Part shown: positions 1 through 47,547 of the stretch, in pieces
How positions within the stretch are numbered: position 1 is the first letter of the stretch
Layout of the letters: each line of letters begins with the position of its first letter
Source: Candidatus Kapaibacterium sp.
GTDB lineage: Bacteria > Bacteroidota > Ignavibacteria > Kapaibacteriales > UBA4661
Assembly: GCA_025455065.1 (NCBI GenBank)
Contig: JALONG010000037.1
Span: 1 to 47,547 of the forward strand
Direction of reading: 5' to 3'
Length of the DNA stretch: 47,547 nt
Notes under the pieces: generated by a model
Told to the model about the DNA's origin: nothing
Seen by the model: only the letters and a program-made list of their open reading frames with translations
Databases searched by the model: none
Program-made: the position numbers and the translations under genes

Positions 1-1
1 T

Positions 2-556
2 TGAATTACTTTCATTTAATCCTTTGTATTTTTTTAGTTCACCTAAATTCATATTATACATTCCCCTATACCCTGAGTTTTGAAATAGCGCATAATTGTT
101 GATTCCATGCTGTTTTGCGACACCGGTGAGTGAAGATTCACGCTCGCTTATTTCGTCACGGATAAGTACACGCTCAACATTATCAGCCTGTTCAAAATAC
201 TCTCGAAAACTTTCTGCTATCGTTACAAAGTATAATTGGGCTTTTGCTACTTCAGGCTTCTTAACAGAACCATTCATTGCAATTAAATAGCAAGCAAAGC
301 GAGTTAATTTGAAATCTGATACATTTTTACCGCCCAAAACTCTTTCAACTTGGGTAAAATGCTCCATCACAGATATTCCCAGTGATGTACAAACAGCAAC
401 CGCCTTATTGATGACTTTATGAAAAGAGGTAAAATCATCGTAGCCCAATGAGTGCATTAAATCTCTTGCGAACCACTTATTGATTCCGTTAGGAACAGCT
501 AATTGTTCAAAATTAGGCTCTTGCTCATTAAAATGAAAAACATCAACGTTTTGCAT
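2..556 (-). CDS. DinD/BRO-N-like protein, partial (C-terminus outside window)
   Basis: An open frame runs from the ATG at 556-554 to the window edge without a stop, giving 185 residues. The pattern of WFARDLMHSLGYDDF near the start, then MEHFTQVE and LTRFACYLIAMNG, followed by KPEVAKAQLYFV, matches the N-terminal region shared by DNA-damage-inducible protein D and BRO/antirepressor proteins. The later part (ETS-like acidic helix, then GVAKQHGINNYALFQNSGYRGMY) also fits DinD. The biochemical role of DinD is poorly defined; E. coli DinD has been linked to RecA regulation. It is the most distal visible cassette, lying to the left of the attC at 776-925. About 220 bp between this start and that attC hold no other gene. 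Confidence 0.72.
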   Translation of the reverse strand, partial: MQNVDVFHFNEQEPNFEQLAVPNGINKWFARDLMHSLGYDDFTSFHKVINKAVAVCTSLGISVMEHFTQVERVLGGKNVSDFKLTRFACYLIAMNGSVKKPEVAKAQLYFVTIAESFREYFEQADNVERVLIRDEISERESSLTGVAKQHGINNYALFQNSGYRGMYNMNLGELKKYKGLNESNS

Positions 557-775
557 GACAAGGTTGTGTAAATTACAATCAAAAATAAAAACACTAGATT
601 TGTAATTTATCGCATACTAAACTGGTAAACAAGAAAATTTTAATCGTGCAAAAATGTTTCAAATACTGCCAAATACCAAATACTACGAGACAAAACTAAT
701 TCGGTTCTACGCTGTTCTTTTGTCACTTCTATAACCAACGCCAACCACAAGTGCAGTCACCAGATTTTTGGCGGA

Positions 776-925
776 GGGTATCCCGCCGAACTCTCCGCTC
801 CGGCGCTGTCGGAGAAAGGGGTAGAAAGGTCAATCATGGTACAAAGCCCGTAGATACCGCCACCGGTCAGACGCAAGCCAAGACTCCGACAGTCGCCGGA
901 AGCGACAAGTTCGGCTTTTCAAGAC
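776..925 (-). repeat. attC site 1 (variant with ctgtcggag stem)
   Basis: This 150-bp imperfect palindrome lies downstream of the lipoprotein gene at 997-1542. The outer arms pair ccgaact near 785-791 with agttcgg near 908-914, then ccggcg with cgccgg. An inner 9-bp arm ctgtcggag (806-814) is perfectly complementary to ctccgacag (884-892). Only the copy at 8424-8573 shares this inner stem. Both outer core heptamers are degenerate: gggtatc at the left and tcaagac at the right instead of a GTTRRRY/RYYYAAC pair, so it may no longer recombine. About 60 bp of sequence to its right (926-985) is shared with the flanks of the copies at 4271 and 6837. Confidence 0.75.
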
Positions 926-996
926 GAGAAGCACCCAACGGCGCACGAAACCGAAAATGTGGTAACGTGCCGCAAACCAAGAAACAAAGCCTGTTG

Positions 997-1542
997 TTAC
1001 TTTACCGTGTATTTTGTGAGTACAGTTCTTGAAGTATAATCACCTTGATTTCCTGCCGTAATATGGAAGGAGCCAGAAGTTTGAGATTCTATCCTACCTA
1101 CCCCTTTTTTATATTTGGCATAACCAGGTCCAGGGTAGATTGTGATTGTAAGAATACTATCCTTACCCGTTCTTGGTAAATCGTAGATTGTACTCGGCGT
1201 TCTTTCTATAGTTGTCGTGTCATAAGACCAATCGTAGAAGCCAAGACTATTTAGACTTCCGTAGGAAGATGCCATTGTAAAAACATCAATTGTATCCGAT
1301 TTTCTTTTTGCAGCAATAATTTCGTTTTTGATATATGTGCTTCTTGAAGCCGTGTAAGGACCATTCGGAGTTCTACCAAAACGAGTGTGAACATTCGTAT
1401 ATTCCCATTGGTTGCCCACAGCCAAAGGAATATAGTCTTGCGAACCGACGTTAATCGGATTGGTCAAATCACAGGCGACTAAGGAGAATAGTAAAACCAG
1501 TTTAATACACAAGGCAAACGAATGTAAGATGCTGTTCTTCAT
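997..1542 (-). CDS. Cassette-encoded lipoprotein, unknown function
   Basis: This gene encodes 181 residues. The frame is open further upstream through an attC, but the ATG at 1542 is chosen because it begins a typical lipoprotein signal: MKNS, a hydrophobic stretch, then a lipobox ending LVAC at about residue 24. The mature part opens with YIPLAVGNQWEYTN. That phrase type (a profile-wide xxPLxVGNxWxY) is common in secreted lipoproteins of Bacteroidota and Chlorobiota. The remainder looks beta-rich with many Thr and Ser. No catalytic motif is seen. It is a single-gene cassette between attC2 on its promoter side and attC1 downstream. Export to the periplasm or outer membrane is inferred from the signal only. 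Confidence 0.7.
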   Translation of the reverse strand: MKNSILHSFALCIKLVLLFSLVACDLTNPINVGSQDYIPLAVGNQWEYTNVHTRFGRTPNGPYTASRSTYIKNEIIAAKRKSDTIDVFTMASSYGSLNSLGFYDWSYDTTTIERTPSTIYDLPRTGKDSILTITIYPGPGYAKYKKGVGRIESQTSGSFHITAGNQGDYTSRTVLTKYTVK

Positions 1543-1559
1543 ACAGTTGTTTTTATAGA

Positions 1560-1709
1560 AATTGCACAGCCGAACTCTCAGCTCCGGCGCGGGAAGCGAA
1601 ATAGGTAGAAAGGTCAAACACCGCACAAAGCCAGTAAACACCACAACCGCCCGAACGCAAGCCAACAGCTTTACCGTCGCCGGAAGCGACAAGTTCGGCG
1701 ACGTTAGAC
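1560..1709 (-). repeat. attC site 2
   Basis: This 150-bp imperfect palindrome belongs to the same family as the other six. Its right heptamer gttagac (1703-1709) is the only right-hand core that fully fits GTTRRRY on the plus strand, read as RYYYAAC on the cassette strand. Its left heptamer (aattgca, 1560-1566) does not fit, so the cassette-strand GTT cut site is absent. Central sequence and the gccgaac/gttcggc arms are conserved. It lies 20 bp downstream of the caspase stop codon at 1730. Confidence 0.8.
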
Positions 1710-1729
1710 GGGACGCACTCAACATTTAA

Positions 1730-3154
1730 TCAATAATTCGCAAGTGGGAACCCCAAACGTACCTCATCGCTCAAATAAGGGTGTTGTTGATATTTCTTAC
1801 CATTATTCCAAATAGAAAATTGTTGCTGCAAATACGTGTATGCTTCTCTGATTGTAATAATCCTATCATTATCATAATCAACATTTCGATCATTCAAAGC
1901 ATTGAGCAGATGGTGTGTAAAAATACCGTGACCAATCTCTTCACTTTCTTGTGCCATTTCATTACCAGAACACGAGAATAGAAAGCCAGGTCTATCATCA
2001 ATACTTCCTAGCTTTTGATACATTTTTGCCAATGCTTCTTTAGGAAACAAAAGTTTTTTTTCTTTCGGTTTCATATCAACCCTACAAGCATCAACAATAA
2101 ACAACTTATTTTTTGCTTGCGATTCATTGATAAGTGCAACTAAAGATTCATACGCTAGCTCTTGATCTACTGCTAAGAAATATTGAAAATCCCCATGACC
2201 AGCTAAGTAAACTATGTTTAAATCATTGGCTTTTGAATTTTTAAACAAATTTTCGGCACTTTTCAAAATATTCCTGATTGTAGCTTGTTCATTTCTCAAC
2301 AAAATAATATTGTCTTCTTTGATTTTTCCACCTTTACTGGATTTCCAAAATCTATACATTGCTAGAGCATCATCTACTGTATAACGTAAAGGTTGTACAT
2401 TTTCATTTTCATATTTTTCCACACCTACTAATAACACTCTAATTGTTGGTAGTATATCTTGGTTCTCAAGCATATTTAATGAAGAGGTTTCATCCTGCTT
2501 GGAAGAAATTACAAAATTAGTGAAATTGTGTATGCCGCCCGAGACTACAAAATGATGAAAATGTATTTCCCCAACACCTGGTGGATAAAAGAACTCAACA
2601 ATTTTTTCTCCGTTTACAAAAAGCAGCCACAATCCATATTGTTTGGATATACGTATGGAATTTGATCTATACAGTGGTACTTTTTTGTCCTTGACTTGTA
2701 CGCCAATATCATAGTTATTATTATTTGGGTTTAGAGAAAATATTTTACCTTGTAAATAACTAGAGGAAATAACGCCTTGAACTCCGAGCCTAACTTTGTT
2801 CATCGCCTTACCTCCATCTGTAATAATCTCAAATACTAATAGCAAACTATCGTTGTTATATGACTGGTCTAATTGCCAATTAAAATCAAGATCTGCTGTC
2901 TCTAAACTATCAAACACCTCAGAAATCCTGCTTGGTAAAGGTATATAAGCTCCTACGTCAGAGCTAACAAAATATTGACCTTTTTTTGTTGATACTGAAC
3001 AGATGTTTTTATCAATTTCATTAGGAGTTCTTTTCTGAAACCAACCATGTTTTTCAGTTTCAAAAGCCGAATTGTAATGAACTTTTTTTTGTTGCCCAAA
3101 AGAATGTTCTGTAAAAAGGCAAGAGATTAGTACGATATAGCAAATGGTTTTCAT
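1730..3154 (-). CDS. Secreted caspase-like (C14/metacaspase-type) peptidase
   Basis: This protein has 474 residues. Residues 1-20 form a signal peptide ending SFGQ. Residues 25-225 are beta-rich and may be a concanavalin/LamG-like module, with Trp, Gly and Asn patterns but no firm match. Residues 236-470 are a caspase p20-like domain: IRVLLVGVEKYEN is the first strand, the catalytic His is H320 in YLAGHGD, and the catalytic Cys is C357 in IVDACR. Both are intact. Family members cleave after basic or acidic residues and serve in bacterial stress, immune or secretion systems; the substrate here is unknown. The signal peptide makes a periplasmic or secreted role more likely than cytosolic abortive infection. 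It fills a single cassette between attC3 and attC2. Confidence 0.88.
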   Translation of the reverse strand: MKTICYIVLISCLFTEHSFGQQKKVHYNSAFETEKHGWFQKRTPNEIDKNICSVSTKKGQYFVSSDVGAYIPLPSRISEVFDSLETADLDFNWQLDQSYNNDSLLLVFEIITDGGKAMNKVRLGVQGVISSSYLQGKIFSLNPNNNNYDIGVQVKDKKVPLYRSNSIRISKQYGLWLLFVNGEKIVEFFYPPGVGEIHFHHFVVSGGIHNFTNFVISSKQDETSSLNMLENQDILPTIRVLLVGVEKYENENVQPLRYTVDDALAMYRFWKSSKGGKIKEDNIILLRNEQATIRNILKSAENLFKNSKANDLNIVYLAGHGDFQYFLAVDQELAYESLVALINESQAKNKLFIVDACRVDMKPKEKKLLFPKEALAKMYQKLGSIDDRPGFLFSCSGNEMAQESEEIGHGIFTHHLLNALNDRNVDYDNDRIITIREAYTYLQQQFSIWNNGKKYQQHPYLSDEVRLGFPLANY

Positions 3155-3297
3155 ACAACGAAAATTTGGTGAGTGGATAAAACTGATAAAATGAGTATCA
3201 GAAGAAATAGCAATCTATACAACAGAGCAATTAAAGACCACAACGCAAGGTTTTATCTGCTCGGCAGGACGCAAAAACTATGACGCAAGTACCTTTA

Positions 3298-3447
3298 AAC
3301 TCTCCAGCCGAACTCTCCGCTCCGGCGCGGGAAACGAAATGGGTACAAAGCCCAAACACCGCACAAAGCCGATAGATACCGCAACCGGTCAGACGCAAGC
3401 CAAGGCGTTTCCCGTCGCCGGAAGCGACAAGTTCGGCGACGCTAGAC
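3298..3447 (-). repeat. attC site 3
   Basis: This 150-bp copy has the gccgaac and ccggcg arms and the inner cgggaaa/tttcccg arm. Its right heptamer is gctagac (3441-3447) and its left heptamer aactctc is degenerate. It ends the PIN cassette and precedes the caspase cassette. The rest of the 3155-3561 interval holds only the caspase leader (3155-3297) and the non-coding end of the PIN cassette; no further gene is seen. Confidence 0.8.
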
Positions 3448-3561
3448 GGGAAGCACCGAACTTTGACGACAGCGCTGCAAACAATAGCAGTGCATTGGAG
3501 AAATATTGCCTTTCCTTTGACCGCGTTTGAATGAAAAAGAGAAGCCATTCGCACAGCTATA

Positions 3562-3732
3562 CTATGCTTCTTCTACCTCATACTGCACCTGCTCAAAACG
3601 GACAATTTTATGGCTGTGCTCCTTTTGTAACTGACGATAATATTCAAGTAATTTCTCGCTATTACCATCGCAATCTTCCCATATCTTGCGACGGGCATCC
3701 CATATCTCTTGCAATGTTGGGTCATCCTTCAT
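3562..3732 (-). CDS. Small protein coupled to PIN toxin (putative antitoxin), 56 aa
   Basis: The start codon overlaps the stop of the PIN gene as ATGA at 3732-3729, so translation is probably coupled. The 56-residue product starts MKDDPTLQEIWDARRKIWED and continues with a helix containing LLEYYRQLQKEHS. It is charged, likely helical and lacks a recognisable DNA-binding motif. Small proteins of this shape, starting with an acidic DDP and carrying a YYxxLQ helix, are familiar neighbours of PIN genes in many bacteria. Calling it the antitoxin is inference from position; in most VapBC pairs the antitoxin gene comes first, whereas here it follows the toxin. Confidence 0.7.
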   Translation of the reverse strand: MKDDPTLQEIWDARRKIWEDCDGNSEKLLEYYRQLQKEHSHKIVRFEQVQYEVEEA

Positions 3733-4205
3733 GGCTCTACTCCTAATAATTCAAGTGGGGTAATCAGTAGCGGTACATACAAACCAAGCATAGAGTTGAT
3801 TCGTTGAATGTGTCCAAATTTGTTGGCATTCGCCAAATGCTTACAATTCCACGTCAATAAGAAATGACACTGATAGAATGACGATACAGCCAAGTGCATT
3901 GCATCACCTAAAGCATTTGCGGGCATAATTTTGTGTTGCACATAAACTTCTGCGATGGTGATGATTTCTTTCGTTATTTCCAGAAACTCAATCGGCTCGA
4001 CAAATTCCAAACACTTTGATTTTTTGGGTTCTGGAGCAAGAAGCAACTCACCATAAACCGCATCACTACTGTAGATATCGTATAGGTGTTTTTTCTCTTC
4101 CCACCATTCATGAGTCCACTCACGTCGTGCGACGGCTGCATTGCTGGTGCGAGTTTCATGGTAAAAACTCGGTATGCTGGTTTCGATATAGACTTTGGGT
4201 TTCAT
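3729..4205 (-). CDS. PIN-domain protein, VapC-like toxin
   Basis: This protein has 158 residues. The ATG at 4205 is preferred over an upstream in-frame ATG, because the upstream extension only reads through attC4. The start KPKVYIETSIPSFY is the first PIN strand in the variant form in which Glu replaces the usual first Asp (YIETS). The conserved acidic residue of the ALGDAMHLAVSS helix and the TWNCKHLAN segment follow in the usual order. PIN proteins of this type cleave RNA, often tRNA or rRNA, and are held in check by a partner. With the overlapping gene at 3562-3732 it makes a toxin-antitoxin cassette; such cassettes are common in chromosomal integrons, where they are thought to stabilise the array. 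Confidence 0.85.
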   Translation of the reverse strand: MKPKVYIETSIPSFYHETRTSNAAVARREWTHEWWEEKKHLYDIYSSDAVYGELLLAPEPKKSKCLEFVEPIEFLEITKEIITIAEVYVQHKIMPANALGDAMHLAVSSFYQCHFLLTWNCKHLANANKFGHIQRINSMLGLYVPLLITPLELLGVEP

Positions 4206-4270
4206 TAAGCCTAAACTAGGCAAAATCAGGCACAAAAGCAAATGCCAGTCATTCCACGCAAGCATCGGAG

Positions 4271-4420
4271 CTCTACACAGTCGAACTCTTAGCTCCGGCG
4301 CGGGAAACGAAATGGATACAAAGTCCAAACACCGTACAAAGCCAGTAAAGACCGCCACCAGTCAGACGCAAGCCAACAGCTTTCCCGTCGCCGGAAGCGA
4401 CAAGTTCGGCTTCTCAAGAC
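4271..4420 (-). repeat. attC site 4
   Basis: This 150-bp copy is closely alike in the centre. Both outer cores are degenerate: ctctaca at the left, tcaagac at the right. The right end instead forms a perfect 7-bp hairpin, gcttctc with gagaagc around 4409-4427. Shared flank extends to about 4485 toward the gene at 4515. Apart from this site and that flank, the 4206-4514 interval holds no gene. Confidence 0.78.
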
Positions 4421-4514
4421 GAGAAGCACCCAACGGCGCACGAAACCGCAAATGTGGCAACGCACCGAAAACCAAGCAACAATATTGCTTGTAACGCAAC
4501 ATACCATTTTTTAT

Positions 4515-5411
4515 TTATTTGTTCCCTTTTTCGACAATTTGCCAATACTTGAATTCAAGTTGCAATGATTGCGCATATTTCTCATACAGAGAATTTTTCC
4601 ATTCTTTTTCAATCTCTAGTATTTCTTTCCTAGTAAATTTCAGTCGAATAAGTTCTTTCAGATATACCTTGCCTCTTTTTTCTGCAATAAATTTAAACAA
4701 ACTACCAAAGATTGGTGTAAGATCAAGTTCTATCGCAATGGGGTAGTAACGGTAATCAATATAACTTTTGTACATATCAATAAACCGACCTTCAGTATCG
4801 TATTTTCTTAAATAATGTGCAGCAATTTCATCAATATTATATCCTTGCCAATGATTTTGAAGATAGCTCGCTACTCCAGCATAAACCCAATACTGAGGAT
4901 AAAATGTTTCATCAATGGCTCTAATAACTGCTATGGCTAATGGATAATAGGCTGTTGGAAAATATTGCTCATTAATTGATTGAACAATTAGCATACCATC
5001 AGGCGACCATCCTCCTGCTGTATCTTGACCTCCAAAGTTTGTATGTGGGAATGCATCCGTTAAAAGAATGACCCTTGATTTTGTTGCCGGAATGAAATAA
5101 TCAATTTTGCCATTATTGCTATATTCATTATGTGGTCTCCACTCTGGAAATCCACTTAACTCTTTTATCTTCTCCAATTCCTTTTCAGTTTTTTCTTTGA
5201 TAATTTCAATATTTTTTGCAGCCCAAGAATTTTGCTCTGTATAGTAATAGACATTTGTACTCGTATCTCTTTGCCACTGAAATTCTTTGTTCTTGAGGTA
5301 CCAATAGCATTTACTTGTATCAAGACCAATATAATAAGGGCTGCTACACGCAGTAAACAATAATAACAAAACTGCAATTTGAAAACTTAGTACTATTTTA
5401 TTCAAGGACAT
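4515..5411 (-). CDS. Lipoprotein resembling a gluzincin peptidase without the HExxH motif
   Basis: This protein has 298 residues with a lipoprotein signal ending FTACSSP (lipidated Cys at about residue 22). Residues 60-100 are highly charged and helical (EIIKEKTEKELEKIKEL). The central and C-terminal layout resembles peptidase-MA-like gluzincins: a helix, then YWVYAGVASYLQ in the place where active enzymes have P-x-W-x-x-EG-x-A-x-Y, and LFKFIAEKRGKVYLKELI matching the following packing helix. In the position expected for HExxH it has AVIRAIDETFYP, so zinc ligands are missing. A catalytically dead or repurposed fold is inferred; a distant unrelated lipoprotein is the alternative. It is a single-gene cassette ending at attC4. 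Confidence 0.6.
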   Translation of the reverse strand: MSLNKIVLSFQIAVLLLLFTACSSPYYIGLDTSKCYWYLKNKEFQWQRDTSTNVYYYTEQNSWAAKNIEIIKEKTEKELEKIKELSGFPEWRPHNEYSNNGKIDYFIPATKSRVILLTDAFPHTNFGGQDTAGGWSPDGMLIVQSINEQYFPTAYYPLAIAVIRAIDETFYPQYWVYAGVASYLQNHWQGYNIDEIAAHYLRKYDTEGRFIDMYKSYIDYRYYPIAIELDLTPIFGSLFKFIAEKRGKVYLKELIRLKFTRKEILEIEKEWKNSLYEKYAQSLQLEFKYWQIVEKGNK

Positions 5412-5453
5412 AAGGAATCAATTTTAGAAGATTTAATCGCGAATCTATAAACT

Positions 5454-5589
5454 CAATAGTCTGGACATTTTTGCTACGGCTCTCTAAAAATTTCGCCGGA
5501 AGCCTCATAAAACCTAGATTTCGAGTAAAAAACAACGTGGCTTGAAACCCACATAAAACCTAGGCTCTTCAAAAATGTCCAGACTATTG
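5454..5589. mobile_element. MITE-like 136-bp element with 20-bp perfect terminal inverted repeats
   Basis: The first 20 bases (5454-5473, starting caatagtctgg) are the exact reverse complement of the last 20 (5570-5589). The element is flanked on both sides by the 6-bp direct repeat taaact (5448-5453 and 5590-5595), as expected of a target-site duplication. It is too short to code. An internal near-direct repeat ataaaaccta occurs twice. It lies in the leader of the cassette with the gene at 4515-5411, upstream of that gene's start. The remaining part of 5412-5798 shows no gene. Confidence 0.7.
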
Positions 5590-5798
5590 TAAACTGAAAG
5601 TTAGATAAAAATTTTCTCGATCAACTTGAACTCAGGTTGTAATTGCGAAACGTGATGTTTAGGTGTGCCTTAGACGCTGACTTGATGAGCAATAATTTGC
5701 AAATTAACCACGCAAAGAATTTGCTTATTTCTTCGCAGGTAATTTACTCAACACCGCATCTTTTCTCTGTTGTAGAACATTCACACTTACAAATTGAA

Positions 5799-5947
5799 TC
5801 CACGACCGCCGAACTCTTAGCTCCGGCGCGGGAAATGAAATGGGTAGAAAGGTTGAATTGGAACAAAGGTTTTAGAGGAGCAGACCGCCCGAACGCAAGC
5901 CAACAGCTTTCCCGTCGCCGGAAGCGACAAGTTCGGCGACGCTAGAC
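5799..5947 (-). repeat. attC site 5
   Basis: This 149-bp copy has the conserved gccgaac/gttcggc arms, the ccggcg/cgccgg arms and right heptamer gctagac (5941-5947). The left heptamer tccacga is degenerate. The loop region around 5850-5885 diverges more than in the other copies (a stretch ending ttttagaggagcag), while the stem arms are unchanged. Confidence 0.78.
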
Positions 5948-5976
5948 GGGAAGCGGCAGAGAGAGGATGTACTTGC

Positions 5977-6771
5977 CTAAAACCGTATCTCTACACCAAA
6001 GCCAATTCGACTAATCTTCCAGTTCGCAATCGTATGGATTGATGAAAGAGCGTAGTAATAACGTATAAATGGCGCAAAAATGTATGCTGTTTCTTTGTTA
6101 ATCCGACATGGAATGTCATATGATATTCCTGCAATACCATGAAAATGACCTTGAAGTCCTGGTAGGGAACCGTCATATTCTTCGGGCAAAAAATTGCTGA
6201 CATATTCTCGATATTGAAAATTGCGTTCCAGTACAAAAGACGCTTCAACCGCAATCTCTCCATACAATGCCCCAAATAACTTTCTCTTGAAACCAGCACC
6301 AACAACAAAAGATGATGCACTGTAATATAGCTCTCGTTTAATTGGCAAATTTACCTCTACTTGATTCCCAGCCATATTTGTAATAAATAGTCTTGTAGGC
6401 TCTCGCCACTCATACGTGCCATAGTCAGCTTTGAATCCCAATCCTCCTCGAATAACATTATCTCCTTCTATATAATCAACAAACATAGAATACGAACAGG
6501 CAAAAGCATTAAATTTTAGCTCTGAATCAAATCCGATGAAATTGAAGTCCGCACCAGAAAGTAAAAAAGGCCGTGATGAAAACACGTGAAAAGTCGGACC
6601 TATGTCAAACGTAGCTCCAAACCCAAATTGTCTTTTATTTTGTCGAGAATTAGCATCAAGATTCTCACTCTTTTGCATTTCTAAACTATCTCTTGAATTC
6701 AAGTTCTGTGCGGCAAACACAAGATGAGAAAAAAGTAGGCAAACACCGATAACCATTATTGGGAGTCGCAT
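5977..6771 (-). CDS. Cassette-encoded outer-membrane beta-barrel protein
   Basis: This protein has 264 residues. The ATG at 6771 begins a clear signal peptide (MRLPIMVIGVCLLFSHLVFA). A longer frame exists upstream but only translates attC6. The mature protein alternates hydrophobic and polar residues with many Gly, Tyr and Phe, and ends in GFGVEIRF. A C-terminal Phe preceded by alternating residues is the usual recognition signal for the BAM outer-membrane assembly machinery. About eight to ten strands would fit this length. Function is unknown. Signal peptide and barrel together make it one of four envelope-targeted products in this array. Its stop is 29 bp from attC5. Confidence 0.72.
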   Translation of the reverse strand: MRLPIMVIGVCLLFSHLVFAAQNLNSRDSLEMQKSENLDANSRQNKRQFGFGATFDIGPTFHVFSSRPFLLSGADFNFIGFDSELKFNAFACSYSMFVDYIEGDNVIRGGLGFKADYGTYEWREPTRLFITNMAGNQVEVNLPIKRELYYSASSFVVGAGFKRKLFGALYGEIAVEASFVLERNFQYREYVSNFLPEEYDGSLPGLQGHFHGIAGISYDIPCRINKETAYIFAPFIRYYYALSSIHTIANWKISRIGFGVEIRF

Positions 6772-6836
6772 AGCGAATTTCTCAGCAAAAAACGTTGATA
6801 AAAACAAAGTTATGCCCGCCACGCAAGCATCCGAGC

Positions 6837-6986
6837 GCCTAACCAGCCGAACTCTCCGCTCCGGCGCGGGAAACGAAATGGGTACAAAGCCCAAATACTG
6901 CACAAAGCCAGTAAATACCACCACCGCCCGAACGCAAGCCAACAGCTTTCCCGTCGCCGGAAGCGACAAGTTCGGCGACGCTAGAC
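6837..6986 (-). repeat. attC site 6 (intact cut-site core)
   Basis: The left heptamer gcctaac (6837-6843) reads GTTAGGC on the cassette strand, a full match to the GTTRRRY core cut by integron integrases. The right heptamer is gctagac (6980-6986). The arm nearest the left core is 20 nt (ccgaactctccg...) and its partner is 21 nt, an unpaired extra base of the kind that sets strand choice in attC folding. Conserved flank continues to about 7050, toward the stop of the gene at 7102. The 6772-7101 interval otherwise holds only the leader of the next cassette. Confidence 0.88.
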
Positions 6987-7101
6987 GGGATGCACCCAAC
7001 TTTGGCGCACGAAAACGCAAATGTGGGAAAATATTGCCAACCAACAATAAGGCACTTTCAGGCAAATGAAGCATAACTTGCCACAATGCAAATTGCTGAA
7101 A

Positions 7102-7911
7102 TTAGTTTTTTAACCTTCCTGGAACAGGGTCTTCTTGCCTGTAATTTGAGGGCGGATATGTTAGACTCGGGCTGTTATTTGTTACCGGAATTTTTTTTCT
7201 CGTTCGCAAAGTCTGCATTATTGGTCGAATAGCCAGTAGCTTTTCACCATCATCATACCAAGTGAATGCTATTATTTCACCCTGGGCAAATTTTTCTGGT
7301 GATGTATTAGAAGTACCGCCCTCAGCAGTTCCATATACAGAACTCTCACCCATATTTGTAGTAAATTTTATTTTGTTAACCCAATCTATGGTAGTGCAAA
7401 AGATACTAGTCAAAGATTCTCCTTCTCGCAAATTGAGGTCTGATTTGACGGTAGACCCCACTCCGAATAAAGAGGAAAACTTCTCACCATTATCATTGAC
7501 ATACCATAATCTTAGACCAGCAATATGATGAGGTCCATCAAAGAAAAGTATCTTTGGAACATACTCGTAAATCGTTATTTTTTCTACTCTTGCGCCAAAT
7601 TTGAATGATTCATCTGGATACTCTTCCTTAACATTTGAGGGTATTTTGCCAATGTACTCAGAATGAGTTGTATCCCAGTATTGTTCATACTCAACAGCCG
7701 GAACACTTGGATTTGTAGAAAGAGTATCTTCCTGATTTGTTGTGGAAATACTTATTGATTTATTGGAAATAGTGGTATCACTATAACTTACGGTTGCATT
7801 ACGAGAACCTTTACTTTTTAGTAATAAAGCCAACCCTTCACCTATCGGGGAATAAGCGAGGACTGTGACAAAAATCAAGATAATGGCAAGCGCTATAAGT
7901 TTCTTATTCAT
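7102..7911 (-). CDS. Membrane-anchored protein of unknown function (cassette 2, second gene)
   Basis: This protein has 269 residues. Residues 4-30 are one hydrophobic segment (KKLIALAIILIFVTVLAYSP), an uncleaved anchor or a signal peptide. Residues 38-70 are Ser/Thr-rich linker. The rest is a probable beta-rich extracytoplasmic domain, with KILFFDGPHHIAGLRLWYVNDNGE and an IAFTWYDDGEKLLAIRPI segment near the end. Pro and Arg enrichment marks the last 25 residues. No family is recognised. It follows the DUF6941-like gene by 52 bp on the same strand inside one cassette, with no attC between them, so the two were mobilised together and are probably co-transcribed. Confidence 0.62.
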   Translation of the reverse strand: MNKKLIALAIILIFVTVLAYSPIGEGLALLLKSKGSRNATVSYSDTTISNKSISISTTNQEDTLSTNPSVPAVEYEQYWDTTHSEYIGKIPSNVKEEYPDESFKFGARVEKITIYEYVPKILFFDGPHHIAGLRLWYVNDNGEKFSSLFGVGSTVKSDLNLREGESLTSIFCTTIDWVNKIKFTTNMGESSVYGTAEGGTSNTSPEKFAQGEIIAFTWYDDGEKLLAIRPIMQTLRTRKKIPVTNNSPSLTYPPSNYRQEDPVPGRLKN

Positions 7912-7963
7912 AACTGCACCATATATTTAGATTGATTGCAAAAAGCACATTATCAATTACTTT

Positions 7964-8365
7964 TTAGTTTTCAACAGGTTTAGTGACAAACAGTGGGAGA
8001 TTTCGCATCTCTTGACCTTTGACAGTTAAGATAACCGAATAACGACCATAACTTTTGAGGGAAACATTAAGCAAAAAAGCAGGGATATTGAAGGCATTAC
8101 TTTCGCTACCAGGCGGAACTTGATAGTTTGCAATCATTTCAGCTGGCTCTTGTAGAGTAGAATTACCTTCAGGATCTAAAATATTGATACCAATCGACAT
8201 AGAGTTCCCGTCTGATGGGCGAATTCTAATACGAGCAACAACACAAATACTTGGCAAAGTAATTGGTAGTTGCGGAATTTGGTAATGGTCAAAAGGATTG
8301 ATAATTATCATTTTTCCATTTACGTCTTGAACGTAATCACAGGGAGAGAACATTTCTATATCCAT
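7964..8365 (-). CDS. DUF6941-like protein (cassette 2, first gene)
   Basis: This protein has 133 residues. The opening MDIEMFSPCDYVQDVNGKMIII followed by NPFDHYQIPQLP, then VVARIRIRP and INILDPEGN, matches by eye the family annotated DUF6941: a small beta-sandwich-like protein with a conserved CDYxQ...GKxxIIG.FD start. No function is established for that family. There is no signal peptide, so it is cytosolic. It lies directly after attC7 and upstream of the membrane-anchored gene at 7102-7911. The family name is from memory and was not searched. Confidence 0.68.
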   Translation of the reverse strand: MDIEMFSPCDYVQDVNGKMIIINPFDHYQIPQLPITLPSICVVARIRIRPSDGNSMSIGINILDPEGNSTLQEPAEMIANYQVPPGSESNAFNIPAFLLNVSLKSYGRYSVILTVKGQEMRNLPLFVTKPVEN

Positions 8366-8423
8366 TTGTACATTAAAAGTTAAGTGATAAAATAAGAAAT
8401 TATTGAGATCATAAACTTGGATT

Positions 8424-8573
8424 GCCTAACCCGCTGAACTCTTAGCTCCGGCGCTGTCGGAGAAAGGAGTAGAATGGTCAATGATGGTAGAAAGCCCGTA
8501 GATACCGCAACTGGTCAGACGCAAGCCAAGACTCCGACAGTCGCCGGAAGCGACCAGTTCGGCGACGTGAGAG
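8424..8573 (-). repeat. attC site 7 (intact cut-site core, intI-proximal)
   Basis: The left heptamer gcctaac (8424-8430) gives GTTAGGC on the cassette strand, fully fitting GTTRRRY. The right heptamer is gtgagag, weaker. The inner stem pairs ctgtcggag (8454-8462) with ctccgacag (8532-8540). It begins only 4 bp after the stop of the gene at 8578-9696 and is the first attC after the integrase. Confidence 0.87.
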
Positions 8574-8577
8574 TGAA

Positions 8578-9696
8578 TTATATTTTTTCAATACTAATTA
8601 GAGAGTACTCTATTTTTTCACGCTCAGTTACTCTATCGACAGAAATTTTTTCCTCACAAATAAACTTATATTTCTGAGTTTCTAAAGTAATACCATCTAG
8701 TATCCTACTGCTTGCTGCAATACCGCTATACTCTTTATTTTCAGGTTCATGTAATATTCTCCAATTACCTTTTGTTACGTCTGCCTGTTTAACGGAGCCA
8801 GAGAATTCTTTCATCTCTTTACTTAAATCGTCTTGTATTTTTAGTATCGCAAGCACTTTCTCTGCAAAAATATGATTGATTTCGCCCTGATGAATTTTAT
8901 CCGAACTCAAAGAATACCATTGATATTTAAGTCTAATTTTGTCATCAATCACTTTGCCGATTATTTTCCTGTAAGCGCTAATTGAATGACCCTTTATAGT
9001 TTTTAATGTTGCAATGTAATTTTCTGAGTTATCAAAATTTTGAGTAACCTCTTCAATCTTGGCTAGTGCTGTTTCAATGACTGCGGTACCAAAAATATCT
9101 TGTGTAGCATTGCTTTCAAGATGAATATTTAATGAGCCAGGAGAGGTTGCAAAAACACGTAAATTATAGTTGTGGGTAAAATCAAATTCTTTTTTATTTT
9201 CAGCTAGTAACATTTTCTTAAATATATGCTTAACCCAATTCTGGAATAACTTGACGAAATCACTTAGAATATAAGCATCAATACTATGCTCATTGCTTGA
9301 ATCAGATAATGAAAGATGAACAATGGGTTTATTCCTTTCTTTTGCCTCGGCAATTATTTCCTCGTTTTCGTTAGTTTGTTCCAAAAAGAAGCCCTGCTCA
9401 GGAAGATACTCCTCTGGAACTATTTCAAAGTCCGCAAATTGAACGACAATAAAACTATTTGTATATTCATTGGTTGTAAACCACACATTTGCTTCGGGTA
9501 GCTCAAATAAACTTCTTAAATCTATCTTCCCAGCTTCAAAATCAAATAGTCTATTCTTTGAGATAGAAACCACTAAATATTTTGAATCATCAACTAATAG
9601 ACATAAATATAGAGTACCAACTTTATCTTGCGCAAGAAAAAGCTGAGGAGTATCATAATAAATCAATGTTCTTGTAATTTTCAATTCAAATCGCAT
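8578..9696 (-). CDS. Unknown protein, possibly DUF6575-like (cassette 1, second gene)
   Basis: This protein has 372 residues. It starts MRFELKITRTLIYYDTPQLFLAQD and continues with GTLYLCLLVDDSKYLVVSIS, a pattern like proteins annotated DUF6575, though this comparison is from memory and uncertain. The N-terminal 120 residues look beta-rich; the middle contains an acidic segment, then HSIDAYILSDFVKLFQNWVKHIF; the C-terminal third is charged and mixed. There is no signal peptide or membrane segment. Its start is 3 bp after the stop of the gene at 9700-10068, so the two form a tightly coupled pair in one cassette. Pairing and array position would suit a defence or toxin-immunity module, but nothing in the sequence proves that. 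Confidence 0.68.
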   Translation of the reverse strand: MRFELKITRTLIYYDTPQLFLAQDKVGTLYLCLLVDDSKYLVVSISKNRLFDFEAGKIDLRSLFELPEANVWFTTNEYTNSFIVVQFADFEIVPEEYLPEQGFFLEQTNENEEIIAEAKERNKPIVHLSLSDSSNEHSIDAYILSDFVKLFQNWVKHIFKKMLLAENKKEFDFTHNYNLRVFATSPGSLNIHLESNATQDIFGTAVIETALAKIEEVTQNFDNSENYIATLKTIKGHSISAYRKIIGKVIDDKIRLKYQWYSLSSDKIHQGEINHIFAEKVLAILKIQDDLSKEMKEFSGSVKQADVTKGNWRILHEPENKEYSGIAASSRILDGITLETQKYKFICEEKISVDRVTEREKIEYSLISIEKI

Positions 9697-9699
9697 AAT

Positions 9700-10068
9700 T
9701 TATCCAACGATTGGACAAGTGGAAAAATCAAAGTTTTGACTTTTCCACCAAGAAAAATGATTTGGCTTACCAGTTTGTAAAATTAATCCATTTTCTTCAA
9801 TAAGGTGAATTTTTACGATTTTTTTTCCTTTTAGACTGGGTAACAATAGTAATTTTTTAGCAGATTCAAGCGTGTCCATGATTGAGAGGGAACGTGCTTG
9901 ACATTCTGACACAGAAAAAACTTTGGTAGGTGATAAGGCTCTATGTGATAAGAAGTCTTTATCACTAACAGGATAGTTACAGAGTCTATAAAACACTTCA
10001 TTATTGGCAGTTTTCGCCTGCGAAGGAGGGCAGTTCAACGGCAACTCTTCAGACCAATCAAATTTCAT
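9700..10068 (-). CDS. Unknown small protein (cassette 1, first gene)
   Basis: This protein has 122 residues, cytosolic by composition. Visible features are CPPSQAKTANNEVFYRLCNYP near the start, DFLSHRALSP in the middle (a pattern seen in small hypothetical proteins from phage and integron cassettes), and a C-terminal strand KIVKIHLIEENGLILQT followed by HFSWW. No family is recognised. It is the first gene of the array and lies closest to the integrase, the position expected to be best expressed from an integron promoter. It is coupled to the 372-residue gene that follows 3 bp later. Confidence 0.65.
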   Translation of the reverse strand: MKFDWSEELPLNCPPSQAKTANNEVFYRLCNYPVSDKDFLSHRALSPTKVFSVSECQARSLSIMDTLESAKKLLLLPSLKGKKIVKIHLIEENGLILQTGKPNHFSWWKSQNFDFSTCPIVG

Positions 10069-10143
10069 AATTTATTGATTTGAAAATACAAAAAGAATAT
10101 TTATTTGTTGGCGACAAAATTAGCTTGGTTGAGGTAGGCATTA

Positions 10144-10230
10144 AAGCACCCCACCGAACTCCTTTGTTTCGTTTTCTTGAGTAAATATTGTGTAAGGCAG
10201 TCCCCAAGATTAACCAGCCGAACTCTAAAT
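10144..10230 (-). other. Candidate attI region with two attC-half-like boxes
   Basis: Between the first cassette gene and intI there are two same-orientation copies of an attC arm: ccaccgaactcc (10151-10162) and cagccgaactct (10215-10226). The second is preceded by gattaac (10208-10214), which on the cassette strand reads GTTAATC, close to GTTRRRY. No matching right half is present, so this is not a full attC. Its place about 100 bp ahead of the intI start fits attI. The rest of 10069-10322 is AT-rich leader without a gene. Confidence 0.5.
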
Positions 10231-10322
10231 TTATGAATTATCGTTGGTAAAATAAGCCCAAATCGGTAATTTATCCAAACATTTTTGTTGGTTTTTTCAC
10301 GCTATTTTTTTGTGGGATTTTC

Positions 10323-11339
10323 ATGGGCTATTCCGTAGCTACTTCGCCGTTTTTGACCACCTTTCGGAACAAAATTCGGCTTCAGCAAAAAAGCCTTCGC
10401 ACCGAAGAAGCATACATCTCGTGGGCGCTGCGCTTCATCAAATTTCACCAGATGAAGCACCCCGCCGACCTTGGCGCGAAGCACGTCGAAGAGTTTCTTG
10501 CCTACATTGCTTCCGAGCGCAATGTTGCGGCATCAACGCAAAATCAAGCGCTTGCCGCGCTGACGTTTCTTTACAAAACCGTTCTCGAACGCTCCGATTT
10601 TTCCCCCAATGTTCAGTATGTCAAACGGCAAGAAAACCTCCGCGATTCCTTCACTAATGACGAAGCCATGCGGGTTTTGGCGCTGCTCAAAGGCGATGTT
10701 TTGTTGGTTGCCAAGCTCATGTATGGTTCAGGATTGCGCCTCTTGGAAGCACTACGCTTGCGCGTGAAAGATATAGATTTCGAGCGCTTGCAAGTGCTGG
10801 TTTTTGATGGTAAAGGCGGGAAAAATCGCCGCACGATGCTTCCCCAAAGTCTGGTTCAGCCACTCAAAGACCATTTGCTTTTCGTCAAAGCGCAGCACGA
10901 CCTCGACCTTGCGGGCGGCTTTGGAATTACGTTTATGCCCAATGCGATGGGCGAAAATTATCGCGGTGACGAATGGAAATGGCAATACGTTTTTCCCTCG
11001 AAATCTCTCTCCAAAGACCCACGCACGGGGCGCACCGGTAGGCATCATATCCATGAAAACCACGTCCAACGCTGTATTCGTGAGGCTGTTCAAAAAGCCG
11101 GCATCACGCGCAAAGCAAGTTCGCACACCTTCCGCCACACCTTTGCAACCTCGCTCATTGAACGCGGTTACGACATCAAAAAAGTTGCCGAAGTGATGGG
11201 ACATTCCACCACCGAAATCACCGAGCGCTACATCCATGTCCGCCAAGACAGCGCCGTGCAGATGGTCAGCCCGCTTGATACTTTGGCGTTTCAGGAACAA
11301 TCCGCAGAATCAGCTATACCAACAATAACCGAAATCTAA
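10323..11339 (+). CDS. intI: Integron integrase (tyrosine recombinase)
   Basis: This protein has 338 residues, normal for IntI. A SAM-like N-terminal domain (residues 8-95, with RTEEAYISWALRFIKFH) is followed by the catalytic domain. Catalytic residues are all present: R139 in GSGLR, K164/K167 in DGKGGKNR, H268 and R271 in HTFRH, H294 in GHS and nucleophile Y303 in ERYIHV. The IntI-only insert lies at about residues 200-222 (FMPNAMGENYRGDEWKWQYVF), and the DPRTGRTGRHHIHE stretch that follows is also typical. It binds folded single-stranded attC and recombines it with attI or another attC. It is transcribed away from the cassettes. No LexA-like box was seen in its leader. Confidence 0.96.
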   Translation: MGYSVATSPFLTTFRNKIRLQQKSLRTEEAYISWALRFIKFHQMKHPADLGAKHVEEFLAYIASERNVAASTQNQALAALTFLYKTVLERSDFSPNVQYVKRQENLRDSFTNDEAMRVLALLKGDVLLVAKLMYGSGLRLLEALRLRVKDIDFERLQVLVFDGKGGKNRRTMLPQSLVQPLKDHLLFVKAQHDLDLAGGFGITFMPNAMGENYRGDEWKWQYVFPSKSLSKDPRTGRTGRHHIHENHVQRCIREAVQKAGITRKASSHTFRHTFATSLIERGYDIKKVAEVMGHSTTEITERYIHVRQDSAVQMVSPLDTLAFQEQSAESAIPTITEI

Positions 11340-11363
11340 AACGTCAGGTCTTACAAAAAATAT

Positions 11364-11434
11364 CCACAAATCACACAAATCGGCACGAAGACAGGGCAAT
11401 CTTGGTACTTCGTGTACATTCGTGCGATTCGTGG
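11364..11434. repeat. Intergenic palindrome A (27-bp imperfect arms)
   Basis: The arm 11364-11390 (ccacaaatcacac...) and arm 11408-11434 (...gcgattcgtgg) are inverted copies differing at about six places. Several mismatches become G-U pairs in minus-strand RNA. It lies between intI and the rhodanese gene and may end intI transcription or be a dispersed repeat; the palindrome at 43791-43894 uses the same words. Confidence 0.6.
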
Positions 11435-11473
11435 AAACTATTTCTCCACAATTCTATCGGATACACCCAAACA

Positions 11474-12001
11474 ATGAAACCACTGCTTATCATCGCGTGT
11501 CTCTGTGCCGCGTCTTTCCTTGTGTTGCTGTTTGTTCCACAGTCGGCACTGCAAAATACCGCCTTACGCCTTGTCGAAAGGCTTGTTGCGCTTTCTGCTC
11601 CTGTTGATGAAATTCTCCCCGAAATGCTGCAACAGCGCATGGAATCTGGTCGGGAGAATATCCTGATATTCGACACCCGCGCCGCCGAAGAGTTTCACCA
11701 AAGCCACTTGAAAGGCGCTCTGCACTGTCCGCCGGACATCACTCCCGAAGAGTTTACGCGCCGTTTTGGAAGCACTCTTCGCGGAAAAGAAGCCGTGTGG
11801 TACTGTTCAGTCGGGAAACGCAGCAGTGATGCGCTTTTGCGCTTGCAGAATGTCTGCGCACAGGCAGGAATACAGCACTCCTACAATCTTCGAGGAGGAA
11901 TTTTTCGCTGGCACAATGAAGGTCGTCCAATCGTGGACGAAAGCGGCTCTGCATCAAGTGTTCATCCTTTTAGCGCAACGTGGGGATTACTTGTTCGCTG
12001 A
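11474..12001 (+). CDS. Membrane-anchored rhodanese-domain protein
   Basis: This protein has 175 residues. The ATG at 11474 starts a hydrophobic segment (residues 4-20, LLIIACLCAASFLVLLFVP), a signal anchor. The rhodanese fold spans about 45-160: ENILIFDTRAAEEFHQSHLKGALH is the usual strand-helix with DTR, and the active loop CSVGKRS carries Cys111 with the CxxGxRS pattern, followed by YNLRGGIFRWHNEGRP. All key residues are intact. Family members transfer sulfane sulfur. The single-domain, membrane-tethered form suggests a periplasmic-side or membrane sulfur carrier; the acceptor is unknown. Upstream in-frame starts fall in the palindrome and are rejected. Confidence 0.85.
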   Translation: MKPLLIIACLCAASFLVLLFVPQSALQNTALRLVERLVALSAPVDEILPEMLQQRMESGRENILIFDTRAAEEFHQSHLKGALHCPPDITPEEFTRRFGSTLRGKEAVWYCSVGKRSSDALLRLQNVCAQAGIQHSYNLRGGIFRWHNEGRPIVDESGSASSVHPFSATWGLLVR

Positions 12002-12221
12002 AAGGAATCACAACCGTTTCCCCCAAGCACATCAGGATTTGTGCTGCATTAAGGACGATTTGAGCATGATACTGATTTGCGATAATAATCTGAACATTTT
12101 TTGTACTGCGCAGACAAGAGTGTTTGAGAGATGGCTTGAAATCTGGTTTTTTGTGGAATTGATTATTCCTCGTTTGAAAATTTCCTCTTTGACAGTTTGC
12201 AAACAGCACTTCAACGCAGCT

Positions 12222-13277
12222 ATGCACTCCACAATCAACGTTCACCTCACTATATTTCTTGCCATGATACAATTTTTGGGGATATGCTTTGCAATGTCTC
12301 TGCCGGTGCTGCTTTTGCCTGAACAAATATTGTGTCAATCGCCACAGCGCAGCACGAATACGTTCAAAACGGCATACAACAACGCTTTGTCGGCAAAAAA
12401 TCTTCGAGCAATGAAAACGGCTCTGGACAGCATCATTGCTTACGATGGTGATGATGCGGATGCGAGACGGCAGCGTTTGGTGTTGTCTTGGGAACTTGGC
12501 GAATGGACGCATTTGGACGAGGATTATACTGCGCTCATTATGCGGGATTCGAGTAATGGTGAGGCTTGGGAGCGAAGAGGCGTTGTTCGGTGGTATGGGG
12601 GCAAGGTGCAAAGCGCCTGTGAGGATATGCGCCATGCAAGCAGGTATTCTCAGCGCTTTCAGCATTTCACCCAAACACTTTGCGACAGCGTATTTTCGAC
12701 AAGTGCAGTGATTCGTACGACGAGCCGTACAGCGAGCCGTATAACAATGAGCGCATTGGATTCAGCCATTTTGCAAGAAATCAATCTCATGCGCTCCAAC
12801 CCGAAAAACTATATCCCAATCGCCGAAGAAGAATTTATCCACAATGCCCCGATTCTTGCGCCCCGCGAAGGAATGATGGTGCTGCGTGAACTCGTGCAGA
12901 CGCTCATCAATTCGCCTAATCTTACGCCCTTACAAACCGCATTACCACTGCGTTTAGCGGCATTTGACCATGCGGAAGATTTAGCCGCACACACACAATA
13001 CGGGCATCGCGGCACAGACGGTTCGCTCCCGCACACGCGGCTTGAACGCTATACGTTTTATCGGAAAATGTTGGGGGAAAATATCGGGTATGGGATTAAA
13101 TCAGCACGAACACTTGTTGTGGGGCTGTTGCTGGATGATGGCGTACAGGGGCGTGGTCATCGGGGTAATCTGTTGAATCCGCGTAACCGCAGCATCGGCA
13201 TTGCAACGGCTGAACACCCCATGTATCCTTGTGTTTGTGTGCAGATGTTTGAAGAAGCCTTATATCCGCATCCGTGA
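12222..13277 (+). CDS. Secreted CAP/SCP-domain protein
   Basis: This protein has 351 residues. The frame is open much further upstream, overlapping the rhodanese gene, but the ATG at 12222 begins a plausible signal region (hydrophobic around residues 8-35) and is chosen. Residues 50-170 are helical with a TPR-like flavour (ALDSIIAYDGDDADARRQRL, then EAWERRGVVRWYGGKVQSA). Residues 180-350 are a CAP domain: LQEINLMRSNPKNY, HAEDLAAHTQYGHRGTDG, MLGENIGYG and GHRGNLLNP are its standard blocks, with the cavity His and Glu residues present. Bacterial CAP proteins are extracytoplasmic and mostly of unknown function. It converges on the MlaE-like gene with a 24-bp gap. Confidence 0.85.
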   Translation: MHSTINVHLTIFLAMIQFLGICFAMSLPVLLLPEQILCQSPQRSTNTFKTAYNNALSAKNLRAMKTALDSIIAYDGDDADARRQRLVLSWELGEWTHLDEDYTALIMRDSSNGEAWERRGVVRWYGGKVQSACEDMRHASRYSQRFQHFTQTLCDSVFSTSAVIRTTSRTASRITMSALDSAILQEINLMRSNPKNYIPIAEEEFIHNAPILAPREGMMVLRELVQTLINSPNLTPLQTALPLRLAAFDHAEDLAAHTQYGHRGTDGSLPHTRLERYTFYRKMLGENIGYGIKSARTLVVGLLLDDGVQGRGHRGNLLNPRNRSIGIATAEHPMYPCVCVQMFEEALYPHP

Positions 13278-13301
13278 TTGCCGCCTCAATGACAAACTCA
13301 A

Positions 13302-14093
13302 TTACAAAATTCCCCCAAAAATCGCATCCAAGAGCAGTATTGAAGCCGCCGACAGCGTAAAGGAGCGCACCGTGCTTTTCCCAACGCCTTCCGCGCCACC
13401 CTCGGTCATGTACCCGACGTGGCAACCGATGAGCGCCGTAACACCGCCGAAGATTGCCGATTTCATCAGCCCTATGGCGATTTCACCAATGCTAAAAAAG
13501 CGCTGAATCGAATCAAAAAACATCTGTACGGAAAAATCAAACTTCAAACTTGTCAGCAAATATGCGCCTGCTATGGCGACGATGTTCGAGAACACCGCTA
13601 AAACAGGCATCATTGTCAGCGCCGCAATAACACGCGGCATGGAAAGATAGCGGTTTTTGTCAATCGCCATCATTTCCAGTGCGTCAATCTGTTCCGAAAC
13701 CTGCATTGTGCCAAGTTGTGCGGTCATTGCACCACCTACGCGCCCTGCAATAACGAGCGCCGTCAAAACAGGTGTAAGTTCCGTAAACACGACCGTTGCA
13801 ATCGAACCGCCGATAAAGGGGCGAGCTATGCCGATAAGGTTAAATTTTGCAAACAAATTTGTTGCCTGTAAAGCAGCAATAGCGCCCGTGAACGCGCCAA
13901 TCAAGACCACAAGCGGCAGCGAGTCCGCACCGACAATAGACATCTGTTCCAAAACCAATTTGCGGTCTTTGAAAACTCTCGGCGTATAGCGCACAATCGC
14001 GCCCAAAAGCATCACCAAACGCCCTATCTCGCTCACAAAACCAAGCACACCGCGCCCGATGCCCTCCAGCAAACTTTCCAGCAATCGCACCAT
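13302..14093 (-). CDS. mlaE: MlaE-family ABC transporter permease
   Basis: This protein has 263 residues, typical of MlaE/YrbE. It is an inner-membrane permease of the lipid-trafficking ABC system that moves phospholipids between membranes. Family blocks are clear: ADSLPLVVLIGAFTGAIAALQ, then FTELTPVLTALVIAGRVGGAMTAQLGTM with the QIDALEMMAI that follows, and five to six membrane segments. The ATG at 14093-14091 shares a base with the TAA of the methyltransferase upstream (TAATG), so the two are translationally coupled; the longer upstream frame is rejected. Partner genes for the ATPase (MlaF) and the MCE protein (MlaD) are not next to it and must lie elsewhere. Confidence 0.92.
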   Translation of the reverse strand: MVRLLESLLEGIGRGVLGFVSEIGRLVMLLGAIVRYTPRVFKDRKLVLEQMSIVGADSLPLVVLIGAFTGAIAALQATNLFAKFNLIGIARPFIGGSIATVVFTELTPVLTALVIAGRVGGAMTAQLGTMQVSEQIDALEMMAIDKNRYLSMPRVIAALTMMPVLAVFSNIVAIAGAYLLTSLKFDFSVQMFFDSIQRFFSIGEIAIGLMKSAIFGGVTALIGCHVGYMTEGGAEGVGKSTVRSFTLSAASILLLDAIFGGIL

Positions 14094-15046
14094 TACTGCA
14101 CCTTTCTGAGCCAGAGCGAACCGGCAAATGATGTTTTGGGGTTGTAGGCGGGAATGATTTGTCGAATGAGGTTTGGTGCGGTGTGGTGAAGATAACTTCC
14201 GCACAAAAGAATTTCAAATGCCGGATTAAACGCCAAAAACGCCTGTACAAGCGGCGATTCGTTCCAAAACTGATGTTGGCGGAAAATCCACGTTTCCGGC
14301 TCCGGCGTTGCAAACGGAAAGAAAATATCGTGAATGTGAATAACCACGCCCTTTTGGAGTTGTGGCAAAACCTCCAGATACAAATACTGCACGTCGCTGT
14401 CCAACTTCAGCACGTGGCTTGAATCAATGAACAGCACATCGCCTTCACCGAGTTCTTGAAACGTTTTGACGGGAACATCCTGCACAAAATCCTTGATAAG
14501 ATGCACTCTTCCGGCATCGGCTAACTTCAGCAAGCCTCGACGCGGATAGGGTTCAACGCACGTAATGGTCGGCTTTTCCGCGCCTTCAGCGCCGTTTTTA
14601 GCCAGCGCTTCAAGGGCAAACAGCGTCGAAACGCCCGAACCGACTTCCATCATCCGCTTGGGTTTGATGTGCCTGAGCATGAGATAGAGCGTGTGCGCAT
14701 CCACTTCGGAATAGCCCTCGCCCAAGCCTTGCTGCGTTACGGATTGGTAATTGGGCAGCGAAGCGGTTTCCGTGCTGAAAGGCTGGAGATTGCGGAGGAA
14801 GATTTCATGCGCTTCTTGGGAGATATTCACTCCGGCAAGGCTTGATGGGGCATTCCAGCGTTTCATCGTTTTGCGCAAAATGCGCGTGTCCGGCACAGGG
14901 CTGTAAAAATGCGCCGGAAGGATGCTCAGACCGAAGATTTCACCGAAAGAAAAGAGTTTTGTCCAAAGAAAATTTTCCCATTTCATTTGCAGGGCTTTTT
15001 TGAAGCCGAGCGCTTTGAGGCGTTGGAGTTGGGTTTGAAGGCTCAT
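14093..15046 (-). CDS. Class I SAM-dependent methyltransferase
   Basis: This protein has 317 residues. The Rossmann core begins at about 130: RMMEVGSGVSTLFALEAL is motif I, CVEPYPRRGL is the acidic end of strand 2, and DVLFIDSSHVLKLDSDVQYLYLEVLPQL with VVIHIHDIFFP is the region typical of the Methyltransf_24-type enzymes found in surface-polysaccharide clusters. Residues 1-120 are a separate helical part. Substrate is unknown. It is coupled to mlaE by an overlapping TAATG, which hints at an envelope-related role, but that is inference. Confidence 0.82.
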   Translation of the reverse strand: MSLQTQLQRLKALGFKKALQMKWENFLWTKLFSFGEIFGLSILPAHFYSPVPDTRILRKTMKRWNAPSSLAGVNISQEAHEIFLRNLQPFSTETASLPNYQSVTQQGLGEGYSEVDAHTLYLMLRHIKPKRMMEVGSGVSTLFALEALAKNGAEGAEKPTITCVEPYPRRGLLKLADAGRVHLIKDFVQDVPVKTFQELGEGDVLFIDSSHVLKLDSDVQYLYLEVLPQLQKGVVIHIHDIFFPFATPEPETWIFRQHQFWNESPLVQAFLAFNPAFEILLCGSYLHHTAPNLIRQIIPAYNPKTSFAGSLWLRKVQ

Positions 15047-15084
15047 TGTATCTGGTTAGTTGAAGGAATGTAGCTGTTTAGCTC

Positions 15085-15200
15085 TTCGACGCAGATTTTC
15101 ATGATTACACTGATTGCTCAGATTTCAGAATTGTTTTCGGGTTATTGTTTGCGTTTGAACATCCATGATAATCCGTTGAATCATGACAATCTGCGTCGAA
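15085..15200. repeat. Intergenic palindrome B (22-bp arms)
   Basis: The arm 15085-15106 (ttcgacgcagattttcatga...) and arm 15179-15200 are inverted copies matching at 21 of 22 places, separated by 72 bp. It lies between guanylate kinase and the methyltransferase, both on the minus strand. It resembles the dispersed intergenic palindromes at 11364 and 43791 in build but not in exact words. Confidence 0.6.
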
Positions 15201-15271
15201 AAATTTCTGACCTAAACAGATACGAAGGAATTTCTATTTGTTCGTGAGGGGCTTGGAAAGAGGCTTACGAT

Positions 15272-15841
15272 TCAACGCGCATACCGCTCAACAAGGTTTC
15301 GTGCCTCTTGGAAGGCTTTTTCGAGGTCGTCATTGACGATAATTTCATCGAATTTGTCCTGCTCTGCCATTTCCATTTCTGCCCGTGCCAGACGGAGTTT
15401 CAGTTGGTCTGCGGATTCGGTATTGCGCTCGGAAAGCCGCTTGGCGAGTGTTTCCATGCTTGGCGGAGCAACAAAAATCAGCAACGATTCTTCGGGATAA
15501 ACACGTTGCAAACTCAGTGCGCCTTTTACGTCAATATCGAACACAAGGCTTTTTCCGGCTTCCAAAGCGCTCTGTATCTCGCTTTTGAGTGTGCCGTAAT
15601 AATTCCCGAAAATTTGTTCGTACTCTGCCAAATCACCGCGTTTGATAGCGTCTTCAAATTCTGCCGCGCTGAGAAAATAATAATCCTTCCCATGCGTTTC
15701 TTTCTCGCGGCGCTGCCGTGTAGTGGCAGAGATGGAGAACCGCATAAAATCGTAATTTGCAAGCAAGTGTTTCGCAATCGTGGTTTTGCCTGCACCGCTT
15801 GGCGCTGAGAAAATAAACAATCGTTTTCGGGCGTGATTCAT
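15272..15841 (-). CDS. gmk: Guanylate kinase
   Basis: This protein has 189 residues, the usual length. It phosphorylates GMP to GDP with ATP in purine nucleotide supply. The P-loop SAPSGAGKTT is at residues 12-21. The GMP-binding segment follows (SISATTRQRREKETHGKDYYF, with the family RxxR.gE..G.dY), then YGTLKSEIQSALEAGKSLVFDID and the lid with RLSERNTES. The C-terminal FDEIIVNDDLEKAFQ is also standard. All catalytic residues are intact. It is transcribed divergently from the pentapeptide gene at 16098. Confidence 0.96.
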   Translation of the reverse strand: MNHARKRLFIFSAPSGAGKTTIAKHLLANYDFMRFSISATTRQRREKETHGKDYYFLSAAEFEDAIKRGDLAEYEQIFGNYYGTLKSEIQSALEAGKSLVFDIDVKGALSLQRVYPEESLLIFVAPPSMETLAKRLSERNTESADQLKLRLARAEMEMAEQDKFDEIIVNDDLEKAFQEARNLVERYAR

Positions 15842-15941
15842 GGCTGAAGCTACAAGGTAAACTTTTTTATGCGAGAAAGGTGTTTATCAAGCGAAAGGTG
15901 CTTGTCGAACGAAAATTATTTCACGGAACGCGCCGTAATAA

Positions 15942-15971
15942 TTGACAACGAAACGGCAATTTGCTAATTTT
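15942..15971 (+). promoter_or_regulatory. Candidate promoter for the pentapeptide-repeat gene
   Basis: A perfect ttgaca at 15942-15947 is followed after 17 bp by taattt at 15965-15970. The same bases also read TTG...TAnnTTT, the form used by Bacteroidota sigma factors. It lies about 125 bp ahead of the start at 16098 in the divergent gap 15842-16097. Not tested; one of few such matches noticed. Confidence 0.35.
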
Positions 15972-16097
15972 AGCGCGACTGAGAAAATGAAAGTTCCACA
16001 TTCGCGCCACACACACTGCCAAGCCGCATGAAATCGCCATTGTGCGCAGTGATTCCCATTCACAATTTTTCACGTTTTCTTTTTTGAAAGCCGGACT

Positions 16098-17297
16098 ATG
16101 AAACGGATATTGAAGAAAGTTCGCACAGAAAGCAATGAACGCATGAGGCGTTTTTCTGTGGGAGCAAACAAAACACTCCGTGCAATGAAGCGTCCCGGCT
16201 GGTGGCAAAATTATATTCTTGCCAGCCCGATTCGTATTGCGGCGTTTATTTTGGGCATTATGGCGTGTGTGGTTATCAGCATTTCGCTCTGGCAGGGCGT
16301 TTACAGCGACCGCAATTTTCAAATCAATCTCATCAGCGAAATTCACGGTGTGCTGTTCGATATTTTGATTTTGGGTATTTTGATGCTTTGGCTCAATAGG
16401 CTAGGCGAGAAGCGGCTTGAGCAGAAAAAATATCAGGAAGAAATTGATGACTTTCGCAAATTGGAAAGTGTCGAAGCAAAGCAACGCATTACCGGGAACG
16501 TCCGCCGACTCAACAAATACGGCATTTCCAAGATTGATTTGCGGATGTGTTATTTGAACGAGGCGAGTTTGTCGGAAGTGAATTTATCGGGCGCAAATCT
16601 TTGGGATGCGAACCTCGCTGGGGCGAAAATGCAAGGCGCAGACTTGTCTTCAGCGATGATGCCGGGAATTATCTTGAACGATGCAAAGATGATGTGTGCT
16701 AATTTAGGCGAGGCGAATGTTTCGGGCGCAAAACTCATCAAAGTAGATTTGTGGGAAGCGAATTTGTTCAAAGCAAACTTTGAAAGTTCGGATTTAAGCG
16801 GCGCGAATTTGAGCAGCGTTAATGCGGAGCAGTCCGATTTTTCCTCCGCGATTTTAAGCGATGCAATTTTGGATGCAGCGAATTTTTCTCACGCCAATCT
16901 TCCCGGTACAATGCTGGACAATGCAAATTTAACGGGAGCAAATTTGGAATACGCAACAATGTGGAATTGTAATTTTGCCGGAGCAATTCTTTTCGGTGCG
17001 GAACTCCACCATGCAGACTGCTCCGGCTCAGTGTTTTCGGGCGCAATGCTTGCCGAAACCAATCTCGCCTACACGAATCTTTCCAATGCCGACCTTGTTC
17101 AATCGGACTTCTCCGGTGCAAACTTTGAAGCCACCAAACTCGAAGGTGCGGATTTAACAGGCGCGAACTTGCAAGGCGCACGGCATCTGAGTTTTGAGCA
17201 ATTAGCGCAAGCGCGTTCCTTGCAAGACGCAATGCTTGATGAAGACTTGCTTTCGGAAGTCCGTGAACGCACACCGCATCTGCTGAACATAGCATAA
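16098..17297 (+). CDS. Membrane pentapeptide-repeat protein
   Basis: This protein has 399 residues. Residues 1-40 are basic; two membrane segments follow at about 44-66 ([20 protein letters not shown]) and 85-100 ([16 protein letters not shown]). A short charged linker with [15 protein letters not shown] leads into about 45 pentapeptide units, residues 150-370, in the A(D/N)LxX pattern ([20 protein letters not shown] and onward). Such repeats fold into a right-handed quadrilateral beta-helix. Two N-terminal membrane helices followed by the helix on the cytosolic side suggest a membrane-tethered scaffold. No substrate or partner can be named. Confidence 0.85.
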
Positions 17298-17346
17298 ATC
17301 TTTCTTTCGCAGCATTTTTCCGAACCTTGCATCTACTCCGAAATTC

Positions 17347-18246
17347 ATGCACATCCTCCGAAATTTACGCCCCTTTTTTGTCAGCGACGCACACATTTTG
17401 GGCGATGACCAACGTGAAATTTCCTATATTTCCCCCTTTTCAGGCGATTTTTCCCGCCCGGGCGGTATGACCTTCGCAATGTCGGCGAAGATAGATTCTG
17501 CGAAGCGTTTGCAGCAATGTCCCGCTTCGGTGATTATCACCGATTTACCGCTTTCCGCACCTGAAGCCGATAAAACCTACATTCTCACCTCGAAACCGCG
17601 TTTGCAAATCGCAAAATTTTCGCACCTCTTTGCCAAACCCTCACAAAACCTTGCTTTCAGGCAGCATACCAATCCCGACGGTAGCCAAAGCGAGATTTAC
17701 TGCTCTGCTGCGGCATATATTGAAGACGATGTGTTTATTGGCGACGGAACAAGAATTTATGCGGGTTCGGTGGTGTATCGCGGTGTGCGTATTGGGAGAA
17801 ATTGCATATTGCACAGCAACTGCGTCATTGGCGCAGACGGCTTCGGCTTTGAACAAGATGAAAATGGCGATTGGTTCAAAATCGCGCATCTGGGCGGTGT
17901 GAGCATCGGTGATGCTGTTGAAATCGGTGCGGGAACGTGCATTGACCGAGGAACGTTTGACGATACAGTCGTGGGCGACAACGTGAAAATTGATAATCTC
18001 GTTCATATTGCGCATAATTGCAAAATCGGTCGCAATACCCAAATCACTGCTCAAACCATGCTTGCCGGAAGCGTGAGCGTAGGCGAAAGTGTTTGGCTTT
18101 CGCCATGCAGCGCCGTTCTGAACGGGATAACCATCGGCAACGAAGCATTTGTGGGAATGTCTGCGGTGGTGGTGAAAGATGTTGCACCGGAATCCGTCGT
18201 TATGGGCTTCCCCGCACGAGCAATTATGCGGTCTCCGGCTTCGTAG
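17347..18246 (+). CDS. lpxD: LpxD-type UDP-3-O-acyl-glucosamine N-acyltransferase
   Basis: This protein has 299 residues, shorter than the usual 330-350. It would add the second acyl chain in lipid A synthesis. The N-terminal uridine-binding part (about 1-110) is abbreviated. The left-handed beta-helix of hexapeptide repeats runs from about 118 to 285 ([20 protein letters not shown] onward). The diagnostic GADGFGFE is at about 161-168, and the HIAHN motif at 220-224 contains the probable catalytic His223. [10 protein letters not shown] is also LpxD-like. The usual neighbours lpxC, fabZ and lpxA are absent here. A related sugar N-acyltransferase for another glycan is the alternative. Confidence 0.8.
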
Positions 18247-18480
18247 TGGTGCTTGAACGCGAGTAAACTGTATTTCAGTTGAATATTATGTATGAACTGA
18301 ATTATTCTAAGTAGTCGTCCCTGAAAAAGCGCTTAAATTGTTCTTAAATAACGTCTTGTTACTCAAAAATGGCAGAAATATTTGCAAGGTTTTTTGGTTC
18401 TAGTTGGATTCAGTTGGAAACAAAAGTGGCTCTACTTGGTTTTTAGTTGGAAAAATACTTTTGCATTATTCCTCAGTCAC

Positions 18481-18730
18481 GCCTGTAACAAGGCGGCTTC
18501 AGCCCCTTGTCGGTGATAATTAGTGAAGTAAGGTATTGAACCCCTTGTTACAAAGAGCGCTTCATTACTTGCGTTTGAGACGCTTGTATTTTTGTGATTC
18601 TAAATGATTTTAGTTGGGAAGCACCATAAGCCGCTTGCGGAAGCAAGGTTTGGTGCGGCTTTTGAAACAAGAGGCTTCAACCCCTTGCACCCGCTCCGAG
18701 AGAAATACAATGGGCTAAAGCCGCATTGTT
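18481..18730. repeat. Cluster of REP-like hairpins in a non-coding stretch
   Basis: The 18247-19114 stretch has no intact gene. Its middle holds repeated hairpin units built from the same words: acaagg...ccttgt at 18488-18510, ccccttgttacaaag around 18541-18555, ggcttcaaccccttg at 18673-18687 and a caatg-ggct-aaa-gccgcattg hairpin at 18708-18728. An aagccgc/gcggctt pair spans 18628-18661. The ggcttcagcccctt motif type is common around IS and REP elements. It directly precedes a transposase remnant. Confidence 0.5.
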
Positions 18731-18784
18731 ACTTGATTCTTGGTGATATTCCAATACAGTTTTCGTTTCCAATTGAAATCATTT

Positions 18785-19012
18785 AGAACCAGTCCACATC
18801 TGGTACGCCATCCTTGGCAGAAAAAAAAATCCCCCATTACCCGGAGAAGGGTCAAGCAGAGCATGGCGGCGATTTTGTTGGCAGTCGGCACACCTTCGGG
18901 CAAGCCACGACTGCGAGGTAAATCCCAAGGCTGGCAGACCAGACGACCGAGAAAAGAACCGATTCCGGTCATCTACAAAGGGCAGAAAAAGACCGAACAG
19001 GATTCATCGTGA
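18785..19012 (+). pseudogene. Transposase C-terminal remnant
   Basis: The open frame ending at 19012 reads LVRHPWQKKKSPITRRRVKQ, then SMAAILLAVGTPSGKPRLRGKSQGWQTRRP, and ends with a Lys-rich tail. A basic segment, then a short helix, then GTPxxxPxxRGKSxGW and a Lys/Arg-rich end is the characteristic C-terminus of a family of DDE transposases in which the last block reads PKPRGKSPGRxKG. Only this tail is present; the catalytic core is missing and no ATG with a leader is suitable, so it is a remnant. Exact left boundary is uncertain. Confidence 0.6.
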
Positions 19013-19114
19013 CATTGTTGCGCCCCTGCAATGACCATTGTTGCTATCCTGCACCAAACGTGCAGGGAGAACTTTATCTAAACCTCAGTATAACAAACGG
19101 CTTGGTTTTTTTTG

Positions 19115-19187
<73 letters not shown>

Positions 19188-19215
19188 ATTTGTTCTGCTT
19201 TTCTGCAATAGGCGC

Positions 19216-19989
19216 TTAGTTGTTGAACAAGCCAACAAACAAGCCTACTTGTGCGGTTAAACCCGTTGCATTGATACTTGCAGGAACACCTGTTATCGTC
19301 GAAACGTTATCGGCACGCCAGTCTTGCATAAACGAAACATTATATCCTACATTCAAACGCACCATTGAAACTAAAGTGAAGGCATATTCGATGTTCAAAT
19401 TTGGCATCACAAAAAGCATATTCGAGCGCAAACGGCGCATAGAATTTGACGTGGAGGCAATCGGAAAAATTGGATATGCTTGTGTTGCCGAAGCACTTTG
19501 GCTGATTTCGTAGTTAATTGCCCCTGTTCCGCCACGCACACCTGGAATCAATGAAAAACCTTTGAAGGGTGTCCACGCATAATCAAGACTCAACCCGAGC
19601 ATATTGATGGAGTATTCTGCTTGACGAGTTGGCTGCGAACCTGCTGAAGCGCTTTGTAGTGTGTTTGTACCACCAATGCTCATAATTCCTACACGGACAT
19701 TTGGAATGATGCCGATTGCGGCAAAGGCTTCGCCGCCAAGAAGAACGAAAGGCGAGTTAAAATTTGCGCCGACTACACTGTTTGTTAAAGTGTTCAAATC
19801 TGCTACATTCGCAAAAAGCCATGTACTGATAAATCCGCCGGAAACCGCAAAATACGGCGGCTTCGCTTCTTCCGTCGGGACATCTTCAAATGAAAATTGA
19901 TTCAATTTGTCATCTTGTGCCGATGCAACCGTAAAGTTGAGGGTTAGTGCTGCAATAGCAAGCAGAAAAAGCGAAGAAAAACGTTTCAT
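19216..19989 (-). CDS. Outer-membrane beta-barrel protein, unknown role
   Basis: This protein has 257 residues. The ATG at 19989 starts a signal peptide ending VASAQ at residue 23; an upstream in-frame ATG gives no sensible leader. After an acidic linker the mature chain shows Gly- and aromatic-rich strands, such as VRVGIMSIGG, MLGLSLDYAWTPFKGFSLIPGVRGGTG and LNVGYNVSFMQDW. It ends LTAQVGLFVGLFNN. The strand pattern suits an 8-10 stranded barrel, perhaps of the general outer-membrane beta-barrel superfamily. No motif gives a function. It lies downstream of the FadL-like gene, 128 bp away, on the same strand. Confidence 0.7.
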   Translation of the reverse strand: MKRFSSLFLLAIAALTLNFTVASAQDDKLNQFSFEDVPTEEAKPPYFAVSGGFISTWLFANVADLNTLTNSVVGANFNSPFVLLGGEAFAAIGIIPNVRVGIMSIGGTNTLQSASAGSQPTRQAEYSINMLGLSLDYAWTPFKGFSLIPGVRGGTGAINYEISQSASATQAYPIFPIASTSNSMRRLRSNMLFVMPNLNIEYAFTLVSMVRLNVGYNVSFMQDWRADNVSTITGVPASINATGLTAQVGLFVGLFNN

Positions 19990-20117
19990 TGATGCAAAAG
20001 AATGGACATGAAAAAAGTTGCGCCACAAAAATACGCGCTTCTTGCGCGAAAACCTAATCAAAACAACATTTCAGCGAGATATGAACTTGTTTTTGCACTG
20101 CTAAATTTCCAAACACA

Positions 20118-21401
20118 TTATTCGCGGAATAATGGCTGGAACCAGATTTCGCCAACATTTACCGAAAAACTAAACCGTGCAAAAAGTTCCTGACTAAGCC
20201 CGCGAGTATTTGTACCGCGTGTGCCGCCCGTTACGGCAAGGTCGAAGATAACGCGCCGTGCCACAGGTAATTGTACGCCGAACGAACCATAGAGTTCATT
20301 GATACCAACATCGCCGAATTGGAGATATTGCTGATGGTATCCCGCACCGAAGCTGTATCCAAGCGTTTCTAAAAACGATGCTGTGTAATCCGTGCTTCCT
20401 GCGATAGAAACACCTGCGCTTACGCGGTTGGAGCGTCGAAAAACGAGGTCGTCGCGGCGAACACGGTAATTCAACGCAGAAAAATCTTTCGTGCAAACAT
20501 CTGCAAGTAAGGTAACGCGATTTATCGTATAGCCAAGTCCCAATCCAAATTCTACGGGCATTGCTGCTTCCAATTGTTCATTCACGGTCGTATCGCGCAG
20601 CGCTCCCGAAAATTTGTAGTTTGCAGAGCGATTCACCAACATCGGTACGCCCGCAGCAGCCGTCAAACCAATGGTCAAATTGGGAATACCGACATACTGT
20701 AAACCAAGTTTACCATAACCGCCCGAAAGCGCATCAATAATAATGGTGCGGCTTTGTGCCAATGAACTTGTTGCGTCGGTTTGTACGTTGGCTTCCAAAT
20801 TACCGAAATTGTATTCCGCCATAACGCCCAAATGCAGTTTCGGTAAAATCTGAAACGCGCCGCCCAGATACAACGCGGTCATGCCGCCTGTACCGCGAAA
20901 AAACGTTGATGTGCTGCGGTTCGGGTCGTCGGCATTTTGTAAGACACGGTAAGCATATTGCACGTTGCTTTTGGGAACAATGCCAAACCCCGCACTAATA
21001 CCGCGTGTTGTGTCAATAGAAAACACCGCCGAAAAACCTTGCAAATACCCACCATTTTGAGCAGTCGTGCCTTGAGCATCAGTATTCAAAAACTGACGAA
21101 ACGTAAAGCCTGTCTGGAAGCGGGTTGAACGCACAGCGTTCCATGCGGCAGGATTCGCCAAATTCACCGCAAACGGTGATGTTGCGCCGATTGCCGTACC
21201 GCCAACCGCATCAAATGTCGCGCCATAGCTTTCCAAAATATCACCAAACCCGAATGCACTGTAATTCGAGCCGCCCGCCGCTTGTGCCAAAAGCAAAGAG
21301 CGGTCTGCAAAGCCGCAACAAAACGCCATTCCAACTGCAAAGCAAAAAACTACTCTTCGCAAAAGCGGGAATATGCGGTATGAACGTTGGGATAAATTCA
21401 T
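20118..21401 (-). CDS. OMPP1/FadL-like outer-membrane protein
   Basis: This protein has 427 residues with a signal region up to about LLAQAAG (residue 42). The mature start SNYSAFGFGDILESYGATFDAVGGTAIGATSPFAVNLANPAAW is the pattern of OMPP1/FadL/TodX-type barrels of the FCB group: a variable-GG segment and a conserved NPA. The rest is a large barrel rich in Gly, Tyr and Asn. Proper FadL proteins import hydrophobic molecules across the outer membrane; the relation here is distant. It starts 35 bp downstream of the lipoprotein gene at 21437, so they are probably one transcript. Confidence 0.72.
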   Translation of the reverse strand: MNLSQRSYRIFPLLRRVVFCFAVGMAFCCGFADRSLLLAQAAGGSNYSAFGFGDILESYGATFDAVGGTAIGATSPFAVNLANPAAWNAVRSTRFQTGFTFRQFLNTDAQGTTAQNGGYLQGFSAVFSIDTTRGISAGFGIVPKSNVQYAYRVLQNADDPNRSTSTFFRGTGGMTALYLGGAFQILPKLHLGVMAEYNFGNLEANVQTDATSSLAQSRTIIIDALSGGYGKLGLQYVGIPNLTIGLTAAAGVPMLVNRSANYKFSGALRDTTVNEQLEAAMPVEFGLGLGYTINRVTLLADVCTKDFSALNYRVRRDDLVFRRSNRVSAGVSIAGSTDYTASFLETLGYSFGAGYHQQYLQFGDVGINELYGSFGVQLPVARRVIFDLAVTGGTRGTNTRGLSQELFARFSFSVNVGEIWFQPLFRE

Positions 21402-21436
21402 GGAACGTTGTTAATGCTATGTGGGTGAGGCTGCAA

Positions 21437-22846
21437 TTAACGCGGGACAGTGTAGCGCCGCGAGTAAGTAATGACAAGGCGTGGTCTGAACTGCGGATTT
21501 TGCTCACGCAAGCCGTAAAACACAATACGCGAAGTGGTTTGTTCTTCATCAGAACGAGCGATTATAGCCTGACCAGCGTTATTGATAATTGTTTCGGGGC
21601 GCAGTTGCAATATCAGGCGCTGTTTACCGCCTTCTTTGACGATATTTTCGACAACAGTGTTCAAATTAGGAAAAGCAGTCGTTAATTGTCCGGTAAAAAT
21701 ATACCGCGCTGTGCCGGTAGTATTATCAAAAAAACCTACTGCCGACGGCGGATTTACGACGTTTCTGCGCGATTCAAAAGGACGGCTCACGCTGGGGAAG
21801 GATGCCGTTTGTTCAAAATACAGTTGCAAAGAACGCGGGAAACCCTGATTGCTGATTGTTGAACGAACTGTATCAACAGGCATTACTAATTCTGCACGGT
21901 GAATAGCAGCAAAGGGCGGTAAACTTGAAAGGTCAAACGCAAGTTGTGTCCGCAATGCCGCGCCACCCTGCACAACGATTGATTCATTAACATTTGTGGG
22001 CAACGCCGCGCGGACGATACTTGCATGAGCAAATTGATTAAAAACCACTCTCGTTTCCTCAGAATCACTTTGGCGCTTGATTCTCACAATAACGCTTGCA
22101 AGCCCCGTGTGTGCGTACATCGTGCGTGAAAGTGCTGCATTGGGAACAAGCGCCAAACCATCCACATTTTGCCATGTAACTTCATTTGCCTGTAACCAAC
22201 GAATTATTAGCTGTTTGTCTGTAATGGGAATAGGGAGTTTTCTTGTCAAACTCTGCGAAGCGTCAATACGATTGCCAACGGTGTTTTGATACACGCCAAC
22301 TTGCTGCCCAATAAGTGCGGGGTCTTCAAGGTAAATGGTATTCCGAAGATTGTCCGTGTACCAAGGGCGATTCAACGCATGAACACGAAAAGGAGAAAAC
22401 TGACCAAGACTATCGCCCAAAACAAAGGTACTTGGTGCAAGTAAGAGTGAAGCCGAAACAATATCATTTGGCTGAAGGTTGCCATAAAGCGCTTGACGAG
22501 CGCTATCAGTAAGACTTTGCGGGTTAAAACTGAGAAACGTTGTTGCAGTTATTTTTGACGAAGGCATATCGTTCATCACGGCAGCACCGATAAACGCAGG
22601 AGAGGTAAAAGCTGGAGTGGAAATATCCTGCGTGAGTTTCGGTGTAATCTGCCCTACAAGGGAACCGGTAATAAGCGGCAAAGTATCGGAACTCACCGTA
22701 ACAAGATTCAAACTCTCATTCGGCAGCGTTCCCGCACCGACAGGACCCGGCGGGTCGTTACAGGAAATGGTGTAAAGGCAGAGGATACCGAGAAGATAAA
22801 AGCGGATACCGACAAGCCAAACATTACGTTGATGAAAAATAGCCAC
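21437..22846 (-). CDS. DUF4270-like secreted lipoprotein
   Basis: This protein has 469 residues. Residues 10-30 form a lipoprotein signal ending YTISCN. The mature chain starts with a Pro/Gly linker and VGAGTLPNESLNLVTVSSDTLPLITG, then repeated beta-strand units with LSFNPQSLTDSARQALYG. In Bacteroidota a DUF4270 lipoprotein is a common neighbour of glycogen synthase, and that is the arrangement here, with glgA just upstream at 23020-24516. DUF4270 proteins are secreted and of unknown function. The family assignment rests on length, signal, sequence style and synteny, not on a search. Confidence 0.62.
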   Translation of the reverse strand: MAIFHQRNVWLVGIRFYLLGILCLYTISCNDPPGPVGAGTLPNESLNLVTVSSDTLPLITGSLVGQITPKLTQDISTPAFTSPAFIGAAVMNDMPSSKITATTFLSFNPQSLTDSARQALYGNLQPNDIVSASLLLAPSTFVLGDSLGQFSPFRVHALNRPWYTDNLRNTIYLEDPALIGQQVGVYQNTVGNRIDASQSLTRKLPIPITDKQLIIRWLQANEVTWQNVDGLALVPNAALSRTMYAHTGLASVIVRIKRQSDSEETRVVFNQFAHASIVRAALPTNVNESIVVQGGAALRTQLAFDLSSLPPFAAIHRAELVMPVDTVRSTISNQGFPRSLQLYFEQTASFPSVSRPFESRRNVVNPPSAVGFFDNTTGTARYIFTGQLTTAFPNLNTVVENIVKEGGKQRLILQLRPETIINNAGQAIIARSDEEQTTSRIVFYGLREQNPQFRPRLVITYSRRYTVPR

Positions 22847-22940
22847 AAAAATTTATCGAAAGTGAAAGTGTGTGTGCGAAAAAACTCACGTGAAAAGCGC
22901 GAAAAACCGAGGTTTTCGGGTGGTTTGGTTTTCAGACAAG

Positions 22941-22966
22941 AAAGTGCAAACCGAGGCTTGCACTTT
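22941..22966 (-). terminator. Hairpin downstream of glgA
   Basis: aaagtgcaa (22941-22949) pairs perfectly with ttgcacttt (22958-22966), an 8-nt loop. It lies 54 bp after the glgA stop. The following U-run is weak, so termination would be modest. Confidence 0.5.
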
Positions 22967-23019
22967 GACTATCTGCCGTTAAGGTTACGATAAAATCTTC
23001 GATTGCTCAATGCTTGCTA

Positions 23020-24516
23020 TCAATGCTTACCATTCGCTTGAATTTGCAAAACTTTACGATAGACATCCTCGTATTTGCGTGAGGAATTGTTCCATGAATG
23101 GTCTTCGGTCATACCATTTTTCATCAGCTTGCGCCACAGTGCTTTGTCTTTGTAGATTTCAAGCGCTCTCTGGACGGCTTCCAGCATATCGGCTGCTTTG
23201 TATTCTTCAAAGACAAATCCATTGCCTTTTTTACTTGTTGCGTCAAACTCATGTACCGTGTCTTGCAGACCGCCTGTTGCCCGAACAATAGGTACAGAGC
23301 CATATGCAAAGGAATACATCTGATTCAAACCGCAAGGCTCAAAGAGCGAAGGCATCAAATACATATCTGAACCGGCTTCCATAAGGTGCGAAAGGTTTTC
23401 ATCGAAGCCAATTTTTACGCTCATTTTTTGCGGATATTTCTTCATTGTTGCCAAAAGCCATTCTTCAATCTCTTTATCGCCTTCACCAAGAATAACCAAC
23501 TGTATATTTTCCTTGAACAATTTTTCGGCAGCCTGCTTTAGTAAGCCAAAGCCCTTATGTTCGACAAGGCGCGAAACCATAGCAATCACGGGAGTTTCGG
23601 GCTTGAAGTCAAGATTGAATTTTTTCACCAAGGCTTCTTTGTTGTCTTCTTTTTTATCAATCGTATCAACCGTGTAGCGCTTGGTAATAAGTTTATCTTT
23701 TTCCGGTGTCCAGATCGTCGTGTCAATGCCGTTGATAATCGGCGTATAAACATCTTTACGGGCTTTGAGAAGCGTATTTAAGCCGTCGGTGAGTTTTGCA
23801 TCATTCAAAAGCTGCTCACCGTAACTTTTACTCACGGTTGTAATGTGGTCGGCATACATAATGCCGGCTTTCATAAAATTGAGTTTGTTTTTATGCTTCA
23901 AATTCTCCAATGCGCTTTCAGGCAGACCTGTTTTGTGAAACGTGTCTTTCAGCGAGAAAACTCCTTGATTGCTGACGTTGTGAATCGTAAAAACAATTTT
24001 GGTATTTTTGAATTGTTGTGCGTAAATTGTTCGCATATATGCAGCCACAAGCGCCGTGTGCCAATCGTTCACGTGAACAACTTGTGGAATCCAGCCAAGC
24101 AATGTACAGGTTTGGATAACGGAACGAGCAAAAAAGATAAACCGCTCGTCATTATCTTCATATTCAGCACCACTTTCGGGGTCGCTGTACAAGCCCCATT
24201 TCGAGTCGAAATACGGTTTGTTCGTCGTCATATAGGCTTGCACTTTTGTGCGCGTATTGACGATAGAAGAAGATTTAACGGTAGCAAACTCACGCACCGA
24301 ACCGACATCAATCGGAATATCTTTCAAGCGATTGATTTCGTGAATTTTGTTTTTGCGTTCACTGATTGCGCCGTATTTCGGGAGCATCACGCGAACATCA
24401 TGTTCGAGGTCGCGCAGTGCCAGAGGCAGCCCGTATGCTACGTCTGCCACACCGCCGGTTTTCGCAATCGGGTAAATCTCGCTTGCGACAAAGAGAATAC
24501 TTAGAGGTTTTGCCAT
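23020..24516 (-). CDS. glgA: Glycogen/starch synthase (GT5)
   Basis: This protein has 498 residues. It extends alpha-1,4-glucan chains using ADP-glucose (or a similar donor). The ATG at 24516 opens MAKPLSILFVASEIYPIAKTGGVADV, whose KTGG loop (residues 19-22) binds the donor phosphates. The N-terminal catalytic domain continues with VVHVNDWHTALVAAYMRT; the GT5 C-terminal domain has VIAMVSRLVEHKGFGLL and EPCGLNQMYSFAYGSVPIVRATGGLQDTV, where the Glu of the EPCGLxQ motif is catalytic. All blocks are intact. A longer upstream frame is rejected as it lacks family similarity. Glycogen storage is inferred. Confidence 0.95.
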   Translation of the reverse strand: MAKPLSILFVASEIYPIAKTGGVADVAYGLPLALRDLEHDVRVMLPKYGAISERKNKIHEINRLKDIPIDVGSVREFATVKSSSIVNTRTKVQAYMTTNKPYFDSKWGLYSDPESGAEYEDNDERFIFFARSVIQTCTLLGWIPQVVHVNDWHTALVAAYMRTIYAQQFKNTKIVFTIHNVSNQGVFSLKDTFHKTGLPESALENLKHKNKLNFMKAGIMYADHITTVSKSYGEQLLNDAKLTDGLNTLLKARKDVYTPIINGIDTTIWTPEKDKLITKRYTVDTIDKKEDNKEALVKKFNLDFKPETPVIAMVSRLVEHKGFGLLKQAAEKLFKENIQLVILGEGDKEIEEWLLATMKKYPQKMSVKIGFDENLSHLMEAGSDMYLMPSLFEPCGLNQMYSFAYGSVPIVRATGGLQDTVHEFDATSKKGNGFVFEEYKAADMLEAVQRALEIYKDKALWRKLMKNGMTEDHSWNNSSRKYEDVYRKVLQIQANGKH

Positions 24517-24692
24517 ATATTGTATTCGGAGCCGATACGTGGAAATTTTGACAAAGCCCTCAATATACGCAATTTTTTCGACAAAATCAAGACTGCCAAA
24601 GAACGTAAGTGCAGCAAAACAAGTGAAGAACGCCGCAAAGCATGGGTTCGCGTTCATTTTTGATTGTCAATTTACCTGCTTTTTCTTGTGCA

Positions 24693-24719
24693 AATAATTC
24701 CACTCAATGCGGAATTATT
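24693..24719 (-). terminator. Hairpin downstream of the barrel gene at 24731
   Basis: aataattcc (24693-24701) pairs perfectly with ggaattatt (24711-24719). It lies 11 bp after the stop at 24731 on the minus strand. The U-run after it is short. It separates this gene from glgA. Confidence 0.5.
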
Positions 24720-24730
24720 GACTCACAGAT

Positions 24731-25393
24731 TTACCACCCGAATCGGATGAATCCGCCAAGGCTAAGTTGAGGAGTATAGGACTGTGTAAAAATGACGGGA
24801 TAATTGCCAATCATTCCGGCTGATGGTCCGAAAATATGCGCTTGACCGCGCAAACCCAAATCTACATTTGCACTTAACGGGAAAAGATAATCTACCTTCA
24901 AATGCGCTCCCCATTGTGAATACGACGAATATACATCGCGCAATTCAAATCCCGACGTTGAAGGAATTGGTGCTGTTGCTGAAAGAGTGTTGTTCTGCAA
25001 CGAAAACCCCGCACCAATGCGCAAGCGCTCCAGACCGCTACTCTGCCCTGCAAATGGCGTAAACAGTGCCGTCAAATCGCCAGTGAGCGTACTTGTCATT
25101 CCTGCACCGCCGAAAATACCGTATTGTGTATTAGAACTCCCAGTGATATTTGCCGTTGCTTCCACATCTAATATCGGTGAGAATTTATGCGAATACGATG
25201 CCGAAAACATTGGCGTAAAGCGAACTCGAGTGAATCGTCCGCCGGCATTGAGTTGATTGTAGCTTAGACCAAAGGTAAAAAAGTCTTGTGGGGTACTGTT
25301 CTGCTCACTTTTCGAGGTTTCTTGCGAAAAAAGTTGTGTGGAAATTATGAACAACAATACCGAAAAAAGGGCTTGAAATCGAGAACGTACCAT
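24731..25393 (-). CDS. Outer-membrane barrel protein, tandem paralogue 1
   Basis: This protein has 220 residues with a signal peptide ending TQLFSQE at about 24. The ATG at 25393 is chosen over one 9 codons upstream because it sits directly before the signal. The chain is an outer-membrane barrel by pattern and ends LSLGGFIRFGW, with a terminal aromatic residue as BAM requires. It shares the DLGLRGQ(A/I)H block and strand layout with the next gene at 25470-26159, so the two arose by duplication. Function is unknown. Confidence 0.72.
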   Translation of the reverse strand: MVRSRFQALFSVLLFIISTQLFSQETSKSEQNSTPQDFFTFGLSYNQLNAGGRFTRVRFTPMFSASYSHKFSPILDVEATANITGSSNTQYGIFGGAGMTSTLTGDLTALFTPFAGQSSGLERLRIGAGFSLQNNTLSATAPIPSTSGFELRDVYSSYSQWGAHLKVDYLFPLSANVDLGLRGQAHIFGPSAGMIGNYPVIFTQSYTPQLSLGGFIRFGW

Positions 25394-25469
25394 AGTGTTC
25401 AATGAAAAAAATATTATCAAAAAATATTCGATTTGTATGGAAAAAAGTCAAACAAAACCGACATCATTA

Positions 25470-26159
25470 TTACCAACCGCCGCGCACAAAAATACCGATT
25501 CCCGCAGAACCGCTTACAGAATTAGGCATATATGGCACACCCGAAAATGGCTCAGTCGCAAGATGTATCTGACCTCGCAGCCCTAAATCCATTTTTTGAC
25601 TAAGCGGAAACGAATACTCTACTTTTAGATTCCCGCCAAGCGAGGTAGATTCATACGCTTGCATCGGAGTAAAATGTGTTGTGCCGTTGGGGTCAGTGCT
25701 GCTACCGCCACCGCCTGTAAAGCCCTGCCAAAGCAGCGACGGTCCAATACCAATACGAAATCTGTCTGAAGCATCAAAAAGCCGAAACATAAAGGTTATA
25801 TCACCTGTCCAGCCGTTTGCAAAATGCGTACCTTGTACACTTGGGGAATTTGTTCGCCCAAGATAATTCAGCGAAAATTCTGCTTCAATCATCGGGGTAA
25901 TCGAATAGCCATACAGCGCAGACAGCATAGCGCCATTTCCGCCTAATGTCGGCGTACCACCGGCAAAACTCAGCCCCATTCCCACATGATGACGCAAAAA
26001 CGGCACAGGTTCTTTATTCGCTGGCGAAGAGGGTGCGCTTTCTTGCGCAGATGAACGCTGCAAAAAAGCGGGAGAACACAGCAATAATGCGCCTAGCAGC
26101 AGGGAGCGGCAAGCAGTAAGGAAAAATTTGTAGGAATGTACTTTCCAAAAACGAGGCAT
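25470..26159 (-). CDS. Outer-membrane barrel protein, tandem paralogue 2
   Basis: This protein has 229 residues. The signal peptide spans to about residue 38 (RSLLLGALLLCSPAFLQRSSAQ). It shares with its neighbour the MGLSFAGG-like start, an Asn-rich strand, KVEYSFPLSQKMDLGLRGQIH and a terminal Trp (IFVRGGW). The pair is 76 bp apart on the same strand. No ligand or partner can be assigned; the small size (about 190 mature residues) suggests an eight-stranded barrel. Confidence 0.72.
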   Translation of the reverse strand: MPRFWKVHSYKFFLTACRSLLLGALLLCSPAFLQRSSAQESAPSSPANKEPVPFLRHHVGMGLSFAGGTPTLGGNGAMLSALYGYSITPMIEAEFSLNYLGRTNSPSVQGTHFANGWTGDITFMFRLFDASDRFRIGIGPSLLWQGFTGGGGSSTDPNGTTHFTPMQAYESTSLGGNLKVEYSFPLSQKMDLGLRGQIHLATEPFSGVPYMPNSVSGSAGIGIFVRGGW

Positions 26160-26381
26160 GGCATCACATCAAAAAAGTGAAACAATCCTGTGTTACAATC
26201 ATACAGACACGGCACAGGAAATTTCTTTGCAGGAAAAGTGCGCACGATTTTTTTTGAGAAAAGAGCTTCAAAGGCAGGTAAAATCTCACTTTTTCGTAAT
26301 AAGGAGAAAAACACGGTTGGTAATTTTAACATCCTTTAACATTTGCAGCCCTAACTTCATCATTGAACCTAAGCACCTTCC

Positions 26382-27149
26382 TCAATGCCGCGCCACACCG
26401 CCATCAACATTCAGCGCCTGTCCGTTGATAATACCTGAAGCGGGCAACGCAAGAAATGCCACAACATTCGCAATATCATGCGGTTCATCGGCACGTTGCA
26501 CACTTTGCGAAGGAAGAATATGCTCCAAAATTGAACTGCTAACCCGCCCGCCTTGTTCGGGGCGTTGAATAGCTGTTAAACCAACTGTGATAGCGTTAGC
26601 AGTGATGCCGTATTTACCGACTTCACTCGCCAGGGAACGCACAAAACCTATCACACCCATTTTTGCGGTAACATAATGGGTTAAATACGGCGTTCCAAGC
26701 CAAACCGTATCGGAAGAAAGAGCGATAATTCTGCCAAACCCCCCTTCTTTCATTGCAGGCAGCACGGCTTTTGTTGTCAGAAAAAGGCTGTTCAAATTCA
26801 AATCCAACATTTGCCGCCATTGGTCAAACGAAAGCAATTCAAACGGCTCTTCTTCGTATTTGCCGACGTTGTGAACGAGAATATCAATCCGCCCAAAGCG
26901 CTTCATTACCTCCGCCGCCATCTTCTGTACGTCGTCGGGATTGGTTGCATCAACGTTCAAACTGAGAACCGTCGCGCCGATAGCCTCCGCAGCTTTCGCA
27001 GTCTCGCTTGCGTCAGCAATGTCGGCAATAACGATGTGTGCGCCTTCTTCGGCGAGGCGTTCGCAAAATGCGCGTCCGTTGCCGACGGCTGCTCCGGTGA
27101 TAATCGCTACGCGACCTTGCAAGCCGCGTTCAAACTCATGTATTTGCAT
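26382..27149 (-). CDS. Short-chain dehydrogenase/reductase
   Basis: This protein has 255 residues, a classical SDR length. The cofactor loop TGAAVGNG is at residues 19-26; an acidic residue after the second strand (IVIADIADAS) favours NAD(H). HNVG replaces the usual NNAG. The catalytic Ser is in ALSSDTVW at about 144 and the YVTAK motif supplies Tyr and Lys at about 157-161. The C-terminal NGQALNVDGGVARH is typical of FabG-like enzymes. Substrate is unknown; a 3-oxoacyl reductase or a sugar/steroid-type alcohol dehydrogenase are both possible. The final Gly-rich block is intact. Confidence 0.88.
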   Translation of the reverse strand: MQIHEFERGLQGRVAIITGAAVGNGRAFCERLAEEGAHIVIADIADASETAKAAEAIGATVLSLNVDATNPDDVQKMAAEVMKRFGRIDILVHNVGKYEEEPFELLSFDQWRQMLDLNLNSLFLTTKAVLPAMKEGGFGRIIALSSDTVWLGTPYLTHYVTAKMGVIGFVRSLASEVGKYGITANAITVGLTAIQRPEQGGRVSSSILEHILPSQSVQRADEPHDIANVVAFLALPASGIINGQALNVDGGVARH

Positions 27150-27230
27150 AAATTTGTAGTTTTAGGAAGAAGAATCTGTCGTGTATTTCGTTGAACGGCG
27201 GGGTTTCGACGGTGATGGAGTTTTTTGTGT

Positions 27231-28391
27231 TTATTCCAGCGAAATATCTTTCAAGAGCGCAGACGTATTGATTGCACGATTTTTCCATTCAATGCGCCCT
27301 TGTTTTACGCGAATAAACGAATTGATACCGATGGCAATGATAAAACCAATGCTCACAGGGTGCAGTACCACACTCACAGGAATCGGGTGTTTGTATTTGA
27401 GCGAAATAAGCAGTCGCAGTACGAGGTTGAGCGCTATTGCACCAAGAGAAATCCAACGAAAATCTGCAAACCACACGGTGAAATACGGCAAAATACACGC
27501 CACAAAAAGCAGCGTCAAAAGCGCAAAGAAGCCAATAGCACTGTATCCCACCAAACCAAACAGATTTTTTGTGAATCCCGTCCATACTTGGTCGAAATTT
27601 TGATACATCCGGCAGAAAACAGTATCGGTGCCGGCAGTGGTCATCATGCGCAAGCCGCGTGATTTGGTCGCTCTACTCAGTTCCACGTCTTCCACCACGT
27701 GCTGACGCACCGACAAATGCCCACCAAGTTCGACGTAGGCTTGCCGCGTGAATGCAATCCACTGACCGTTTGCGGCTGCAAGCGAAGGGTAAGGCGAGGT
27801 GTAAGTCAGCCAAAGCGGAAGCCCCGCATAAACGAACATATCCACCACCGGCACGGCAAGCTGCTCCGGCAATGTTTGCGTTTGCTGCTGTGGGAAGGCA
27901 GAAATCATGCTGAGGTCGTAACGCTGCATCCAGCGAACGGTGTTGTGAACAGCTTCGGGAGAATGGGTGTTATCGGCATCGGTGAAAATGTAAATCATGC
28001 CCCGCGCAGCAGCGCTGAGTTGCTGACACGCCCAGTTTTTTCCCGTCCATTCGGGCGGAAGTGGTCTGCCCTCGACGAGGCGAATGTTGGGATAATGTCT
28101 GGCAAATTCTTGTACAATTTCTGCGGTTTTATCTTCGGAATGGTCATCTAAAACAATAATCTCCATGTTTTTATAGCTTTGCGCCAAAAGCCCTGCCAAA
28201 CAGTTCCCGATATTGGCGGCTTCATTTCGTGCCGGAATCAGCACCGAAACAAGCGGGTTAGAGGCGTATTGCTGCGGGTTTTGCGGCGGTGGGACTTCGC
28301 GCAGCATCGGTGCTGTGAAGTAGTTGTAGAGCGTAATTGCAAGAAAGACTGTCAAAACAGCCAAAGCCATGTAAATCAGAACCGTAATCAT
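27231..28391 (-). CDS. Membrane glycosyltransferase family 2 (HpnB/chlorobactene-GT-like)
   Basis: This protein has 386 residues. One N-terminal membrane helix (ITVLIYMALAVLTVFLAITL) is followed by the GT-A domain: VSVLIPARNEAANIGNCL, IIVLDDHSEDKT, the DxD metal site in IFTDADNTHS and the EDVELSRA acceptor motif. Three or four C-terminal membrane helices follow. This arrangement matches the glycosyltransferases annotated HpnB-like or chlorobactene glucosyltransferase in green sulfur bacteria and relatives. No carotenoid genes are adjacent, so the acceptor lipid is unknown. Confidence 0.82.
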   Translation of the reverse strand: MITVLIYMALAVLTVFLAITLYNYFTAPMLREVPPPQNPQQYASNPLVSVLIPARNEAANIGNCLAGLLAQSYKNMEIIVLDDHSEDKTAEIVQEFARHYPNIRLVEGRPLPPEWTGKNWACQQLSAAARGMIYIFTDADNTHSPEAVHNTVRWMQRYDLSMISAFPQQQTQTLPEQLAVPVVDMFVYAGLPLWLTYTSPYPSLAAANGQWIAFTRQAYVELGGHLSVRQHVVEDVELSRATKSRGLRMMTTAGTDTVFCRMYQNFDQVWTGFTKNLFGLVGYSAIGFFALLTLLFVACILPYFTVWFADFRWISLGAIALNLVLRLLISLKYKHPIPVSVVLHPVSIGFIIAIGINSFIRVKQGRIEWKNRAINTSALLKDISLE

Positions 28392-28596
28392 GCGTTGTGG
28401 AGTAACGAGTGGCAGTGAGGAAGAATGAGGTAAGAGCGGCGTTTTCGGGGTACAGCCCGAAAAAGCGTTTGTTTACCAAAATATCCGCCGAATATAGCGA
28501 ATTTTCCTCACTTTGTTGGGCTAAAATTTGTAGGAATTTGTAGGGCTGAAATCGGCGGTAAATTCGTATTTTCGCGTGTATAACAATTTTACCGCT

Positions 28597-29361
28597 ATGA
28601 TTCAACAGACTCAACAACAAGCACCATTACCCAAAGTTACCGTTGTAACGATTAGCTTTAACGCCGAAAAATTTATCCGAAAAACGCTGGAAAGCGTTAT
28701 AGCGCAAGATTATCCGAACTTGGAATATCTCGTCATTGACGGCGGCTCAAAGGATTCCACTCCCGCAATCATCCGCGAGTATGCCGAAGCGCCCGAAAGC
28801 CGCATTACGTGGTGGGTGAGCGAAAAAGACAGTGGCGTTTCGGAAGCCTTCAACAAAGGAATCACGCGGCATACAGGCGATTTTATCGGCTACATGAATG
28901 CCGGAGATTATTTTGCTTCGCCCGATGCGCTTTCCCGCTTATTTGCTGCACTCAGCACCAAACCTAACGCCGACATAGTGTTTGGCAAAGCGCGTTTGAC
29001 ATTTGAGCATCATCCCGAAAAAATTGTCGGTTCGCCTGCGATATTGTCGCACAAACTCCCAACGGCTCATCAGGCAATATACTACCACCGCCGCGTGTGG
29101 GAACAATTCGGCACGTTCAGTATGGATTATCGCTATGCAATGGACTACGAACATTATCATCGTCTCAAAAACCGCATAGAATGGGCGTTTTCCGACGTGA
29201 TTGTGGCTGAACGCCCACTCACCTCTGCCCGCAACAGTTTCGGGAATCCTTCGCGCACCTACCGCGAATATCTCAAAGCCGATTTGCAACACAAAAATCC
29301 CGCAATCGTCCTTAATTATGCGAAGTTTCTCCGCGATAAAATTAAAGAGAAATTACGGTAA
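28597..29361 (+). CDS. Family 2 glycosyltransferase, cytosolic
   Basis: This protein has 254 residues. The ATG at 28597 is chosen over an upstream GTG. It has no membrane segment. Blocks are KVTVVTISFNAEKFIRKTLE, EYLVIDGGSKDSTPAII and YMNAGDYFA, the last being the DxD-equivalent (NAGD) typical of WcaA-like surface-polysaccharide glycosyltransferases. The helix with ITWWVSEKDSGVSEAFNKGI is also family-specific. It is divergent from the membrane glycosyltransferase at 27231, sharing the promoter gap. It probably adds a sugar to an envelope glycan. Confidence 0.85.
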   Translation: MIQQTQQQAPLPKVTVVTISFNAEKFIRKTLESVIAQDYPNLEYLVIDGGSKDSTPAIIREYAEAPESRITWWVSEKDSGVSEAFNKGITRHTGDFIGYMNAGDYFASPDALSRLFAALSTKPNADIVFGKARLTFEHHPEKIVGSPAILSHKLPTAHQAIYYHRRVWEQFGTFSMDYRYAMDYEHYHRLKNRIEWAFSDVIVAERPLTSARNSFGNPSRTYREYLKADLQHKNPAIVLNYAKFLRDKIKEKLR

Positions 29362-29448
29362 CATTTTCGCAAAAAACGTCGGTAACCCGCATAAAAACTC
29401 AATACTAGAACTCAACACTCAAAACTTATCACTCAACACTGAAATTAT

Positions 29449-29928
29449 ATGGGACAACTTTGGGACAGACTACGCCGCTTCGGTGAATCCTACGTGAATG
29501 ATTTCACGCATGATGACCCTGATTATTCCAAACTCGACCCCAAAATTTTGGAAGAGTTGAAAAAACGCGCAACGGGACGCACATCGCATCGTGGTTATGA
29601 AACGGAAGATGAGCGCCTGAAGCGTATGATTGATGAAGCGGCAAACCCGCAGCCAAAGCAACACCATTCCCAACAGCAAAGCCAGCAACAGCGTCAAGCC
29701 CCACCGCAAAAGCACGGTGGAATGGGCTTGGAAGAGGCGTTGCGTGTGCTGGGACTTCCCGCAAATGCAGGCATTGACGACATCAAAAAGCAGTATAAAA
29801 AACTCATGTTGCAATACCACCCCGACCGCGTGAGCAATCTTGACCAAGCCGCACAAAATCAAGCCCGCGACAAGGCGCAACGCATCAATGCTGCATATGA
29901 AGTGATTAAAGTTTTGAAGGGTATTTGA
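29449..29928 (+). CDS. J-domain protein with C-terminal DnaJ domain
   Basis: This protein has 159 residues. The J domain is at the C-terminus (about 93-158): LEEALRVLGLPANAGIDDIKKQYKKLMLQYHPDRVSN, with the HPD tripeptide that activates Hsp70 intact, and the fourth helix INAAYEVIKVLKG. The N-terminal 60 residues are charged, and residues 65-90 are a Gln-rich linker (PKQHHSQQQSQQQRQAP). It would recruit DnaK to an unknown client. A short tandem repeat of actcaacact words sits in its leader (29399-29440). Confidence 0.88.
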   Translation: MGQLWDRLRRFGESYVNDFTHDDPDYSKLDPKILEELKKRATGRTSHRGYETEDERLKRMIDEAANPQPKQHHSQQQSQQQRQAPPQKHGGMGLEEALRVLGLPANAGIDDIKKQYKKLMLQYHPDRVSNLDQAAQNQARDKAQRINAAYEVIKVLKGI

Positions 29929-29962
29929 ACTATCGTTTTTACCAACACAACATCCCGAAACC

Positions 29963-30442
29963 ATGACCATTACTCATTTTCTCGACCAATTAGACTACAC
30001 GCTTTGGGCGAATAATCGCACACTCGCAAGCATTGAAGCGCTTCAGGAGTCCGACGGCAAAGCACAGGCAGTGAAACTCTTATCACACGTCGTCGCAGCG
30101 CAGTACATCTGGTACGCTCGCGTGAGCGGAAAGCCCGAAACAGCCCTTCCCGTCTGGGGTGTGCTGACCTTGGACGAAATTCGTTCCCGTATTCCCGCCG
30201 TCTATACTCTTTGGAAAGAATACCTCGCAAACAAGACCGATAGCGACCTCCAAGCGCTTTCCTTCAGCTACAAAAACACGCTTGGCAATGAATACAACAA
30301 CACATTGCTGGAAATGCTTACGCACTTCCCAATTCATTCCGCATACCACCGCGCGCAAGTGGCGACGCTGGTTCGTCAAAATGGCGGCGCTCCGGCGGTT
30401 ACGGACTATATTCAATTTGCTCGTGAAGAACATAAACGGTGA
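29963..30442 (+). CDS. DinB-family protein
   Basis: This protein has 159 residues, a four-helix-bundle DinB/YfiT-like fold. The three His ligands of the metal site are in LSHVVAAQYIW and the HSAYHRAQV motif near residue 130, which is the family signature. LWANNRTLASIEAL near the start is also typical. Such proteins bind divalent metals and include thiol S-transferases; this one has no assigned substrate. It starts 34 bp after the J-domain gene. Confidence 0.85.
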   Translation: MTITHFLDQLDYTLWANNRTLASIEALQESDGKAQAVKLLSHVVAAQYIWYARVSGKPETALPVWGVLTLDEIRSRIPAVYTLWKEYLANKTDSDLQALSFSYKNTLGNEYNNTLLEMLTHFPIHSAYHRAQVATLVRQNGGAPAVTDYIQFAREEHKR

Positions 30443-30546
30443 GGAGGTTAGTTTTTAGTTTTTGGTTGCTGAAGCCTCATAAATACACGCTTTCAATCAA
30501 TTTCCCTCAGCCCTTATCCTTTTTTCCTTATCCCTTGAACATCATC

Positions 30547-31335
30547 ATGCACCCTTACGCAGACCTTTTAGACATTGCCCAAAAAGCCGCTTTGGAAGCT
30601 GGAGAATTACTCAAAGAAGGCTTTGGTACGTCGTTTCGGATTGATAACAAAGAAGGTCGGCATAATCTCGTTACCGAGTTCGACCACAAAGCGGAAAACC
30701 TCATCATATCCCGCATCAAATCTACATTTCCTGACCACATTTTTCTTGCAGAGGAAAGTGGTGCAACAGGCTCACCCGCAGAAACTGTGCGCTGGATTAT
30801 TGACCCTTTGGACGGAACAGTGAATTTTGCTCATTCCATTCCGATTTTCTGCGTGAGCATCGGTGCGGAAAAAGCCGGAGAACTGCTTTGCGGTGTGATT
30901 TATGCCCCGATGACGGGTGAACTTTTCACAGGAACAAAAGGTGGTGGAGCATTTTTGAACGGGCAGCAAATTTTTGTTTCCAAGACCGAAAAACTCGACG
31001 ATTCTATCTTAGTTACGGGCTTTCCCTACAATGCGTGGGAGAATCCGCTCCATTGCATTGACCATTTTTCGCGCTTTGTGCGCATGGGGCTTCCCGTCAG
31101 ACGTTTGGGTTCTGCAGCGATTGATTTGGCGTATTTGGCGGCAGGGCGCTTTGACGGATATTGGGAAGTGAGCCTCAATTCTTGGGATGTGGCAGCCGGA
31201 AAACTGTTGTTGCAAGAAGCAGGCGGCATGATGACCCAGTACGACGGCGCTCCCCACGACCTGCACAAAGGCACGATGTTGGCGACAAACGGGCGGATTC
31301 ATAAGGAGATGTCGGGGGTTTTGTCGGAAGGGTAG
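30547..31335 (+). CDS. Inositol monophosphatase family protein
   Basis: This protein has 262 residues. It hydrolyses a sugar or inositol phosphate with Mg2+. The ATG at 30547 gives the standard start; the longer frame reaching back to 30439 overlaps DinB and is rejected. Metal-binding blocks are LAEESG, WIIDPLDGTVNFAHSIPIF and NSWDVAAGKLLLQEAGG, all intact. Substrate could be inositol-1-phosphate, fructose-1,6-bisphosphate or 3'-phosphoadenosine phosphate; the sequence style fits the SuhB-like group. Confidence 0.93.
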   Translation: MHPYADLLDIAQKAALEAGELLKEGFGTSFRIDNKEGRHNLVTEFDHKAENLIISRIKSTFPDHIFLAEESGATGSPAETVRWIIDPLDGTVNFAHSIPIFCVSIGAEKAGELLCGVIYAPMTGELFTGTKGGGAFLNGQQIFVSKTEKLDDSILVTGFPYNAWENPLHCIDHFSRFVRMGLPVRRLGSAAIDLAYLAAGRFDGYWEVSLNSWDVAAGKLLLQEAGGMMTQYDGAPHDLHKGTMLATNGRIHKEMSGVLSEG

Positions 31336-31340
31336 TTGAT

Positions 31341-31398
31341 GGTTACTTGGTTGTTGGTTACTTGGTTGTTGGTTGCTTAGTCATTGGTTACTTGGTTA
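31341..31398. repeat. Short tandem repeat ggttacttggttgtt
   Basis: Degenerate tandem copies of ggttacttggttgtt fill the gap after the IMPase stop codon. The same words ggttacttggtt and ggttgcttag recur inside the pseudokinase gene at 40284-40371. Confidence 0.7.
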
Positions 31399-31471
31399 TT
31401 CGTTGTATGTAGCCTGATTGCTCGGGTTCCGGGTGCTTCGTATTGTTTTTGTTCTGCTGTTTTGGAATGTT

Positions 31472-32113
31472 ATGGGAAATTTTGTTCATCATTTGAGCGG
31501 TGGAATAGCTATTGCGGCTGTAAGCGGTGCTACTGCATATTATCAACTTCATACACCCTTCACCGATGCGGCTGCGTGTGCAATTATTGCTTGCGCAGGA
31601 AGTCTTTTGCCCGATATTGACAGCCCGAACAGTCGTCCGAACGACATGGCATTTGGATTGGCGAGTGTTCTTGCGCCGGTGTTTGTCTTGCAAGGGCTTG
31701 GTTTTTGGCGATTTTCGTCGTCGCAGATTATCTTAATAGCGCTTGGAATCTACGTTCTGGTGAAATACGGCTTGCGAAATCTCATGCAGCAATTTTCCGT
31801 TCATAGGGGAATGTTCCACAGTATTCCGGCAGCAATCATTTGGGGCGCACTTGTTTATCAAGCCTTTCGGCTTTCTCCGCAACTCATCAAAAATGCAGCC
31901 GCAGCCAGCGCTTTAGTAGGTTTTATCACGCACTTGGTGATAGATGAAATGTTCTCGTTTGTGAATTTTGAGGGCGCACGTATTTCTCCCAAAAAATCCT
32001 TCGGTACGGCGCTGAAATTCTATTCTTCCTCGCTTCTAGCCACAACCGCCACATATGCCGTGATGTTTGTCATGCTCTATGCGTGTTTGCGGGATATGCG
32101 CATTTTTCGGTAA
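31472..32113 (+). CDS. YdjM-like membrane-bound metal-dependent hydrolase
   Basis: This protein has 213 residues and four to five membrane helices. The ATG at 31472 begins GNFVHHLSGGIAIAAVSG, with conserved His residues; GSLLPDIDSPNS and VHRGMFHSIPAA supply the Asp and HRGxxHS motifs of the YdjM/LexA-induced inner-membrane family (DUF457), followed by GFITHLVIDEM with another His/Asp pair. These residues probably bind a metal at the membrane face. Function is poorly defined in the family. It converges on valS. Confidence 0.85.
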   Translation: MGNFVHHLSGGIAIAAVSGATAYYQLHTPFTDAAACAIIACAGSLLPDIDSPNSRPNDMAFGLASVLAPVFVLQGLGFWRFSSSQIILIALGIYVLVKYGLRNLMQQFSVHRGMFHSIPAAIIWGALVYQAFRLSPQLIKNAAAASALVGFITHLVIDEMFSFVNFEGARISPKKSFGTALKFYSSSLLATTATYAVMFVMLYACLRDMRIFR

Positions 32114-32160
32114 ACCTACTCTATTCAATCTGAGAACTACGAAAAATTTTAGGTCTTCAA

Positions 32161-32212
32161 CCCTGAGCTTGTTGAAGGGTTGTATCTGGAACCCCTTGGG
32201 GCAAGCTCAGGG
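32161..32212. terminator. Palindrome between converging genes, probable bidirectional terminator
   Basis: ccctgagcttg (32161-32171) pairs perfectly with caagctcaggg (32202-32212), with an inner gaagggtt/aacccctt stem. It lies in the convergent gap between 32113 and 32282. The ccctgagcttg...gaaggg word is a palindromic repeat found in many unrelated bacterial genomes. Confidence 0.55.
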
Positions 32213-32281
32213 TGAGGGCGCGGTGTATTTGACTACGCAAGCATTTACGATATTTTCATAAAATTTCTCCAGTTCTTAGAT

Positions 32282-35092
32282 TTATGCCAATTCCTGAATA
32301 TTCGCCCGAATTTTCGTGATAGAATCTCGTGCGCTTGCCAACTTCTGCCGCTCATATTCAACAATATCCGGCGCGGCATTGGCAACAAATTTTTCATTTG
32401 CCAACTTCGATTCCACCGATTTCGCAAAGCCTTCAAGCCGCGTCAGTTCTTTCTCCAAGCGCTTGCGCTCCTCCGCAAAATCTACCGCACCTTTGACCGT
32501 CAGGAAAATCTCAACACCCTCAGCAAGCGCAGAAACACTACCTTCGGGCTTCGGTGCAGGAATACCATGAGCGGGAGCGCCGATAGTCAATTCTGAAGCG
32601 CGAGTCATGGCTTGAATAATTGCGGCTTGGTCGTCTGCTAAGGCGCGTATTTCCTCGCCGGAACAGGAAAGTGTTACGGGAAGTTTTTCTGCGGGCTGAA
32701 TGTTCATTAAGCCCCTGAGAGCGCGTATCTGCTCGATTATCGTCTGCACTTTGCCAAAGCGTTCCAAGGCTTCCTCGTTGATGCTTGTGGGTGCTTCCGG
32801 CACGGAGGTAACACAAATACTTGTGCCGTTGTCACGTTTCGACAGCGCTTGCCAGATTTCTTCCGTTGCAAAAGGCATAATTGGGTGCAAAAGACGCAAA
32901 ACACCGTCGAAAAGATTGATAGCGAAGTTGATAAGGGCGCGGTTGTAATTCTTGTCCGATGAAGCATTCATGCGGATTTTGACCACTTCCACGTACCAAT
33001 CACAGAAATCGTTCCAGATGAATTGGTACATCGTCCGCGAGTAATCATGGAGTTTGTATTCCTCAAGCTGCTGTTGCGTTTCCCGAATCGTCGCATGAAA
33101 CCTTGCTAAAATCCACTTGTCCGCAAGGCTCTGTGCCTCATCTTTGAGGACATTGCTTGATAAAGCGCGTTGCATCGGGTCGAGGTCAGCAAATGCCTCC
33201 TCGCGCTTCATCATCAGGAATCGTGCGGCGTTCCAGACTTTGTTCGCAAAATTTCGCCCAAGTTCGAGGGATTCAATATCGCCTGTTTTTTCGTTGATTT
33301 GGAGGCGCACATCCTGACCAATTGGCGCAGCGTTTATCATCGTGAAGCGCATCGCGTCAGCGCCATACTTCGCAATAAGCGGAAGCGGGTCAGGCGAGTT
33401 CCCAAGCGACTTCGAGAGCTTTCGCCCTTTTGCATCGCGGATGATACTGGTGAAATACACATCTTTGAACGGCACTGCACCGTGAAATTTGAGGTTGAAC
33501 ATAATCATCCGCGCAACCCAGAAGAAAATGATGTCGGGACCGGTGACGAGCAGGTCTGTGGGCAAGAATTTCTGCATGGTTGCAGTGTTGGCGGTAGATT
33601 TCGTGCCGTCCCAACCCATGGTGGTAAGGGGCCAAATGTTGGAGGAAAACCACGTGTCGAATACGTCATCATCTAACCGCAAAGGTGCGTCATTGCTTAA
33701 TCCCAGCTTCTTACGTGCTTCCGCTTCCGAGCGAGCCGCCGTAACACGCCCGTCTTCGGCATAATACGCCGGAATACGAATACCCCACCAAAGTTGCCGC
33801 GAGATGCACCAATCCTTGATGCCGTTCATCCAATGTTCGTAGGTCTTTACCCAATGTTCGGGATAAAACTTCACGTTTCCGTCTTGAACGGCTTTAAGCG
33901 CAGGTTCGGCAAGGGGCTTCATTTTCACAAACCATTGGTCGCTGAGATATGGCTCAATCGGCTCTCCGCCTCGTTCCGAGTAGCCCACGTTATGCGTGTA
34001 GTCTTTGATTTCTTCTACCAAATCCAATGCTTTCAATGTTTCCACGATAGCTTTTCGTGCTGCAAAGCGCTCTACGCCTTGGTATTCACCCGTAAGGTCG
34101 TTCAGCGTTCCATCGGGATTGATAGTATTCACAAGCGCCAAATTGTGCCGTTCTCCCACCATAAAGTCGTTGGGGTCGTGTGCGGGTGTGATTTTCACGC
34201 AGCCCGTCCCAAATTCGGGGTCGGCGTAATCATCAGCAATAATCGGCACAAACTGCCCTGAAAGCGGCACTCGTACTCGTTTCCCGATGAGATGTTTGTA
34301 CCGCTCATCTTTGGGATTCACCGCCACCGCCACGTCGCCAAACAGCGTTTCGGGACGAGCCGTCGCCACAGCAAGATAGTTCACACGCTCAGTAATGGTA
34401 GGCTTTGTCGTTGTGCCGTCTTCTGCCGTTTCCGTGAGTGTGCGCGGGAGGTCAATCGTGGAATCGTCCTCGAAGATGTAGCGCAGCGTGTACATATATT
34501 CTTTCACCTCGCGCCACTGCACTTCTTCATCCGACAAAGCAGATTGCGCCAAAGGCGACCAGTTAATGATACGCTTACCGCGATAGATTAAGCCTTCGTC
34601 GAAAAGCTGGATAAAAACTTCCTGAACGGCTTGGTAGCTATGCGCGTCCATCGTGAAAATATTGCGTTCCCAATCGCTGGAATTACCAAGTGCGCGGAGT
34701 TGGTCGAAGATAATGCCGCCGTACTGCTCTTTCCATTGCCAAACGCGCTCCAAAAACTTCTCGCGCCCCAAATCCTGCCGCGTCAAACCTTCTTTGCGGA
34801 GTTGCTGCACGACTTTCGATTCGGTTGCAATGCCCGCGTGGTCGGTTCCCGGAAACCAGCATGATTCCTTGCCTTTCATGCGATTCCAGCGAATGTAAAT
34901 GTCTTGAATGGTGTGGTTCAAAATATGCCCGAAATGCAGCATACCCGTTACGTTGGGCGGCGGCATAAGAACGCTGTAGGCGGGTTTTGGGGAAGTGTCG
35001 GAGGCAGCAAATAATTTTCGCTCAAGCCAGTATTGATACCACTTCTGTTCGGTGTCGGTGGGGGAATATGCTTTAGGAAGTTCGTTGGTCAT
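32282..35092 (-). CDS. valS: Valyl-tRNA synthetase
   Basis: This protein has 936 residues, a normal ValRS length. It attaches valine to tRNA-Val. The class I HIGH motif appears as HFGH at residues 53-56 (PPPNVTGMLHFGHILNH). GTDHAGIATE is the ValRS-specific site, and KLSKS at about 557 is the KMSKS loop (GRKLSKSLGNSPDPL). The editing domain lies around 200-350 and the C-terminal coiled-coil arm from about 860. Start MTNELPKAYSP is typical. No frameshift or insertion. Confidence 0.97.
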   Translation of the reverse strand: MTNELPKAYSPTDTEQKWYQYWLERKLFAASDTSPKPAYSVLMPPPNVTGMLHFGHILNHTIQDIYIRWNRMKGKESCWFPGTDHAGIATESKVVQQLRKEGLTRQDLGREKFLERVWQWKEQYGGIIFDQLRALGNSSDWERNIFTMDAHSYQAVQEVFIQLFDEGLIYRGKRIINWSPLAQSALSDEEVQWREVKEYMYTLRYIFEDDSTIDLPRTLTETAEDGTTTKPTITERVNYLAVATARPETLFGDVAVAVNPKDERYKHLIGKRVRVPLSGQFVPIIADDYADPEFGTGCVKITPAHDPNDFMVGERHNLALVNTINPDGTLNDLTGEYQGVERFAARKAIVETLKALDLVEEIKDYTHNVGYSERGGEPIEPYLSDQWFVKMKPLAEPALKAVQDGNVKFYPEHWVKTYEHWMNGIKDWCISRQLWWGIRIPAYYAEDGRVTAARSEAEARKKLGLSNDAPLRLDDDVFDTWFSSNIWPLTTMGWDGTKSTANTATMQKFLPTDLLVTGPDIIFFWVARMIMFNLKFHGAVPFKDVYFTSIIRDAKGRKLSKSLGNSPDPLPLIAKYGADAMRFTMINAAPIGQDVRLQINEKTGDIESLELGRNFANKVWNAARFLMMKREEAFADLDPMQRALSSNVLKDEAQSLADKWILARFHATIRETQQQLEEYKLHDYSRTMYQFIWNDFCDWYVEVVKIRMNASSDKNYNRALINFAINLFDGVLRLLHPIMPFATEEIWQALSKRDNGTSICVTSVPEAPTSINEEALERFGKVQTIIEQIRALRGLMNIQPAEKLPVTLSCSGEEIRALADDQAAIIQAMTRASELTIGAPAHGIPAPKPEGSVSALAEGVEIFLTVKGAVDFAEERKRLEKELTRLEGFAKSVESKLANEKFVANAAPDIVEYERQKLASARDSITKIRANIQELA

Positions 35093-35291
35093 TGATGTTG
35101 TAAATAATTGTGGTGATTGATGTTATAGTCGTGTTGTGTTATGATTTCGCAAAAATACTTGCTGCTGTCATCTGAAAATTCGACATTACCGATGGCGGTG
35201 TCGGTGCAGCAGAGCAGCTATCCTCTCCGGCGCAGTATTGACCTTGCTTTAGCGAAGAATATACGCGGACAATTTCGGGACAGACAAAAAA

Positions 35292-35879
35292 TTACGCTGA
35301 AAAAATCTGGTCAAGATTGACCGTGAAGCCGCTTAAAACCTGCGACCTGACCTCACCGCGCCTGTGTGCCTTGGAAAAAACTTGAAAGCCCATATCGGTA
35401 TTAACTAAAACCTCTATTGCCCGTTCATCCGGCTCGACCATCCAGTATTCACGCACACCGAACTCTTCGTACATCAGTTTTTTATGGGTTAAATCCTTGT
35501 AGCCATTCGATGGCGAAAGCACCTCCACAACCAAGTCCGGTGCGCCTTTGATGCGTTCTTGGATGATACTTTTTCGCTCATTGGAAACAAACAACATATC
35601 GGGCTGGTAATATTCCTCATCGCTTAAATACACGTCCAGAGGGGCAGTAAATACTTCACCAAGCGTGTTACTTTCAACAAAAGCATCAATTTTACGATTG
35701 AGGCGTTGGATAATTCGCTGATGAAATGTGCTTGGTGATGGCATAAAATGGGCGATTCCATTGATAAATTCGTAATAGGGTGCTTCGTCGGGCATAGTAA
35801 TATATTCCGCCAAGGTGCTTGTCGGCTTGGTTTTTGACGCAATATCCACATCCGGCGTATATTCAAGAGCTGTCGTCAT
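35292..35879 (-). CDS. Uma2-family (DUF820) nuclease-fold protein, copy 1
   Basis: This protein has 195 residues. It belongs to the PD-(D/E)xK superfamily: YYQPDMLFVSNERKS and GAPDLVVEVLSPSN carry the catalytic Asp and Glu-x-Leu motif, and KLMYEEFGVREYWMVEPDERAIEVL is the family C-terminal part. The ATG at 35879 is chosen because it lies 10 bp after the upstream Uma2 stop. Uma2 genes are often linked to mobile DNA; role unknown. With the gene upstream it forms a two-gene unit of distinct subfamilies. Confidence 0.85.
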   Translation of the reverse strand: MTTALEYTPDVDIASKTKPTSTLAEYITMPDEAPYYEFINGIAHFMPSPSTFHQRIIQRLNRKIDAFVESNTLGEVFTAPLDVYLSDEEYYQPDMLFVSNERKSIIQERIKGAPDLVVEVLSPSNGYKDLTHKKLMYEEFGVREYWMVEPDERAIEVLVNTDMGFQVFSKAHRRGEVRSQVLSGFTVNLDQIFSA

Positions 35880-35889
35880 AATGATTCCT

Positions 35890-36471
35890 TCATCGTAAAT
35901 CGTGTAATTCGAGGATAAAATTTGGTAGTACATCTTCGCCGCTGACGGTATTGTCAAAGCCTTCTACCCGTGATTCCGTGCTGTCTTGACGGTAAATGTA
36001 CACGATTTCGTCAAACGGGTCAATGAGCCACGCCAAGCGGCAGCCGTTCCTAAGCCATTCTTCACGAATTTTGTGTTGCAAATACTCAACACTATCATTC
36101 TTCGACCGCAATTCTGCGATAAAATCAGGGCAGACAGGAGCAAATTTTTCCTTTTGTTCCTCCGAAAGCACATCCCAACGCTCCTGTAGCACAAATGACG
36201 CATCGGGTGAACGAACAGCGCCACTCGGCAGAGTAAAACCTGCGCTTGAGTCAAACACCATGCCCTGACGGTAGCGTTTGTTCCAATATGCTAGCTGTGC
36301 ATTCAAATCACTATTCCGATAGCCGGAGCCTGTTCCGGTGGGGTGTAAGAGCATAATTTCTCCTTGTGCGGTGCGTTCCATGCGAAGCATTTTGTTGGAT
36401 GCACAGAGCATAAAAAACTCATCATCCGTCAAGCCGCCGATCGCCGATACGTCGAGAGTAATCGCTTCCAT
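35890..36471 (-). CDS. Uma2-family (DUF820) nuclease-fold protein, copy 2
   Basis: This protein has 193 residues. It starts with DDEFFMLCASNKMLRMERTAQGEI and has GYRNSDLNAQLAYWNKR, SPDASFVLQERW and CPDFIAELRSKND, the last three being the helix, Asp and Glu-x-Leu/Arg blocks of the fold. LRNGCRLAWLIDP closes the core. It is only distantly like its neighbour at 35292, so the pair did not arise by recent duplication. Confidence 0.85.
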   Translation of the reverse strand: MEAITLDVSAIGGLTDDEFFMLCASNKMLRMERTAQGEIMLLHPTGTGSGYRNSDLNAQLAYWNKRYRQGMVFDSSAGFTLPSGAVRSPDASFVLQERWDVLSEEQKEKFAPVCPDFIAELRSKNDSVEYLQHKIREEWLRNGCRLAWLIDPFDEIVYIYRQDSTESRVEGFDNTVSGEDVLPNFILELHDLR

Positions 36472-36603
36472 TGTCGCTCCACTGCTGGTGTTGTGAGTAA
36501 TTTTTTGCTAAAAGTAAACGGTAGTAATCAGGCTACAATTTGCAAAAAAACGGGCAAAAATACGATAGAAAACGGCTTTTGTTCTTGACCAACAAACCGA
36601 AAA

Positions 36604-36653
36604 CCGCATAAAGACAAAGCGCCATACCAATGTGTTGATACGGCGCTGTGCGG
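36604..36653 (-). terminator. Hairpin downstream of AMP nucleosidase
   Basis: agcgcc (36618-36623) pairs with ggcgct (36642-36647) inside an outer ccgca/tgcgg stem (36604-36608 with 36649-36653). It lies after the AMP nucleosidase stop at 36689. No U-run follows, so it may be a rho-dependent or merely structural element. Confidence 0.4.
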
Positions 36654-36688
36654 ATATTTCGTATAAATTCAGGAAGAGCAGAAATAGT

Positions 36689-37462
36689 TTAATAGCGAAA
36701 ATGCTTGATGCGCTCGCCTTTTTCGCCGATTTCGGTCATTGCTTCAATGCCGATTTTGAGGTGTAAATCCACAAAATTTGCAGTTACTTTTTTATCCGAC
36801 TCTTCCGTTTTTACGCCTTCGGGGAACATGGGCATATCGGAAACCAGCAGTAACGCGCCTCGCGCGATTTCGTTGGCATGACCGACGATAAACACAGTCG
36901 CCGTTTCCATGTCAATTCCAATCGTGGAAAGGCGGCGCAAACGGTCTTTGAATTCTTCGTCCCATTCCCAAACACGGCGGTTTGTCGTGTAAATAACGCC
37001 GGTACGGTACTCCTGCTCATATTGCAAAATTTTATCGGAAACAAATTTATGCAGTTTGAACGATGGAAGCGCCGGAACTTCGGGCGGCGCATAATCAAGG
37101 CTTGTACCTTCACCGCGAATCGCAGCAATCGGCAAAATAAAATGTCCAATTTCGGTGGAATCTTTCAAACCACCGCATTTTCCTAAGAACAACACGCCTT
37201 TCGGCTGCCGAGCAATGAGCAAGTCCATAATTGTCGCAGCATTTGCCGAGCCTATGCCAAAGTTAATAATGGAAAGTCCCGCAGAGTTCGTTGCCGCCTG
37301 CATCGGTCGTCCGATTCCATTCACGTCGCAACCAAACTGATTAGCAAAACGTGTAACGTAATCGTGAAAATTGGTCAGCAAAATGTAATCACCGTAATCA
37401 TCAATATTCGCGCCTGTATAGCGCGGAAGCCAATTTCGAGCAATGTCTAATTTGGTTTTCAT
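36689..37462 (-). CDS. amn: AMP nucleosidase
   Basis: This protein has 257 residues, the short form found in Bacteroidota. It splits AMP into adenine and ribose 5-phosphate. The phosphorylase fold is visible in GLSIINFGIGSANAATIMDLL, then GVLFLGKCGGLKDSTEIGHFILP and GIDMETATVFIVGH, where Glu and the Met-Glu-Thr block hold the ribose, and LLVSDMPMFPEGVK. The ATG at 37462 fits the family start. A purine or uridine phosphorylase is the alternative, but the DYAPPEVPALPSF stretch is Amn-like. Confidence 0.88.
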   Translation of the reverse strand: MKTKLDIARNWLPRYTGANIDDYGDYILLTNFHDYVTRFANQFGCDVNGIGRPMQAATNSAGLSIINFGIGSANAATIMDLLIARQPKGVLFLGKCGGLKDSTEIGHFILPIAAIRGEGTSLDYAPPEVPALPSFKLHKFVSDKILQYEQEYRTGVIYTTNRRVWEWDEEFKDRLRRLSTIGIDMETATVFIVGHANEIARGALLLVSDMPMFPEGVKTEESDKKVTANFVDLHLKIGIEAMTEIGEKGERIKHFRY

Positions 37463-37728
37463 GGTGGGGATTCTTTCTAAAAAGTCGTGAAACAATTGTG
37501 TGTCTATGCAATCAATGTGTCATCAGTGCTTCATCAAAGCATCGGAAAATTCGCCCAAAATAGGGCTTTTTGTGCAGATTATTTGACCGACAATTTGCTA
37601 CGTGAAAACAGCGCTGTATCGCTTGACTATTCGACGGTTTTCTGGCACAAACTGCTCCGTGAAAAAAGTTGAGAAATAATTTGTCAACTTTTTCAGGACG
37701 GGACATCACATTTATACTTCATAATTTC

Positions 37729-39261
37729 CTAAAACGGCGCTTCGTCGCTGTTCATCAATTTAGAAGCATTAAAATCGGAAATGCTGGTGTTGTAATCCGG
37801 CGGTGCATCCATGCCAAAGGCGAGGTTTTCAAAGCGCGTGAACTCTTTCACATATGCTAAACGGACAGAGCCGACGGGACCGTTACGCTGTTTGCCGATT
37901 ATCAATTCCGCCGTGCCTTCGGTTGGTGCGCCGTCCTCTTCGTAGGTTGTAATGCCGTAGTATTCGGGTCGGTGAACAAACATCACCACGTCGGCATCCT
38001 GCTCCAACGAGCCCGACTCGCGTAAATCCGAAAGCATCGGGCGCTTGTCGCTACGCCCTTCCACGCCGCGATTTAGCTGTGCCAGAGCCACAATCGGAAT
38101 GTCCAACTCTTTCGCAATTTGCTTCATCCCGCGTGAAATCACGGAAATCTCCCGTTCACGGCTTTCGTTTTTGCCAATAGCTGCATGAAGAAGTTGCAAA
38201 TAATCAATCATCACCAGCCCGATATTTTGCTCAACTTTCAGACGGCGGCACTTAGCTCGAAGTTCCATAATCGAAAGCATTGGGCTGTCGTCAATAAAAA
38301 TTGGTGCTTTGGCGAGTTTGTCCATGTAACCCGCCAAACGTGGTAATTCCTCCGATTTCACATCGCCTTTCATGAGTTTATTCAAACTTACACGGGCTTC
38401 CGCGCTCAAAAGGCGCATCGTGAGCTGCTCTTTGGACATCTCAATCGAAAAAAATGCGGTCGGTACGCCGCTTTCCATTGCCACATTCCGCGCCATAGAA
38501 AGCGCCACAGCCGTTTTTCCCATTGAAGGACGAGCGGCAATAATCACAAAATCCGAGCGATGAAAACCGCCCATCATCAAGTCGTCAAGTTTTGTATAAC
38601 CTGATGCCGTGCCGCGTGGCGCTTCTTTGTTTACCATTGAAGCAATCGTCGCAAAGGTGTCTTTGGCGAGTTTGTTCATGCCGATATAACTTTTGCGAAG
38701 GCGCTTTTCGGAAATATGAAAAATGTCGCTTTCAGCTCTATCAACCTCATCCAGGGCATCGGTTGTGGAATCGTAAGCACGGGCAAGAATCTCTGATGCA
38801 GCACCAATCAACTGCCGCTTTAACGCGTGTTCTTGCACGATGCGAATATAATGCTCCACATTTGCTGCGGTCGGCGTTCCGGCGTTGATTTGCAGAAGCG
38901 TGTATGTACCGCCGATTGCCTCCAACATCCCGCGCCGCCTCAGTTCTTCGCCCAACGACACAAGGTCAATCGTGATATTACGTTCCGACATGGCAAGCAT
39001 CACTTCATAAATTTTTCGGTTGGCTTCTTTGTAAAATGCCTCCGTGTCCAGCACCTCTGTTGCTTTGGAAAGAGCATTGCGGTCAAGCATAATTGCACCC
39101 AACACAGCCGCTTCCGCCTCGCCGGAATGCGGGGGAACTTTGTCGCCGATGCTTGCGAGTTGGAGAACATTCGCAGTAGCCGATGAGCGCGAACGATTAT
39201 CGGTCAGTTTAGAGACGATAATTTCTCCATCACGGCGTGTGTCTTCGATGAAGTTTGCCAC
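37729..39261 (-). CDS. dnaB: Replicative DNA helicase DnaB
   Basis: This protein is 510 residues if it starts at the GTG at 39261. That start is preferred because aagg lies 9 bases upstream and because the ATG at 39348 adds a tail unlike the family. The N-terminal primase-binding domain (PPHSGEAEAAVLGAIMLD) is followed by the RecA-like domain: ARPSMGKTA is Walker A, MIDYLQLL is Walker B, and the arginine-finger region and SGSLEQDADVVMFVHR are intact. It unwinds the fork. No intein is present. The 39262-39569 gap upstream holds only a terminator. Confidence 0.95.
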   Translation of the reverse strand: MANFIEDTRRDGEIIVSKLTDNRSRSSATANVLQLASIGDKVPPHSGEAEAAVLGAIMLDRNALSKATEVLDTEAFYKEANRKIYEVMLAMSERNITIDLVSLGEELRRRGMLEAIGGTYTLLQINAGTPTAANVEHYIRIVQEHALKRQLIGAASEILARAYDSTTDALDEVDRAESDIFHISEKRLRKSYIGMNKLAKDTFATIASMVNKEAPRGTASGYTKLDDLMMGGFHRSDFVIIAARPSMGKTAVALSMARNVAMESGVPTAFFSIEMSKEQLTMRLLSAEARVSLNKLMKGDVKSEELPRLAGYMDKLAKAPIFIDDSPMLSIMELRAKCRRLKVEQNIGLVMIDYLQLLHAAIGKNESREREISVISRGMKQIAKELDIPIVALAQLNRGVEGRSDKRPMLSDLRESGSLEQDADVVMFVHRPEYYGITTYEEDGAPTEGTAELIIGKQRNGPVGSVRLAYVKEFTRFENLAFGMDAPPDYNTSISDFNASKLMNSDEAPF

Positions 39262-39507
39262 GATGTTGTGCCTTGTTTGGTGTGACGTGTTTGAAAGATG
39301 CAGCAAAGCACGTTTTGGAGAAACGTGCAAGGTAAAATTACAGCGCAATATGCTGAAAAAATCTCACCTGAAGGGTATGTGTTCAGCAAGACTTTTGCAC
39401 GGACTTCTCACATTGTGCGTGTGCAAATTGGGGAAAATCTGTGGAAAAACCGAAACTTTTCCACAACGTTGTGGGAATCGTCAGGGATGAAGAAGCAAAA
39501 TAGGGAT

Positions 39508-39546
39508 AAAAAAAGTTGTAGCCTCCCGCAGAGCGTAGGCTACAAC
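39508..39546 (-). terminator. Rho-independent terminator of the pseudokinase gene
   Basis: gttgtagcct (39515-39524) pairs perfectly with aggctacaac (39537-39546); on the minus strand the stem is followed directly by seven T (39514-39508). It lies 23 bp after the stop at 39570. This is a textbook intrinsic terminator. Confidence 0.85.
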
Positions 39547-39569
39547 TATATTTCTCGCTCATTATCAAC

Positions 39570-42530
39570 TTACCGCTGTGCTTTCGAGATGTTAATATTG
39601 TGTTTATCTGAGGTTGCCAAAAACTTCCCGTCGGGGCTGAATGCCGCCGGAGTGCCTTCGCATGACACGCCCGCAGATTGTTGAATTGCCTCGCCGGTGG
39701 CAGCATCCCACACACGCACGGTTTTGTCTTTGCCGCTTGAAATAAGCGTTTTCCCGTCAGGGCTGAAAAAAACTGATGTAACGGCGCTGGAATGACCGCG
39801 CAAGGAGCGTAAAATCGTGCCTGTGGCAGCATCCCAAATTTTCACCGTTTTGTCGTCACTGCCGCTTGCAATCGTCTTTCCGTCGGGGCTAAAAGAAACC
39901 GAGCGCACATTGCCGACATGACCGCGCAAAATCAAGAACGGTTCAATTTTTTTTGAAGCCCGCATTGCTTTTTCCAATGCTACGGCGCTTTCATCCACCT
40001 TATTGGGTGATTCAACGGGATTGGTGCTAGGCGCGTAGTTATCCTCGCGATTTGTGCGCGGTTTGTCTTTTGCCGGAATACTTGATTTTATTGCTTCAGG
40101 CGTGGATTTTTCCGAAATGTTCGGAGTTGCCGATGGCGTATTTGCTGCTATTGTGGAAGATTTGCCCGATGATGTTGTGCCTTTGCGCTTCAAGTGGTCA
40201 GCATATTGCTTGCGAATACGCTCCCGTGCGGCTTCGCGCTCTGCCACGCTTTGTGCATTTGCTTCCGCGAGTGAGCCGCTTTTGGCTTGGTTGCTTGGTT
40301 GGTTGGTTACTTGGTTACTTGGTTGCTTAGGGCTTGGGGGTTGGTTACTTTTAGCTTGGTTGCTTGGTTGTAGGGCTTTGGGGGTTGATTTTTCTGAAGG
40401 CGTTTTGGGCGTAGCATCCGAAGCAAGGTTTGATGACGGTTTGCTTGTAGTTTGGGGTACTTTTTTCTCTGCACGTTGTACCGTTGAAGTCTGAGGCTTC
40501 AAAGTGGCTTTGGGAGCGGCTTTGGGGCTTGGGGTGCTTTGTTCCGGTGTTGAATTGCTGCGCTGTTTTTTGCTTTCAGGCAATGCGGTATTTGTTTGCG
40601 CTGATTCATCCGATGAGGGAACACGCGGTTTTTCCTCTGCGGTTGTCAGCGAAGGTTGTGCTTTGCTTGAAGATTGCCCTTGATTTGAAGATTCTGCTTT
40701 GTTTGAAGATTGAGTTTCGCTTGCAGGTTGTGTTTTACTTGAAGATTGGGCTTCGCTTGATTCCGTCGGACTTGTCGTTGCCTGCGGTGTGGTTTGTGCT
40801 TTGGAGGCGCTTTGTTGCTCTTCTTGAGGGTTGTTTTTTTGTGCAAGTTCTTCTACGCGGCGGGCAATGGAATCGCGGCGGCGTTCCTGCTCTTCGGTGG
40901 AAAGTTCTTGTTGCGCGGAATTAGCATTTGCCCCGGCATCGCTTTTGTTGTTTTTCAAGGCGATGTAGTAAATACCGCCTCCAAGCGCCACAGCACCGAC
41001 GACTAACCAAGGTAGGACAGAGCGACGTTTCTTTTCCTCATTTTTTTCGGCGGGTTTATTGGGCAAAGGTTGTTGTGCTAACGATGCCGTGCGCGATTGA
41101 AGTTCTGCCGGACTAGGCATTGGAGCAGGGCGTGGTGATGACAAGGGCGGTGTATCCGTTCCCGCACTGCCGAATGACGCGCTTTCGTCCGATTGCGGCG
41201 CTTGTGCGGCTGCCGCAAACGCGGAGCGCTCCTGTTCTGCCTTCACAGCCTGCATACGGCGCTCTACTTCAAGCTGCATGGGTGTTTTGGTTAGTGTCGG
41301 CGTGGAGAACACCTGAGGTGCGCTTGGTGGCGGCGGAGCGGGTTCGGCGGATTTGCTGAAGAGCGCTCCAAAGCCTGATTTTTCCTGTGGCTTCTCTTGT
41401 GGTTTTTCCGTAGCGCTTTCTGAAGAATCGGAGCTGGTTTCGGATACGTTGGTTGCAAGGGTGCTTTCTTGCTTGGTTTCCGATGCAAGTGGCGGCGTTT
41501 GCGAAGGGGGAAATTGCAAGGCAGCAGGTGTTTGAGACTCGGCAGTAGGCGCTTTTGGCGGAACAAAGGCGCTTGCGAATGCTGCCATTGCTCCAACACC
41601 AATTCCTGCACCCGCAGTTGTACCCGCAGCACGAGAAAGCGAGGAATCGTCAACTTTCGGCGGTGTTTTTGCGGCTTTTTCCGCGTCGAGTTGGCGCTGC
41701 ACTTCGGGGTGAATTTTTTGCAGCAAGCGAGAAAATTCGCGGCTGGAAGGGCGCTCACGGCGGTCTTTTGCTAATGCCTTACGCACAAGGTTTGAAAGGT
41801 GTGGCGGAATGTTCAACTCCGGCATTGCTTCGGTAATGTCGGGGGCTTGTTGCTGCAAAATTGCTTGCCGCAAACGCGCTTCGGAATCACGTTCATTAAC
41901 GGCAAAGGGCATTTTTCCTGTAATCATGCGGTAAAGAATCACACCCAAACTATACACATCGCTGCGCTCGTCAATGCTTTCGCCGCGCAAAATCTCCGGC
42001 GGTAAATACGCCATTTTGCCCGTGCGCCCCGCAGAGCGCACTAATGCTGCATTGCTGAGAATCGGTGCAATGCCAAATCCGCTTACTTTTACGAGATTGT
42101 CACCCGAAATCACAATATCGCTCGGCTTCAATCCACCATGCAGAACACCTTTGGAATGTGCCGTTGTTACGCCGCGCATAGCTTGTTGAAGAATCTGCAC
42201 CGCGCCTTCATGCGGCATTGGGCGAGATTTTTTGCTGAGAACGGTTTCCAAACTGCGTCCGGGAGCATATTCCATAATGACATGAACGGTATCGCCGCTT
42301 TCGACAATATCCAGCACCCGCACGATGTTTTCTTGCTGCGGCAAGGATTGAAGCGCTTTTTTGACATCTTTCACACGCTTGCGCACGGCAGGTTCGCGCA
42401 CGAGGTCAGGCGAGAGCGATTTCACGGCAACATCAGTTTTGGTATCGGCTTCGCGCCCTTTGCGGACAATCCCTGTGCTTCCTGTGCCGATGCGGTCGGA
42501 AACGGTATAATTCTGTATTTTCTCAGGCAT
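39570..42530 (-). CDS. Transmembrane pseudokinase with WD40 repeats
   Basis: This protein has 986 residues. The kinase-like domain (about 5-275) keeps the glycine loop GTGSTG (residues 15-20), the VAVK lysine K37 and the DVYSLGVIL segment. However, the catalytic HRD is HGG (131-133), the following LKPxN is LKPSD, and the metal-binding DFG is GFG (151-153). Without both Asp residues it is unlikely to phosphorylate. Residues 290-510 and 530-860 are low-complexity Ser, Gln, Pro and Lys; between them VLPWLVVGAVALGGGIYYIA is a single membrane helix. Three WD40 units with FSPDGK(T/F) blocks close the protein (about 880-980), presumably outside the cytosol. A signalling scaffold is inferred. Confidence 0.9.
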   Translation of the reverse strand: MPEKIQNYTVSDRIGTGSTGIVRKGREADTKTDVAVKSLSPDLVREPAVRKRVKDVKKALQSLPQQENIVRVLDIVESGDTVHVIMEYAPGRSLETVLSKKSRPMPHEGAVQILQQAMRGVTTAHSKGVLHGGLKPSDIVISGDNLVKVSGFGIAPILSNAALVRSAGRTGKMAYLPPEILRGESIDERSDVYSLGVILYRMITGKMPFAVNERDSEARLRQAILQQQAPDITEAMPELNIPPHLSNLVRKALAKDRRERPSSREFSRLLQKIHPEVQRQLDAEKAAKTPPKVDDSSLSRAAGTTAGAGIGVGAMAAFASAFVPPKAPTAESQTPAALQFPPSQTPPLASETKQESTLATNVSETSSDSSESATEKPQEKPQEKSGFGALFSKSAEPAPPPPSAPQVFSTPTLTKTPMQLEVERRMQAVKAEQERSAFAAAAQAPQSDESASFGSAGTDTPPLSSPRPAPMPSPAELQSRTASLAQQPLPNKPAEKNEEKKRRSVLPWLVVGAVALGGGIYYIALKNNKSDAGANANSAQQELSTEEQERRRDSIARRVEELAQKNNPQEEQQSASKAQTTPQATTSPTESSEAQSSSKTQPASETQSSNKAESSNQGQSSSKAQPSLTTAEEKPRVPSSDESAQTNTALPESKKQRSNSTPEQSTPSPKAAPKATLKPQTSTVQRAEKKVPQTTSKPSSNLASDATPKTPSEKSTPKALQPSNQAKSNQPPSPKQPSNQVTNQPSNQAKSGSLAEANAQSVAEREAARERIRKQYADHLKRKGTTSSGKSSTIAANTPSATPNISEKSTPEAIKSSIPAKDKPRTNREDNYAPSTNPVESPNKVDESAVALEKAMRASKKIEPFLILRGHVGNVRSVSFSPDGKTIASGSDDKTVKIWDAATGTILRSLRGHSSAVTSVFFSPDGKTLISSGKDKTVRVWDAATGEAIQQSAGVSCEGTPAAFSPDGKFLATSDKHNINISKAQR
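40284..40371. repeat. In-gene tandem repeat coding NQ/PS-rich linker
   Basis: Tandem ggttacttggtt/ggttgcttgg words inside the pseudokinase gene encode the NQPSNQAKS-type linker. They are the same words as the intergenic repeat at 31341-31398. Confidence 0.7.
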
Positions 42531-42674
42531 AATTGAGTAACAATTTCGTGAGTAATGGTGTTCTACGGGGGAAGATTAACGTATGAAGTATGAAATTCAG
42601 CAGGGAAGCGGTTTCGAGGCGATACTATGTGCTTTTTTTCACCAGCCCCTATACCTCTTGCCCTCATCCCTTCT

Positions 42675-43673
42675 TTAAGCGTGTTTGATACGGTTGGTCA
42701 GCGTACCGATGCCGTCAATGCTACATTCGACAACATCACCGACATTTAGCCACAAAGGCGGGTCGAAAACTTTGCTGCCGTTGAGTTCGAGCAAACATCC
42801 TGTTCCGCAGGTGCCGCTTCCAATCACTTCGCCCGGGTGCAATTCCACGCCATAGCTGACGCGCTCTATGATTTGCGCAAATGTCCAGTGCATATCTTTA
42901 ACGTTGCCCCGTGAAACAATTTTGCCGTTGATGGAAGCAGTCATGGGTAAATCATAGTGATTGCCTTTGTGTGTAGGAATAATGCGGTCTTTGAGCGCTT
43001 CTTTGCTGACAAGACAAGGACCTAAGGACGTAGCAAAATCTTTGCCTTTTGCCGGACCGAGGCTCATTTGCATTTCCTGCATTTGCAGCGCACGAGCGCT
43101 CCAATCGTTCATCACCATAAAGCCGTAGATGTGTTCATCGGCACGTTCTGCGGGAATGTTTTTGCCGCCTTTGCCGATGACGATGGCACATTCCAACTCG
43201 AAATCAAGATTTTGCAGGTGTAAATCTTCTACCGCCACATCGCCACCGCCAGTAACGCTGAGGTGATTGGTGAAATAAAAAATCGGAATTTCGTCGAAGG
43301 TCTCAATCATTGGCAAACCGCGATTGCGCCTTGCTGTTTCGACGTGCTGCCGAAACGCATAGCCGTCGCGCATGGAAACAGGACGCGGAAGAGGCGAAAG
43401 AATCTCTGCCGAAGCGACTTCCAGCGCCACACCCGGAGGAGTTTCCGCATGGTGATTCGACGCAAACCACGCTTCGAGTTTGTGCGCTTCGTGGTGTGCG
43501 GTTTCTCCGGCTTGCAAATACTCAAGCATGGATGACGGCAAAGCCTCCAAACGCCCATGAATACTTGCTTTTGCAAAGCTATATCCTTGTTCAAGGTCGA
43601 GAATTCGTTCTTGAATGTGTAGCCCTAAACGCGGTTTGATGCTTTGGTCGGTTGTGTACGTTACCAAGCGCAT
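42675..43673 (-). CDS. Fumarylacetoacetate hydrolase family protein
   Basis: This protein has 332 residues. The ATG at 43673 begins MRLVTYTTDQ; upstream extension reads into the palindrome and is rejected. The FAH fold has YFTNHLSVTGGGD, DFELECAIVIGKGGKNI (first metal Glu pair), MNDWSARALQ and KGKDFATSLGPCLVS, followed by SGTCGTGCLLEL. All metal residues appear present. Enzymes of this type hydrolyse or decarboxylate beta-diketone acids in aromatic amino-acid breakdown. Whether it is fumarylacetoacetase proper or a relative cannot be fixed by eye; no other tyrosine-degradation gene is next to it. Confidence 0.88.
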   Translation of the reverse strand: MRLVTYTTDQSIKPRLGLHIQERILDLEQGYSFAKASIHGRLEALPSSMLEYLQAGETAHHEAHKLEAWFASNHHAETPPGVALEVASAEILSPLPRPVSMRDGYAFRQHVETARRNRGLPMIETFDEIPIFYFTNHLSVTGGGDVAVEDLHLQNLDFELECAIVIGKGGKNIPAERADEHIYGFMVMNDWSARALQMQEMQMSLGPAKGKDFATSLGPCLVSKEALKDRIIPTHKGNHYDLPMTASINGKIVSRGNVKDMHWTFAQIIERVSYGVELHPGEVIGSGTCGTGCLLELNGSKVFDPPLWLNVGDVVECSIDGIGTLTNRIKHA

Positions 43674-43790
43674 ATCTAAGCCCTCACAGAATCTGGAACA
43701 TAAAAAAATGGAACTGCGCAAAGATACGCAAAACGTTTTGCACGGCGCAATATCGTTTTTACATTCGGTCAGGTTTCGCAGAATTTTTAT

Positions 43791-43894
43791 CTGCGAATCG
43801 CACGAATCTTCACAAATCAAGAATTTACGAGATGTTCCTTGTTTGCACACTACCGTGAACATCAAGGATTCGTGGCGATTCGTGCAATTCGCGG
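43791..43894. repeat. Intergenic palindrome C (long arms)
   Basis: The arm 43791-43821 (ctgcgaatcgcacgaatctt...) pairs imperfectly with 43864-43894, and an inner gatgttc (43831-43837) pairs exactly with gaacatc (43857-43863). It uses the same cacgaat/gattcgtg words as the palindrome at 11364. The whole 43674-43996 gap between the divergent FAH and histidine-kinase genes holds no coding sequence. Confidence 0.62.
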
Positions 43895-43996
43895 ACATTT
43901 TTCTGAGACGTAAATATTTTTGTATGGTTTTATCATAGCAAAGACTAAATTACTGTACCAATTCGTATTTTTTTTGTGTTCATCGGAGAGTGTGTA

Positions 43997-46138
43997 ATGC
44001 CTTGTCGTTCACGCTATTATCGCCTCTGCTATTACCGCCTTTGCTGTCACCGCCTTCGCTGCTTTTGTTATTGCGCTCTGGTGTGGTTTGTTGCTATGCC
44101 TTTTTTGCTCTATGCGCGTTCCGAATCCCAAACGCTGACGCAAGAATTTTTGTCCGGTACACCGCTTGGAGCGCGCATGGAAATTTTGGAAGATGCCTCA
44201 GCTGCAATGTCGCTTCAAAGCGTTCTTGCCGCACCGGAAACCGCATGGAAGCAATCAGAGAAAAATTCTCCTGCTTTTGGATTTACGTTCTCCGCGTATT
44301 GGGTGCGGTTTAGCGTGGCGAATCGCCAGCCGTATCCGATAGAATGGCTCTTGGAAATCGGTTATCCGATGCTGGATTCGATTACGATTTTTATTCCCGA
44401 ATCCGGCGTGTTTGTGAGTAAAAGTGTGGGCGACCACTTCCCGTTTTATCAGCGCGAAACGGAATACCGCAACTGCGTTTTGACGCTGAACGAAAAGCCC
44501 GGCTCGGAGCGCACGTATTATCTGCGTTTTCGCACGACAAGTTCGATGAATCTTCCGCTTGCCGCATGGTCGGCACAAGCATTTACCCAGCATTTGAGTC
44601 GTGAGCAAATTATCATCGGGTTGTATTACGGTGCCATTATGGTGATGCTGCTCTACAATCTTTCGCTGTTTTTGGGGATTCGAGATGTGAATTATCTGTA
44701 TTACGTGCTGTTTATTGCGGGGCAGATTATGTACCAATTTACACTCAACGGATTGTCGTTTCAGTATCTGTGGCGTGATGCAATTTGGTGGGGAAATATC
44801 TGTCTGCCGATGTTTATGGGCTTTGCGACGTTTGGGGCGATATTTTTTGCGCGGTCATTTCTGAACAGCAAAGAAAATGCGCCGTTTTTCGAGCGATTAT
44901 ACCGCGTTTTTTTACCACTTCTCGCGGCAAGTTCAGTATTTGCCCTGTTTCTGCCGTATTCATGGAGTATTCGGATAACGACATTTTTAGCGATGATTGC
45001 CTCGCCGATTTTGATGATAAACGCTGCAATCGAGTGGCGAAACGGCTTTGAGCCGGCAAAGTATTTTTTTATCTCGTGGGTGGCGTTTATCACGGGCGTT
45101 GTGCTGTACACGCTGAAAACCTTTGGTGTGCTGCCGTCCAATGCGTTTACCAATTTGACCATTCAAATCGGTTCGCTCCTGCAAGTAGTTTTGCTCTCGT
45201 TTGCATTGGTGGGAAAATTTAACGTTATGCGGCGCGAATACTACAAAGCGCAGCAAGACCTCATTAAAGCACAAATTTCCTCCTACGAAGCAGAACGGGC
45301 AAAGCAGGAATCAGAAATTTACCGTTTGCGCAATGTCGAACTCGCTCAGGCATACCGTGATGTGGAAGAGCAGCGTGTGGAAATGGAGCTTTTGAACAGG
45401 TCGCTTCGTGAACTCAACGACGAAAAGAACGAGTTTTTGGGTATTGTAGCGCATGATTTGAAAAACCCGCTCTCGAATATCTCCATGCTGGCAAAAGTCC
45501 TGCGCGAAGAGGCACAAACGCTTGCTCCCGAAGAAGTAGAAGAATTTTCCGGTGATATTCAGATGGCTTCAGGGCGGATGTTTGACCTCATCACAAATTT
45601 GCTGGATGTGAACGCAATCGAAAACAAGGCTGTGCGCCTAACGCCGATTCCGTTTGATTTGACGGAAGTGGCACAGTATGTGGCTTCGGATTATCGCGGA
45701 CGGGCAGAAGCAAAGCAGATTTCGATAAATTTCGAGATTCCGCCGGAAAACACGATGGTCTTTGCTGATAAATCTTCCACGATTCAGATTTTGGATAATT
45801 TAGTGTCCAACGCAATCAAGTATTCACCGCCGGAAAAGCGTATCTTCTTGCGTTTGCGCAAGCAAGAACAATCCGTTGTCGTCGAAGTCCAAGACGAAGG
45901 GCAGGGGCTAACGGACGAGGACAAACGGAAACTTTTCGGGAAATTTGCGCGGCTTTCTGCGCAGCCAACAGGTGGCGAACATTCAACAGGGCTGGGGCTT
46001 TCGATTGCGAAAAAGCTGGCAATAGCGATGAACGGCGATATTTGGTGCGAAAGTGAAGTCGGTAAAGGAGCAAAGTTTGTGGTGAAACTTCCCGCGATGA
46101 GCGCGGCTTTTGAGAATTTTCCTGCTATTGAGGGGTGA
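43997..46138 (+). CDS. 7TMR-DISM sensor histidine kinase
   Basis: This protein has 713 residues, start chosen at the ATG at 43997. A signal or first helix is followed by an extracytoplasmic DISMED2-type beta domain (about 50-190, with SAYWVRFSVANRQPYPIEWLLEI and YYLRFRTTSSMNLPLAAW). Seven membrane helices span about 200-400 (GLYYGAIMVMLLYNLSLFLG, then YYVLFIAG). A coiled coil leads to HisKA with phospho-acceptor H486 in GIVAHDLKNPLS. The HATPase domain has the N box DNLVSNAIKYS, the G1 VEVQDEGQGL and G2 GLGLSIAKKL blocks intact. It senses an unknown, perhaps carbohydrate, ligand; no response regulator is adjacent. Confidence 0.94.
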   Translation: MPCRSRYYRLCYYRLCCHRLRCFCYCALVWFVAMPFLLYARSESQTLTQEFLSGTPLGARMEILEDASAAMSLQSVLAAPETAWKQSEKNSPAFGFTFSAYWVRFSVANRQPYPIEWLLEIGYPMLDSITIFIPESGVFVSKSVGDHFPFYQRETEYRNCVLTLNEKPGSERTYYLRFRTTSSMNLPLAAWSAQAFTQHLSREQIIIGLYYGAIMVMLLYNLSLFLGIRDVNYLYYVLFIAGQIMYQFTLNGLSFQYLWRDAIWWGNICLPMFMGFATFGAIFFARSFLNSKENAPFFERLYRVFLPLLAASSVFALFLPYSWSIRITTFLAMIASPILMINAAIEWRNGFEPAKYFFISWVAFITGVVLYTLKTFGVLPSNAFTNLTIQIGSLLQVVLLSFALVGKFNVMRREYYKAQQDLIKAQISSYEAERAKQESEIYRLRNVELAQAYRDVEEQRVEMELLNRSLRELNDEKNEFLGIVAHDLKNPLSNISMLAKVLREEAQTLAPEEVEEFSGDIQMASGRMFDLITNLLDVNAIENKAVRLTPIPFDLTEVAQYVASDYRGRAEAKQISINFEIPPENTMVFADKSSTIQILDNLVSNAIKYSPPEKRIFLRLRKQEQSVVVEVQDEGQGLTDEDKRKLFGKFARLSAQPTGGEHSTGLGLSIAKKLAIAMNGDIWCESEVGKGAKFVVKLPAMSAAFENFPAIEG

Positions 46139-46206
46139 GTTATTGAGGGATACAATTTGAGAGATAGAAACAGTCTGCACCACATTCCACCACAAGCACC
46201 AAAGCT

Positions 46207-46923
46207 ATGCTCAAACCACCAATACACATTTTTACCGATTTCGACGGCACAATTACGATTGAGGATTTAGGCGACAAAATTTTCGATGTTTTTGGTGCGT
46301 TCAGCACGTATTATCCGCAATTAACCTCTGGTCTGCTCACTGTTCCTGCATACTGGCAGCGTTTAGCGGCTTCGATTCATGCGGGGACTACGCTGCACGT
46401 CCTCCGCTCGTGGGCATTGGAGCAGCCTGCGGACACGTATTTTCGCGGCTTTGTAGATTTTTGCCAAACAAATGCGCTGCCTTTGACGGTTGTCAGCGAC
46501 GGCTTCGATGTGTATATTGATGCGGTTTTGGAGCGGGAAGGGGCAGCAAATGTGCCGCGCTATTGCAATCGTTTACAGTACAACGACGGCGTGTTTATGC
46601 CCGAATATCCCGGACGGGATGAATCTTGTACGTGTTTTTGTGCTTCGTGCAAGCGGAACAATGTTTTGCGGAGTGTGCCTCCGGAGGCGCTTATTGTCTA
46701 TATCGGCGATGGGTACTCGGATTTTTGTGCTGCAGAACACGCCGATATTATTTTTGCAAAAAAAGCGCTTGCTGCTTATTGTAATCGGCAGCGTTTACCG
46801 CATTATCCATTTACGAATTTTGCTGACGTAAAGACGATTTTGGAAGGGTTATTGGCACGTCGTCGCTTGAAGTACAGACACCAAGCCATGCTGAAGCGGA
46901 AAGAGGCGTTTGAAACGGAGTAG
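46207..46923 (+). CDS. mtnX: MtnX-like HAD phosphatase
   Basis: This protein has 238 residues. HAD motif I is TDFDGTIT with nucleophile Asp11 and Asp13; motif II is VVSDGF; motif IV is YIGDGYSDFCAA. The cap is small and contains paired Cys (TCFCASCKRN), a feature of MtnX-like 2-hydroxy-3-keto-5-methylthiopentenyl-1-phosphate phosphatases of methionine salvage and of related SerB-like enzymes. No other salvage gene is nearby, so the specific substrate is inferred. It starts 68 bp after the histidine-kinase stop. Confidence 0.78.
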   Translation: MLKPPIHIFTDFDGTITIEDLGDKIFDVFGAFSTYYPQLTSGLLTVPAYWQRLAASIHAGTTLHVLRSWALEQPADTYFRGFVDFCQTNALPLTVVSDGFDVYIDAVLEREGAANVPRYCNRLQYNDGVFMPEYPGRDESCTCFCASCKRNNVLRSVPPEALIVYIGDGYSDFCAAEHADIIFAKKALAAYCNRQRLPHYPFTNFADVKTILEGLLARRRLKYRHQAMLKRKEAFETE

Positions 46924-47016
46924 TATTAGTTGAGAGGATAGGGTAATCACCTGAAAAATTGTTGAGTAAAAAGGACTTGCTTGAGACAATGTTATTAAGT
47001 TAAGCGTCCCAGCAAG

Positions 47017-47315
47017 CTATGAAGCGGGTTTGCTGGTATATTTATAGAATCGGACTTGTTGTGTCGGCGTTGGTTTTGTACGCAGAAATCTGCGCTGTGG
47101 TCGCCGTGGAACGGGCGTTTGCAGGCATAATATCGTCAGTTGCGCCAAGAGTTCATCAATTGTATGTTCTGGCGCAAGCATCAAATCCAGCACATCACGG
47201 TGCAGGGTCGAAAATGCAACGGCATGATTGACCTGCTGACGATGAAGGTTCTCTGCTGGTTTGGCATTAAGAATCGCTGTGCATCGGCAGAGAAGACGGT
47301 TTCCATGTTGAAAAC
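47017..47315 (-). pseudogene. Degraded coding fragment, probably transposase C-terminus
   Basis: A frame of about 99 codons ends at the TAG at 47019-47017 and runs unbroken up to the MITE at 47319. It reads HGNRLLCRCTAILNAKPAEN, LHRQQVNHAVAFSTLHRDVL, DLMLAPEHTIDELLAQL and ends TQQVRFYKYTSKPAS. No start codon and no upstream continuation are visible; the MITE insertion at 47316-47318 cuts it. The composition (basic, helical, with a PVPRRPQRR block) resembles transposase tails, but the family is not identified. The 46924-47016 segment holds nothing else. Confidence 0.5.
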
Positions 47316-47318
47316 TAA

Positions 47319-47453
47319 TACCAATTTACGTTGAGAATTATGCAATAATTTTTTTATGCTTTTCTCTGGAAACAGCACAAATACTCGCATAGACAAGAAT
47401 GTTTGTGCCGTTGAAGCCGAATTTTTTTGCACAGTTATCAACTCAAATTGGTA
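47319..47453. mobile_element. 135-bp MITE with TAA target duplications
   Basis: The left end 47319 onward (taccaatttacgttgag...) and the right end up to 47453 (...caactcaaattggta) are imperfect inverted repeats of about 30 bp, sharing taccaattt, gttga and tgcaa blocks. TAA directly flanks both ends (47316-47318 and 47454-47456). It has no coding capacity. The TIR matches the end of the IS starting at 47457, so that IS probably mobilises it. A 3-bp TAA duplication would suit an IS5-type group. Confidence 0.72.
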
Positions 47454-47456
47454 TAA

Positions 47457-47547
47457 TACCAATTTAAGTTAATAATTGTGCATTAACAATCTCCATAACC
47501 CAATCAGGACTAACAAGAGAGCGTATAATGTCATTGCTGATGCCCTC
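47457..47547 (-). mobile_element. IS end with transposase C-terminus, partial
   Basis: From 47457 the sequence taccaatttaagttaataat... repeats the TIR of the adjacent MITE in the outward direction. A minus-strand frame enters from the window edge and ends at the TAA at 47466-47464, inside this TIR: 27 residues ending SPDWVMEIVNAQLLT. A coding sequence ending within the terminal repeat is usual for compact insertion sequences. Calling it a transposase is inferred from position. Confidence 0.6.

Follow-up and report, generated by a model that had tools for sequence, protein, structure and literature searches.

The window, the whole stretch of 47,547 nucleotides of Candidatus Kapaibacterium sp. 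that was analysed, encodes a membrane protein of 986 residues in which a Hanks-type kinase domain, to judge from its sequence without its catalytic residues, is joined to a C-terminal WD40 tail of only three blades. We propose, at about even odds, that this catalytically dead, membrane-anchored protein is an oligomerisation-driven scaffold or receptor. Its parts and immediate surroundings are as follows.

39570..42530, minus strand: coding sequence of the membrane pseudokinase, 986 aa (open reading frame, Pfam, orthologues)
41700..42530, minus strand: PknB-like pseudokinase domain, residues 1-277 (Pfam, PknB similarity, AF2 fold)
42471..42488, minus strand: glycine loop, residues 15-20 (Gly15, Gly17 and Gly20 invariant in 9/9)
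42420..42422, minus strand: beta3 Lys37 (VAVK), kept (invariant in 9/9)
42117..42140, minus strand: degenerate catalytic loop HGGLKPSD, residues 131-138, canonically HRDxKxxN (HG[GNS]LKPSD in 9/9)
42072..42080, minus strand: degenerate metal-binding motif GFG, residues 151-153, canonically DFG (GFG in 9/9)
41019..41699, minus strand: low-complexity variable linker, residues 278-504, with a conserved ERRMQ motif, probably cytoplasmic (orthologue alignment)
40956..41018, minus strand: predicted membrane helix, residues ~505-525, with KKRR just before it (hydropathy, conservation)
39993..40955, minus strand: long low-complexity variable linker, residues 526-846, probably extracytoplasmic (orthologue alignment)
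39573..39992, minus strand: three-blade WD40 tail, residues 847-986 (blade profile, AF2 model, orthologue alignment); an edge strand, full blades at 869-910 and 911-952, and a last blade, 953-986, that ends after its third strand
39508..39547, minus strand: terminator-like hairpin, 11-bp stem and U run (folding against shuffles)
42675..43898, minus strand: upstream neighbour of the FAA-hydrolase family, same strand (Pfam, synteny; no membership of a common system is claimed)

The gene had been described from its sequence as a discrete unit with its own intrinsic terminator. At its 3' end there is indeed a terminator-like hairpin, an 11-bp stem on the minus strand followed by six further U, which starts 22 nt past the stop codon and has a folding z of -2.31, three of 200 shuffles folding equally well; it is not listed by a consensus terminator scanner that accepts only loops of 3-8. 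The discreteness is less clear, as the gene has a same-strand FAA-hydrolase neighbour immediately upstream in seven of the nine genomes that carry the pseudokinase, this neighbour being missing from the stretches compared in G001 and G003. An operon logic based on this neighbour was set aside, since the pairing occurs in 7/9 genomes and there is no evident link. The promoter scan found no candidate and was uninformative. Beyond the hairpin, 3' of the pseudokinase frame, lies dnaB.

The kinase domain and its orthologues

The kinase fold of the N-terminal domain is indicated by a Pfam Pkinase (PF00069) score of 157.1 bits, against a curated cut-off of 31.7, with residues 8-265 as the best stretch. 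Among proteins of solved structure, the closest in sequence are PknB and StkP (PknB at E 3.6e-34, with a profile at E 6.1e-48), and the AF2 model of residues 1-277, obtained with an alignment of nine sequences as input, has a mean pLDDT of 81.2, lower at residues 151-170, and matches PknA and S. aureus Stk1/PknB with TM 0.77-0.78. The NCBIfam model for PASTA kinases, NF033483, requires 450 bits, whereas the protein reaches 192.6 and its best stretch covers only residues 8-286.

The sequence-only reading had held that HRD is replaced by HGG and DFG by GFG in this protein, and alignment to PknB together with direct reading confirmed both changes, at H131-G-G and G151-F-G. The position of the Mg-binding Asn is occupied by Asp138 and that of the alphaC Glu by Val56, while Lys37 of VAVK and Gly15, Gly17 and Gly20 are retained. 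Thus, the earlier statement that the ATP lysine, the glycine loop and the structural motifs remain is correct for the lysine and the glycines, but the alphaC Glu has been lost as well, which had not been listed. A chance motif call was considered and rejected, because the motif positions align with PknB and because 52 of the 53 non-family rows that were aligned in the same way show HRD. These rows are part of 58 (five from the family and 53 others), selected at E 1e-10 among the 107 loci L058-L164; one of the 53, the second piece of L067, is empty, 49 read DFG, and the remaining three have PVS, DWG and GFG.

The gene is present in all eight genomes of the genus that were examined, the window's own included, and in G008, which represents a second genus of the family; it was not found in the family member G009, of which the genome is 70% complete. 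Outside the genus, the matches listed from 197 genomes of the class, a sample that left out G008, comprise only kinases with at most 35% identity. All nine orthologues, from two genera, have the loop HG[GNS]LKPSD and the metal motif GFG, so that the HRD Asp, the catalytic-loop Asn and the DFG Asp by which active Hanks-type Ser/Thr kinases are recognised are absent from each of them, and loss of the HRD and DFG aspartates puts their sequences within the definition of a pseudokinase given in PMC12599244, for which one missing residue out of beta3 Lys, HRD Asp and DFG Asp is enough. Lys37, Lys135, Asp138 and the three loop glycines are invariant in 9/9. The alphaC Glu is changed in eight and survives only in G008, which suggests that the catalytic residues were lost before this Glu.

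In the kinase domain dN/dS is 0.000-0.114 in seven pairs and in the tail 0.014-0.081 in six pairs, with 0.177-0.542 for the linkers where defined; the values are rough, dS being above 1 in several pairs. Between G002 and G007 the kinase domain does not differ by a single amino acid although dS is 0.316. Mean pairwise identity is highest in the tail (0.72), followed by the helix (0.71), the kinase domain (0.66) and the two linkers (0.34 and 0.32). Judged by these rates, the kinase domain and the tail are both under purifying selection. Recent decay and sequencing error, which orthologues with HRD and DFG would have indicated, were rejected in view of HG[GNS] and GFG in 9/9 orthologues and the low dN/dS. 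The earlier notion of a conserved-looking kinase shell without catalysis is supported at sequence level, and so is the classification of the domain as a pseudokinase from which the catalytic residues have gone in the whole clade.

The same data bear on the question whether the protein is in essence a carrier of the WD40 tail, with the kinase domain as a structural relic that has no role in signalling. The slightly higher conservation of the tail would fit such a relic, but the identical proteins of G002 and G007, dN/dS values of at most 0.114 in 7/7 pairs and the HG-x-LKPSD loop kept in 9/9 orthologues make it very unlikely. The domain could also have a non-canonical activity, for example AMPylation or glutamylation, that uses Lys37, the glycine loop and Asp138. 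Pseudokinases with unexpected catalysis are known, SidJ and SelO being described in PMC12599244, and this counts against a dead scaffold; the invariance of Lys37, Lys135 and Asp138 in 9/9 orthologues would fit such an activity. According to Table 1 of the same source, SidJ (DLG) and E. coli SelO (DYG) keep an Asp at the DFG place, whereas Gly is found here in 9/9, and we regard a non-canonical enzyme as rather improbable.

In a tree of 49 rows, rooted at midpoint, the nine orthologues form one clade with support of 100/100. Four kinases of the class that have HRD and DFG group with this clade; the support of 94/91 stays under the 95/80 star of the tree. A single pseudokinase clade beside HRD/DFG kinases implies that one loss of catalysis suffices.

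Membrane topology and the WD40 tail

Hydropathy analysis revealed one hydrophobic helix at residues ~505-525 that is common to all orthologues, in agreement with what had been read from the sequence, and the long linkers, earlier called disordered, are present and are described here as low-complexity and variable. The KKRR that precedes the helix speaks for a cytoplasmic kinase domain and an extracytoplasmic tail, and so does the N-terminal domain, which is folded and shows no evident signal peptide; the location of the tail proposed before is therefore likely. This part of the earlier description has to be qualified by a second, Ala-rich stretch around residue 305 that scores similarly to the helix in hydropathy. 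On the Kyte-Doolittle scale it outscores the helix in two orthologues, those of G004 and G006, and comes out about equal in G000 and G003; it reaches 1.57 to 1.96 in G000, G004 and G006. If both stretches span the membrane, the tail would be cytoplasmic and the protein an ordinary intracellular scaffold. We consider this quite unlikely, since G008 lacks the Ala-rich stretch and G005 has it with a lower score (1.21), both keeping the helix, and since the stretch sits in a poorly conserved region of variable length.

WD40 repeats had correctly been recognised near the C-terminus, where Pfam WD40 gives 100.4 bits against a cut-off of 27, but it had been overlooked that there are only three blades, in a conserved fragment, which alters the mechanism that is likely. 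Counted from one alignment column, the tail measures 140 aa in seven of the eight whole orthologues and 143 aa in the other; with a blade profile derived from the same tails, three blades are recognised in 8/8. The ninth orthologue, that of G006, is broken by a contig end, and a 98-aa piece with 91% identity lies on another contig. As WD40 propellers are stated in PMC6805158 to have four to twelve blades, the tails fall short of the at least four needed for a ring closed within one chain. The WD40 survey in PMC5587647 included only proteins with at least six repeats, so three-blade tails would escape it.

Short, highly repetitive sets of blades, often near the C-terminus, are interpreted in PMC9218822 as fragments of disrupted propellers. 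This reading is countered here by the C-terminal end of the tail, which is common to two genera, and by the low dN/dS. Disruption of a longer propeller was also rejected because inspection by eye past the end of the frame, where the hairpin and then dnaB come, showed no more WD40 blades.

The AF2 model of the tail has a mean pLDDT of 89.9 and twelve strands, which we assign to an edge strand, two complete blades and a last blade of three strands; both ends of the modelled tail would be open edges. There is a published precedent for ring formation by such units, as PkwA constructs with three blades dimerised and WRAP constructs with three blades assembled as a nine-blade trimer (PMC6805158). 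Some properties of the model count against oligomerisation. Its top structural match is the WD40 domain of PkwA (Z 20.4, 1.5 Å, 120 residues), and the match spans residues 451 to 738 of the seven-blade PkwA ring, while the tail itself is much shorter, so that the edge strands of the model may be paired within one chain. A single copy of the tail folds with high AF2 confidence.

Instead of assembling with itself, the tail might complete a propeller with the blades of another protein, three plus four, which would make the protein an adaptor and not a self-assembling receptor. The same profile was applied to 18 other WD40 frames in these genomes, representing ~13 genes picked by similarity, of which the blade counts are lower bounds as all are cut at locus ends: nine have 14 blades, three have eight, three have seven, and 11, six and four blades occur once each. 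Fifteen of the 18 thus have 7, 8 or 14 blades, the addition of four blades to the three of the tail would yield the common number of seven, and a 293-aa frame with four blades, L023, is found in G005. That frame ends at a contig end, so its true size may be larger, and mixed PkwA fragments assembled only as homo-oligomers according to PMC6805158. That no WD40 gene figures among the window genes compared around the orthologues adds little, as the comparison used 16 window proteins and would have missed other WD40 genes. On balance we find an adaptor unlikely.

Phospho-signalling in the family and the proposed mode of action

The genome to which the window belongs encodes four PF00069 proteins, the pseudokinase included. 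The other three frames, of 1068 to 1843 aa, resemble kinase-ATPase fusions by eye. C131 retains the Lys (by eye), the HKD Asp, the Asn and the Asp of DYE, and from these residues the fusion may be active as a kinase, so that Ser/Thr phosphorylation may occur in this genome; C118 reads HCS and has no DFG, and no catalytic loop could be aligned in C54. The search for an active paralogue suggested earlier has thus produced one candidate, which is a large fusion. In the family as a whole, 20 non-family rows were obtained from 18 frames, 15 of 839 to 1843 aa, eight of which were read by eye, and three of 52, 148 and 182 aa. L188 and L196 have HKD and DFG. The short frames, which may represent a broken or split stand-alone kinase, are L200 of G002 (182 aa, HRDLKPEN, with one stop inside the match), L202 of G002 (148 aa) and L194 of G001 (52 aa). 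With these short frames as a caveat, no other Hanks-type protein that is both intact and stand-alone was seen besides the pseudokinase.

At E 0.001 none of the 10 family genomes, of which two are less than 90% complete, matched FHA, PP2C_2 or PP2C, whereas 6 or 7 of the 14 control genomes did. This is in line with ordinary Ser/Thr phospho-signalling being weak or absent in the family. In G160, of the same order, an HRD/DFG kinase and a PP2C-like frame occur in one locus (by eye). The lack of PP2C and FHA matches in the family also argues against an active kinase that performs canonical phosphotransfer with unusual catalytic residues. The retained glycine loop and Lys37 would be compatible with such an enzyme, but the catalytic Asp, the Mg-binding Asn and the DFG Asp are changed in 9/9 orthologues and the alphaC Glu in 8/9, and we hold it to be highly improbable.

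The proposal of a scaffold or receptor that works by oligomerisation draws on the blade count and the three-blade precedent, and its steps can be envisaged as follows. The tail would be located outside the cytoplasmic membrane and would be incapable of closing an ordinary ring alone. Its exposed first and last strands could pair with those of another copy, and joined tails would give a six-blade ring in a dimer or a nine-blade ring in a trimer; a ligand on the ring might tune this assembly. Assembly would gather the pseudokinase domains inside the cell, and these may then act by conformation on a partner, perhaps while the retained pocket holds a nucleotide; phosphotransfer would not be expected. 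More tentatively, and with rather less than even confidence, we suggest that the tail is an obligate three-blade WD40 fragment that closes its ring only between chains, that closure outside the membrane is the signal and is read inside by a pseudokinase pair, and that this happens in a lineage from which much of the ordinary Ser/Thr phospho-signalling has apparently been lost.

Comparison with known systems

The PASTA receptor kinases PknB and StkP, the closest solved relatives of the kinase domain, have a similar layout, PknB consisting of a kinase, one helix and C-terminal repeats. Here, the catalytic residues are lost, WD40 blades replace the PASTA repeats and the linkers are long and of low complexity. 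PknD of Mycobacterium tuberculosis is an active kinase with a membrane helix and, outside, a six-blade NHL beta-propeller; the overall layout is alike, and the active kinase and the six-blade NHL propeller distinguish it from the protein described here.

Kinase and WD40 repeats in one protein are known, above all from Cyanobacteria and Planctomycetes (PMC5587647). PkwA of Thermomonospora curvata also combines them in one chain, but it has a full seven-blade propeller (PMC6113231), in contrast to the three blades and degenerate kinase found here. Membrane-linked bacterial pseudokinases are represented by EssB/YukC and MviN; YukC acts on dimerisation and the pseudokinase domains of MviN form a crystal dimer (PMC12599244). 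In contrast to the protein described here, which keeps Lys37 and the glycine loop and carries WD40 blades, they have a degraded ATP motif.

None of the families ActPs1, ActPs2, ActPs3, GLW, CP1, DYD and DLHK described in the 2025 review PMC12599244 appears to fit, chiefly because the protein combines a retained Lys37 with loss of both catalytic Asp and is a membrane protein with WD40 blades. CP1 proteins are described there as kinases fused to a COG3899 ATPase, about 40% of them pseudokinases, and the other kinase-like proteins of the same genome look like such fusions by eye. CP1 pseudokinases have the fused ATPase and no membrane region, whereas the present protein has a predicted helix and no ATPase part, no ATPase family being among the best 25 of its 36 Pfam matches. 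ActPs1, ActPs2, ActPs3, GLW and DYD have the beta3 Lys replaced or its motif degraded, in contrast to Lys37, kept in 9/9. DLHK proteins keep the HRD Asp, have degraded ATP and DFG motifs and lack a membrane region, the opposite of what is seen here for the HRD Asp, Lys37 and the helix.

The terms WD40 and propeller are absent from the main text of that review. In titles and abstract openings of the literature on bacterial pseudokinases, WD40 proteins and Kapabacteria kinases, a scope outside which many subscription journals lie, no description of a WD40-tailed HGG/GFG pseudokinase was found. The kinase-WD40 combination was already known, and this catalytically degenerate three-blade version seems to be new. 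A natural, conserved three-blade tail would test whether propellers that are built from several chains are of biological use. With both catalytic Asp gone, the ATP-site Lys and glycine loop kept and no PP2C or FHA detected, the protein offers a clean case for roles of the kinase fold without phosphorylation.

Kinase-like fusions of the same genome

Two other kinase-like fusions encoded in the genome from which the window derives depart from the canonical motifs, one (C118) carrying HCS at the catalytic loop and lacking DFG, and the other (C54) having no alignable counterpart of the catalytic loop. The kinase domains of both look catalytically degenerate, like that of the pseudokinase, and thus, judged by sequence, degenerate kinase domains in this genome outnumber the single intact-looking one.

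Other genes of the window

997-1725 (-), 242-aa frame after the caspase-like gene, same strand
1730-3154 (-), caspase-like protein, Peptidase_C14 (Pfam, 54.9 bits)
16098-17297 (+), pentapeptide-repeat protein (165.3 bits)

A VDACR motif is present in the caspase-like protein, and the 242-aa frame that follows its gene gave no Pfam match. The N-terminus of the pentapeptide-repeat protein has, by eye, hydrophobic stretches close by.

The pseudokinase, its neighbour and its relatives

42675-43898 (-), FAA-hydrolase family gene, directly upstream of the pseudokinase

This adjoining gene is kept in that position in seven of the nine genomes carrying the pseudokinase, across two genera. In the orthologues of two other genomes of the genus (loci L166 in G001 and L167 in G003), the N-lobe carries insertions rich in Lys and Glu, placed after the glycine loop and before the beta3 strand; a shorter one follows the catalytic loop. 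In the motif alignment, a cyanobacterial kinase (L064, 4165-6264) keeps HRD and has GFG aligned at the place of DFG; this GFG may be genuine or may result from misalignment.
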